A stretch of 37,423 nucleotides of DNA, taken from NCBI GenBank assembly GCA_902547755.1, contig CACCPA010000014.1, positions 1-37,423 on the forward strand, written 5' to 3'. The notes under the pieces were generated by a model that worked only from the letters and a program-made list of their open reading frames with translations, made no database searches and was not told where the DNA came from. The stretch comes from Halieaceae bacterium (GTDB lineage: Bacteria > Pseudomonadota > Gammaproteobacteria > Pseudomonadales > Halieaceae). Below, in pieces: positions 1-37,423 of this stretch; positions within the stretch are counted from its first letter, which is position 1, and each line of letters starts with the position of its first letter. Both the position numbers and the translations under genes were made by a program.

Positions 1-449
1 TGTTCCGCAACGGCGCGTTCGAGCACGGGGGCGCTGTCGACAAAGGCCCTAAATTCCCCCGAGCCCAGTTCTAGGCGTATACGATCCGCCAGCTTGGCCA
101 GTCGTGACCGGATGATCTTATGGTAGTCGCGTCCAACGGCATAACGTGAGACGAAACCCTTTTCCGAGGCGCCCATGACCTGCCACGCGTCTTGTGCCTC
201 CGGCTGATAATCCATTCGACAAGAGATAACCGTACAGGTGCCGGGGACAAGCTCCGAAGGGCGACTGCGTTTCGTACCATGTCGGCCCATCCAGCCCATA
301 GTGCCCTGGTAACCCGCGTCTAACCATTTTTGGAGATAGGCTTCGTGTTCATTGAGCTCGATCCCTGTAAACCCAATATCTTGAAAACCTAAGTCTGCCG
401 CCCAGTGACGGATGGTTTCGACTAATTCGCTGTGCTCTTCGTTATTCAC
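1..449 (-). CDS. queG: Epoxyqueuosine reductase QueG (N-terminal part, runs off window)
   Basis: QueG reduces epoxyqueuosine to queuosine in tRNA using cobalamin and two [4Fe-4S] clusters. Reading leftward, the frame is open from the window edge to about 497. It contains QueG N-terminal signatures: a WLDAGYQGTMGWMGRHG-type segment, RPSELVPGT, SRYAVGRDYHK and FVDSAPVLERAVAE, whose DSAP Asp is the family's catalytic acid. The C-terminal ferredoxin and HEAT-like parts lie outside the window. The start is uncertain: GTG at 449 leaves a 46-bp divergent gap to tsaE, while ATG at 497 would overlap the tsaE start codon. GTG is preferred because homology begins just after it. Many gammaproteobacteria carry nnrD/E between queG and tsaE; none is present here. 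Confidence 0.88.
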   Translation of the reverse strand, partial: MNNEEHSELVETIRHWAADLGFQDIGFTGIELNEHEAYLQKWLDAGYQGTMGWMGRHGTKRSRPSELVPGTCTVISCRMDYQPEAQDAWQVMGASEKGFVSRYAVGRDYHKIIRSRLAKLADRIRLELGSGEFRAFVDSAPVLERAVAE

Positions 450-495
450 CGCAACATTGTGACAGATAGGGGCCTGACCAAGGTACACTCTGCGC

Positions 496-978
496 ATGAG
501 TAGTTTCGGTTCCTTCACGCAATTCTTACCTGATGAGGCAGCGACCGTGGCCGCGGGCTCTGCGATCGGACGTGCCCTCACTTCAGGAGTCGTTGTTTTT
601 TTAATGGGTGAACTCGGCGCCGGAAAAACCACGTTCACACGCGGCGCCCTTCGAGCGCTTGGGCATGCCGGCTCTGTGAAGAGCCCTACCTACACGCTGT
701 GTGAGCCGTATGACCTTTCCGATCCAGGGCAGTTCTGCCATTTAGACTTGTACCGGTTGTCGAACCCCGAGGAGTTAGAGTTTCTGGGAATCAGAGACTA
801 CGTAGCCAGTGGCGCCATGTTATTCATCGAATGGCCATCGAAAGGTGAGGGCTGGTTGCCGACGCCCGATCTACAGGTCGCCCTGGTTGAATCCAATAAT
901 GGACGTGAGTTGAAGGTCACCGCGTTGACGGATATCGGTGAAGGTGTTCTGACACGTATGGATGAATGTCATGCGTAA
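496..978 (+). CDS. tsaE: tRNA N6-threonylcarbamoyladenosine biosynthesis ATPase TsaE
   Basis: TsaE is the small P-loop ATPase that works with TsaB and TsaD to make t6A37 in ANN-decoding tRNAs. The 160-aa protein has the Walker A GELGAGKTT at residues 38-46, the switch-like SPTYTL at 63-68, HLDLYR at 82-87 and IEWP at 111-114, all typical of the family, and the usual length. It is divergent from queG and opens the amiC-mutL-miaA-hfq-hflX cluster. Its stop overlaps the amiC start by 17 nt, suggesting translational coupling. Confidence 0.95.
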   Translation: MSSFGSFTQFLPDEAATVAAGSAIGRALTSGVVVFLMGELGAGKTTFTRGALRALGHAGSVKSPTYTLCEPYDLSDPGQFCHLDLYRLSNPEELEFLGIRDYVASGAMLFIEWPSKGEGWLPTPDLQVALVESNNGRELKVTALTDIGEGVLTRMDECHA

Positions 979-2314
979 CCACCGTCGCTCACCACTGGCG
1001 ATAATCTGCTTGATCACGCTGTTGGCAGCGCATGTATCGGCAAGCGTACAGGTGGAGGATGTTCGCCTTTGGCGTGCTCCCGATCACACCCGAGTGGTGC
1101 TGGATTTATCAGGGCCTACGACTCACAAAGTGCTGGAACTCGCAAATCCATCGCGGTTAGTCCTCGATGTGAGCGATGCGTCATTGGCAGGGGCGTTGAC
1201 CGATTTACCACTCGATGGCACGCCCATCGCTCGAGTTCGATCAGGTATTCGTGAAGGACAGGACCTGCGTGTTGTTTTTGATCTCTCCGCAGACGTAAAT
1301 CCTAAGAGCTTCCAGTTGGCACCGAATGAGCGAACGGGTCATCGTCTGGTGCTCGATCTATTCGACGCTGAGACCTCCAAGCAGCCGGTGATCGCTGCGC
1401 CAAAGAAAACGGTAAAAAAGGCGGATACGCGCCGCCCTGTCGTGGTGGCCATTGATGCTGGGCATGGGGGTGAGGACCCGGGCGCTTCAGGACCCAAAAA
1501 ATTGCGTGAGAAACACGTGGTCCTGCAAATCGCTAATCGATTGAAGTCAAAGTTTGATACCTCATCGCAGTTCCGGCCTGTGATGATTCGCACCGGGGAT
1601 TACTACATCACGCATAAGGGCAGACGAGACCTGGCGCGGAAAAATCAAGCTGATCTGTTTATTTCGATTCACGCTGACGCCTTTACTCATCCGTCGGCGA
1701 ATGGTGCCTCTGTTTATGCGCTGTCGACCCGCGGAGCCACCTCTACAATGGCACAGTTCCTCGCCGATAAAGAGAACGCGGCTGATTTGGTCGGCGGCGT
1801 CGCAGTGTCGGATATGGACGACGTTTTGGCAGGTGTCTTAACCGATCTTTCGATGACCGGTACGCTCGATTCGAGTTTGAGCGTGGGCGCCGATGTCCTA
1901 GGCGAAATGGGTAAGGTGGCTCCAAGGTTACACAAAACAAAGGTCGAACAGGCGGCTTTCTTGGTGCTTAAGTCTCCAGATATTCCCTCGATTCTCGTGG
2001 AAACCGGATTTATTTCTAATCCCAAAGAGTCGTCACTGCTAGCAACGCCCACTTATCAGGATAAAATGGCGAGCGCTATTTTCCGAGGCGTGCAACGTTG
2101 GTTTAAATCAAACCCCCCGCCCGGCACTGTTTTCGCGCGATCGTCCTCTGGGGAGCGCCTCACTGAGCGCACGGTGAAGGTAGTTAGGGGTGACACCTTG
2201 TCCGGCATTGCCGCGAAGTATGCAGTGTCCGTTGATGAGTTAATGCGAAGCAATTCACTGGCGTCTAAAACTATCAAAGTCGGTCAGGTCTTGATTATTC
2301 CGGAGTCCGGCTGA
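962..2314 (+). CDS. amiC: N-acetylmuramoyl-L-alanine amidase (AmiB/AmiC type) with AMIN and LysM domains
   Basis: A periplasmic zinc amidase that cleaves the amide bond between MurNAc and the stem peptide during daughter-cell separation. A signal peptide covers about residues 1-28. An AMIN domain (about 29-135) targets the septum or peptidoglycan. A linker rich in Lys precedes the Amidase_3 domain from about 158; the Zn ligands look like H168 (DAGHGG), E183 (REKH) and H237 (SIHADA), with catalytic E347 (VETGF). A single LysM ends the protein (about 407-449). The start may be ATG 962 or ATG 971. The position between tsaE and mutL corresponds to amiB in E. coli. The stop overlaps the mutL ATG (TGATG). 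Confidence 0.93.
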   Translation: MNVMRNHRRSPLAIICLITLLAAHVSASVQVEDVRLWRAPDHTRVVLDLSGPTTHKVLELANPSRLVLDVSDASLAGALTDLPLDGTPIARVRSGIREGQDLRVVFDLSADVNPKSFQLAPNERTGHRLVLDLFDAETSKQPVIAAPKKTVKKADTRRPVVVAIDAGHGGEDPGASGPKKLREKHVVLQIANRLKSKFDTSSQFRPVMIRTGDYYITHKGRRDLARKNQADLFISIHADAFTHPSANGASVYALSTRGATSTMAQFLADKENAADLVGGVAVSDMDDVLAGVLTDLSMTGTLDSSLSVGADVLGEMGKVAPRLHKTKVEQAAFLVLKSPDIPSILVETGFISNPKESSLLATPTYQDKMASAIFRGVQRWFKSNPPPGTVFARSSSGERLTERTVKVVRGDTLSGIAAKYAVSVDELMRSNSLASKTIKVGQVLIIPESG

Positions 2315-4173
2315 TGTCGCTTGGACAGATCAAACAACTCGACAACCGACTGGCTAACCAGATAGCGGCGGGGGAGGTTGTTGAGCGTCCAGCCTCGGTG
2401 GTTAAGGAACTTCTAGAAAATGCGCTCGATGCTAGTGCGACGGTGATCACCGTCGATGTCGACGAAGGTGGCGTCAAACGCATACGCATTACTGACAATG
2501 GTACCGGTATCGACCCAGAGGACCTCCCCTTGGCACTGGCTCGCCACGCTACCAGCAAAATTGCAACGATTGATGATCTTGAGGCGGTAGCGACTCTGGG
2601 TTTTCGCGGCGAGGCGCTGGCCTCCATCGCATCGGTTTCCAAGTTGTCCGTCACCTCCAACACCTCTGATAACCCCAGTCACGGTCAGGTAGCGCGTTGT
2701 GAAGGCCGTGAGATGGAAGTTACGGTATCGCCAGCCGCGCATCCCAGAGGCACGACGTTGGAGATACGAGACCTCTTTTACAACACGCCAGCGCGTCGCA
2801 AGTTTCTTCGCACAGAGCGGACGGAGTTGGCGCGTATTGAAGAGGTTGTAAAGCGAACCGCCTTGGCACGCCCCGACGTTAGCTTTGTCTTATCTCATAA
2901 TGGCAAAGTGCTTCATCGGTTGACGGCGGGTACGACAGAGCATGATCTTCAGCGGCGCGTCATTGGCATTTGTGGTGAATCGTTTGCACGTGAGAGTGTC
3001 GTCGTCGATCGAGTCGCGCATGGCTTATCACTGCGTGGCTGGGTGGGTTTGCCCACCTTCTCTAGGTCGCAGGCAGATTTGCAGTATTTCTTCGTCAACG
3101 GCCGGGTGGTCAAAGACAAGGTCATTACTCATGCGGTTCGGCAAGCATACCGAGATGTGCTCTACGGCGGACGTCATCCGGCTTACGTCCTATTCCTCGA
3201 GTTGGACGCGAATCGCGTTGACGTGAATGTCCATCCGACGAAACATGAGGTGAGGTTTCGCGATAGTCGATCGGTTCACGGGTTCGTCTTCAGCACGCTG
3301 GGGCGGGCTCTCGCTGATGTCAGGCCGGCGGATATGGCCACCCGTGCTAACCTCGATCAAGTCGCCGAATCGCAGCCCTTGGAAAGTCAGTTTCAGCAGG
3401 TCTCGATGGGGCTGGAAATCCCCCGAGGCACTGATAGCTTGAGTGAGCCCACAGCTAGTCCAAACGCTCTCGACGAAGCGCTTCCGCAGCCATCATCATT
3501 TACTGCTGCGGGGGCTGATAGGCGCGGATTCAGCGCTGGACTTAACCCTGGACCTTTAGCATCAGGCGCTTCGGTTTCGGAGGTTGATGTGCCGCCTTTG
3601 GGCTTTGCCATTGCGCATCTTCATGGCACGTACATTGTCGCGCAGAACGCCGAGGGTATGGTGCTGGTTGACGCCCATGCGGCGCATGAACGAATCACCT
3701 ATGAACGTTTGAAGGTGGCAAGGGCAAATTCATCGATTGCCAGTCAGCCGCTACTGGTTCCGATGCCAATTACACTGACAACCGCAGAGATGGGCGCGTG
3801 CGAGGAATTCTCAGACCTATTTTCGCAATTAGGCCTGGTGGTCGATGCCGCTAGTGATGACACGGTGCTAATTCGGGAGATTCCCGTCATTCTGGCTAGG
3901 GACAATGCGGTCAACTTGGTGCGCGATGTGTTGGGCGACCTTGCACAGGTGGGTCATAGCGATCGCTTATCGGCGCGTATGGATGAAATTCTTGCAACGA
4001 TGGCCTGCCACGGTTCGGTGCGTGCAAATCGGGCGTTGTCGATTGCCGAGATGAATGCATTATTGAGGGACATGGAGGTCACTGAAAACTCCGGACAGTG
4101 TAATCATGGCCGCCCTACATGGGTCCAATTGGGACACGATAAGTTAGATAAGCTGTTCCTTCGTGGGCGATGA
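2314..4173 (+). CDS. mutL: DNA mismatch repair protein MutL (endonuclease-type C-terminus)
   Basis: MutL couples MutS mismatch recognition to strand removal. The N-terminal GHKL ATPase shows ENALDA (35-40), TDNGTGI (60-66), RHATSK (77-82) and GFRGEAL (96-102). A variable Ser/Pro-rich linker (about 345-430) leads to the C-terminal dimerisation domain. This carries DAHAAHERITYE (453-464), matching the DQHA(x)2E(x)4E metal-site motif with Gln replaced by Ala, and CNHGRP from C596. E. coli-type MutL lacks these motifs, so this MutL probably nicks DNA itself in a MutH-independent pathway. That is an inference from the motifs. Length (619 aa) is typical. Confidence 0.96.
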   Translation: MSLGQIKQLDNRLANQIAAGEVVERPASVVKELLENALDASATVITVDVDEGGVKRIRITDNGTGIDPEDLPLALARHATSKIATIDDLEAVATLGFRGEALASIASVSKLSVTSNTSDNPSHGQVARCEGREMEVTVSPAAHPRGTTLEIRDLFYNTPARRKFLRTERTELARIEEVVKRTALARPDVSFVLSHNGKVLHRLTAGTTEHDLQRRVIGICGESFARESVVVDRVAHGLSLRGWVGLPTFSRSQADLQYFFVNGRVVKDKVITHAVRQAYRDVLYGGRHPAYVLFLELDANRVDVNVHPTKHEVRFRDSRSVHGFVFSTLGRALADVRPADMATRANLDQVAESQPLESQFQQVSMGLEIPRGTDSLSEPTASPNALDEALPQPSSFTAAGADRRGFSAGLNPGPLASGASVSEVDVPPLGFAIAHLHGTYIVAQNAEGMVLVDAHAAHERITYERLKVARANSSIASQPLLVPMPITLTTAEMGACEEFSDLFSQLGLVVDAASDDTVLIREIPVILARDNAVNLVRDVLGDLAQVGHSDRLSARMDEILATMACHGSVRANRALSIAEMNALLRDMEVTENSGQCNHGRPTWVQLGHDKLDKLFLRGR

Positions 4174-5092
4174 TTTGGCCGATCCGTTAATTTGTCTGAT
4201 GGGGCCGACGGCGGCCGGCAAGACAGATACCGCTGTTGCTCTTGCTGAGTCGTTTGATCTTGAGTTGATCAGTGTGGATTCGGCACTGGTTTACCGGGGG
4301 TTATGTATCGGTGCAGCACAGCCTGACTATCCGCATCACCTGATTGACATTCGTGATCCTGCCGACGTGTACACGGCGGTAAATTTTGTTGAAGACACTC
4401 TCAGCTGTATCGCCGATGCGCGAGCACGCGGGCGCCGCGCGGTATTGGTAGGTGGAACGATGATGTACTACCGCGCATTAATTGAGGGACTGTCCGATAT
4501 GCCCGCCTCAGATCCGGTTATCCGCGCTGAGATAGAGCGAGAGGCGTCGCGGGTGGGATGGCCCGAGATGCATCGACAGCTTTCGGCAGTGGATCCCGAC
4601 ACGGCAAATGACCTGCATCCCAATCACAGTCAACGCATTTCGCGCGCGCTGGAAGTTTTTCGCCAGACGGGCATTTCCATAAGCCAGTGGCAACGCGCGA
4701 GTACCCAAGAGGCCCGCGATGCCGTCTGTCTGGCTCTTGCCCCCGAGGATCGAGCCACGCTGCATGCCCGGATCGAAACTCGCTTTGACCGCATGCTGGA
4801 GGCCGGTTTTGTTGAGGAGGTGAAAACTCTGTTCGATCGGGGTGACTTGCACACCGACCTCCCCGCAATCCGAGCCGTCGGTTACCGACAAATTTGGTCA
4901 CATTTGTCAGGTGAGTATTCGCTTGAGGATGCGAGAGATAAGGGCATTGCGGCCACACGGCAACTAGCCAAGCGTCAAATAACGTGGCTTCGCGGCTGGT
5001 CTGGTCTACACTGGATAGACAGCGAAGCAAAAGATGGTCAAGAGCAGGTCAAGAACCATCTTAGGAACTACCTAGAGGCTCCGCTGTCGTAG
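4163..5092 (+). CDS. miaA: tRNA dimethylallyltransferase MiaA
   Basis: MiaA transfers the dimethylallyl group of DMAPP to A37 of tRNAs reading UNN codons. The 309-aa protein has the P-loop GPTAAGKT (14-21), DSALVYRG (39-46) and a KRQITWLRG-type C-terminal region. After the first catalytic segment the sequence reads GAAQPDYPHHLIDI, where most homologues have roughly six or seven more residues, so a loop is shortened in frame. The GTG start overlaps the end of mutL by 11 nt, which supports coupling. Gene order mutL-miaA-hfq-hflX is the classic one. Confidence 0.95.
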   Translation: MGDDLADPLICLMGPTAAGKTDTAVALAESFDLELISVDSALVYRGLCIGAAQPDYPHHLIDIRDPADVYTAVNFVEDTLSCIADARARGRRAVLVGGTMMYYRALIEGLSDMPASDPVIRAEIEREASRVGWPEMHRQLSAVDPDTANDLHPNHSQRISRALEVFRQTGISISQWQRASTQEARDAVCLALAPEDRATLHARIETRFDRMLEAGFVEEVKTLFDRGDLHTDLPAIRAVGYRQIWSHLSGEYSLEDARDKGIAATRQLAKRQITWLRGWSGLHWIDSEAKDGQEQVKNHLRNYLEAPLS

Positions 5093-5169
5093 TAGACTAT
5101 GCGCTCCCGATTTTTGGGGATATTGGGCCGCCTCGTTTTTTGCGGCCGTTGACATTTTAAGGAGCTCCC
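5093..5169 (+). promoter_or_regulatory. miaA-hfq spacer with GC hairpin and strong hfq ribosome-binding site
   Basis: The spacer contains GGCCGC (5126-5131) and its reverse complement GCGGCC (5142-5147) around a T-rich 10-nt loop. The T-run lies in the loop rather than after the stem, so this is not a convincing terminator. It could be a processing or regulatory hairpin. AAGGAG sits just before the hfq ATG and fixes that start. In other gammaproteobacteria hfq has its own promoters upstream; none is clear enough here to mark. Confidence 0.3.
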
Positions 5170-5412
5170 ATGTCAAAAGGGCAAACGCTACAAGACCCTT
5201 ACCTCAACGCACTGAGAAAAGAACGCGTTCAGGTTTCGATCTATCTCGTAAACGGTATCAAGCTTCAAGGGCAGATCGAGTCATTCGATCAATTTGTCGT
5301 CCTGTTGAAGAACACCGTCTCGCAGATGGTATATAAGCACGCTATATCCACGGTTGTGCCTGCGCGCAACGTGCGCGTTCCTATCGCGCCAGTCGAGGAA
5401 GAGGCCGCCTAA
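5170..5412 (+). CDS. hfq: RNA chaperone Hfq
   Basis: Hfq forms a hexameric Sm ring that pairs small RNAs with mRNAs. At 80 aa it has the complete Sm core: [22 protein letters not shown] at the N-terminus (proximal-face Gln and Lys/Tyr residues), Sm1 through [10 protein letters not shown], and Sm2 with the YKHAIST motif (His and Lys of the uridine pocket). The C-terminal tail after the core is very short and acidic (ending EEEAA), unlike the long E. coli tail. An AAGGAG ribosome-binding site precedes the ATG. It lies between miaA and hflX as usual. Confidence 0.98.
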
Positions 5413-5456
5413 TATCGGCCGTCAGCGCGCTGCAGTAACACGCGTAGAGACAAACG

Positions 5457-6719
5457 ATGTTCTTTGAACTCCACAGTGGTGGCGAATGCGCTGTGCTCGT
5501 CCAAATTGCTATTGACGGTGGTGCCAACGAACCCGACCTTGGAGAGTTTATTGAGCTGGTCAGATCTGCCGGCGGTGATCCTGCGGCTGTTGTGCGGGGC
5601 TCGCGCCGTTCGCCCACGGCTAAATACTTTGTTGGGGAAGGCAAGCTTGAAGAAATCGCATCGGAAGTCTCACGAGTAGAGGCTGAGCTCGTGGTCTTCA
5701 ACCACGCGTTGTCACCCAGTCAGGAACGCAACCTTGAAGCCTATTTAAAGTGTCGAGTGATTGCCCGGACAGGTCTTATTCTCGACATTTTTGCTCAGCG
5801 CGCTCGAACGCACGAGGGCAAGTTGCAGGTCGAACTGGCGCAGCTAAAACACATTAGCACTCGCTTGATACGGGGTTGGACTCACCTTGAGCGACAAAAG
5901 GGCGGTATTGGGCTTCGAGGGCCCGGTGAAACGCAGCTAGAGACCGACCGACGATTGCTGCGCGCTCGCGTGAGTACGATTGAGTCGCGGTTGGATAAAG
6001 TGCGGCAACAGCGCGCGCAGAATCGGCGGGCGCGACAGAGAGCTGAGGTGCCGTTGGTCTCGTTGGTTGGTTATACCAATGCTGGCAAATCTACGTTATT
6101 TAATACTTGGTCTGAGTCTGGTGTGTATGCCGCCGATCAGCTGTTTGCAACGTTGGATCCAACCTTGGCACGAGTTGAGATCGAGGGTTTGGGTGGGGTC
6201 ATTATTGCGGACACCGTTGGGTTTATTGCTGACCTTCCCCATACCTTGGTGCAAGCTTTTCGGGCAACGCTTGAGGAGACACTCAATGCTTCATTGCTTA
6301 TTCATGTCATTGACGTCGCCGCAGATGATCGCGAGTTCATAAAAACGGAGGTAGAGCTGGTTCTCGATGAGATTGGCGCCGGGGACATACCTCATTTAAT
6401 CGTTTTCAATAAAATCGATCTCTTGGAGCGCGAGCCGCGCATGACGCGAGATAGTGAGGGTCGACCTGATTCGGTGTCTGTCTCTGCAAAGACAGGCGCG
6501 GGGCTCGATCTGTTAAGAGATGCAATAGGCGAGCGACTTGCGGGCAACTTCTTTAAGGGGTGCGTCAAGTTAACACCCGCCCACGGAAAGCTGCGCGCGG
6601 CGCTGTATGCTATGGGTGCAGTAAAGTCCGAGGATTGGCTGGAGGCAGGTGGCAGTGAGCTTGACATCCATCTGCCTGAATCTGATTGGACGCGTTTGAA
6701 GCGTCAGCACGGTTTTTGA
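5457..6719 (+). CDS. hflX: Ribosome-associated GTPase HflX
   Basis: HflX is a GTPase that splits stalled or hibernating ribosomes under stress. The 420-aa protein has the N-terminal HflX domain, the linker signature RGPGETQLETDRR, then the G domain with G1 GYTNAGKST (205-213), G3 DTVGFI and G4 NKID. A short C-terminal domain ends in LKRQHGF. It starts 44 nt after hfq and is followed by hflK. Start ATG 5457 gives a normal-length N-terminus. Confidence 0.96.
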   Translation: MFFELHSGGECAVLVQIAIDGGANEPDLGEFIELVRSAGGDPAAVVRGSRRSPTAKYFVGEGKLEEIASEVSRVEAELVVFNHALSPSQERNLEAYLKCRVIARTGLILDIFAQRARTHEGKLQVELAQLKHISTRLIRGWTHLERQKGGIGLRGPGETQLETDRRLLRARVSTIESRLDKVRQQRAQNRRARQRAEVPLVSLVGYTNAGKSTLFNTWSESGVYAADQLFATLDPTLARVEIEGLGGVIIADTVGFIADLPHTLVQAFRATLEETLNASLLIHVIDVAADDREFIKTEVELVLDEIGAGDIPHLIVFNKIDLLEREPRMTRDSEGRPDSVSVSAKTGAGLDLLRDAIGERLAGNFFKGCVKLTPAHGKLRAALYAMGAVKSEDWLEAGGSELDIHLPESDWTRLKRQHGF

Positions 6720-6794
6720 CTTTAGTAAGGCTGATGCCCCCCTAACGTAGCAGGTTTTGTTAGACTATCGTTGTTAACTATCGAGGAAGAAGAT

Positions 6795-7952
6795 ATGTCA
6801 TGGAATGAGCCCGGTGGCGGTAAAGGCCCGCGCGATCCTTGGGGCGGTAAGGATCAGGGTCCACCCGATCTCGACGAGGCACTTCGTAAATTGCAGAATC
6901 AGCTGAATGGCTTGTTCGGTGGTCGGTCTGGCGGCAGGAGTGGCAAGAGTGGTCGCGGTGCTGCAGGCCTATTGGGCATTGCAGCCATTGTGGCGATTAC
7001 GGTTTGGGGTCTGCTGGGTCTTACGCAGATCGGTGAACAAGAGCGTGCTGTCGTGCTTCGCCTCGGTGAATACGATAGGACTGCTCAACCGGGACTATTC
7101 TGGTATCCGCGAGGTATCGACACGCTGACCCGCGTCAACATTACTCAGGTGCGATCAGCACAGTTCCGCGAGACGATGTTGACGCAAGATGAGAACATTG
7201 TAGATGTCAGTATGTCGGTCCAGTACGTGATCAATGATCCAATAAATTTTGTCCTCGAGGTGCGTGACCCCGAGCGTTCACTTCAGCACGCCGCACAAAG
7301 TGCCCTTCGCCATGTGGTCGGTGAAAGCACTATGGGCTTGGTCTTGACCGAAGGCCGAGCCGAGATTGCGGTCAAGGTTCGTGAGCGCCTGCAGCAGTAT
7401 CTGGTTGCCTACACCACGGGCATCAATGTGCAGAAAGTGAACATCGATGATGCCAGTCCACCTTCGCAGGTGCAGGAAGCGTTCGATGACGTGATCAAGG
7501 CGCGAGAGGACGAAGAGCGCGTTAAAAACGAGGCGGAGTCTTATGCGAACGGCATTGTGCCTGAGGCCCGAGGTCGTGCGCAGCGAATCAAAGAGGAGGC
7601 GGAAGCCTACCGCCAGCAAGTGATTGCAAAAGCAACGGGTGAGGCGCAGCGCTTTGATCAGCTTCTCGCAGAGTATGAAAAAGCACCAGAGGTGACTCGC
7701 GAACGTCTTTACATCGATGCACTGGAATCCGTATTGGCCAATACGAGCAAGGTGATGGTCGACGTTGAGGGAGGTAATAACATGATGTATTTGCCACTCG
7801 ATAAGTTGGCACCGGCCGGAGGCAACAATGCCATGCCGGGCAATGTTATGAGTCGCGGTCTGACGTCTCAACAGCTCCGGGAGGTCACGGATGCGGTGAC
7901 TGAACAGCTCAGAAGAGACTTAGGAAGTCGTAACACTCGGGGAGGTCGTTAA
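6795..7952 (+). CDS. hflK: FtsH protease modulator HflK
   Basis: HflK is an SPFH/prohibitin-family inner-membrane protein that, with HflC, cages and modulates the FtsH protease. The start is ATG 6795, because GAGGAAG precedes it and the protein then begins MSWNEPGGGKGPRDPWGG, the usual Gly/Pro-rich HflK leader. One membrane segment (about residues 58-77) is followed by the SPFH domain and a charged coiled-coil with many Glu/Arg/Ala residues. A Gly/Asn-rich tail ends in RNTRGGR. The stop is two bases from the hflC ATG. Confidence 0.96.
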   Translation: MSWNEPGGGKGPRDPWGGKDQGPPDLDEALRKLQNQLNGLFGGRSGGRSGKSGRGAAGLLGIAAIVAITVWGLLGLTQIGEQERAVVLRLGEYDRTAQPGLFWYPRGIDTLTRVNITQVRSAQFRETMLTQDENIVDVSMSVQYVINDPINFVLEVRDPERSLQHAAQSALRHVVGESTMGLVLTEGRAEIAVKVRERLQQYLVAYTTGINVQKVNIDDASPPSQVQEAFDDVIKAREDEERVKNEAESYANGIVPEARGRAQRIKEEAEAYRQQVIAKATGEAQRFDQLLAEYEKAPEVTRERLYIDALESVLANTSKVMVDVEGGNNMMYLPLDKLAPAGGNNAMPGNVMSRGLTSQQLREVTDAVTEQLRRDLGSRNTRGGR

Positions 7953-7954
7953 TC

Positions 7955-8827
7955 ATGTCGAGATCTAACCTATTAGGAACACTGATATTTCTTGGGTTTA
8001 TCGTGTTGAGTAACGCGGTCTACGTCATCAGCGAGACGCAGCGTGGTGTGCTGCTCCGGTTTGGTGAGGTGGTAAAGACCGACCTTGCGCCTGGCCTTCA
8101 TTTCAAAACGCCATTCGTCAATTCGGTCCGGAAATTTGACGGCCGGATATTGACAGTTGACTCTACGCCCGAGCGGTTCTTCACGCAGGAACAAAAGCAG
8201 TTGATCGTTGATTCCTACGCCAAATTTCGAGTCATCGACGTAGCAAAGTACTACACGGCTACGAATGGCGAGGAGTTTCGGGCGGCGGCGCTGTTATCTC
8301 AACGGATTAATGATGACCTCCGTAACCAGGTGGCCGGCCGTAGCGTTCAGGAAGTCGTTTCCGGTGAGCGTGACCAGCTTATGGAAGCGGTGAAAGCGCG
8401 ACTCAACGAGACTGTGCTCACTGAGTTGGGTGTCGAGGTGATCGACGTCCGAGTGAAGAAGATTGACCTGCCCAACGAAGTCTCGCAATCGGTTTACCGT
8501 CGAATGAATGCTGAGCGGGAAAAAGAGGCCCGGGAATTGCGATCTGAGGGTAAGGAGATTGCGGAAGGCATGCGTGCTGAAGCTGACAGAAAAGTGACGG
8601 TCATCGAGGCGGAAGCGGTAAGGGACGCGGAAATCATCCGCGGTGATGGCGATGCGACTGCTACACGGATCTACGCTGACTCCTTCAACCGTGATCCTGA
8701 GTTTTACGCCTTCACTCGAAGTCTAAATGCCTATCAGCAGACGTTTGCAAATGGTAGCGACATCATGTTGCTCCAGCCTGATAGTCAGTTCTTCCAGTAC
8801 TTGAGAGATCCGAAAGCGGGTAAGTAA
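7955..8827 (+). CDS. hflC: FtsH protease modulator HflC
   Basis: Partner of HflK in the FtsH-associated periplasmic cage. The 290-aa protein has one N-terminal membrane segment (about 6-25), then SETQRGVLLRFGEV starting the SPFH domain, followed by an Ala/Glu/Arg-rich helix (about 180-235). It ends in the typical FYAFTRSLNAY and QFFQYL segments. Two bases separate it from hflK, and GGAGG lies just upstream of the start. Confidence 0.96.
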   Translation: MSRSNLLGTLIFLGFIVLSNAVYVISETQRGVLLRFGEVVKTDLAPGLHFKTPFVNSVRKFDGRILTVDSTPERFFTQEQKQLIVDSYAKFRVIDVAKYYTATNGEEFRAAALLSQRINDDLRNQVAGRSVQEVVSGERDQLMEAVKARLNETVLTELGVEVIDVRVKKIDLPNEVSQSVYRRMNAEREKEARELRSEGKEIAEGMRAEADRKVTVIEAEAVRDAEIIRGDGDATATRIYADSFNRDPEFYAFTRSLNAYQQTFANGSDIMLLQPDSQFFQYLRDPKAGK

Positions 8828-8847
8828 TCTTCCACTGTATCTCTGAG

Positions 8848-8877
8848 ACCGTACCGGCGATAATACGCCGGCACGGT
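8848..8877 (+). terminator. Strong GC hairpin between hflC and hisZ
   Basis: ACCGTACCGGCG (8848-8859) and CGCCGGCACGGT (8866-8877) form a stem with 11 of 12 positions paired around the loop ATAATA. There is no T-tract after either arm, so it is not a textbook intrinsic terminator. It may attenuate or stabilise the hflKC transcript before hisZ. Confidence 0.45.
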
Positions 8878-8920
8878 TGCAGGACGGTTCATCGCCTACC
8901 TTCATAGCTTGGGCAAAAAC

Positions 8921-11375
<2,455 letters not shown>

Positions 11376-11376
<1 letters not shown>

Positions 11377-12173
11377 TGTTCACATTGACGAAAATACTCT
11401 CGCTTTTCGTCTACCCACTATCTCTCGGGTTGTTCTTTGTCGGCTTATCGCTGTGGGGTCAGTTGCGCGGAAATCGAGCCGCTGCGGGCCTTTACACCTT
11501 TCTGGCGCTCGGTGTTATCTTCGTCCCATCGACTCAGTTTGGTGTCGATACGTTTGCAACACCGCTTGAAGCACGCTACCCCGCCTTTGCGCCCGAAGAG
11601 CTCCCTAATGGTGACGTCATTGTTGTATTGGGCGGCGGCGTCGAGGCCGACGGAAAGTTTGGGCGGTGGGGCGATCTTAACGAGGCAGGTGATCGGGTGC
11701 TGATGGGCGCGGAGCTATGGCAGGCAAAAAAAGCACCGCGTTTGATTGTCAGCGGTGGCAGTACACAAGGCCCCATTTCGGAGGCGTCTCGGATGCGTGA
11801 CCTACTGGTCCGGCTTGGTGTCTCGCCGTCAGTGATCACACTCGAGGAAGACAGCCTGACTACCCAAGGTAATGCCGAGGAGGTCGCCAAGCTGGAAGGG
11901 GGTCGTAACCAGCATGTGTTGTTGGTCACATCCTCTTTGCACATGCGGCGTGCGGTTGCCTTATTCAGTGCGCAGGGGTTTAAAGTTACTGCAGCGCCGA
12001 CTGATCACCGAGTTCATCGATACCCACATGCCATCCCCGGTTGGATGCCCACCGTTGAGCACCTTTCGACCACCACAGCGGCTATCCACGAGTGGGTCGG
12101 TTATTGGGTGTACGACCGATTGGGGCGTTTTGACCCCGTTGTCGCTGAAGAACCTTCCTCAGATAAGCAATAA
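11376..12173 (+). CDS. DUF218 / ElyC-YdcF family membrane protein
   Basis: The 265-aa protein has two N-terminal membrane segments (about 8-28 and 37-53) followed by a DUF218 domain. This begins DVIVVLGGGVEADG, continues with a PRLIVSGG block and TSSLHMRRA, and ends near the C-terminus. In E. coli, ElyC of this family is linked to peptidoglycan and enterobacterial common antigen homeostasis, but the biochemical role here is not known. The ATG overlaps the purA stop, so it is co-translated with purA. Confidence 0.85.
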
Positions 12174-12689
12174 CTTCACGTCGCTGTAGTTTTTGCCGGT
12201 CCACCGGCGGAATGCGCGATAAAAGCTGTTGACCTCCGCATAGCCGAGATCCCAGGCGAGGCATTTACCAGAGACACAATCGTCAGCCAAGCTCTCCTCA
12301 CATCGGTGGCGTCGAACCGCATCCAAAATGGTTTGATAGCTCATGTTGTCCCTGCTTAGGCGACGTCGGAGCGTTGTAGGGTTGATGCGCAAGCTATCGG
12401 CCACTGTCTCTTAGCGAATTCGACTCAGATCGCCCGCCAGCAAGACGTCGATAACTTTCAGGGTTGTGTGGGATAGCGGTCTTTGTGGCCTTGGATCAAA
12501 GAATTCGAGAAGTCGCTCGGGTGGCTCGGGGGCGCATTCCCGCAACCGGAGCGCAAAAATGTCGCAGTCGCGGCCCCTGGCTAGTGGGCGCGGTGCATTG
12601 GTAATAAGCGAGTTATGCTCATCGAAGCCGCGGTTTTGGTTTGTCTGTTGTAATGTCATGGTCACTTCCTTGTGATGATTCAAGCCCAT
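12159..12689 (-). pseudogene. AraC-type regulator interrupted by an in-frame TAA
   Basis: Two segments in the same frame are separated by one TAA (12411-12413). Upstream is a 92-codon piece, with AAGGA placed to use ATG 12659. Downstream, after IR-stop-ETVADSLRI, is a clear AraC HTH pair: NPTTLRRRLSRDNMSYQ, then LGYAEVNSFYRAFRRWTG. The replaced residue is probably Gln (CAA to TAA). Even joined, the protein has only about 165-175 residues, so most of the usual sensor domain is missing. The gene converges on the DUF218 gene and overlaps its 3' end by 15 nt. A standalone HTH protein starting at GTG 12404 is possible but less likely. Confidence 0.7.
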
Positions 12690-12829
12690 CCATGGGCTCT
12701 GTTAGCCATAGCTCAGGTTGTGTGGAATGCCAGTGAATGACGTTATTTGATGATTTATGACCGCCACCTTGAACTTAGTCTCAAGGCTATCCATCATGCG
12801 ACCCGGGGTTGCTTAAGTGGGGAATAAAG
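12690..12829. other. Divergent spacer between AraC remnant and sulfotransferase gene
   Basis: This spacer probably holds both promoters. No clear -35/-10 pair or operator was recognised. A GTGGGGAA tract lies about 6 nt before the GTG at 12830 and is the best ribosome-binding site for the sulfotransferase. Confidence 0.3.
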
Positions 12830-13801
12830 GTGCCTGAGACATCGCCGCTTCGCATTGTTGTGCATATCGGATTGCATAAAACAGCAACGCGTTTCTTTCA
12901 GAACTTTGTGTTTTCTCAACTGGCAAGCGCTGGTGTGCTTTTCAATCCGCCGACGCTGATGGCGCCACTGCATGCGCTCTATCGGGATCCCTCAGCCGAG
13001 GAGGCTAAAGCGAGAGTCATGACTGCCCTGGCGACGTTGCGAGCGGAGGGTCAGGGGAAGTGCCTGTTGATCTCGAAGCCTGATATCCCAGGCGAAATGT
13101 ACGATGGTTACCCCGAGCACCCAGAGTATCTCGCGATGTTAAGAGAGTTGGTGCCAGAGGCTCGCGTCCTCTACGTCGCGCGGCACCCGGCGGACTGGCT
13201 TCACTCAGCTTATCGCCAATCGCTGGTCAAAGGTCGGGGTGGCCCTATCGAGACATTCCTCAACTATAGGGATGGAACGTTTAATGAGAAACGCGCCGTC
13301 TTTGCCGATGGCATGCGAAACATGGACGCTCGAGGATTTCCCGTCCGCTCAATTTACGATCACTGCGTTGGATTATTTGGCCGTGATAGAGTGGTTCTTA
13401 TCTGCTTTGAACATGTTCGCAGTCACAAAGACGACGTTCTGGGGTGCTTGCGTAAACTGATAGGGCTCCCGCGCTTGCCTAACCTCGAGCCAGATCGAGT
13501 GAAAAATAGAAGTTTCTCAGCACAGGCCATCGAGCGCTTCTGCTCGGGCGGCCCAGCGTCACACAAGCCAGTATCCTTTTCCGACGATGGCCCAGGCAAT
13601 CTGTCTTGGACCCTCTGGCTAAAGCCTCTCAGAAAGCTGCGCGCTAATTTTATTAAGCACGGGTTCGACCGAGTGTATTACCGCGACTGGGATTTGATGA
13701 GTAGAGGTGGCATGCGAGAGCAGTTGGACGAGCTATACCAGTCTGATTATGAACAATTGCTCGACATTTCTCAGGCCTGGCTTGCGGAAAAACGCGCCTA
13801 A
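12830..13801 (+). CDS. Sulfotransferase family protein
   Basis: Predicted PAPS-dependent sulfotransferase. Near the N-terminus HIGLHKTATRFFQ matches the 5'-phosphosulfate loop (GxxKT[AG]T). YVARHPADWLHSAYRQS matches the 3'-phosphate-binding loop with its Arg and Ser. The protein has 323 aa from GTG 12830, which has a purine-rich site upstream; a TTG at 12809 would add seven residues without a good site. No signal peptide is visible. Neighbours do not reveal the acceptor, which may be a cell-surface glycan or lipid. It is a single gene with its own 5' spacer. Confidence 0.8.
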   Translation: MPETSPLRIVVHIGLHKTATRFFQNFVFSQLASAGVLFNPPTLMAPLHALYRDPSAEEAKARVMTALATLRAEGQGKCLLISKPDIPGEMYDGYPEHPEYLAMLRELVPEARVLYVARHPADWLHSAYRQSLVKGRGGPIETFLNYRDGTFNEKRAVFADGMRNMDARGFPVRSIYDHCVGLFGRDRVVLICFEHVRSHKDDVLGCLRKLIGLPRLPNLEPDRVKNRSFSAQAIERFCSGGPASHKPVSFSDDGPGNLSWTLWLKPLRKLRANFIKHGFDRVYYRDWDLMSRGGMREQLDELYQSDYEQLLDISQAWLAEKRA

Positions 13802-13857
13802 AAGGCACCACTGCTCGCACATCTATTGCTAACTCACATTTTAGATAGGCATTTCCT

Positions 13858-14118
13858 ATGACTGAACCCTCTGCGCCTCGAGTGCCAACGTCCGCCCATT
13901 ACGCACCGATTCTGGAAAACATCACTCTAGTGATCACCGTGGTCTCAGGTGCAGGTATGACTACGAAATGGCTAGATCCGGTCGTGTCGTTTGCTTTGTG
14001 GTGCCTGGGTTATTCCATTGCTGTAGTGGGTGCACACTTTCGGCAGAATCGACGAAATGTAATGCTCTTTACCTTCCTCGCACTGAACACGGAAGATGGG
14101 GCTATCAACTGGATGTGA
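13858..14118 (+). CDS. Small predicted membrane protein, function unknown
   Basis: An 86-aa protein not recognised from any family. About residues 20-37 are weakly hydrophobic, and residues 43-60 (VSFALWCLGYSIAVVGAHF) form a likely membrane helix followed by basic RQNRR, suggesting a cytosolic loop. It lies between the sulfotransferase and CoA-transferase genes on the same strand. No strong ribosome-binding site is seen. Confidence 0.55.
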   Translation: MTEPSAPRVPTSAHYAPILENITLVITVVSGAGMTTKWLDPVVSFALWCLGYSIAVVGAHFRQNRRNVMLFTFLALNTEDGAINWM

Positions 14119-14199
14119 TTCTTGCGTCATCACTTGATTGTCGGTCGGTCTGCCACTAGCGTGTCGAGAGGCAAACGAATAAAAAGCGACGGAGTCGAT

Positions 14200-15378
14200 A
14201 TGAAGCCACTTGAGTCAATTACGATTCTCGAATTTTCCACCATGATCACAGCCTCACTCGCCTCGATGATGATGGCTGAGCAGGGTGCTCGGGTTATCAA
14301 GGTCGAGCCCATGGCGATGGGGGATCCGATGCGTTACATCGGTGCGCGAAAAGCCGACATATCGGCCCTGTTTGCTAACTGTAATCGTGGCAAGGAATCA
14401 CTTCGAATCGACCTAAAGTCAGAAGAGGGTGTACGCGTGATCAAAGAGATGATTCCGTCGGTCGACGTAGCTATTCATAACTTCCGACCCGGTGTCATGG
14501 ATAAGTTGGGTTTAGGATCTGAGACACTCCGCGGTATCAATTCCAAGCTCATCTATACCGCAATCTCGGGGTTCGGTACTGAAGGCCCTATGAGTAGCGC
14601 ACCTGCCTACGATCCCATTATCCAAGCACACGCTGGCGTCGCCGCTACTCAAGGTAGGGGTGACGAACCCGCATTCATGCGTACGCTCTTGTGCGACAAG
14701 ATCACGGGTTATACAGCCTGCCAAGCCGTCACAAGTGCGCTCTTCCTGAGAGAGCGAACCGGGGTAGGTCAGCACATAGATCTCTCAATGATTGATTCTG
14801 GCTTGTTCTTTATTTTCCTTGACGGATTTCAAAATCACACGTTGCTCAGTGACGATCATGAACGGGGAGGCATGCTCATCGATATCCTCTACGATCCGTG
14901 GGTCTGTAGTGATGGTGGTGTCATCATCTCCGCAGGTAGTTACGAGATGCAGAAACGTTTTCTTACATCGATCGATATGCAGCATCTCTTGGAAGACGAG
15001 CGATTTGCGACGTTCGAGAACCAGATGCGCAATATCCACGTTCTTAAAGGTCTTGTTTCAGAGCGATGCGCCGAGCTGAGTTGCGATGACATGGTTGGGC
15101 GGCTACGCGAAGTCGATGTGCCCTGTGCCAAGGTCATGACGCGAGACGAGGTACTCGCACAAGAGCAGTTATCGGCGAATGGCACGGTGGATATTTATGA
15201 CCATCCAATTGCGGGCTCGTCTCGGCGCATTCTCGCGCCCCCGCTATTTGGCGGAGAGCGATTAGAGCCGGGAAGCGGTGCGCCTACACACGGGCAGCAC
15301 ACTCGGGAGGTCTTGGAGAGTTTTGGCATGAGCGACACTGACATCCAAAAGCTCAGTTCCGAGGGTGTTGTTGCCTAG
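14200..15378 (+). CDS. CoA-transferase family III (CaiB/BaiF) protein
   Basis: Family III enzymes move CoA between acyl groups through a glutamyl/aspartyl-CoA intermediate. The 392-aa protein shows the family N-terminus (ILEFSTMITASLASMMMAEQGA, in two blocks), VIKVEPM, and a region ending GQHIDLSMIDSG. D199 there aligns with the catalytic Asp of formyl-CoA transferase. ATG 14200 is preferred, with GGAG five bases upstream; a longer frame begins at 14122. The acyl substrate cannot be told. The SDR, 60 nt downstream, and the acyl-CoA ligase further on suggest a degradative acyl-CoA pathway. Confidence 0.88.
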   Translation: MKPLESITILEFSTMITASLASMMMAEQGARVIKVEPMAMGDPMRYIGARKADISALFANCNRGKESLRIDLKSEEGVRVIKEMIPSVDVAIHNFRPGVMDKLGLGSETLRGINSKLIYTAISGFGTEGPMSSAPAYDPIIQAHAGVAATQGRGDEPAFMRTLLCDKITGYTACQAVTSALFLRERTGVGQHIDLSMIDSGLFFIFLDGFQNHTLLSDDHERGGMLIDILYDPWVCSDGGVIISAGSYEMQKRFLTSIDMQHLLEDERFATFENQMRNIHVLKGLVSERCAELSCDDMVGRLREVDVPCAKVMTRDEVLAQEQLSANGTVDIYDHPIAGSSRRILAPPLFGGERLEPGSGAPTHGQHTREVLESFGMSDTDIQKLSSEGVVA

Positions 15379-15437
15379 TAAGCAGTCAGCCATCAAGTTG
15401 TTGGATAAAAGTGGTTTAAGAAGAGGAATAGCAGTCG

Positions 15438-16292
15438 ATGAAGGTTGATGGATGCCGAGTCGTTATCACGGGTGGTGCAAGTGGCATTGGCCTCGCCATT
15501 GCTAGGCAGCTGGCTGATCGTGGTTGTCAGATCGTACTGGCCGATATTGATGCGGCAGCACTGACTATCTGTGCTTACGAGCGTGGATCATTTCATACGT
15601 TTGTCTGCGACGTGACCCAAGAGGATGCGCTGGAGGCACTGGCTGACTATAGCTGGGCAACCCTAGGTGGCGTCGATTTAGTCTTTGCTAATGCGGGCGT
15701 AGGACTGCCTCTGCGTCCACTGTTGGATCACACTGAGGCACATGCTCGATGGGTGATGGAAGTGAACTACTTTGGGGTATGGCACACCTTACAAACGTTT
15801 GGGCCTCGCCTTATCGAACAAGGATCTCAGTGCCAAGTTATTGTCACGGGCTCTGAAAATAGTATTGCAGTCCCTGCGCCGCTACTTGGCGCCTACAACG
15901 CTAGTAAGCACGCTGTCTTGGGGCTGACAGAAACCTTTGACCGAGAGACGCCTGATTTCCTTGGTGTGAGCTTACTGTGTCCTGCGCTGGTGGCGACTAA
16001 TATCGCGGCGTCCGTTGCGCGAATTCCTGACGAATTCGGCGGCCCCGAGACCTTCTCAGGCGGTGGCCCTGCTCTGGGCTTTTCGCCGGAACAGGTTGGT
16101 GAGCATGCTATTGCAGGCGTGGAGGCTGGTGACTTCTACATTTTCACCCATCACTGTAATCGAAATATGATTTCGGAGCGGCTCTCTGCTCAGCTCGATG
16201 CTATTGACCGCCAGACTCGCCGGGATGACGGTAGCGACGCGTGCAACACACGATCGCTGCTGGGTAGGCTTTTTGACCAAATTGTCGCTTAG
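15438..16292 (+). CDS. Short-chain dehydrogenase/reductase (classical SDR)
   Basis: NAD(P)-dependent oxidoreductase with a Rossmann fold. The cofactor motif TGGASGIG spans 11-18, NAG is at 85-87, a catalytic-loop Ser lies in GSENS (138-142), and Y153/K157 form the YxxxK motif (YNASK). Asp36 after the second strand (LADID) suggests preference for NAD(H). The length (284 aa) includes a C-terminal extension of about 30 residues. It follows the CoA-transferase gene and may share its transcript. Substrate unknown. Confidence 0.88.
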   Translation: MKVDGCRVVITGGASGIGLAIARQLADRGCQIVLADIDAAALTICAYERGSFHTFVCDVTQEDALEALADYSWATLGGVDLVFANAGVGLPLRPLLDHTEAHARWVMEVNYFGVWHTLQTFGPRLIEQGSQCQVIVTGSENSIAVPAPLLGAYNASKHAVLGLTETFDRETPDFLGVSLLCPALVATNIAASVARIPDEFGGPETFSGGGPALGFSPEQVGEHAIAGVEAGDFYIFTHHCNRNMISERLSAQLDAIDRQTRRDDGSDACNTRSLLGRLFDQIVA

Positions 16293-16374
16293 GTAGTCGA
16301 AAAACTCGTTTTAGCGCTCGTATTGCACTAATACTGATTTGTTTATGCGCGGTAACTTTTCGGGGAACGCTCAC

Positions 16375-17502
16375 TTGAAGCATTTAACAGCGGTTAAACA
16401 TGCTGTTCTGATGACAGTGTTGTCGGTGACAACGCCTGCATTGTTGTGGGCATCTGAATCGACGGATTTTGAGCGCGGTCCTGTACTACAGGTCGAGATG
16501 AAGGGCTCAAGATTAAATGTTTACGGTGAGCAACTGCTCAGCACTCCGGATGATCGAGTCTTTTTCGGGGCTGAGGAGGCCGACTACCTCTTCGAGCCCC
16601 GGCTACTCGATGCTAACGAATCTCGCATTCAACTGATGTTGCCCTTTCGGCCTATTTCGGGGCGCTACAAATTGAAAATTGGGAAGACACAGACCGAGGC
16701 AGCTGTCGATTTGGTATTGGTGGTCGACGATTCCCGAATTGATATTGACGATCAAACGAAAGGGACCGCGGATGCGGTATTGACCGTAATGGACTGTCAG
16801 GAAGATAAGGTCGACTGCGTGTCTGAGATGGACGATGACAGTAGTGCCTTTTGCGGAATGTCTGCAGACTTTGACCCTTATCAGGGATCCCAAGCAATTA
16901 CGGTGAGTAATACGCAAGAACTCCACCTCGACGACTATTACACCATCGAGGCACGGGTCTTTTTGCGCGACTATGTCCGAGGAGGGATTATTGTCGACAA
17001 ATATTCTGGCTTCGGTCGAGGACGGGAGTACCGACTCTCAGTGGGCAAAGACGGTCTGCTACGAGCTTGGTTTTCTGTCGATGGAACACTGGCAAACTCT
17101 AAGGGCCTGTATTCCGATTACCCAGTGCCCAAAAAGCGATGGGTGCATGTCGCGTCGACCAACGAAGAAGGCCTCATGCGTTTGTTCATCGATGGTCAGC
17201 TAGCGGCGGAAAAACAATACAGAGCTCGTCCTGCCCAGTTGGGGTACCAGAATATTGCAATTGGCGGTAACAACTGCTGCCGCGGTTATTACGAGGTGCT
17301 CAATGGCTTGGTGGATGAGGTTCGTATCAGCAACGAGACCCGCTATCGCACATCGTTTGAGCCACCGACCCAAGAGTTCGAGTCCGATGCGCGTACACTG
17401 TTACTGATGCACTTCAGTGACGCCGGTAAGAACGATGGCCTGGTAGGCGGTGACGCTCAGCTATCAAGCTTCAATACGGTTCGGTCCTGCGCAGCCTCCT
17501 GA
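16375..17502 (+). CDS. Secreted LamG (concanavalin-like) domain protein
   Basis: TTG 16375 is the preferred start. GGGGAA lies about eight bases upstream, and the product then begins MKHLTAVKHAVLMTVL..LLWASES, a clean signal peptide. ATG 16345 in the same frame would add ten residues. An N-terminal beta-rich segment (about 30-115) is followed by a LamG/jelly-roll domain (about 180-360) with typical strands YTIEARVFL, WVHVAST, LFIDGQLAAE and GLVDEVRISN. Paired cysteines (CC near the end of the domain, others in an acidic Cys/Asp linker) suggest disulfides. Role probably carbohydrate or surface binding; not an enzyme by sequence. Confidence 0.75.
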   Translation: MKHLTAVKHAVLMTVLSVTTPALLWASESTDFERGPVLQVEMKGSRLNVYGEQLLSTPDDRVFFGAEEADYLFEPRLLDANESRIQLMLPFRPISGRYKLKIGKTQTEAAVDLVLVVDDSRIDIDDQTKGTADAVLTVMDCQEDKVDCVSEMDDDSSAFCGMSADFDPYQGSQAITVSNTQELHLDDYYTIEARVFLRDYVRGGIIVDKYSGFGRGREYRLSVGKDGLLRAWFSVDGTLANSKGLYSDYPVPKKRWVHVASTNEEGLMRLFIDGQLAAEKQYRARPAQLGYQNIAIGGNNCCRGYYEVLNGLVDEVRISNETRYRTSFEPPTQEFESDARTLLLMHFSDAGKNDGLVGGDAQLSSFNTVRSCAAS

Positions 17503-17534
17503 CGCGCCCTAGAACTGAGCTTCTTTCGGCACAA

Positions 17535-17564
17535 TCACCCCCCTTGCCATCACCCCCTTGCCAT
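17535..17564 (+). repeat. Short tandem duplication (TCAC5-6TTGCCA)
   Basis: Two adjacent copies of TCACCCCC(C)TTGCCA, differing by one C, lie in the spacer before the acyl-CoA ligase gene. They are probably slippage products with no evident function. Confidence 0.6.
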
Positions 17565-17652
17565 AGTTGCGCAGTCTGGCATGCTCAGAGTTGATGGCAC
17601 AGCGACGATCTGCGCGTCAAAAAAATAATAAAGGTTTCACAGGGGCGATTTC

Positions 17653-19302
17653 ATGGAACACGATACGTTGTTGGCTTACCTCGATCAGTGGGCAGAAGAG
17701 AAGTCTGATGAGATCTGGCTGCGTGACTTTAAAGGCGAGGGCAGTGACGATTATTCCTGGAGAGAGAGTCGGCGTCAGATTCATGCGGTTGCATCAGCAC
17801 TAGAGCAGCGGTTCGACAAAGACACCAAAATTCTGCTTTTGTCGCGAAACAGAGCGCATTGGTTTTTCGCGGACCTAGCCATCATGGCCGCCGGCAATGT
17901 CAGCGTGGGCCTCTTCACTACCTTGAATGCAGATGTTGCTCAGTACATCGCTGAATTTACGGAGTCTAAAGCTATCTTTGTCGGCGAGGCGGAAAACTGG
18001 GATCGCGTCAAAGAGGTACTTGCCGATGATGTCACTATTATCAGCTTGCCGGGTGTCGATATACCTGAGGCAACGCTGACATGGGACCAGCTGCGGAGCG
18101 AGGGTGAGGGTAAGAGTCCGAGTCACATACCCAAGCACGATGATATGATTGCGCTCATTTTTACCTCCGGCACGACTGGCCGACCCAAAGGTGTCATTCA
18201 GACTAATGACAGCAATGTCATTCCTATTCGACGCGGCAGTGAGTTCCTCGCCATCGAGGCGGATCCGATTTACTTCTCCTATCTACCCCTTTCGCACCTC
18301 GCTGAGCGGCAGGTCATTGAATTTACCTCGCTGTGTCACGGTGCGCCCGTCAGTTTCAATGAGGGATTGGAATTTTTAGGGCGCGACATGCAGCGGACCC
18401 GCCCAACGTTCTTCTTCGGAGCACCTAGGGTCTGGGAACAGTTGCAGCAGGCAATTCTCGCTAAATTCGGCGGGCGCGAGGCATTCGATGCCGCCCTGGC
18501 CGCTAACCCGGACGGGATTGCCCATACGGTTCAAACGGCACTGGGTCTTGATCGCTGCGAATTTCATCTCACGGGATCTGCCCCTCTGCCGGCGCCTCTG
18601 ATGGAGTGGTGGGATAGCGTCGGTATCTCGTTGATGGAGGGATTCGGCCAGACAGAGGCGATGAGTCTTATCATCAGCCGAGAAGGTGCACGACGTCTTG
18701 GTTCACTGGGAAAAGCCGCTCCCGGTGTTGATATCAAGATCACCGAGGAAGGCGAGTTAGCGATCAGGGCGGACGGCTGTACACCTGGCTACTACAAGCA
18801 ACCGGACAAAACGGCCGAGTTGATCCAAGACGGCTGGCTGCATACCGGCGATCGCTTCCGTCAGGATGAAGACGGCTTCCTGTATATCACGGGCCGGATC
18901 AAAGATTACTTCAAAACGATTCAGGGAAAATTCGTTGCACCCACCCCTATTGAGGCGCAGTTTGCCGACAACCCCTATGTAGAACAGCAGTGTTTAGTTG
19001 GATTGGGGATGAATAAAACCATCATAGTGGCCGTGGTATCGGAGACCATGCGCGACGCCCCCCGTGATGTCATCGAGGCATCTGTGCTCGAGACCGTGGA
19101 GCAGTTGAATGCGGTAGTCGAAAAGCATGCACGGATGGGCGGAGTGATTCTGACTTATGAACCGTGGAGTATTGAAAACGGGGTGCTCACGCCGACACTG
19201 AAAATAAAGCGAGACCAAATTTCAGATCGGTTCGGTGAGGAAGCGTCCGCGATGGCGGTTGAGTCAGCAGAAAGCAAGACTCTGATCATTCGTTGGCGCT
19301 AA
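17653..19302 (+). CDS. AMP-dependent acyl-CoA synthetase (long-chain FadD-like)
   Basis: Activates a carboxylic acid to acyl-CoA through an acyl-AMP. The 549-aa protein contains the P-loop-like FTSGTTGRPKG, YLPLSHLAERQ, the acyl-binding/adenine segment EGFGQTEAM, the ATP-binding LHTGDRFRQDEDGFLYITGR (split at Asp) and the C-terminal hinge after IKDYFKT. Near the end TPTLKIKRDQI supplies a catalytic Lys. GFGQTE and the GKFVAPTPIE block resemble the ACSL/bubblegum group, so a medium- to long-chain fatty acid is likely. No membrane anchor is visible. Confidence 0.88.
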   Translation: MEHDTLLAYLDQWAEEKSDEIWLRDFKGEGSDDYSWRESRRQIHAVASALEQRFDKDTKILLLSRNRAHWFFADLAIMAAGNVSVGLFTTLNADVAQYIAEFTESKAIFVGEAENWDRVKEVLADDVTIISLPGVDIPEATLTWDQLRSEGEGKSPSHIPKHDDMIALIFTSGTTGRPKGVIQTNDSNVIPIRRGSEFLAIEADPIYFSYLPLSHLAERQVIEFTSLCHGAPVSFNEGLEFLGRDMQRTRPTFFFGAPRVWEQLQQAILAKFGGREAFDAALAANPDGIAHTVQTALGLDRCEFHLTGSAPLPAPLMEWWDSVGISLMEGFGQTEAMSLIISREGARRLGSLGKAAPGVDIKITEEGELAIRADGCTPGYYKQPDKTAELIQDGWLHTGDRFRQDEDGFLYITGRIKDYFKTIQGKFVAPTPIEAQFADNPYVEQQCLVGLGMNKTIIVAVVSETMRDAPRDVIEASVLETVEQLNAVVEKHARMGGVILTYEPWSIENGVLTPTLKIKRDQISDRFGEEASAMAVESAESKTLIIRWR

Positions 19303-19402
19303 AACAGCAATTGCTCCAGTCGCATTGCTCCTAAATGTGACGCATATCCGCCAATCGGCCTAACGTGCAAGGGGTAGTCCTGACGGCATGATTCGCGGTA
19401 GG

Positions 19403-19411
19403 TGATATACT
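19403..19411 (+). promoter_or_regulatory. Possible extended -10 promoter for the DUF5916 gene
   Basis: TGATATACT (19403-19411) contains an extended -10 (TG, one base, TATACT) 17 nt before the ATG at 19428. No good -35 is at standard spacing, and the implied leader is very short, without a Shine-Dalgarno sequence. Treat as tentative. Confidence 0.3.
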
Positions 19412-19427
19412 TATCTTCTTGTGATCT

Positions 19428-21635
19428 ATGTTTCTTTTAACGGTACGCCCTGTGATCTCTCGCGCTCTACGTTGCTCTGCTTTAGTCTTCGCCCTCTCCT
19501 TTTTCCCTTTGCAAAGTTTTGGTGAACCGTCCGCTGACGCGGTGAGACTGTCGGATGCCCCCGTAATCGACGGCGATGTGCTGGGCGATGGCGCATGGGC
19601 GGAGCGAGCACTGAGTGGCTTCTGGCAACAGCGCCCAGTCGAGGGTGCGCCGTCAACACAGCAAACCGATGTCTACATCGGCTACACCGACACCACTTTG
19701 TATATCGGCGTCGTTGCTTACGATGATAATCCTGCGGGCATCATCGTCGCGGATAGTCGACGCGATGCGTCGCTAGATAATGGAGACAGTTTCAGTTTCA
19801 TCATTGACGCTTTTCGGGACCAGCAAAATGGCTTTGTCTTCGGCACTAACCCCGCCGGTATCGAATACGACGCGCAGGTGAGTAAGGAAGCGAGCGGCGC
19901 AATGAGTCGCGGAGCTGGCTTCAACTTGAACTGGGATACCAATTGGCAGGTTGCAACAAAGATAGGTGAATACGGTTGGTCTGCAGAGTTTGAAATACCC
20001 TTTAAGTCACTTCGCTTTGGTAATGCGGATGTCCAAAGCTGGGGCTTTAATTTCAAGCGCACAATCCGACGCAATAACGAAGTCGCCTACTGGGCGCCGA
20101 TATCTCGGCAATACAGTCTTTCACGCTTGGCGGACGCCGGTCGGGTGGGAGACATTTCGGCACCGCGACAGCGCAATCTAAAAATAACACCTTATGGTCT
20201 GGCAAAGGAGCGCAAGGGCAATCGTATCGAAAGCTTGAGTGAGCAGGAGTTGGGTTTTGATATCAAATACTCTGTGACGCCCAGTTTGACCTTGGATATG
20301 ACCTACAACACCGACTTTGCTCAAGTGGAGGTTGATGAGTTCCAGATTAACCTTGATCGATTCAGTCTATTTCTTCCTGAGCAGCGGCCCTTTTTCCTCG
20401 AGAACGCTGGGCAGTTTTCAGTGGGTATCTCACGCGAAGTAGAGCTTTTTTTCAGTCGGCGGATTGGTATTGCAAGTGACGGTAGTCAGATCCCGATCAG
20501 GGCAGGCGCAAGGCTATCTGGCAAGATTGGTGAGGCAACCAATGTAGGGTTTCTGCACATGCAGGCGGATGAGGTGCCTGGAGTTGCTCCGCAGACAGAT
20601 TTCAGCGTCGCGCGAGTCAGTCAGGAGTTCGACAACCGCTCGAGTCTTGGGTTTCTTCTGGTTCATAAAGAAGAAAACGGATCACTTGATGGCGGGCCTG
20701 ATCATTATAACCGCATGTACTCGGTCGATGGACAGTTAGGGTTGGGTGACGATGGCTTGTTATCGGGTTTCTTTGCGAAAACGGATACACCCGGTCTTAA
20801 TGGAGATGACACCGCCCTCCACCTTTCGGCGGCAGCGGATACGCAGGAGTGGTCTTACTCGGCAAGTTTCACGGAAGTGGGCAAAAACTTTAACCCCGAA
20901 GTGGGTTTCCTTCAGCGAACAGACTTTCAACGTGGTTGGTTATTTGCGCTCAAACGATGGCGCGATCCCTCGTGGAAACATCTACTTGAACTTCGACCAC
21001 ATATTGCCTATCGAGGATACTGGGGCGGCGATGGTCTTCACGAGACCGGGTTTCTGCACATAGATAACCACTGGGAGTGGAAGTCAGGCTTCGAGATCCA
21101 CACGGGTGTGAACTTGTTGCACGAAGGCGTGCGAGAGGACTTTGAGCTTGCGCCCGGACAAGTCGTAGAGGCCGGAGATTACGACGACGAAGAACTTCAG
21201 TTGGTGCTAATGACTGATGATAGCCAGCCGCTCTCCTTTGATATGACGGCAAAGATTGGCGGCTTCTTTGGCGGTGATCGTACTCAGCTTACCCCGAGTC
21301 TCAGATACCGCATTGGCGAGACGTTCAACGCACGGTTGGGTTGGACGTATAACGAGATTCAGCGTCCCAATAACCCTGAAAAACTTGAGATCAATGTGGG
21401 ATCGCTTCGGATGACCTATTCGTTCAGTCCCAAGGTATCGCTGCAGGCTTTGGTGCAGTACAACGATGCAATCGATGTTGTTGCCTCGAATATCCGATTT
21501 GCTTGGTTGACCTCGGCGGACGCAGGTTTCTACCTCGTCTATAACGAGATGCGAGATGATGATGTGGGCTTGTTCACTGAAAAGCGTCGTGAATGGATTT
21601 TGAAGTTTTCCCACACCTCTGATGTCTTTAACTAA
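19428..21635 (+). CDS. DUF5916 outer-membrane protein with CBM9-like N-terminal domain
   Basis: The 735-aa protein has a signal peptide (about 1-32, ending LQSFGE). A CBM9-like beta-sandwich (about 40-220) follows, with WAERALSGFWQQRP, VYIGYTDTTLYIGVVAYD and WSAEFEIPFKSLRFG. The long DUF5916 region (about 240-735) has alternating aromatic/polar strands typical of an outer-membrane beta-barrel, including FFLENAGQFSVG, and ends in an aromatic strand. Family members are often near peptidase or polysaccharide-use genes, but the substrate is not known. ATG 19428 lacks a clear ribosome-binding site; GTG 19449 is an alternative that keeps the signal peptide. Confidence 0.83.
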   Translation: MFLLTVRPVISRALRCSALVFALSFFPLQSFGEPSADAVRLSDAPVIDGDVLGDGAWAERALSGFWQQRPVEGAPSTQQTDVYIGYTDTTLYIGVVAYDDNPAGIIVADSRRDASLDNGDSFSFIIDAFRDQQNGFVFGTNPAGIEYDAQVSKEASGAMSRGAGFNLNWDTNWQVATKIGEYGWSAEFEIPFKSLRFGNADVQSWGFNFKRTIRRNNEVAYWAPISRQYSLSRLADAGRVGDISAPRQRNLKITPYGLAKERKGNRIESLSEQELGFDIKYSVTPSLTLDMTYNTDFAQVEVDEFQINLDRFSLFLPEQRPFFLENAGQFSVGISREVELFFSRRIGIASDGSQIPIRAGARLSGKIGEATNVGFLHMQADEVPGVAPQTDFSVARVSQEFDNRSSLGFLLVHKEENGSLDGGPDHYNRMYSVDGQLGLGDDGLLSGFFAKTDTPGLNGDDTALHLSAAADTQEWSYSASFTEVGKNFNPEVGFLQRTDFQRGWLFALKRWRDPSWKHLLELRPHIAYRGYWGGDGLHETGFLHIDNHWEWKSGFEIHTGVNLLHEGVREDFELAPGQVVEAGDYDDEELQLVLMTDDSQPLSFDMTAKIGGFFGGDRTQLTPSLRYRIGETFNARLGWTYNEIQRPNNPEKLEINVGSLRMTYSFSPKVSLQALVQYNDAIDVVASNIRFAWLTSADAGFYLVYNEMRDDDVGLFTEKRREWILKFSHTSDVFN

Positions 21636-21699
21636 GCGATAAGTTGTACCTATTAGGTAGGTCAGTTGATGCCTTGCAAACGTCCGTGGCTCGTGATTC

Positions 21700-21978
21700 T
21701 CAGGCGGGCAGGGTTTTGCGCCAGCGCGTCACAGTTACCTGCTCGAACAATCCTGCTTTTGCGTAAGGGTCTTGCTCACAGAACACCTCAGCTGTGGACT
21801 GGTCATCAAAGTCGATAATCAGCACGGACCCAATCATCTCGTCATTTGCATCGAGTAAGGGGCCTGCCGCAAAAAGGCGGTCCCCAAGTGCTCTCACCAT
21901 AGCTAAATGAGCTTCGCGGTTATCGAGTCGCATCTGCAACCGGCCCGGTTTATCTTTGCAAAGGATGTGATAAAGCAT
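21700..21978 (-). CDS. YciI-family protein
   Basis: A 92-aa ferredoxin-like alpha+beta protein. Recognisable features are MLYHILCKDKPG at the start, REAHLAMV with the conserved His (H24), GPLLD, and a DPYAKAGLF segment. In the family these surround a putative active-site His/Asp pair, but no common reaction is established. ATG 21978 is chosen because GGAG lies five bases upstream; an upstream GTG would add two residues. It converges on the DUF5916 gene. Confidence 0.83.
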   Translation of the reverse strand: MLYHILCKDKPGRLQMRLDNREAHLAMVRALGDRLFAAGPLLDANDEMIGSVLIIDFDDQSTAEVFCEQDPYAKAGLFEQVTVTRWRKTLPA

Positions 21979-22199
21979 GCGCACTCCGCGTTCAAAGTCT
22001 CAATGGGACTGTTTTAACTATACGCGCTTGCGGCGTTATTTTAATCTGGAACTGTTGAAAATCGCGGCGGCAATGGATAGGTACTCGACCATCCGTGTGT
22101 CATTAGATTGCGTAACGAAGTGTAAATCCGGTGGCGTAATCCCTAAATAAGGGCACAACGCTAACCACCCATCATTCTCGTTACATCCGGTGGTCTTCA
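21979..22199. other. Divergent spacer, YciI-like and DUF3422 genes
   Basis: The spacer presumably holds both promoters. An open frame on the minus strand (22036-22227, 63 codons) overlaps the DUF3422 start and shows no ribosome-binding site or family features; it is not called. No repeat or RNA gene seen. Confidence 0.4.
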
Positions 22200-23321
22200 A
22201 TGACGTCATCTGACTCTCTTTTGTCACGAGTGCGACTCAACAGTGAGTGGCATGCGCGACCGGTTGCAACCATGCCGGCGCCCTTTCGCTGTACCCATCA
22301 GGTTATCAAGCGAGCCAGCAACGCTACTGAAAGCCGGGAGGCCTTTAGCCAACTATGTACTCGCCACAGCCAGCCAGGCCCCAGTGAGGATAGTCGCTAT
22401 CACTTAGCGCAATTAGGCTCTGCGCTCATTAAGTGGGAGGGTCATACCGAGGCTGATTCGATTACCTGTTTGGTACCAGGTAATGGGTCGCCACTCTTCA
22501 GTAAATCAGCAAATCAGTTTGCGCCTAACGAGGTTGGCACTGTGTTTGGTGATGAGCTCGTTTGCGGCGTTAATGTCGAAGTTCTGAAGCAGGCGGCGGA
22601 GGATTTGGATATGGATTTCATTCGGGCAAGCCTGGGTTCAAATGAGATTTATGGTGGCCCTGTGACCGATGGTAAGGCATCACTCTGGACGAGTTTTCAC
22701 CTTGATGCAGATGGCTACTGTCGCATCGTGTTGATCGATCATGCATTACCTGACACAGCGTTGGTCCGGCTACTCCAGCGCGTACTAGAGACCGAGAGCT
22801 ATCGGTTGATGGCGGTTGAGGGTCTGCCCGTTGCCAGGACAACTATGGCAGAGCTCAATCAGCTTGAAAAAGAACTTGAGCCGCTCATGGACGAATTGAT
22901 GCAGTCACATGAGAATACTGATCACGAGTCATTGTTTATGATCTTATCCAATATGTCGGCCCGCATGGAGCACCTGGCAGCAGAGTCGAGCTATCGGTTT
23001 GCCGCCTCTCGTGCCTATTCACGCATTGTTGAGCAACGTTTAGCCGAGTTAGGCGAAGAGATGGGCTCACCGCAGTTGCGTTACTCCGCGTACTTGTTGC
23101 GAACTTTGCAACCCGCTATGCGCACCTGTGAGGCTGCGGAGCGCAGAATTGAAGAGCTCGCCCAGAGAGTTACACGTGCCATCACACTACAGAGCTCTGT
23201 CGTTGATTTGGTTCGCACTCGTCAGAGTCACGCGATGATGAAAACGATGGGAGATCACTTAGCGACGCAGATTCGCCTGCAGCAGGCAGTCGAGGGTTTT
23301 TCGACCTTTGTCATCAGCTAA
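22200..23321 (+). CDS. DUF3422 protein, cut short by TAA before its membrane anchor
   Basis: DUF3422 proteins are inner-membrane proteins of unknown function, usually about 420-430 aa with two C-terminal helices. This 373-aa product has the family N-terminus (SEWHARPVATMPAPFRCTHQV split in two), a soluble domain, then a long helical segment (about 205-365) ending QQAVEGFSTFVIS. TAA at 23319-23321 falls where relatives continue SYYxMGLL. The rest of the gene follows in the same frame (separate entry). The product as read would lack its anchor. Sequencing error, a recent nonsense mutation or readthrough all remain possible. Confidence 0.8.
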   Translation: MTSSDSLLSRVRLNSEWHARPVATMPAPFRCTHQVIKRASNATESREAFSQLCTRHSQPGPSEDSRYHLAQLGSALIKWEGHTEADSITCLVPGNGSPLFSKSANQFAPNEVGTVFGDELVCGVNVEVLKQAAEDLDMDFIRASLGSNEIYGGPVTDGKASLWTSFHLDADGYCRIVLIDHALPDTALVRLLQRVLETESYRLMAVEGLPVARTTMAELNQLEKELEPLMDELMQSHENTDHESLFMILSNMSARMEHLAAESSYRFAASRAYSRIVEQRLAELGEEMGSPQLRYSAYLLRTLQPAMRTCEAAERRIEELAQRVTRAITLQSSVVDLVRTRQSHAMMKTMGDHLATQIRLQQAVEGFSTFVIS

Positions 23322-23327
23322 TGCGCC

Positions 23328-23486
23328 ATGGGTCTTCTAGCGATATTGTTGGAAGCGGGCATCGCCGCGCAGTTGCTTGAGGTGAATCCAAAAATTGTTC
23401 TTGGCATCGCTGCCCCCATAGTTTTCTTCTCGGTCTGGGCGCTTACTCGCTGGACGCGTAAACGGGTAACACGCGCCTCCAAGTAA
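23328..23486 (+). pseudogene. C-terminal membrane part of DUF3422 gene, in frame after TAA
   Basis: ATG 23328 begins only six bases after the TAA of the preceding gene and in the same frame. It encodes 52 aa: MGLLAILLEAG, a loop, then a hydrophobic stretch IVLGIAAPIVFFSVWAL and a basic end (RWTRKRVTRASK). This is the membrane-anchor end expected for DUF3422. The combined frame, counting the stop, is about 428 codons, the normal family length. Reinitiation could produce it as a separate subunit, but no ribosome-binding site stands out. Confidence 0.72.
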
Positions 23487-23539
23487 CAAACGCCTCCAAA
23501 AATCGATTTCATGTGCTTTTTCGTTCTTGATTAGCCATC

Positions 23540-24691
23540 ATGACGGGCCACTCACTAATTCCGATTGGCAGCGGGCTCGAGCCTAAGTACGATCGCTCTG
23601 GTAGCAGTAAGTCGATGAGTGGTGGAATGAATAAGAACGAAAATGCCGACGCCCGCGTTGCTGAAGGTTATAATATTCCGGCTGTAGAGGCCTGGATAGA
23701 CGCAAACACCGCTTACTTCAAACCGCCATTCTCATGGACCCGATTGGAGGGCGGTCACTCTAATTTGACCTACAGGCTCGAGGATCAGTCAGGGAAGCGA
23801 GCTGTCATCCGGCGTCCACCTATGGGTGAGCTCTTGCCGAAAGCGCACGATATGAACCGAGAGTGGTCGTTAATCGCCGCTTTTGCTCCACAAGGATTTC
23901 CCGTACCCGAACCGATCGGTTTTTGCGAGGACCTGTCGATCACAGGAGCCCTGTTCTATGTGATGGGTTTTTCGGAGGGGCGGCCACTCTTCAGCAATGA
24001 AGATACGCTTTCTTGGGTGCCCGAGTCTCAGCGGGCCACCTTGGCGTATTCGTTCATTGATACCTTGGCCGACATGCATGTACTTGATCCCGATGCGATT
24101 GGGCTCTCAGGGCTTGGCAAGAAAGAGGACTACGTTGGGCGCCAAATTAAGGCCTGGTATCGTTCATGGGAATCATCCATCGCTTATGCGGAACTGGATG
24201 ACTCTCGCGCCCATGACTTCAAAGACTATTTCCTCGCCCATCAGCCGGAGCAAGTCAGAGCGAGCGTGGTTCACGGAGACTACTATTTGCACAATTGCTT
24301 GTTTGGCCAGAACTCAAAGGTTTCAGCGGTACTTGATTGGGAACTCGCGACACTGGGCGACCCGTTAGCGGATTTGGGTTACACCCTTCGTGCTTGGCCC
24401 GAGAGCGCCGACGACGCTCACCTAGAGCCCACGGCACCTACCGCAGTGCCGGGGTTCCCGTTCCGCGCCGAGTTGGCTCAACGCTATGCGGAGCGAACAG
24501 GATTTTCTGTGGATCTGCTCGATTATTACGTTGGATTTAATAACTGGAAGACAGCCGCTATTTTGCATGGCGTGTATGCGCGTTATCGCGCGGGTCAAAA
24601 GAGCACCGAGGGCGTCGACATGGACGGCCTGCGTGAGGGGATTTTGAAAGCCCTGAACGGCGCTGAGCGCGCCATTCATCGGCTTGGGTAG
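23540..24691 (+). CDS. Aminoglycoside-phosphotransferase-like (APH/ACAD10-type) kinase
   Basis: The 383-aa protein has an APH fold: RLEGGHSNLTYRL (nucleotide loop), AVIRRPP (Lys replaced by Arg context), the Brenner-type catalytic loop HGDYYLHNCLF, and metal-binding VLDWELATLGDPLADLGY. Bacterial relatives cluster with acyl-CoA dehydrogenase genes and are thought to phosphorylate hydroxyacyl-type substrates, which fits the acyl-CoA genes nearby. The start is unclear: ATG 23540, 23633 or 23648-region Met codons all precede the homology and none has a strong ribosome-binding site. The first was kept. Confidence 0.83.
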   Translation: MTGHSLIPIGSGLEPKYDRSGSSKSMSGGMNKNENADARVAEGYNIPAVEAWIDANTAYFKPPFSWTRLEGGHSNLTYRLEDQSGKRAVIRRPPMGELLPKAHDMNREWSLIAAFAPQGFPVPEPIGFCEDLSITGALFYVMGFSEGRPLFSNEDTLSWVPESQRATLAYSFIDTLADMHVLDPDAIGLSGLGKKEDYVGRQIKAWYRSWESSIAYAELDDSRAHDFKDYFLAHQPEQVRASVVHGDYYLHNCLFGQNSKVSAVLDWELATLGDPLADLGYTLRAWPESADDAHLEPTAPTAVPGFPFRAELAQRYAERTGFSVDLLDYYVGFNNWKTAAILHGVYARYRAGQKSTEGVDMDGLREGILKALNGAERAIHRLG

Positions 24692-24715
24692 CCAGGTCGA
24701 GTCGCTTTTGTATTA

Positions 24716-24940
24716 CTAGAGTCTGTTGAGCTCGAGCATTTTTCCCTCGTCGGTGTATTGAATAACGAACTGGCCTTGAACGCCTGACGGCGTAAAGAAT
24801 GGCTGAAGCATCGACCAGGGTAAATTGATCTTCTTGCCGTCGTTGGCGGTGACTTGTACGCGATTCTTCGCTCCGGTGTAGAAAACGCGCGCTTCATCGT
24901 ACTCAAGGTCAATTGAAAATATAGACTGCCTGACGGCCAT
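24716..24940 (-). CDS. DUF2835 family protein
   Basis: A 74-aa protein matching the small DUF2835 family of gammaproteobacteria. The diagnostic parts are YTGAKNRVQVTANDGKKINL and LPWSMLQPFFTPSGVQGQF, then FVIQYTDEGKMLELNRL. Function unknown. ATG 24940 is chosen because GGGGA lies eight bases upstream and the domain starts right after it. The frame stays open to a GTG at 25024, which would add 28 residues (with KHAIYDKNGVCKRY) that do not belong to the family core. Confidence 0.8.
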   Translation of the reverse strand: MAVRQSIFSIDLEYDEARVFYTGAKNRVQVTANDGKKINLPWSMLQPFFTPSGVQGQFVIQYTDEGKMLELNRL

Positions 24941-25115
24941 TTGGCTTTCCCCTGCTTCGGGCGGGCTGTAGCGTTTACAAACACCGTTCTTATCATAAAT
25001 CGCATGCTTGTGTGTCACCGCCACTCCTAGTCAGTTTCGGTTCAAACGTCGGGTTTTGATTGGCGGCACTGTGCGAACACAGTACCGTGTCTCTATAACG
25101 AGATCGGGAGACAAC

Positions 25116-25403
25116 ATGGACTTTTCAGATGTGGTGATAGACCAGATTAAAAATCCATTGGATGCATTGTGCGCTGATCTGATTAAAGCCGGTGAGCTAG
25201 ATCAATACCTCTTTTTCAATGGGGTATCTGAGATGATTGATGATGCTTCTGATGAGGGCGCGGTTATGATGGGCTGTATCGAGCTCGGTCGCTGCGCCTT
25301 CCTTGGCTTTACTTTCACACCCGATGTCGAACTACAGGTCACACGTATTCTCGATCACGCGATTGATTTGTCGTCGATCATGAGCGCTGACTCGATGCAG
25401 TAA
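25116..25403 (+). CDS. Hypothetical acidic cytosolic protein
   Basis: A 95-aa protein not recognised. GGGAG five bases before ATG 25116 supports the start, although the frame is open further upstream. It is acidic, mostly helical by appearance, with a Gly/Met/Cys-rich segment in the middle (AVMMGCIELGRCAFLGFTF) and no signal peptide or membrane helix. It is divergent from the DUF2835 gene. Confidence 0.6.
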   Translation: MDFSDVVIDQIKNPLDALCADLIKAGELDQYLFFNGVSEMIDDASDEGAVMMGCIELGRCAFLGFTFTPDVELQVTRILDHAIDLSSIMSADSMQ

Positions 25404-25545
25404 CGTGTTGCGGTTCTAATTAACCGATGAGGCGCAGTGCTGATTTGGGCATCACTCCTCATTCACTGCATACTGACACCTCATCATTGACGCCGAGCCG
25501 ATCGTAAGGATCGATGCTTGTCATAACATTAGTGGAGAGGTGGCC

Positions 25546-26274
25546 GTGTCGGGAACGGTTTTGATTTTGGGAGTTGGTGCGGCTGCGGGGGTTGGCGCAG
25601 CAGTCGCGCGCAAATTTGCCGGGGCCGGTTACCATGCAATGATCGCGGGTCGGACACTTGAGAAGCTCAGCGCTACCGAAGCGGAGATTAGTGGCGCCGG
25701 GGGCTCCATCGAATCTATTGTTGCCGATGTCACTTCGCAGGAGGACCAGCAGCGCGTTTTTGAGCTTGTTCGGGCGCGCAACGAGCCGCTGTCGGCTGTG
25801 ATCTACAATGCGGGGAGCAATCTTCCGATTAAGTTTAGTGACCTGTCCCCTGAGCAGTTTGAAGACTTTTGGCGCATAGGATGCTTCGGTGCGTTTTTAA
25901 GCTCTCGCCTCGCACTGCCACTGCTGTCCGAACAAGGCAAAGGTTCCCTATTTTTTACCGGCGCATCTGCGTCACTTCGGGGTCGACCGAACTTCGCCCA
26001 TTTTGCTGTGGCCAAGGCAGGACTTCGAAATCTCGCTCAAGCGCTCGCGCGTGAATACGGGCCTCAGGGTGTCCATGTTGCCCACGTCATCATCGACGGT
26101 GTGGTTAACGGCGATATTGTCCGCGGGCGTTTTGCAGACTTTTTGGAGTCGCTGGGTGATGATGGCGCATTAGATCCCGATGCGATCGCCGACGCATTTT
26201 GGGCACTGCATGCTCAGCCTGCCTCCGCATGGACGCATGAACTCGATTTAAGGCCTTACAAAGAGAGCTGGTGA
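25546..26274 (+). CDS. SDR-family oxidoreductase with Phe in place of the catalytic Tyr
   Basis: The 242-aa protein has a Rossmann N-terminus, GVGAAAGVG at 9-17, NAG at 88-90, TGASAS around 138-143, and the position of YxxxK read as F153-A-V-A-K157. The usual catalytic Tyr is therefore Phe, as in a subgroup of SDRs I recall with FASAK. It may bind NAD(P) but use different chemistry or act non-enzymatically. GTG 25546 is preferred over GTG 25540 because GGAG at 25534-25537 is too close to the latter. The stop overlaps a possible downstream GTG. Confidence 0.82.
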   Translation: MSGTVLILGVGAAAGVGAAVARKFAGAGYHAMIAGRTLEKLSATEAEISGAGGSIESIVADVTSQEDQQRVFELVRARNEPLSAVIYNAGSNLPIKFSDLSPEQFEDFWRIGCFGAFLSSRLALPLLSEQGKGSLFFTGASASLRGRPNFAHFAVAKAGLRNLAQALAREYGPQGVHVAHVIIDGVVNGDIVRGRFADFLESLGDDGALDPDAIADAFWALHAQPASAWTHELDLRPYKESW

Positions 26275-26489
26275 TCGGCATTCCCCATGCAGGTGGTGCC
26301 GAAATCAAGCTTCAGTTCGCAGCTAACCCTTCGAGGGTGTTGCGTGCTTGTGACGATGTAGCCCACACTCACTCCAGTCTTCAAAAAGAAGCCGCCTTCA
26401 GTGAACTTCGTTCACTCCTGAAAAAGAAAATGACTGTCGCTATTCGGGCGCGGAAGCCACGGCTTGCTGCGCCTTCACACGTTGTTTAA
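26271..26489 (+). CDS. Possible small basic protein coupled to the SDR gene
   Basis: GTG 26271 overlaps the SDR stop (GTGA), giving a 72-aa frame that ends just before the ribosome-binding site of the next gene. The product is basic towards the end (LLKKKMTVAIRARKPR). It resembles no family I know. Its second half contains the perfect inverted repeat at 26400-26416. Real translation is uncertain. Confidence 0.3.
   Translation: MIGIPHAGGAEIKLQFAANPSRVLRACDDVAHTHSSLQKEAAFSELRSLLKKKMTVAIRARKPRLAAPSHVV
26400..26416. repeat. Perfect 7-bp inverted repeat
   Basis: AGTGAAC and GTTCACT flank a TTC loop. A further TTCA/TGAA pair can close the base with a small bulge. It lies 89 bp before the secreted-protein gene. 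No T-tract follows on the plus strand, so a terminator is doubtful; a protein-binding site is possible. Confidence 0.4.
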
Positions 26490-26504
26490 ATAGGAGTGCA
26501 ACAC

Positions 26505-26801
26505 ATGATTTCCAATATCAAAGACACGCTGGTCGTTAGCCTGTTGATGATTGCCAGTTTATCTTTTGTCGAAAATGCCATTGCGGGACCATATAGCGGG
26601 GCTGTTTACCAAGGCGAGGAATTCTTAGGAACCTATGCTGCCGGGTTTGGCGATTGTCACGCGGTGCTTCAGCACCACCAAAATCAATTGGAGCTTTTGG
26701 GTTGGCAGGTTAATGAAGCGGTGTCGCGGAGCTGGGGCCTTGTTTTGGTCGCAGAGAAAAACGATGACCGACGGATCGTTATCCAGTGTAATTGGGGTTA
26801 G
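26505..26801 (+). CDS. Small secreted protein, function unknown
   Basis: A 98-aa precursor with a signal peptide (about 1-28, cleavage after ENAIA). The mature part of about 70 aa has two cysteines (FGDCHA, IQCNWG) that could form a disulfide. ATG 26505 has TAGGAG eight bases upstream, better than the in-frame GTG at 26496. The next gene starts two bases after its stop, so the two are probably co-expressed. Confidence 0.65.
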   Translation: MISNIKDTLVVSLLMIASLSFVENAIAGPYSGAVYQGEEFLGTYAAGFGDCHAVLQHHQNQLELLGWQVNEAVSRSWGLVLVAEKNDDRRIVIQCNWG

Positions 26802-26803
26802 TG

Positions 26804-27136
26804 ATGGGTTTTAACTCTCGGTTTACCACCAAGCCTGCTGCGGCCAAGTCCGCTGTGAAAAAGCCTTCTGTGTCCAAACCTTTTGCGAATAGTGTCTATG
26901 AACACGAGGTGGTGGACCACACTCCGCTAAGGCCATCCGATCGGTCGCGGCAATCGGAAGCACCCTATGCTAATGACGGTCGGTTCTCTTCTCCCAAGAT
27001 TCCAAGACTGGGAAAGGAGCAGATATCCGTCGTGGCTGCAGGTGGCATCTTATTGCTTATATACAGCGCTTTACCCGAGGCATTGCCCTTGGGTGTTATC
27101 GGTCGATCGACAACTCTGCTTGGTACTGTGCTCTAG
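26804..27136 (+). CDS. Small protein with basic N-terminus and C-terminal membrane helix
   Basis: A 110-aa protein, unrecognised. The first 75 residues are polar and Lys/Ser/Pro-rich (KPAAAKSAVKKPSVSKP). A hydrophobic stretch (about 77-92, ISVVAAGGILLLIYSALP) near the C-terminus is a probable tail anchor. The start follows the secreted-protein stop by two bases, suggesting coupling. Confidence 0.55.
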   Translation: MGFNSRFTTKPAAAKSAVKKPSVSKPFANSVYEHEVVDHTPLRPSDRSRQSEAPYANDGRFSSPKIPRLGKEQISVVAAGGILLLIYSALPEALPLGVIGRSTTLLGTVL

Positions 27137-27177
27137 CGTAAAGTTTGGTAGTCGAGAGTGGATGCTAAGGGTCCTGC

Positions 27178-27739
27178 TTGGATCAAATCCGAGGCAAATG
27201 CGACGGTCGCGACATTAATTATGTTTTGGCTGACGAGAAGTGCTACTGTGAAGCTTCAGTCTTAACCAAGTGGTGTGGTAAAACAATGATGCACTCAGAG
27301 CTTGGGTACAGATTGCTCAGGGCCGAACAGGTCAGTCTCGAAAAGCAAATCATTTGGTCATTGTCGCGTTGGCGCGTTTACGGTGATAGAGATGATTTCA
27401 AAAGAGGCATGACCGGTTTAGATCAATTGGGACTGCTAAAGTCACTTGATGCCATGCGTGACGACCGCTCGTTTTTTTGATTCCACCACTGCCGGCCAAC
27501 GAACGCAAGTACCTTATATTGGTCGCAACAGGCGCGCAGCTGGAATAGTCCTCTTGTCGTTCATGGCGCGATACTCACGATGGCAACGAGGGTTTTTGAT
27601 AGGTCTTGAGTTTGGTGCCCAGGAGAGGATTCAGAGATTTCTAGAAGCCTTATTTTTACTCAATAGAATCAATACTCTAGCGCATCTAAGCAAGCAATTC
27701 TATCAGGAAAACTATCAAGTAATAGGGCGGGGTAGGTGA
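27178..27739 (+). pseudogene. Possible gene split by a +1 frameshift at a T7 run
   Basis: One frame (27178-27480, TTG start, 100 aa) stops with TTTTTTTGA. The next frame then reads on coherently to 27739 with FFDSTTAGQRTQVPYIGRN, LLSFMARYSRWQRGF and an amphipathic end. With six T instead of seven (27472-27478) they would form one protein of about 190 aa. No family was recognised and the first frame has no clear ribosome-binding site. A 35-codon frame at 27158-27265 competes with its start. The stretch may be a decayed gene. Confidence 0.4.
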
Positions 27740-27802
27740 CCATAGCCCCTCCCGTATATGTATACATGTGGGTTCAGAAGTTGAGGAGGCTTTGGGTGTC
27801 TA

Positions 27803-28474
27803 CTACTTTTCTATTTCGAATTCGCTACTTGGTAACTGCGCTTCAGTCAAAACTTCAATGTAGTTGCCCTGTTCTGAGACTCTGTATCCGCCGCTGTAAA
27901 GGCCTGTACCACTCGTTAAGACCTGCTCACCATTAATTTCTGCAGTTGTTGCTACAGGCGTTTCATCGATCCATGGACCCTCGCGTTTACCTTCTACCAT
28001 CAGTCCCTGTGTCACAAGTTCATATGGGTGAGTCTTGCGATATGCTCGATATTGGCCGTTAAGTATTCCACCCTCGTAATTTTGGGACAGGTATAAGATC
28101 CCATCATCGAAATATTCTTCGAGTCCCTCCTTGATACCATTCTTGAAATTTGTCTTTCGGGTCAACTGGCCATTCTCCAGAAAGGCTTTTTCTTCTCCGT
28201 GCTTCCTGCCATTTTTGAATTCTGTCTCGTAAATCCAAACTTCAATTTCCTGGCGAAGCACTCCATTGAGAGGTTCGTCAGTGGCTTGATCAAAAACCAC
28301 ATCACCCCTTGTTAGAGTAGGACCATTGTAAATGGCGGTTGTGCTGTCGCATGAGGACAGAAGCCCGGTGATTACAAACAAAGACGCGAAAAAATATTTG
28401 AGCCTGCGGGATCTTTTTGATTCCGCCCAAAAACTCTGCCCCCAGAAATTGATTTCTGATGGTTTCTCAGTCAT
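27803..28474 (-). CDS. MORN-repeat (YwqK-like) lipoprotein
   Basis: The 223-aa protein has an unusually long N-region (about 26 residues, basic KRSRRLK), a hydrophobic core and the lipobox LLSSC at C42, so it is a predicted lipoprotein. About residues 60-170 hold MORN-variant strands of the toxin_YwqK antitoxin-like kind: FKNGRKHGEEKAF, FKNGIKEGLEEYF, YEGGILNGQYRAY and VEGKREGPWID. ATG 28474 overlaps the stop of the upstream gene (ATGACTGA), so the pair is translationally coupled. The YwqK family name derives from a proposed antitoxin; no toxin partner of that kind is obvious, so the role stays open. Confidence 0.72.
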   Translation of the reverse strand: MTEKPSEINFWGQSFWAESKRSRRLKYFFASLFVITGLLSSCDSTTAIYNGPTLTRGDVVFDQATDEPLNGVLRQEIEVWIYETEFKNGRKHGEEKAFLENGQLTRKTNFKNGIKEGLEEYFDDGILYLSQNYEGGILNGQYRAYRKTHPYELVTQGLMVEGKREGPWIDETPVATTAEINGEQVLTSGTGLYSGGYRVSEQGNYIEVLTEAQLPSSEFEIEK

Positions 28475-28802
28475 CGACAATTTCATATCCGCCAAATTGA
28501 TCTACCAGAGTGAAATGCACAAACCATTTCGCACAGCTACTCATCAACGTATCAATGCCATCGTCACCATCATGGAAATCTAGTGCAGTTTCCCATGCCT
28601 CTTGATGCCGTATTTCTTCACTAAAACGACAACTCAGAGCAACTTGCCACTGGTCTTTGGGATTCTCGTAAACAGCGGCTGACCAGTCATCGATAAAGTC
28701 GATTAGTTGGTCTTCATCCATCAGTTGGTTGGCATCGGCTAGTTCTTTGATGGCTTCTGAGAATCGTGCGATGTTTTTGTCGGCTTCGTCGTAAAGGTCC
28801 AT
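28467..28802 (-). CDS. Acidic cytosolic protein coupled to the MORN lipoprotein
   Basis: A 111-aa protein rich in Asp and Glu, helical in look, with ALSCRFSEEIRHQEAWETALDF (in blocks) in the centre. No family recognised and no export signal. Its ATG is one base after the stop of the 26-aa micro-ORF at 28804-28884, and its stop overlaps the next start. The order is therefore K+ channel, micropeptide, this protein, lipoprotein as one probable transcript. Confidence 0.6.
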   Translation of the reverse strand: MDLYDEADKNIARFSEAIKELADANQLMDEDQLIDFIDDWSAAVYENPKDQWQVALSCRFSEEIRHQEAWETALDFHDGDDGIDTLMSSCAKWFVHFTLVDQFGGYEIVDD

Positions 28803-28803
28803 G

Positions 28804-28884
28804 TCAGTTCATCTCACACAACTTGGTTAATCTGCGCTCCAGCTGCTGCTCCTGAGCTTCAGTTTTGATTCTTTTGCTCGGCAT
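28804..28884 (-). CDS. 26-aa micropeptide, LERRLTxLC type
   Basis: The short frame starts at ATG 28884 inside the end of the K+ channel gene (another frame) and ends with TGA one base before the next ATG. The peptide runs MPSKRIKTEAQEQQ then LERRLTKLCEMN. It is basic at the N-terminus, amphipathic, and ends Cys plus three residues. A related peptide lies at 31091-31150. Comparing the two, several codons differ only synonymously (both Arg, both Leu, Thr) and the rest conservatively, which points to selection on the peptide. Function unknown. Confidence 0.5.
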   Translation of the reverse strand: MPSKRIKTEAQEQQLERRLTKLCEMN

Positions 28885-29590
28885 TGATTTTTCGCGCTTC
28901 CGACAGTGCTGATGAAACTATACCTGCTGGAACTGCGACCAGTCCTAGCCCAACAAATAAGATGATGGTAGTGAAGAACCTGCCTCCTGCAGTTATGGGG
29001 TACATGTCGCCGTAACCGACAGTTGTGAGCGTTACGATCGCCCACCATAAGCTGTCTGGTATTGAGGAGAATAAGTCCGGCTGCGCCTCATTTTCAAAAT
29101 GATAAATACCAACTCCAGCCAGATAAATAACGACCATAGAGGCAGCTACGAAGAGTGCTAATTCTGCCTTGGCAAGATCAAAGGCAACATCAATTCGTCT
29201 AATAGCTTCGTTAAAGCGAACCAGTTTTAGGACTCTTAGTATCCGTAGCAATCGAACTGCTCTGAGTGATCGCAGATCTAGTCCAGTAGAGATATAAAAC
29301 GGTGCTATTGCTGCAAGATCGATTAGGCCGTAGAAGCTGAAGATATATTTGGTTGGTTTTTCTGCGACCCAAATCCTTAGGACATATTCGACGGTGAATA
29401 TAGCGATACACGTAAGCTCGATAATCTTTAAAGTGAATATTTGATCGTTATTGAGATTGGGAAGTGTCTCAAGCGCATAGGATGTTAGAGATAAAATGAT
29501 CAGCGATTGAATGACGGTATCAAACGCTCTTCCGCTTTTTGTCTCAGTTGTCTCAACGGTTGCGCGGAATAAGGCTCGGAGATTGGACAT
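28859..29590 (-). CDS. Voltage-gated potassium channel-like ion transporter
   Basis: The 243-aa inner-membrane protein has the Kv/KvAP plan: S1 (about 25-42), S2 (50-72), S3 (83-100), S4 with spaced arginines R107-R125 (LRAVRLLRILRVLKLVR), S5 (about 140-163), a pore helix with the selectivity filter TTVGYGD (189-195), and S6 (205-230). The filter predicts K+ selectivity. There is no cytosolic RCK domain. The gene is divergent from the PD-(D/E)XK-like gene and heads the minus-strand transcript towards the lipoprotein. Confidence 0.9.
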   Translation of the reverse strand: MSNLRALFRATVETTETKSGRAFDTVIQSLIILSLTSYALETLPNLNNDQIFTLKIIELTCIAIFTVEYVLRIWVAEKPTKYIFSFYGLIDLAAIAPFYISTGLDLRSLRAVRLLRILRVLKLVRFNEAIRRIDVAFDLAKAELALFVAASMVVIYLAGVGIYHFENEAQPDLFSSIPDSLWWAIVTLTTVGYGDMYPITAGGRFFTTIILFVGLGLVAVPAGIVSSALSEARKINAEQKNQN

Positions 29591-29641
29591 GCGAGTCTGA
29601 CTACGTTAAAAAATTTAGAATCATCCCTACGAGACTATAGA
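29591..29641. other. Divergent spacer of K+ channel and nuclease-like genes
   Basis: A 51-bp AT-rich spacer that should contain two divergent promoters. TTAAAAAATTT and GACTATAG are suggestive but no complete -35/-10 pair was confirmed. Confidence 0.25.
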
Positions 29642-31048
29642 GTGGATATAAAAAAGCTAGAAAAGAATATGGTTAATGGGTCAGCGGCAAGATTGTTTCC
29701 GGTGTTGGCTGACTCGAAAAAAGAAGAAAAAGCGACCAGCATTCTGCTATCTATCTTCACAGTTGTTCCCGACTACGCTAAAGCGGTGCTTGAAGAGGTT
29801 GGTGCGCCTGTAGGAAAGCGAGCGAAAATTGAATGCTTCACGGAGGTCTCTTTTAAGGGGTCTAACGAGAAAAGTCGTCCTGACGGACTCATAATTGTTA
29901 CAAACGGAAGCAAGAAATGGGCTGCGTTAGTTGAGTCCAAAGTGGGTCGTTCAGACTTAACGCAGGAGCAGGTAGAAACGTATTTAGATATAGCAAAGGA
30001 GCAAGGGTTTGATGCGGTTATAACGATCAGCAACCAATTCGCTCAGTTATCAACTCATCATCCACTGCCCATCTCGAAAGTGAAGACTCGAAGCGTAAGC
30101 CTTTTCCACTTTTCGTGGCTTTCACTAACCAGTAAGGCTCTCCTCCTAACCAGCAGTAAAGCTGTGAGTGATGTTGAGCAATCCTTCATGCTTAAAGAGA
30201 TGATTCGGTATCTGCAAGATGACTCATCTGGTGTTGTAAGCCAGTTTAAGTTGGGAAAGGATTGGAAGGAGGTATGTACAGCAGTTCATCAGAAGGTTCG
30301 ATTAACGAAATCATCGAGTGAAGTCGTGGGTGCGGTTTCAAATTGGTTTCAAACGCTGCGTTATTTAAGCATCCAGTTAAGTCTTGCGGTTGGCAAACCT
30401 TGCTCTGTTAGGTTGAGTAAGAAGCATAAGGATGACGGCCAGCAGCGTCTAAGCGAATCTATTTCAAGCTTAATAGACAACCCAATTCTTACAGGGGAGT
30501 TTGAGGTTCCAAATGCCGCCAATAATTTGGTCCTCGAATTAGATTTCTTGAGAAAGTCACTGCAATGCAGTGTTGAAATAAAGTGTCCGAAAGACGTAAA
30601 GCAAGCAAGGGCCGCTATTAATTTTGTGGTTAATCAGCTAAAAAGCTACGACGGCGATGATCTTGAGGTAACTGTTAACTATCCCGGGCGAATTCAAGAT
30701 TTAAGCGCTAACATCCGAACAGCGCTTGACGAAGATGGGAGAAAGCTTCTTCTACACGACCACACTAAGGAGCTTCCCGTATCAGTGATTATTTGGCGCG
30801 ATCATGACCTTGGTACTCAAGCCCTTAAAAGCCCCTCTTTGCCTCAAACCATTGATCAGGTTTTACAAAGCTTCTACGACGATGTTGTCGAGGAGCTGAG
30901 AGCTTGGCAGCCAAAAGCCCCAAGGATTCGTCGCTCTAAAAAGTTGGACGATGAGGATAGACCTCAAATAACCTCGGGTAGTAATGTTGAGGCAGATACT
31001 GCCACAAGCATCTCAGGCCTCACGTTCTTGAAAGCCCTCAAGCGTTAA
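29642..31048 (+). CDS. PD-(D/E)XK nuclease-like protein
   Basis: A 468-aa protein from a GTG start. In the N-terminal third, P80-D81 (SRPDGLII) and E98-S-K100 (LVESKVG) are spaced as in PD-(D/E)XK nucleases. The helix and strand after them (LTQEQVETYLDIAKEQGFDAVITISN) also resemble that core; E68 could be an extra ligand. The rest (about 200-440) is of unknown fold, and the C-terminus is basic then acidic (PRIRRSKKLDDEDRP). Such standalone nuclease-like proteins are frequent in defence-rich regions, but no partner methylase or helicase is here. Codon use looks AT-richer than in the core block. Confidence 0.65.
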   Translation: MDIKKLEKNMVNGSAARLFPVLADSKKEEKATSILLSIFTVVPDYAKAVLEEVGAPVGKRAKIECFTEVSFKGSNEKSRPDGLIIVTNGSKKWAALVESKVGRSDLTQEQVETYLDIAKEQGFDAVITISNQFAQLSTHHPLPISKVKTRSVSLFHFSWLSLTSKALLLTSSKAVSDVEQSFMLKEMIRYLQDDSSGVVSQFKLGKDWKEVCTAVHQKVRLTKSSSEVVGAVSNWFQTLRYLSIQLSLAVGKPCSVRLSKKHKDDGQQRLSESISSLIDNPILTGEFEVPNAANNLVLELDFLRKSLQCSVEIKCPKDVKQARAAINFVVNQLKSYDGDDLEVTVNYPGRIQDLSANIRTALDEDGRKLLLHDHTKELPVSVIIWRDHDLGTQALKSPSLPQTIDQVLQSFYDDVVEELRAWQPKAPRIRRSKKLDDEDRPQITSGSNVEADTATSISGLTFLKALKR

Positions 31049-31090
31049 CCCTTGCAGATTGATCGATAGCGCTAAGAGCATTTTATTTCT

Positions 31091-31150
31091 TCAATCCACC
31101 TGACATAAATTAGTAAGCCTCCTCTCCAGCTGCTGCTGACCTGCTGTCAT
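31091..31150 (-). CDS. 19-aa micropeptide, LERRLTxLC type (second copy)
   Basis: ATG 31150 to TGA 31091-31093 encodes MTAGQQQLERRLTNLCQVD. It shares the QQLERRLT-x-LC core with the 26-aa peptide at 28804-28884 and likewise ends Cys plus three residues ([EQ][MV][ND]). It is in frame with the DUF805-like gene, whose stop is 21 bases upstream, so it might also be a readthrough tail. No clear ribosome-binding site is seen. Confidence 0.42.
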   Translation of the reverse strand: MTAGQQQLERRLTNLCQVD

Positions 31151-31171
31151 GCGTTCACGATAGGCAGGGAC

Positions 31172-31606
31172 TCAGTTAGATTGTCTCGCCATGTCGATGG
31201 CCGCTCTCGCAATCGCAACTAGTATAATGAAGGAGATGTAAACGGCTGCGGCGAGCGCAACCCAAAATTTTTGGCGAGAGGTGAAATCACTTTCACCTTC
31301 TGCTTTTAAAAGTCCGAGTCGCACCAGCACCACGAAATTTATGAGTGGCGTCATAAGTCCAATCAACCACAAGACACCACTCCAGAACCCTCGCCCAATG
31401 TTTCTGAGTCGTCCTATCAGGATGAAGAGGTTGTATAAGGGAAGTGCTACAGCCATATTTAAAAATATTAGTGTCAACGACTCTGGAGCATTGGTAAAGA
31501 ACGGTAAGAAACCAAAGAAAATAATGGTTAAAAATAGGCACATTGACGCCATTACGTGCTTCCAATAGTCCACTCTGGAAATATTTGGTCTTAACCAATC
31601 GCGCAT
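31172..31606 (-). CDS. DUF805-like membrane protein
   Basis: The 144-aa protein has about four membrane helices. ISRVDYW near the start and RLRNIGRGFWSGVLWLIGL match the conserved SRxxYW and RLxDIGRSGW elements of DUF805. The family has no assigned function. It is the last sizeable gene of the leftward operon, 19 bp after the preceding membrane gene. Confidence 0.7.
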   Translation of the reverse strand: MRDWLRPNISRVDYWKHVMASMCLFLTIIFFGFLPFFTNAPESLTLIFLNMAVALPLYNLFILIGRLRNIGRGFWSGVLWLIGLMTPLINFVVLVRLGLLKAEGESDFTSRQKFWVALAAAVYISFIILVAIARAAIDMARQSN

Positions 31607-31625
31607 GCTTGCCCACCCTATCTAT

Positions 31626-31982
31626 TTAAATCAGTGCTAAAACAAACCATACGAGACTAACTACTCCTGACAAGAAGCCCATGCAACCGATTCCTGCGGC
31701 ATCGCCAGCTTCTAAACCCGGATAGCCGTTTCCTGCCTTTCCAGAAATTGATTCCTTCCAAACCCAGATTATTGAGGTCGGGAAGAAAAGCAGAGGTAAC
31801 AGCCACCAAACCTGGAACCAAAGAGCGAGCAAGAAGAAAAGGATAAGGATCTTTTCTGAGATCCAGAGTTGTCTCCAAGTGTCTGCATCTGCTCCCTCAG
31901 GATCGAAGTAGTTGTCCTCATAGAAAACAGCTGGCTCAACTTTTCTGATCAACCGTCGGTAAACTCCTTTGTCCTCACTCAT
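31626..31982 (-). CDS. Small membrane protein of the DUF763 operon
   Basis: A 118-aa protein. A polar, charged N-terminus (about 45 residues) is followed by two hydrophobic stretches (about 46-75, with several Trp, and 98-118 at the very C-terminus) around a Gly-rich loop. Unrecognised. ATG 31982 overlaps the upstream stop (ATGAGTGA), supporting that start over a Met three codons earlier. Confidence 0.68.
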   Translation of the reverse strand: MSEDKGVYRRLIRKVEPAVFYEDNYFDPEGADADTWRQLWISEKILILFFLLALWFQVWWLLPLLFFPTSIIWVWKESISGKAGNGYPGLEAGDAAGIGCMGFLSGVVSLVWFVLALI

Positions 31983-32217
31983 CTGAGTCACCTCTCAGGC
32001 GTTGCTCTCGATCATACTCATCACACATCTCCTCGAAAATCCTATTTGATCGAGCTTTTTTCCTGTCCTCCGCCGTCACTATGAACACCATCCCTATTAA
32101 TAGCATAGCCACAACAATGCCTACTGGTAGTAAGAAATGGATACTCCACAGAAAACTCCACCCCTGAACCACTAGGTATAGGCATAGAAGGGAAGTCATA
32201 TAGCTCAATACTTTCAT
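31975..32217 (-). CDS. Small two-helix membrane protein of the DUF763 operon
   Basis: An 80-aa protein with two hydrophobic segments (about 5-24 and 29-48) and a highly charged cytosolic-type tail (TAEDRKKARSNRIF, EYDREQRLRGDSDE). Its ATG overlaps the radical SAM stop as ATGA, and its stop overlaps the next start. Unrecognised. Confidence 0.7.
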   Translation of the reverse strand: MKVLSYMTSLLCLYLVVQGWSFLWSIHFLLPVGIVVAMLLIGMVFIVTAEDRKKARSNRIFEEMCDEYDREQRLRGDSDE

Positions 32218-32990
32218 ACCGCCTTTCTCCAGCTCCCGAGCCGTTTGGCTCGTGTTGGTTTCAGTCCGTGTTTCTCGAGCCTCTCCTGCACCTTGGGAAA
32301 GAGAGTGATGCTCTCGACCTCGAGCGACTTCAAGATGCCATGATGCACCTTGGAGAGATTCTTCTTCACGTCTTCGATGCCTTCATCCGACGAAAACGAC
32401 GCCATGATGCAGGCATTGCAGCTCACACCCGCATCTATAAGATTTCTCATGGCCTCATAAGGTAGCCAGTAGCTATCAGGTCGTGCACCCGTCAGATCGA
32501 AATACTCGTCAGGTGTGGCTCCCTTTATCGAAACTCTGACATGCAGGCGCTTGTATTTTGCTAGCTGCTGACAGTACGCAGGATCAGCACCCAGAGTCAT
32601 ACCATTGGTCTCTAGGATGTAGATGAATTCACTCTGCTCAACAAGGTCCAGCAGCTCAAATAGGTGTTCTCTACCGATAGTCCCTTCTGAGGCTGATGCT
32701 GAGATCAGCTTGTGACCGTACTTTCGAGCATTCTTCGCAAGACCATCGAACACCTGTTGAGGACTGTAAAGTTTCCCAGTCTTCTTGGGTTTCCATACTG
32801 GCTTGTCAGAAAAACAGAATTTGCAGCGCAGGTTGCACCCGACCTCTGTGGCACTCGTAGTGCCCCCATAGAACCGCAGCGACCTACCTAGTTGGACGTA
32901 CTTCCGGCGGTTACCGTCCACGACCACTTTTTCAGTGGCCGCAGACAGTTCGAGCGGACAGTACCCTTTATCGCTCGCTACCTTTTCCAT
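32214..32990 (-). CDS. Radical SAM protein, partner of DUF763 gene
   Basis: A 258-aa radical SAM core. GCNLRCKFC supplies the [4Fe-4S] motif C52-x3-C56-x2-C59, followed by FSDKPVW. Later blocks include ISASASEGTIGREH (SAM-binding type), FIYILETNGMTLG, LHVRVSIKGATPDEYF and GVSCNACIM. There is no SPASM or other C-terminal Fe-S domain. From memory these blocks resemble uncharacterised archaeal MoaA/PflA-like proteins more than bacterial peptide-modifying enzymes. The ATG lies inside the end of the DUF763 gene (23-nt overlap), so the two are tightly coupled. The substrate is unknown; small neighbouring peptides are candidates. Confidence 0.85.
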   Translation of the reverse strand: MEKVASDKGYCPLELSAATEKVVVDGNRRKYVQLGRSLRFYGGTTSATEVGCNLRCKFCFSDKPVWKPKKTGKLYSPQQVFDGLAKNARKYGHKLISASASEGTIGREHLFELLDLVEQSEFIYILETNGMTLGADPAYCQQLAKYKRLHVRVSIKGATPDEYFDLTGARPDSYWLPYEAMRNLIDAGVSCNACIMASFSSDEGIEDVKKNLSKVHHGILKSLEVESITLFPKVQERLEKHGLKPTRAKRLGSWRKAV

Positions 32991-34206
32991 AGAGGACTCC
33001 GTTCTGAGTATCCATCAGTTTTCGTGTGACACCTTTCACGACGCTGCCTAGGAATGTCTTCCCTCCATTCGTCTCAGCGTGATTCCACTCGTGGTCGATG
33101 AGGTCATTAAGGAAGTCGAGAGGAATGCCCTTCGATTCACCCTGTTTCGCGACCTTGTGTAGGCGTTTGAGTGCATCGGACTTGTCCTTATCACCGAGCT
33201 TCGCCTTGTCCACGCTGTCCTGCAGCATGCCGATCATCTCGTCCATAGATTCAGTATCGACTGGGTGTGGACGACCGTCCTTTCCACCGACTGCGAAGGC
33301 GAATCTGGCAGGGTCATCGAATCTGGTAGCGTCACCGTGGATGACCTCGCTGGCCATGGCTAGAGCCTTAAGTGTTCTGGGGCCGACGCCCTGCAGATCT
33401 ACCAGATCCTCGAACTTCTCAATGTCTCGGTTGTAGGCCAGATCTAGCACTGAGCCTAGACGAGCAAGGTTCACGTCCTCTTTTCTCACATCGTGACGAT
33501 TAGGTAGCTCAGCTTCTCTGATGGCTTCCTGTACATGCTTCGGCTTCTCTTTTGTGAGAGACACCATGTTCGATCTGAGCATGTCAGCCTGAGGGTCAGT
33601 TAGATTCAGTATCTGCTGCTTCTCTAGACCTGCGATTCCTGTATGTGGAGCGTCTCCGAACGAGCGAACTGTAGGGCTGTGCCAGTGGTAGCGACGTGCT
33701 CGGCGGTTGGACTTGTTCATACCTTGAGATATGGCTGTCCACTCACCTTCGTCAGACAGTAGGAAGTACTGCTGATAGAGATCGAAGCCGTCCTGTACCG
33801 CGTTGTTGTCGATACGGCGAGTGAGTCGAGCTGATTTCGCGAGGTCAGTACCTGGTAGTCCATGACGATCTGATACGCGATCGATCTGGCGGTTCGTGTA
33901 CTGCATCTGCTTCCCTTTTCCGCCGAGGATATACAGGCCGAGATCACTGGCCTTGCGATTGATGTGAGGCTTTAGTGACCCCATCACCACAGCGGTGACA
34001 CCTGATGAGTTCCAGTGCATGCCCATCAAAGCACCTAGCGCCTGGAACCAGTTCGGATCTGACATGCGAGTCAGCACCTCTGAGTTACCGTAGTTGTGAA
34101 CGATGGACTCGACGACGGCATCACCGACTCTGCCCATACGCTCTGTTAGAAATTTGGGAACTGCACCGAAGTGGAGCGGCATCCCGATTGCACCTGAACT
34201 GATCAT
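32968..34206 (-). CDS. DUF763 family protein with helix-hairpin-helix element
   Basis: DUF763 (COG1415) is an uncharacterised family known mainly from archaea and thermophilic bacteria. The 412-aa protein shows its hallmarks: GMPLHFGAVPKFLTERM (8-24), SDPNWFQALGALMGMHWNSSGVT (49-71), LGGKGKQ, and a C-terminal half with RRYHWHSPT and FAFAVGGKDGRPHPVD. LVDLQGVGPRTLKALAMASE (268-287) looks like a helix-hairpin-helix, suggesting nucleic-acid binding. ATG 34206 is chosen because CAGGAGAACGCAAC precedes it; the frame is open to a GTG at 34278. It overlaps the radical SAM gene and follows ImmA by 140 bp. Confidence 0.85.
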   Translation of the reverse strand: MISSGAIGMPLHFGAVPKFLTERMGRVGDAVVESIVHNYGNSEVLTRMSDPNWFQALGALMGMHWNSSGVTAVVMGSLKPHINRKASDLGLYILGGKGKQMQYTNRQIDRVSDRHGLPGTDLAKSARLTRRIDNNAVQDGFDLYQQYFLLSDEGEWTAISQGMNKSNRRARRYHWHSPTVRSFGDAPHTGIAGLEKQQILNLTDPQADMLRSNMVSLTKEKPKHVQEAIREAELPNRHDVRKEDVNLARLGSVLDLAYNRDIEKFEDLVDLQGVGPRTLKALAMASEVIHGDATRFDDPARFAFAVGGKDGRPHPVDTESMDEMIGMLQDSVDKAKLGDKDKSDALKRLHKVAKQGESKGIPLDFLNDLIDHEWNHAETNGGKTFLGSVVKGVTRKLMDTQNGVLYGKGSER

Positions 34207-34346
34207 GTTGCGTTCTCCTGTGTCGTTGCTCTGTGTTTTCACTGGGTATGTCGAGCGGTCATCCCAGAATTTGGGCACGACGAACCCCCTGATGCTGAGT
34301 TCGCACCATAGAAAAGCGTCTGACGTGGGTTTAAGTCGCTAGACGG
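34207..34346 (-). promoter_or_regulatory. ImmA-DUF763 spacer, possible internal promoter
   Basis: This is the only large gap in the leftward operon. Reading leftward it has an AT-richer stretch (CTTTTCTATGGTG) that could be a weak -10, and ends with a strong GGAG ribosome-binding site for the DUF763 gene. No terminator hairpin seen, so readthrough from the XRE promoter is plausible. Confidence 0.3.
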
Positions 34347-35060
34347 TTACTTCATGCGACGCCTGTATCGCGTGAGCAGCCGCCAGAGAATCCCTCTGAA
34401 CGTGGGTCTCGCTCTCCGTGAGAAGTCGTGGGACGTGCCACGCTGGTAGGAAGCTTCCGATAGGTATCCCAGGTCGATGAGCCTGTTGACCATTGCAGTA
34501 TTCGAGACGTTTCCCATCGAGCCTGCTCGCGTCACAGCGGCTGCGTAGCCCCTAACAGCTCTGGGAGTCTTGAGTTTGCTAGGTCTCGGTACAGCGGACA
34601 CTGCGTCTGATACCGCCTGTTGAGGCATGAGAAGTGCAGCTGCGAATCTATCTGCCTGCTGCTCTATAAGCGGCTTGTCACTCGTGTCTCTGCACAGAAT
34701 ATTGCTGGCGTTCTCAGCCGATGCCTCTAGATACACCTCTCGATGCAGCACGTGATGCCCTATCTCGTGAGCGATGGTGAAGTTATACCGCCCCTCATTG
34801 CTCTCTACTGAGGCGTTCACTTGAATCACGTTGTTCGCGAAGATGATTCCGCCTAGATAATCAGGGTCAGCAAATAGCCCCTCATCCGAAATCTCTATCT
34901 CGTAGCCGAGAAAGTGCTCAGCGATAGCTTCCACAGGTATAGGAGTACCCACGGAGCTACCTGAGAACTCTGAGTAGTCAGACAGGAGCTGCGTCGCAGA
35001 CGCCTCTATATGCTCGTCAGACAGCTCAGGGAACTCTATGAAAAAGGTATTAGACGTCAT
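34347..35060 (-). CDS. ImmA/IrrE-family metallopeptidase
   Basis: A 237-aa predicted zinc peptidase. HEIGH at 98-102 is the HExxH motif and E133 in EQQADRFAAALLMP is the third ligand. The C-terminal basic tail (RRARPTFRG, RYRRRMK) is unlike many ImmA proteins. In ICEBs1 (ImmR/ImmA) and Deinococcus (DdrO/IrrE) such peptidases cleave the adjacent XRE repressor upon DNA damage, and an XRE gene lies just upstream here. ATG 35060 overlaps the 45-aa membrane gene; a TTG at 35087 is an alternative. Confidence 0.88.
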   Translation of the reverse strand: MTSNTFFIEFPELSDEHIEASATQLLSDYSEFSGSSVGTPIPVEAIAEHFLGYEIEISDEGLFADPDYLGGIIFANNVIQVNASVESNEGRYNFTIAHEIGHHVLHREVYLEASAENASNILCRDTSDKPLIEQQADRFAAALLMPQQAVSDAVSAVPRPSKLKTPRAVRGYAAAVTRAGSMGNVSNTAMVNRLIDLGYLSEASYQRGTSHDFSRRARPTFRGILWRLLTRYRRRMK

Positions 35061-35187
35061 ACTTAGATGCCGATACGACCATGCCAATGCATGCTATAGC
35101 TACGATGGGTATGAAAAGCGGCCAGATGATTGCGCCCATCAGAACAACTGGGATCAGACACAGCCCTTCCAAGATTTTAGCCTTCAC
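35050..35187 (-). CDS. 45-aa membrane microprotein between XRE and ImmA
   Basis: GTG 35187 overlaps the XRE stop (GTGA), and the frame ends 11 nt inside the ImmA gene. The peptide starts MKAKILEGLC and has a long hydrophobic core (about 8-38, LIPVVLMGAIIWPLFIPIVA then IACIGMVV) before SASKYDV. The overlaps at both ends make it very likely to be translated. It could anchor or sense at the membrane to control ImmA, but that is speculation. Confidence 0.65.
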   Translation of the reverse strand: MKAKILEGLCLIPVVLMGAIIWPLFIPIVAIACIGMVVSASKYDV

Positions 35188-35546
35188 TTTTCTGACTCCC
35201 CTGACATCTTCTCGACCTGCTTCTGCAACTCAGCCCATTGCTCAGGCGTGAGGTTTTTCGCTGATCGCAGGAACGCAGGGACGGCGAAAGGGTTGTTCTG
35301 GATCACGTTCACAGCCTCTGGATCCACTAGGTCTGCTAGATGCAGCAGTTCATCCACATCGGTCTCTAGTGCAGCCGCTAGTTTCCTCACTAGTTCTGCC
35401 GAGGGTGCAGATTTGCCTTTCTCTAGATTGGATATATGCATACCTGACACACCCACCATGCGGCCCAATTCCCTTATACCTATGCGCTTTTCAGCTCTTA
35501 GATCCTTGATTTTGTCTGCGAGAGTCGTCGCTTGATCAGAGGTCAT
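35184..35546 (-). CDS. XRE-family HTH transcriptional regulator
   Basis: The 120-aa protein has an XRE helix-turn-helix at about residues 10-66 (IKDLRAEKRIGIRELGRMVG, SGMHISNLEKGKSAPSAELV, KLAAALETDVDELL). A C-terminal part of about 45 residues (FAVPAFLRSAKNLTPEQW) may be the dimerisation or peptidase-sensitive region. GGAG lies seven bases before ATG 35546. It is the first gene of the leftward unit and next to the 42-bp palindrome, so it is probably autoregulatory and represses both directions. Confidence 0.9.
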   Translation of the reverse strand: MTSDQATTLADKIKDLRAEKRIGIRELGRMVGVSGMHISNLEKGKSAPSAELVRKLAAALETDVDELLHLADLVDPEAVNVIQNNPFAVPAFLRSAKNLTPEQWAELQKQVEKMSGESEK

Positions 35547-35587
35547 GTGAGTTCTCCATGTCTGCCCTATGTAACACCATGAGACAA

Positions 35588-35631
35588 ACTGTAAGCTGCC
35601 TGTTTACATATGTCAACTGTTAGTTTACAGT
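35588..35631. promoter_or_regulatory. Overlapping divergent promoters on a 42-bp palindromic operator
   Basis: Leftward promoter (minus strand): -35 TTGACA (plus positions 35611-35616), 17-bp spacer, -10 TACAGT (35588-35593). Rightward promoter: -35 TTTACA (35603-35608), 17-bp spacer, -10 TACAGT (35626-35631). The central GTTTACAT|ATGTCAAC (35602-35617) covers both -35s. Outer half-sites CTGTAAGC (35589-35596) and GTTTACAG (35623-35630) lie symmetrically, each 17 bp from the dyad at 35609/35610. Over 35589-35630, 16 of 21 base pairs mirror. One XRE dimer array could therefore shut both promoters. Confidence 0.75.
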
Positions 35632-35660
35632 GTACATATTGATTACTTGGAGATACAGAA

Positions 35661-35813
35661 ATGAAGTTGAGCTTCACCCGAGACAACCTATTCAAAAGCG
35701 TGAACCTAGCAACAGGGCTGATGGTCCTGGTCCTGCTACCAATACTCATCCCGACACTCGGCTACATGATGTTGAAAGCTGGCATCAATGCCTTCAGATC
35801 AGAAGAGTTCTAG
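35661..35813 (+). CDS. 50-aa membrane microprotein (first of rightward quartet)
   Basis: ATG 35661, with GGAG eight bases upstream, about 23 nt after the predicted start point. The peptide has a basic/polar start (MKLSFTRDNLFKSVN), one hydrophobic segment (about 16-37, ATGLMVLVLLPILIPTLGYM) and a polar end FRSEEF. Unrecognised. Its stop is followed by GGAGG for the next gene. Confidence 0.65.
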   Translation: MKLSFTRDNLFKSVNLATGLMVLVLLPILIPTLGYMMLKAGINAFRSEEF

Positions 35814-35822
35814 GAGGTAGAT

Positions 35823-35978
35823 ATGTGGGGATTTTTTTCAGGTATTGCGGTTGGCGTATTTGTCTTGGTCTTCCTATTCATTGGATTTTTGATGGTCGCA
35901 TTTGGTGGTTTCAGCGTTGAGGACACGATGCCGTCACAGGAAGACTACAACTGTGGTGTTGATGAGGCACAAAGCTGA
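35823..35978 (+). CDS. 51-aa membrane microprotein (second of quartet)
   Basis: TAGGAGG immediately upstream gives a strong start at ATG 35823. One hydrophobic segment (about 3-30, FFSGIAVGVFVLVFLFIGFL) is followed by an acidic tail with SVEDTMPSQEDYNCGVDEA, containing a single Cys. The stop overlaps the next ATG (TGATG). Confidence 0.65.
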   Translation: MWGFFSGIAVGVFVLVFLFIGFLMVAFGGFSVEDTMPSQEDYNCGVDEAQS

Positions 35979-36103
35979 TGGAGCTACTCGTCTGGATATT
36001 GATTGCAGCGTTGGTGGTCTGGTTTGTTCTTATTCCAGCCTTGGCACTATGGATAGCGGTTCATGTACTTGGAGAGGAAGAGGGTAATGATGGCAATACT
36101 TGA
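35978..36103 (+). CDS. 41-aa membrane microprotein (third of quartet)
   Basis: ATG 35978 overlaps the previous stop. MELLVWILIAALVVWFVLIP and ALALWIAV form a nearly continuous hydrophobic helix, followed by an acidic end (LGEEEGNDGNT). It overlaps the next gene by 14 nt. Unrecognised. Confidence 0.6.
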   Translation: MELLVWILIAALVVWFVLIPALALWIAVHVLGEEEGNDGNT

Positions 36104-36245
36104 GATGGCACTCTGGATTATCGCGACACCAATACTGTTGTTTTTCGGCCTTTCTGGGCTGGGTTTCATTCTGGGGCTAATTTCGGATCCGTACTATGGG
36201 ATCAAGGATCTTCAGGGTGGGCAAAGAAAGAAACGGGTGATCTGA
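36090..36245 (+). CDS. 51-aa membrane microprotein (fourth of quartet)
   Basis: ATG 36090 (or 36087) has GAGGG upstream. One hydrophobic segment (about 5-33, EMALWIIATPILLFFGLSGL then GFILGL) is followed by ISDPYYGIKDLQGG and a basic end (QRKKRVI). Its orientation looks opposite to the acidic-tailed members. Unrecognised. Confidence 0.6.
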   Translation: MAILEMALWIIATPILLFFGLSGLGFILGLISDPYYGIKDLQGGQRKKRVI

Positions 36246-36343
36246 ATCCATGAATAGCGTCTGTTTTGTCTAGATACTCATGGCATGTCTGTACCAATCG
36301 GCTGCACAAGTGTTGCAATGACGGTCTATAAAGGAGATGGCAA
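36246..36343 (+). promoter_or_regulatory. Spacer before the secreted-protein gene
   Basis: 98 bp without a gene. AAGGAG (36331-36336) lies eight bases before TTG 36344 and decides that start. No clear promoter or terminator was found. Confidence 0.35.
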
Positions 36344-36871
36344 TTGCGAAAATTATTTATATCTTTACTGACTATGTTTACCGGCGCTTTAGCAGTTGCT
36401 GATGATGATCTGCCGCCAGTCATGGAGATGTTCTTTAATGGTATGGAGCGTCACGAGATCTCAATGATTGCAACAGCTGCAACTCGCTGCGGGAGCTTGA
36501 ATATGGTCGTAGGCGGTATCATTGCTCGCGATACATCTGACACCAATGTCTCTGATTCGCTAACAGAGCTGGGCACAGGTTTGGTGACCATCGGCTTATA
36601 CACGAACGCTGCATTGATGAAGTTGCGAGGAGTGGAAGTTGATATGGCCTCGCTTCAGAAAAGAGCGCTGAACTCACAGGACATGTTCACAAAAATTTAC
36701 CTGGAGCGTATGGAGAAAAATCAAGCTAGAACTGGGGAGATGTTTGCTGGCGATGAACTTATCAAATCAGATTTGGAGTTCTGTAAGTCCCTCACTATTC
36801 TCACATCTGATGAGTGGCTTGAGACGCTAACAACAAATAATTGGGACTATTGGGACGAAATCTTCCAATAA
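36344..36871 (+). CDS. Secreted protein of unknown function
   Basis: A 175-aa precursor from TTG 36344. The signal peptide (about 1-19, RKLFISLLTMFTGALAVA) is followed by an acidic mature start (DDDLPPVMEMF). The mature part is helical, with two cysteines (TRCGSL and EFCKSL) that may pair, and an aromatic, acidic end (NNWDYWDEIFQ). No family recognised. Confidence 0.65.
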   Translation: MRKLFISLLTMFTGALAVADDDLPPVMEMFFNGMERHEISMIATAATRCGSLNMVVGGIIARDTSDTNVSDSLTELGTGLVTIGLYTNAALMKLRGVEVDMASLQKRALNSQDMFTKIYLERMEKNQARTGEMFAGDELIKSDLEFCKSLTILTSDEWLETLTTNNWDYWDEIFQ

Positions 36872-36960
36872 CGGGCGGCAAACGGATGAACGCTACTTAG
36901 TGGTTGGTTCACTAAGCTTCTAAGAAGAGCGATCATTTTCACTCAAAAGTCAAAAATCTG

Positions 36961-37242
36961 TTGTCAATCTCAAAACCGTCAGCTAACGATAAAAAGAGAA
37001 AAGCCGACGAGGACACGCCATTGACTGCTCAGATTTCACTGTTGCCTTATGCAAACGAAAAGGTCGCTGCTAAGGTGTTAGAACATGCTCAAGACTTGAA
37101 GGACACGGATCCGAAACAGTCAATAGAACTACATGAAGAAGTGATTCGCTTGTTGTGTACGCAGATCAAACAACGCAATAAGAAGATAAGGGTCTTGAAG
37201 AAGATCTTGTTGGATGCATTACCGGAAGGAGAAGGTGCTTAA
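36961..37242 (+). CDS. Small charged protein, probably cytosolic
   Basis: 93 aa from TTG 36961, without a clear ribosome-binding site, so the true start may be later. The N-terminus is Lys/Ser-rich (KPSANDKKRKADED) and the C-terminal half is a charged helix (EVIRLLCTQIKQRNKKIRVLKK in two blocks), possibly coiled-coil. The stop overlaps the next ATG. Confidence 0.5.
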   Translation: MSISKPSANDKKRKADEDTPLTAQISLLPYANEKVAAKVLEHAQDLKDTDPKQSIELHEEVIRLLCTQIKQRNKKIRVLKKILLDALPEGEGA

Positions 37243-37358
37243 TGGATCGTCAAAGAATTTTAGAGATGGCCGTTGGAGTCTTTCTTGGTAACGTGGCTTT
37301 CTTGATGTTTGCTTGGATTTTGTTTGCTCTTTTGAGTCGGATTTTTGGGTGGGATTAG
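37242..37358 (+). CDS. 38-aa single-helix membrane microprotein
   Basis: ATG 37242 overlaps the preceding stop (TAATG). MDRQRILEMAVGVFLGN starts the peptide, VAFLMFAWILFALL completes a membrane helix, and it ends SRIFGWD. The overlap supports translation. Another example of the very small membrane proteins that crowd this end of the window. Confidence 0.55.
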   Translation: MDRQRILEMAVGVFLGNVAFLMFAWILFALLSRIFGWD

Positions 37359-37423
37359 TAACCTGTTTACTGAAGCACTCGCGTTTGGAAGCCGGTTAAA
37401 GTGGTTTTCGTTTTCACTAATAG

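Follow-up and report, generated by a model that had tools for sequence, protein, structure and literature searches.

DUF763 proteins occur in archaea and in some bacteria, and no published function of this family was found in the open-licence literature. In the window analysed here, the whole stretch of 37,423 nucleotides from a Halieaceae bacterium, a DUF763 gene lies between the genes for an M78 (ImmA-like) peptidase and a radical SAM (rSAM) enzyme, behind a gene encoding an XRE-type repressor. Do these genes form one module, how is this module controlled, and what might it do? The first-pass annotation presented the combination as a candidate undescribed module, and no account of such a module was found in the open-licence literature. 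The cassette is rare, occurs in scattered, partly marine bacteria and is located on islands that integrate next to tRNA genes. It is a candidate undescribed anti-virus or DNA-repair system.

Gene content and conserved core

All eight leftward open reading frames annotated in the first pass at 31172-35546 were found (Table 1). As claimed, five of the seven junctions between them overlap (35184/35187, 35050/35060, 32968/32990, 32214/32217, and 31975/31991); the remaining two are spaced by 140 bp (M78 to DUF763, counted from the start shared with relatives) and 19 bp (between the genes for the 121- and 144-aa proteins). The ATG start of the M78 gene gives 35060, and a TTG would give 35087; for DUF763, the ATG common to relatives gives 34206 and an alternative GTG gives 34278. 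The DUF763 match reached 377 bits vs the Pfam gathering score of 35.5. The DUF805-like label of the 144-aa protein is retained as a weak likeness, below the cut-off. The four divergent ORFs reported as membrane microproteins are all hydrophobic and pass a loose, analysis-specific Shine-Dalgarno filter. A search against Rfam found nothing.

Table 1. Features of the cassette and of the surrounding island in the window.
Feature	Position	Strand	Evidence
Left island boundary, 3' end of tRNA-Leu(CAG)	27613..27629	-	synteny break
Visible part of integrated island	27613..37423	.	right end beyond contig
Membrane protein, 144 aa, weakly DUF805-like	31172..31606	-	17.8 bits (cut-off 25.7)
Membrane protein, 121 aa, GYPGLE motif	31626..31991	-	36% identity to L005 10116-10538
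Small membrane protein, 80 aa	31975..32217	-	hydrophobic segment
rSAM enzyme, CxxxCxxC, 258 aa	32214..32990	-	PF04055 6.1e-14 (Pfam)
DUF763 protein, weak helix-hairpin-helix signal	32968..34206	-	PF05559 8.8e-113 (Pfam)
M78/ImmA-like zinc peptidase, CapP-like (HEIGHH)	34347..35060	-	PF06114 1e-12 (Pfam); capP 1.2e-22
Membrane microprotein, 45 aa, between XRE and M78	35050..35187	-	hydrophobic ORF; window only
XRE (HTH_3) repressor, CapH-like	35184..35546	-	HTH_3 1.8e-11 (Pfam); PADLOC capH 8.7e-15
Predicted operator, two nested dyads enclosing divergent sigma-70-like hexamers	35588..35631	.	
Divergent membrane microprotein, 50 aa	35661..35813	+	hydrophobic peak 2.32, SD-like motif
Divergent membrane microprotein, 51 aa	35823..35978	+	hydrophobic peak 3.02
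Divergent membrane microprotein, 41 aa	35978..36103	+	hydrophobic peak 2.85
Divergent membrane microprotein, 52 aa (60 aa from upstream ATG)	36087..36245	+	hydrophobic peak 2.26

When 84,980 genomes were scanned once by pattern, seven rSAM orthologues (70-77% identity) were recovered, all from alpha- and gammaproteobacteria; the scan rested on two short patterns, so that rSAM relatives differing at these patterns were missed. The XRE, M78, DUF763, and rSAM genes occur in the same order and on the same strand at 7/7 other rSAM loci, and the contig of L024 stops within the rSAM gene, with the four-gene core otherwise as in the other loci. The linkage of the XRE/ImmA pair with DUF763 and rSAM was thus present at all eight cassette loci, and the genes were not scattered. 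The module is thereby confirmed, although it is less extensive than first described: the conserved unit comprises four genes, not eight plus four, and the whole eight-gene unit did not recur in any of the other seven loci. The earlier interpretation holds for linkage, island location, and a derepression-type pair, but not for gene extent.

The DUF763 proteins of the seven other cassettes share 68-81% identity with that of the window, and the rSAM proteins of six other cassettes 66-73%. The 23-bp overlap of the rSAM and DUF763 genes in the window has counterparts in the other loci, and purifying selection was detected in the single locus pair close enough for its measurement. The XRE/M78 junctions in the other seven loci measure -11 to +3 bp and therefore have no room for the 45-aa ORF.

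Among the loci profiled, this arrangement was seen in one DUF763 branch only. Neither an rSAM nor a peptidase gene was present near DUF763 at any of the 11 other DUF763 loci profiled; profiling did not extend to L016 and L017, whose contigs are cut, or to stretches L052-L055, which were annotated. No consistent partner of DUF763 was seen in neighbourhoods elsewhere. DUF763 genes were present on 230 plasmid records, 218 of which belong to Rhizobium, Sinorhizobium, or Ensifer, and M78 relatives on plasmids were weak (23 records, all <60% identity). With tblastn, neither DUF763 nor rSAM was found in phages, and rSAM was not found in plasmids. Viral contigs scanned by pattern yielded no confirmed homologue of DUF763, rSAM, or M78.

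The membrane proteins are the variable part of the locus. A homologue of the 121-aa protein was identified in L005/L022 (tblastn 3e-11), L022 being the cassette of HTCC2080. L023 has a weak match, which blastp detected at 3.6e-5 when composition was not adjusted for and which tblastn did not detect at 1e-3. The 80-aa protein had no credible homologue in the other cassettes, with one short match in L020 (E 0.006). Small hydrophobic ORFs were also located near the cassettes of L021, L022, L023, and L024, and in L024 they diverge from the operator; none were present in L019 or L020, and L018 has a marginal 31-aa ORF.

Genomic islands, switch, and operator

A variable-island location, which the first pass had named as a point to check, is supported by tRNA-site evidence for the window and L019. 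Synteny between the window and its relatives, of which seven stretches were fetched (L094, 1.7 kb, was left out), is broken in the 3' end of the tRNA-Leu gene, which is intact at the corresponding place in two relatives (G016 and G030). The G+C content of the island part is 47.4% vs 53.4% leftward of the boundary. The right end of the island was not found in the assembly; the core is present once in the genome, and the only RNase R match there is a 30% paralogue. The L019 cassette sits between identical tRNA-Val genes in an element of 5.9 kb, in which ORF reading revealed no transfer genes. Integrase genes (PF00589) lie no more than 4 kb from the cassettes of L020 (downstream) and L021 (upstream). 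Defence-profile genes are located within 7 kb of three of the eight cassettes, an uncontrolled count, and none were found among the subset of neighbours scanned at the other five loci.

The M78 proteins of all eight cassettes match the PADLOC capP profile and retain an invariant HExGHH motif, and the best match of the M78 profile in the PDB is CapP (7t5t, 7.4e-11). The capP profile is covered solely at positions 7-125 of 242, so that the C-terminal, sensing half is unmatched. CapP is said, in its original paper, to carry a cysteine switch on the active-site zinc; one cysteine is invariant in 8/8 M78 proteins and is not aligned with the CapP cysteine in the PDB match. The XRE proteins match capH in all eight cassettes as well, and residues 5-116 of the window protein align to profile positions 3-100 of 103; no chain named CapH was among the 14 HTH proteins matched by the XRE profile in the PDB (1e-5). 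The derepression-type pair assigned in the first pass is supported; by profile, the peptidase is less similar to Deinococcus IrrE than to CapP.

A conserved operator is predicted at all eight cassettes, being weakest in L020, where its score was reached by 4 of 100 shuffles, and shorter in L021 and L023, whose sites were found with a model built from the other six loci. Its core is limited to the cassette in seven of the eight genomes, so that a dispersed regulon was not seen. The operator, weak in L020, precedes DUF763-rSAM rather than XRE alone in L019, L020, and L024. The single window operator encloses promoter-like hexamers facing both arms (leftward TTGACA-17-TACAGT; rightward TTTACA-17-TACAGT), and its sequence is consistent with the earlier proposal that both arms would be under common control; the five promoter-like sites in the region are not in excess of the shuffle mean of 5.0. 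The operator half-pattern was also found in 38 viral stretches, none of which contained cassette genes at E 1e-3; these matches are taken as chance.

Proposed function and alternatives

Helix-hairpin-helix signals in DUF763 are weak (HHH_5 0.042; in a relative, HHH 0.018). When diverse DUF763 proteins were searched against PDB sequences, the matches were all at chance level, including the HhH of RuvA (0.41), and the structure model from an eight-member alignment was poor (pLDDT 37). Pfam revealed no SPASM or recognition domain in the rSAM enzyme. Its fold search (model pLDDT 66) returned generic rSAM relatives, such as BlsE, NifB, and SkfB, with SuiB also among the matches, and named no subfamily.

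We see about an even chance that this is an island-borne stress or defence cassette, in which a CapH/CapP-type switch induced by damage or phage governs a DUF763-rSAM pair acting on nucleic acid; induction of the cassette, cleavage of the repressor, and the function of the payload are inferred. The XRE protein would sit on the operator and silence the genes it faces. Single-stranded DNA arising from damage or phage replication would activate the M78 peptidase, which would then cut the repressor and so switch on DUF763, rSAM, and the small membrane proteins. Encoded by overlapping genes, the HhH-like, perhaps DNA-binding DUF763 protein and the rSAM enzyme may form a complex that brings radical chemistry to nucleic acid, either disabling invading DNA or reversing lesions, and the variable membrane proteins could be accessory effectors, perhaps growth-stopping. 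A more specific version, in which the cassette would represent a new class of inducible rSAM system directed at nucleic acid, can be offered tentatively as a whole: DUF763 would be a DNA-binding guide docking rSAM on phage or damaged DNA, a CapH/CapP-type ssDNA switch would release the pair together with growth-arresting microproteins, and the cassette would cross proteobacterial classes on tRNA-integrating islands.

Spore photoproduct lyase reverses lesions, and the cassette might likewise serve DNA repair rather than defence, with DUF763 recognising lesions and rSAM reversing them after damage, for example from sunlight, the island being merely the carrier. We consider this rather unlikely, although the switch is of the DNA-damage type, 7/7 rSAM proteins have, in addition to the three cysteines of the cluster, a fourth invariant one (C194), a Rhodopseudomonas plasmid carries an AlkB gene that overlaps DUF763 by 1 bp, and on a plasmid of Sinorhizobium meliloti UdgX lies ~3 kb from a DUF763 gene. 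The fold matches are generic, however, and photoproduct lyase was neither among the Pfam or NCBIfam matches nor among the best 50 of 1391 fold rows; in addition, three cassettes lie near defence-profile genes, and repair offers no easy explanation for the membrane proteins coupled to the core. In another reading, the membrane microproteins would be the effectors of an abortive-infection or toxin-antitoxin unit with DUF763-rSAM as modifier or sensor. The operator common to both window arms and the hydrophobic ORFs near four other cassettes speak for such a unit, but microprotein sequences are little or not conserved, unlike DUF763 and rSAM, and the absence of such ORFs from L019 and L020 also makes it improbable.

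Still less probable is a switch serving the mobile element itself, that is, ImmR/ImmA-like excision control with DUF763-rSAM as maintenance genes. The nearby integrases and the tRNA-Val copies flanking the L019 element would fit this, but in the seven genomes with an operator-core match this match is at the cassette only, by ORF reading the L019 element is too short to hold transfer genes, and the integrase lies on different sides in L020 and L021. Finally, it is very improbable that rSAM modifies small peptides encoded alongside it, as in RiPP-like maturation. Its gene overlaps that of the 80-aa protein, SkfB and SuiB are among the fold matches, and its core is matched by several peptide-maturase models of NCBIfam (e.g., ScmF, 5.4e-8); these matches are, however, far under the cut-offs (ScmF, 32.6 bits vs 400), and neither a SPASM nor a recognition domain is among the Pfam matches. 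The small proteins, moreover, span the membrane, show poor conservation, and were not found adjoining rSAM in L018-L020.

Comparison with known systems

ImmR-ImmA of ICEBs1 is the XRE/ImmA pair of an integrative element. The resemblance of the cassette to this pair, by description and not by sequence, lies in its location on integrative elements; unlike there, cassette integrases have no operator-core match and the L019 element is too small for transfer genes. The IrrE(PprI)-DdrO system of Deinococcus likewise combines an M78 peptidase with an XRE repressor (DdrO 6rnz, 2.3e-6), but by profile the cassette peptidase is closer to CapP than to IrrE (3dte, 7.5e-4), no dispersed regulon is visible, and the sensor half is unmatched. 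Prokaryotic viperin (pVip) is, like the cassette enzyme, a single-domain rSAM protein; this identity was rejected (21.2 bits vs the NCBIfam cut-off of 180), the weak viperin match (3.2e-5) being all that PADLOC returned for the leftward genes other than the switch. The DUF763 protein of the window matches the family of archaea and rhizobia over its full length. The cassette proteins belong to a branch of their own: identity to the 13 aligned proteins of other branches is 34-42%, and at the loci profiled no other branch has rSAM and M78 adjoining. If the nucleic-acid-directed rSAM reading is true, this would be the first function for the family. Since DUF763 comes here with a constant partner, a switch of known type, and an operator that is defined, its role can be tested directly.

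CapH and CapP are a repressor and an ssDNA-activated peptidase controlling adjacent immune operons. The cassette shares with them the gene order of repressor, then M78 peptidase, both ahead of an operon, but no CBASS, BREX, Pycsar, or DISARM match, and no CD-NTase of CBASS, was found among the ten window proteins scanned (Pfam and PADLOC for CD-NTase). CBASS, BREX, Pycsar, DISARM, and Bub operons are named in published work on CapW and on CapH with CapP. The cassette places a controller of the CapH/CapP type on a payload unlike these operons, which suggests that such controllers could serve as bait for further unknown systems.

The cassette and its four-gene core

All twelve ORFs of the first-pass annotation, eight leftward and four divergent, lie at the positions it gave, and five of the seven leftward junctions overlap as claimed. 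Its domain assignments were upheld by Pfam: HTH_3 (XRE regulator, 1.8e-11), M78 (ImmA-like peptidase, 1e-12), DUF763 (8.8e-113), and radical SAM (rSAM, 6.1e-14). The 'DUF805-like' label is weak, the score being under the family cut-off. With the DUF763 start placed at the ATG common to eight relatives, the M78–DUF763 junction is a 140-bp gap. The XRE–M78 junction is tight (-11 to +3 bp) in the other seven cassette loci, so the 45-aa gene at this junction in the window is an insertion. The divergent ORFs encode hydrophobic proteins of 41–52 aa; all passed a loose Shine-Dalgarno filter.

The rSAM alignment was scanned once over 84,980 species genomes, and 97 pattern matches yielded eight relatives. 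Seven were orthologues (70–77% identity in the best segment); the eighth, L025, was ruled out as an unrelated rSAM (33% identity). The proposed linkage was confirmed: XRE, M78, DUF763, and rSAM occur in one order and on one strand in all seven orthologue loci (L018–L024), the contig end of L024 falling within rSAM. The hosts are two uncultured gammaproteobacteria, Ca. Thioglobus, three alphaproteobacterial MAGs, and the marine strain HTCC2080 (L022), a member of the window's own genus. DUF763 matched once in each of these seven genomes. The family is sporadic: with the centre genome counted, it was detected in 2 of 97 relatives, 8 of 274 genomes of a gammaproteobacterial sample (6 above the cut-off), and 8 of 289 in the class of genome G749. 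The rSAM is rarer, with 1 match among 398 genomes of the phylum sample (E 1e-20), namely the window's own genome. Outside the cassette group, neither the rSAM nor the M78 profile matched near DUF763 in 11 profiled loci (E 0.01); a weak XRE match was present in one of them.

Identity to the window proteins was 68–81% for DUF763, 66–73% for rSAM, 52–68% for XRE, and 42–55% for M78. The dN/dS values were 0.042 (DUF763), 0.055 (rSAM), 0.13 (M78), and 0.23 (XRE) for L021/L023, the sole pair close enough; all but one of the other computed pairs had saturated synonymous sites. In six loci, DUF763 and rSAM share 20 or 23 bp in overlapping frames; in L021 and L023 the shared stretch is 20 or 26 bp, depending on the ATG chosen. 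The conservation of this overlap speaks for a joint product of both genes.

Putative operator and insertion sites

A putative operator of 41–45 bp combines TGTAAACTnnnAGTTGACA with a second dyad. It is located before XRE in three loci (window, L018, and L022) and within the M78–DUF763 gap in three others (L019, L020, and L024). A model built on these six operators revealed shorter sites 0.4–0.7 kb before XRE in L021 and L023, and partial sites before XRE in L024. The eight genomes, some of them incomplete, were searched whole for the operator core at one mismatch or fewer: seven had it, in every case at the cassette, and the L020 genome did not; a reversed control pattern had no match across the eight. 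In dinucleotide shuffles (100 per locus), a test partly circular for the six loci from which the pattern came, the observed match was reached by 0/100 in seven of eight loci and by 4/100 in L020.

The window operator holds promoter-like hexamers in both directions (TTGACA-17-TACAGT leftward, TTTACA-17-TACAGT rightward). Similar divergent pairs occur in L018, L019, and L024, and single ones in L021, L022, and L023; none was found in the L020 gap. Promoter-like sites in the window region showed no excess over shuffles (5 versus a mean of 5.0), and it is conservation that supports these candidate promoters. If a repressor bound this site in the window, it would silence both the leftward unit and the rightward microproteins, as originally proposed. 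The L024 operator in addition has a divergent ORF in front of it, encoding a 61-aa membrane protein.

Whether the cassettes lie in variable islands, a question raised by the first-pass annotation, can be answered in the affirmative from tRNA sites in L019 and the window. The L019 cassette lies between two identical tRNA-Val genes 5.93 kb apart, the identity spanning 78 bp. A 211-aa ORF of this locus, by eye a partial integrase, had no Pfam match at E 0.01. Six relatives were compared with the window: homology ends at 27,628/27,629 in five of them and at 27,509 in the other. The break at 27,628/27,629 falls within TGGTGCCCAGGAGAGGA, which forms the 3' end of a tRNA-Leu(CAG); genomes G016 and G030 carry this tRNA intact at that place. 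Inserts of 1.1 kb (G045) and 6.3 kb (G005) separate a copy of the tRNA-Leu core from the tRNA; they differ, that of G005 being by eye a cytochrome P450-like cluster. In G044 the core is present, with no tRNA in the remaining 9.8 kb of the contig. ARAGORN found no tRNA in the window, the tRNA-Leu core occurs once in its genome, and G+C falls across the boundary, from 53.4% to 47.4%; together, these point to an island of at least 9.8 kb with an unassembled right end. Phage integrases are encoded <4 kb from the cassette in L020 and L021.

Coordinates of the cassette, its putative operator, and neighbouring features
Locus	Position	Strand	Feature
Window	27613-27629		tRNA-Leu(CAG) site (relatives: L088, L090-L093), by eye beside an RNase R-like gene; apparent insertion hot spot in the genus
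Window	28859-29590	-	Island cargo: gene resembling voltage-gated potassium channels (Ion_trans 1.6e-38)
Window	29642-31048	+	468-aa ORF within the island, adjoining the cassette; PD-(D/E)XK-type nuclease-like by eye, no match in Pfam or PADLOC
Window	31172-35546	-	Leftward unit, XRE to 144-aa gene
Window	35588-35631		Putative operator
Window	35661-36245	+	Divergent membrane microproteins
L003	6450-8320		AlkB abutting DUF763 (1-bp overlap) on a Rhodopseudomonas conjugative plasmid; may tie the DUF763 family at large to repair
L020	10793-12031	-	Repeat protein, diverged tandem ~25-aa unit (RGDREVVL...), adjoining an integrase
L021	6327-7012; 11699-12717		Recurring runs of short membrane proteins (mostly 70-85 aa), of which several end in an acidic tail that contains Cys
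L022	1-3923	-	Close to the HTCC2080 cassette: DruF-like gene and DruE-like helicase, the latter only partly contained in the locus; possible Druantia-type system
L023	4088-5331		Repeated short membrane proteins, as in L021

Payload and switch

DUF763 displays a weak helix-hairpin-helix signal at about residues 265–290 (0.042 and 0.018; RuvA 0.41); structure prediction gave no usable model of it. The predicted rSAM structure (pLDDT 66) matches radical SAM folds generally, e.g., BlsE, NifB, and SkfB. Viperin was ruled out by score. The DUF763 family is listed in archaea, rhizobia, and Xanthomonas, in passages that give no function for it, and no mention of COG1415 was found in the literature searched.

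The PADLOC models capP and capH matched M78 and XRE, respectively, in all eight members. Against PDB, the best match of the M78 profile was CapP (7t5t; 7.4e-11), followed by IrrE (7.5e-4). The XRE profile matched 14 HTH proteins at 1e-5, including DdrO, with no chain named CapH among them. CapP is described as activated by ssDNA, cleaving CapH and controlling adjacent immune operons (PMC13373217), and is compared with Deinococcus PprI (PMC10904395).

Given the CapH/CapP precedent, ssDNA or damage would most likely activate the peptidase, which would then cut the repressor and open the promoters. The helix-hairpin-helix-like motif, the fixed coupling, and the genomic context suggest that a DUF763–rSAM complex may then work on nucleic acid, with the small membrane proteins as possible accessory effectors. 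Roles in repair and in defence are inseparable on present evidence. The module is real, conserved, and mobile, and undescribed within the reach of the searches made. That its payload constitutes a new kind of system is conceivable but somewhat doubtful. The XRE/M78 pair may behave as CapH/CapP do, by ssDNA-activated cleavage; in the cassette peptidase, the match to the capP profile is confined to its N-terminal half. The cassette couples a switch of known type to an uncharacterised payload.
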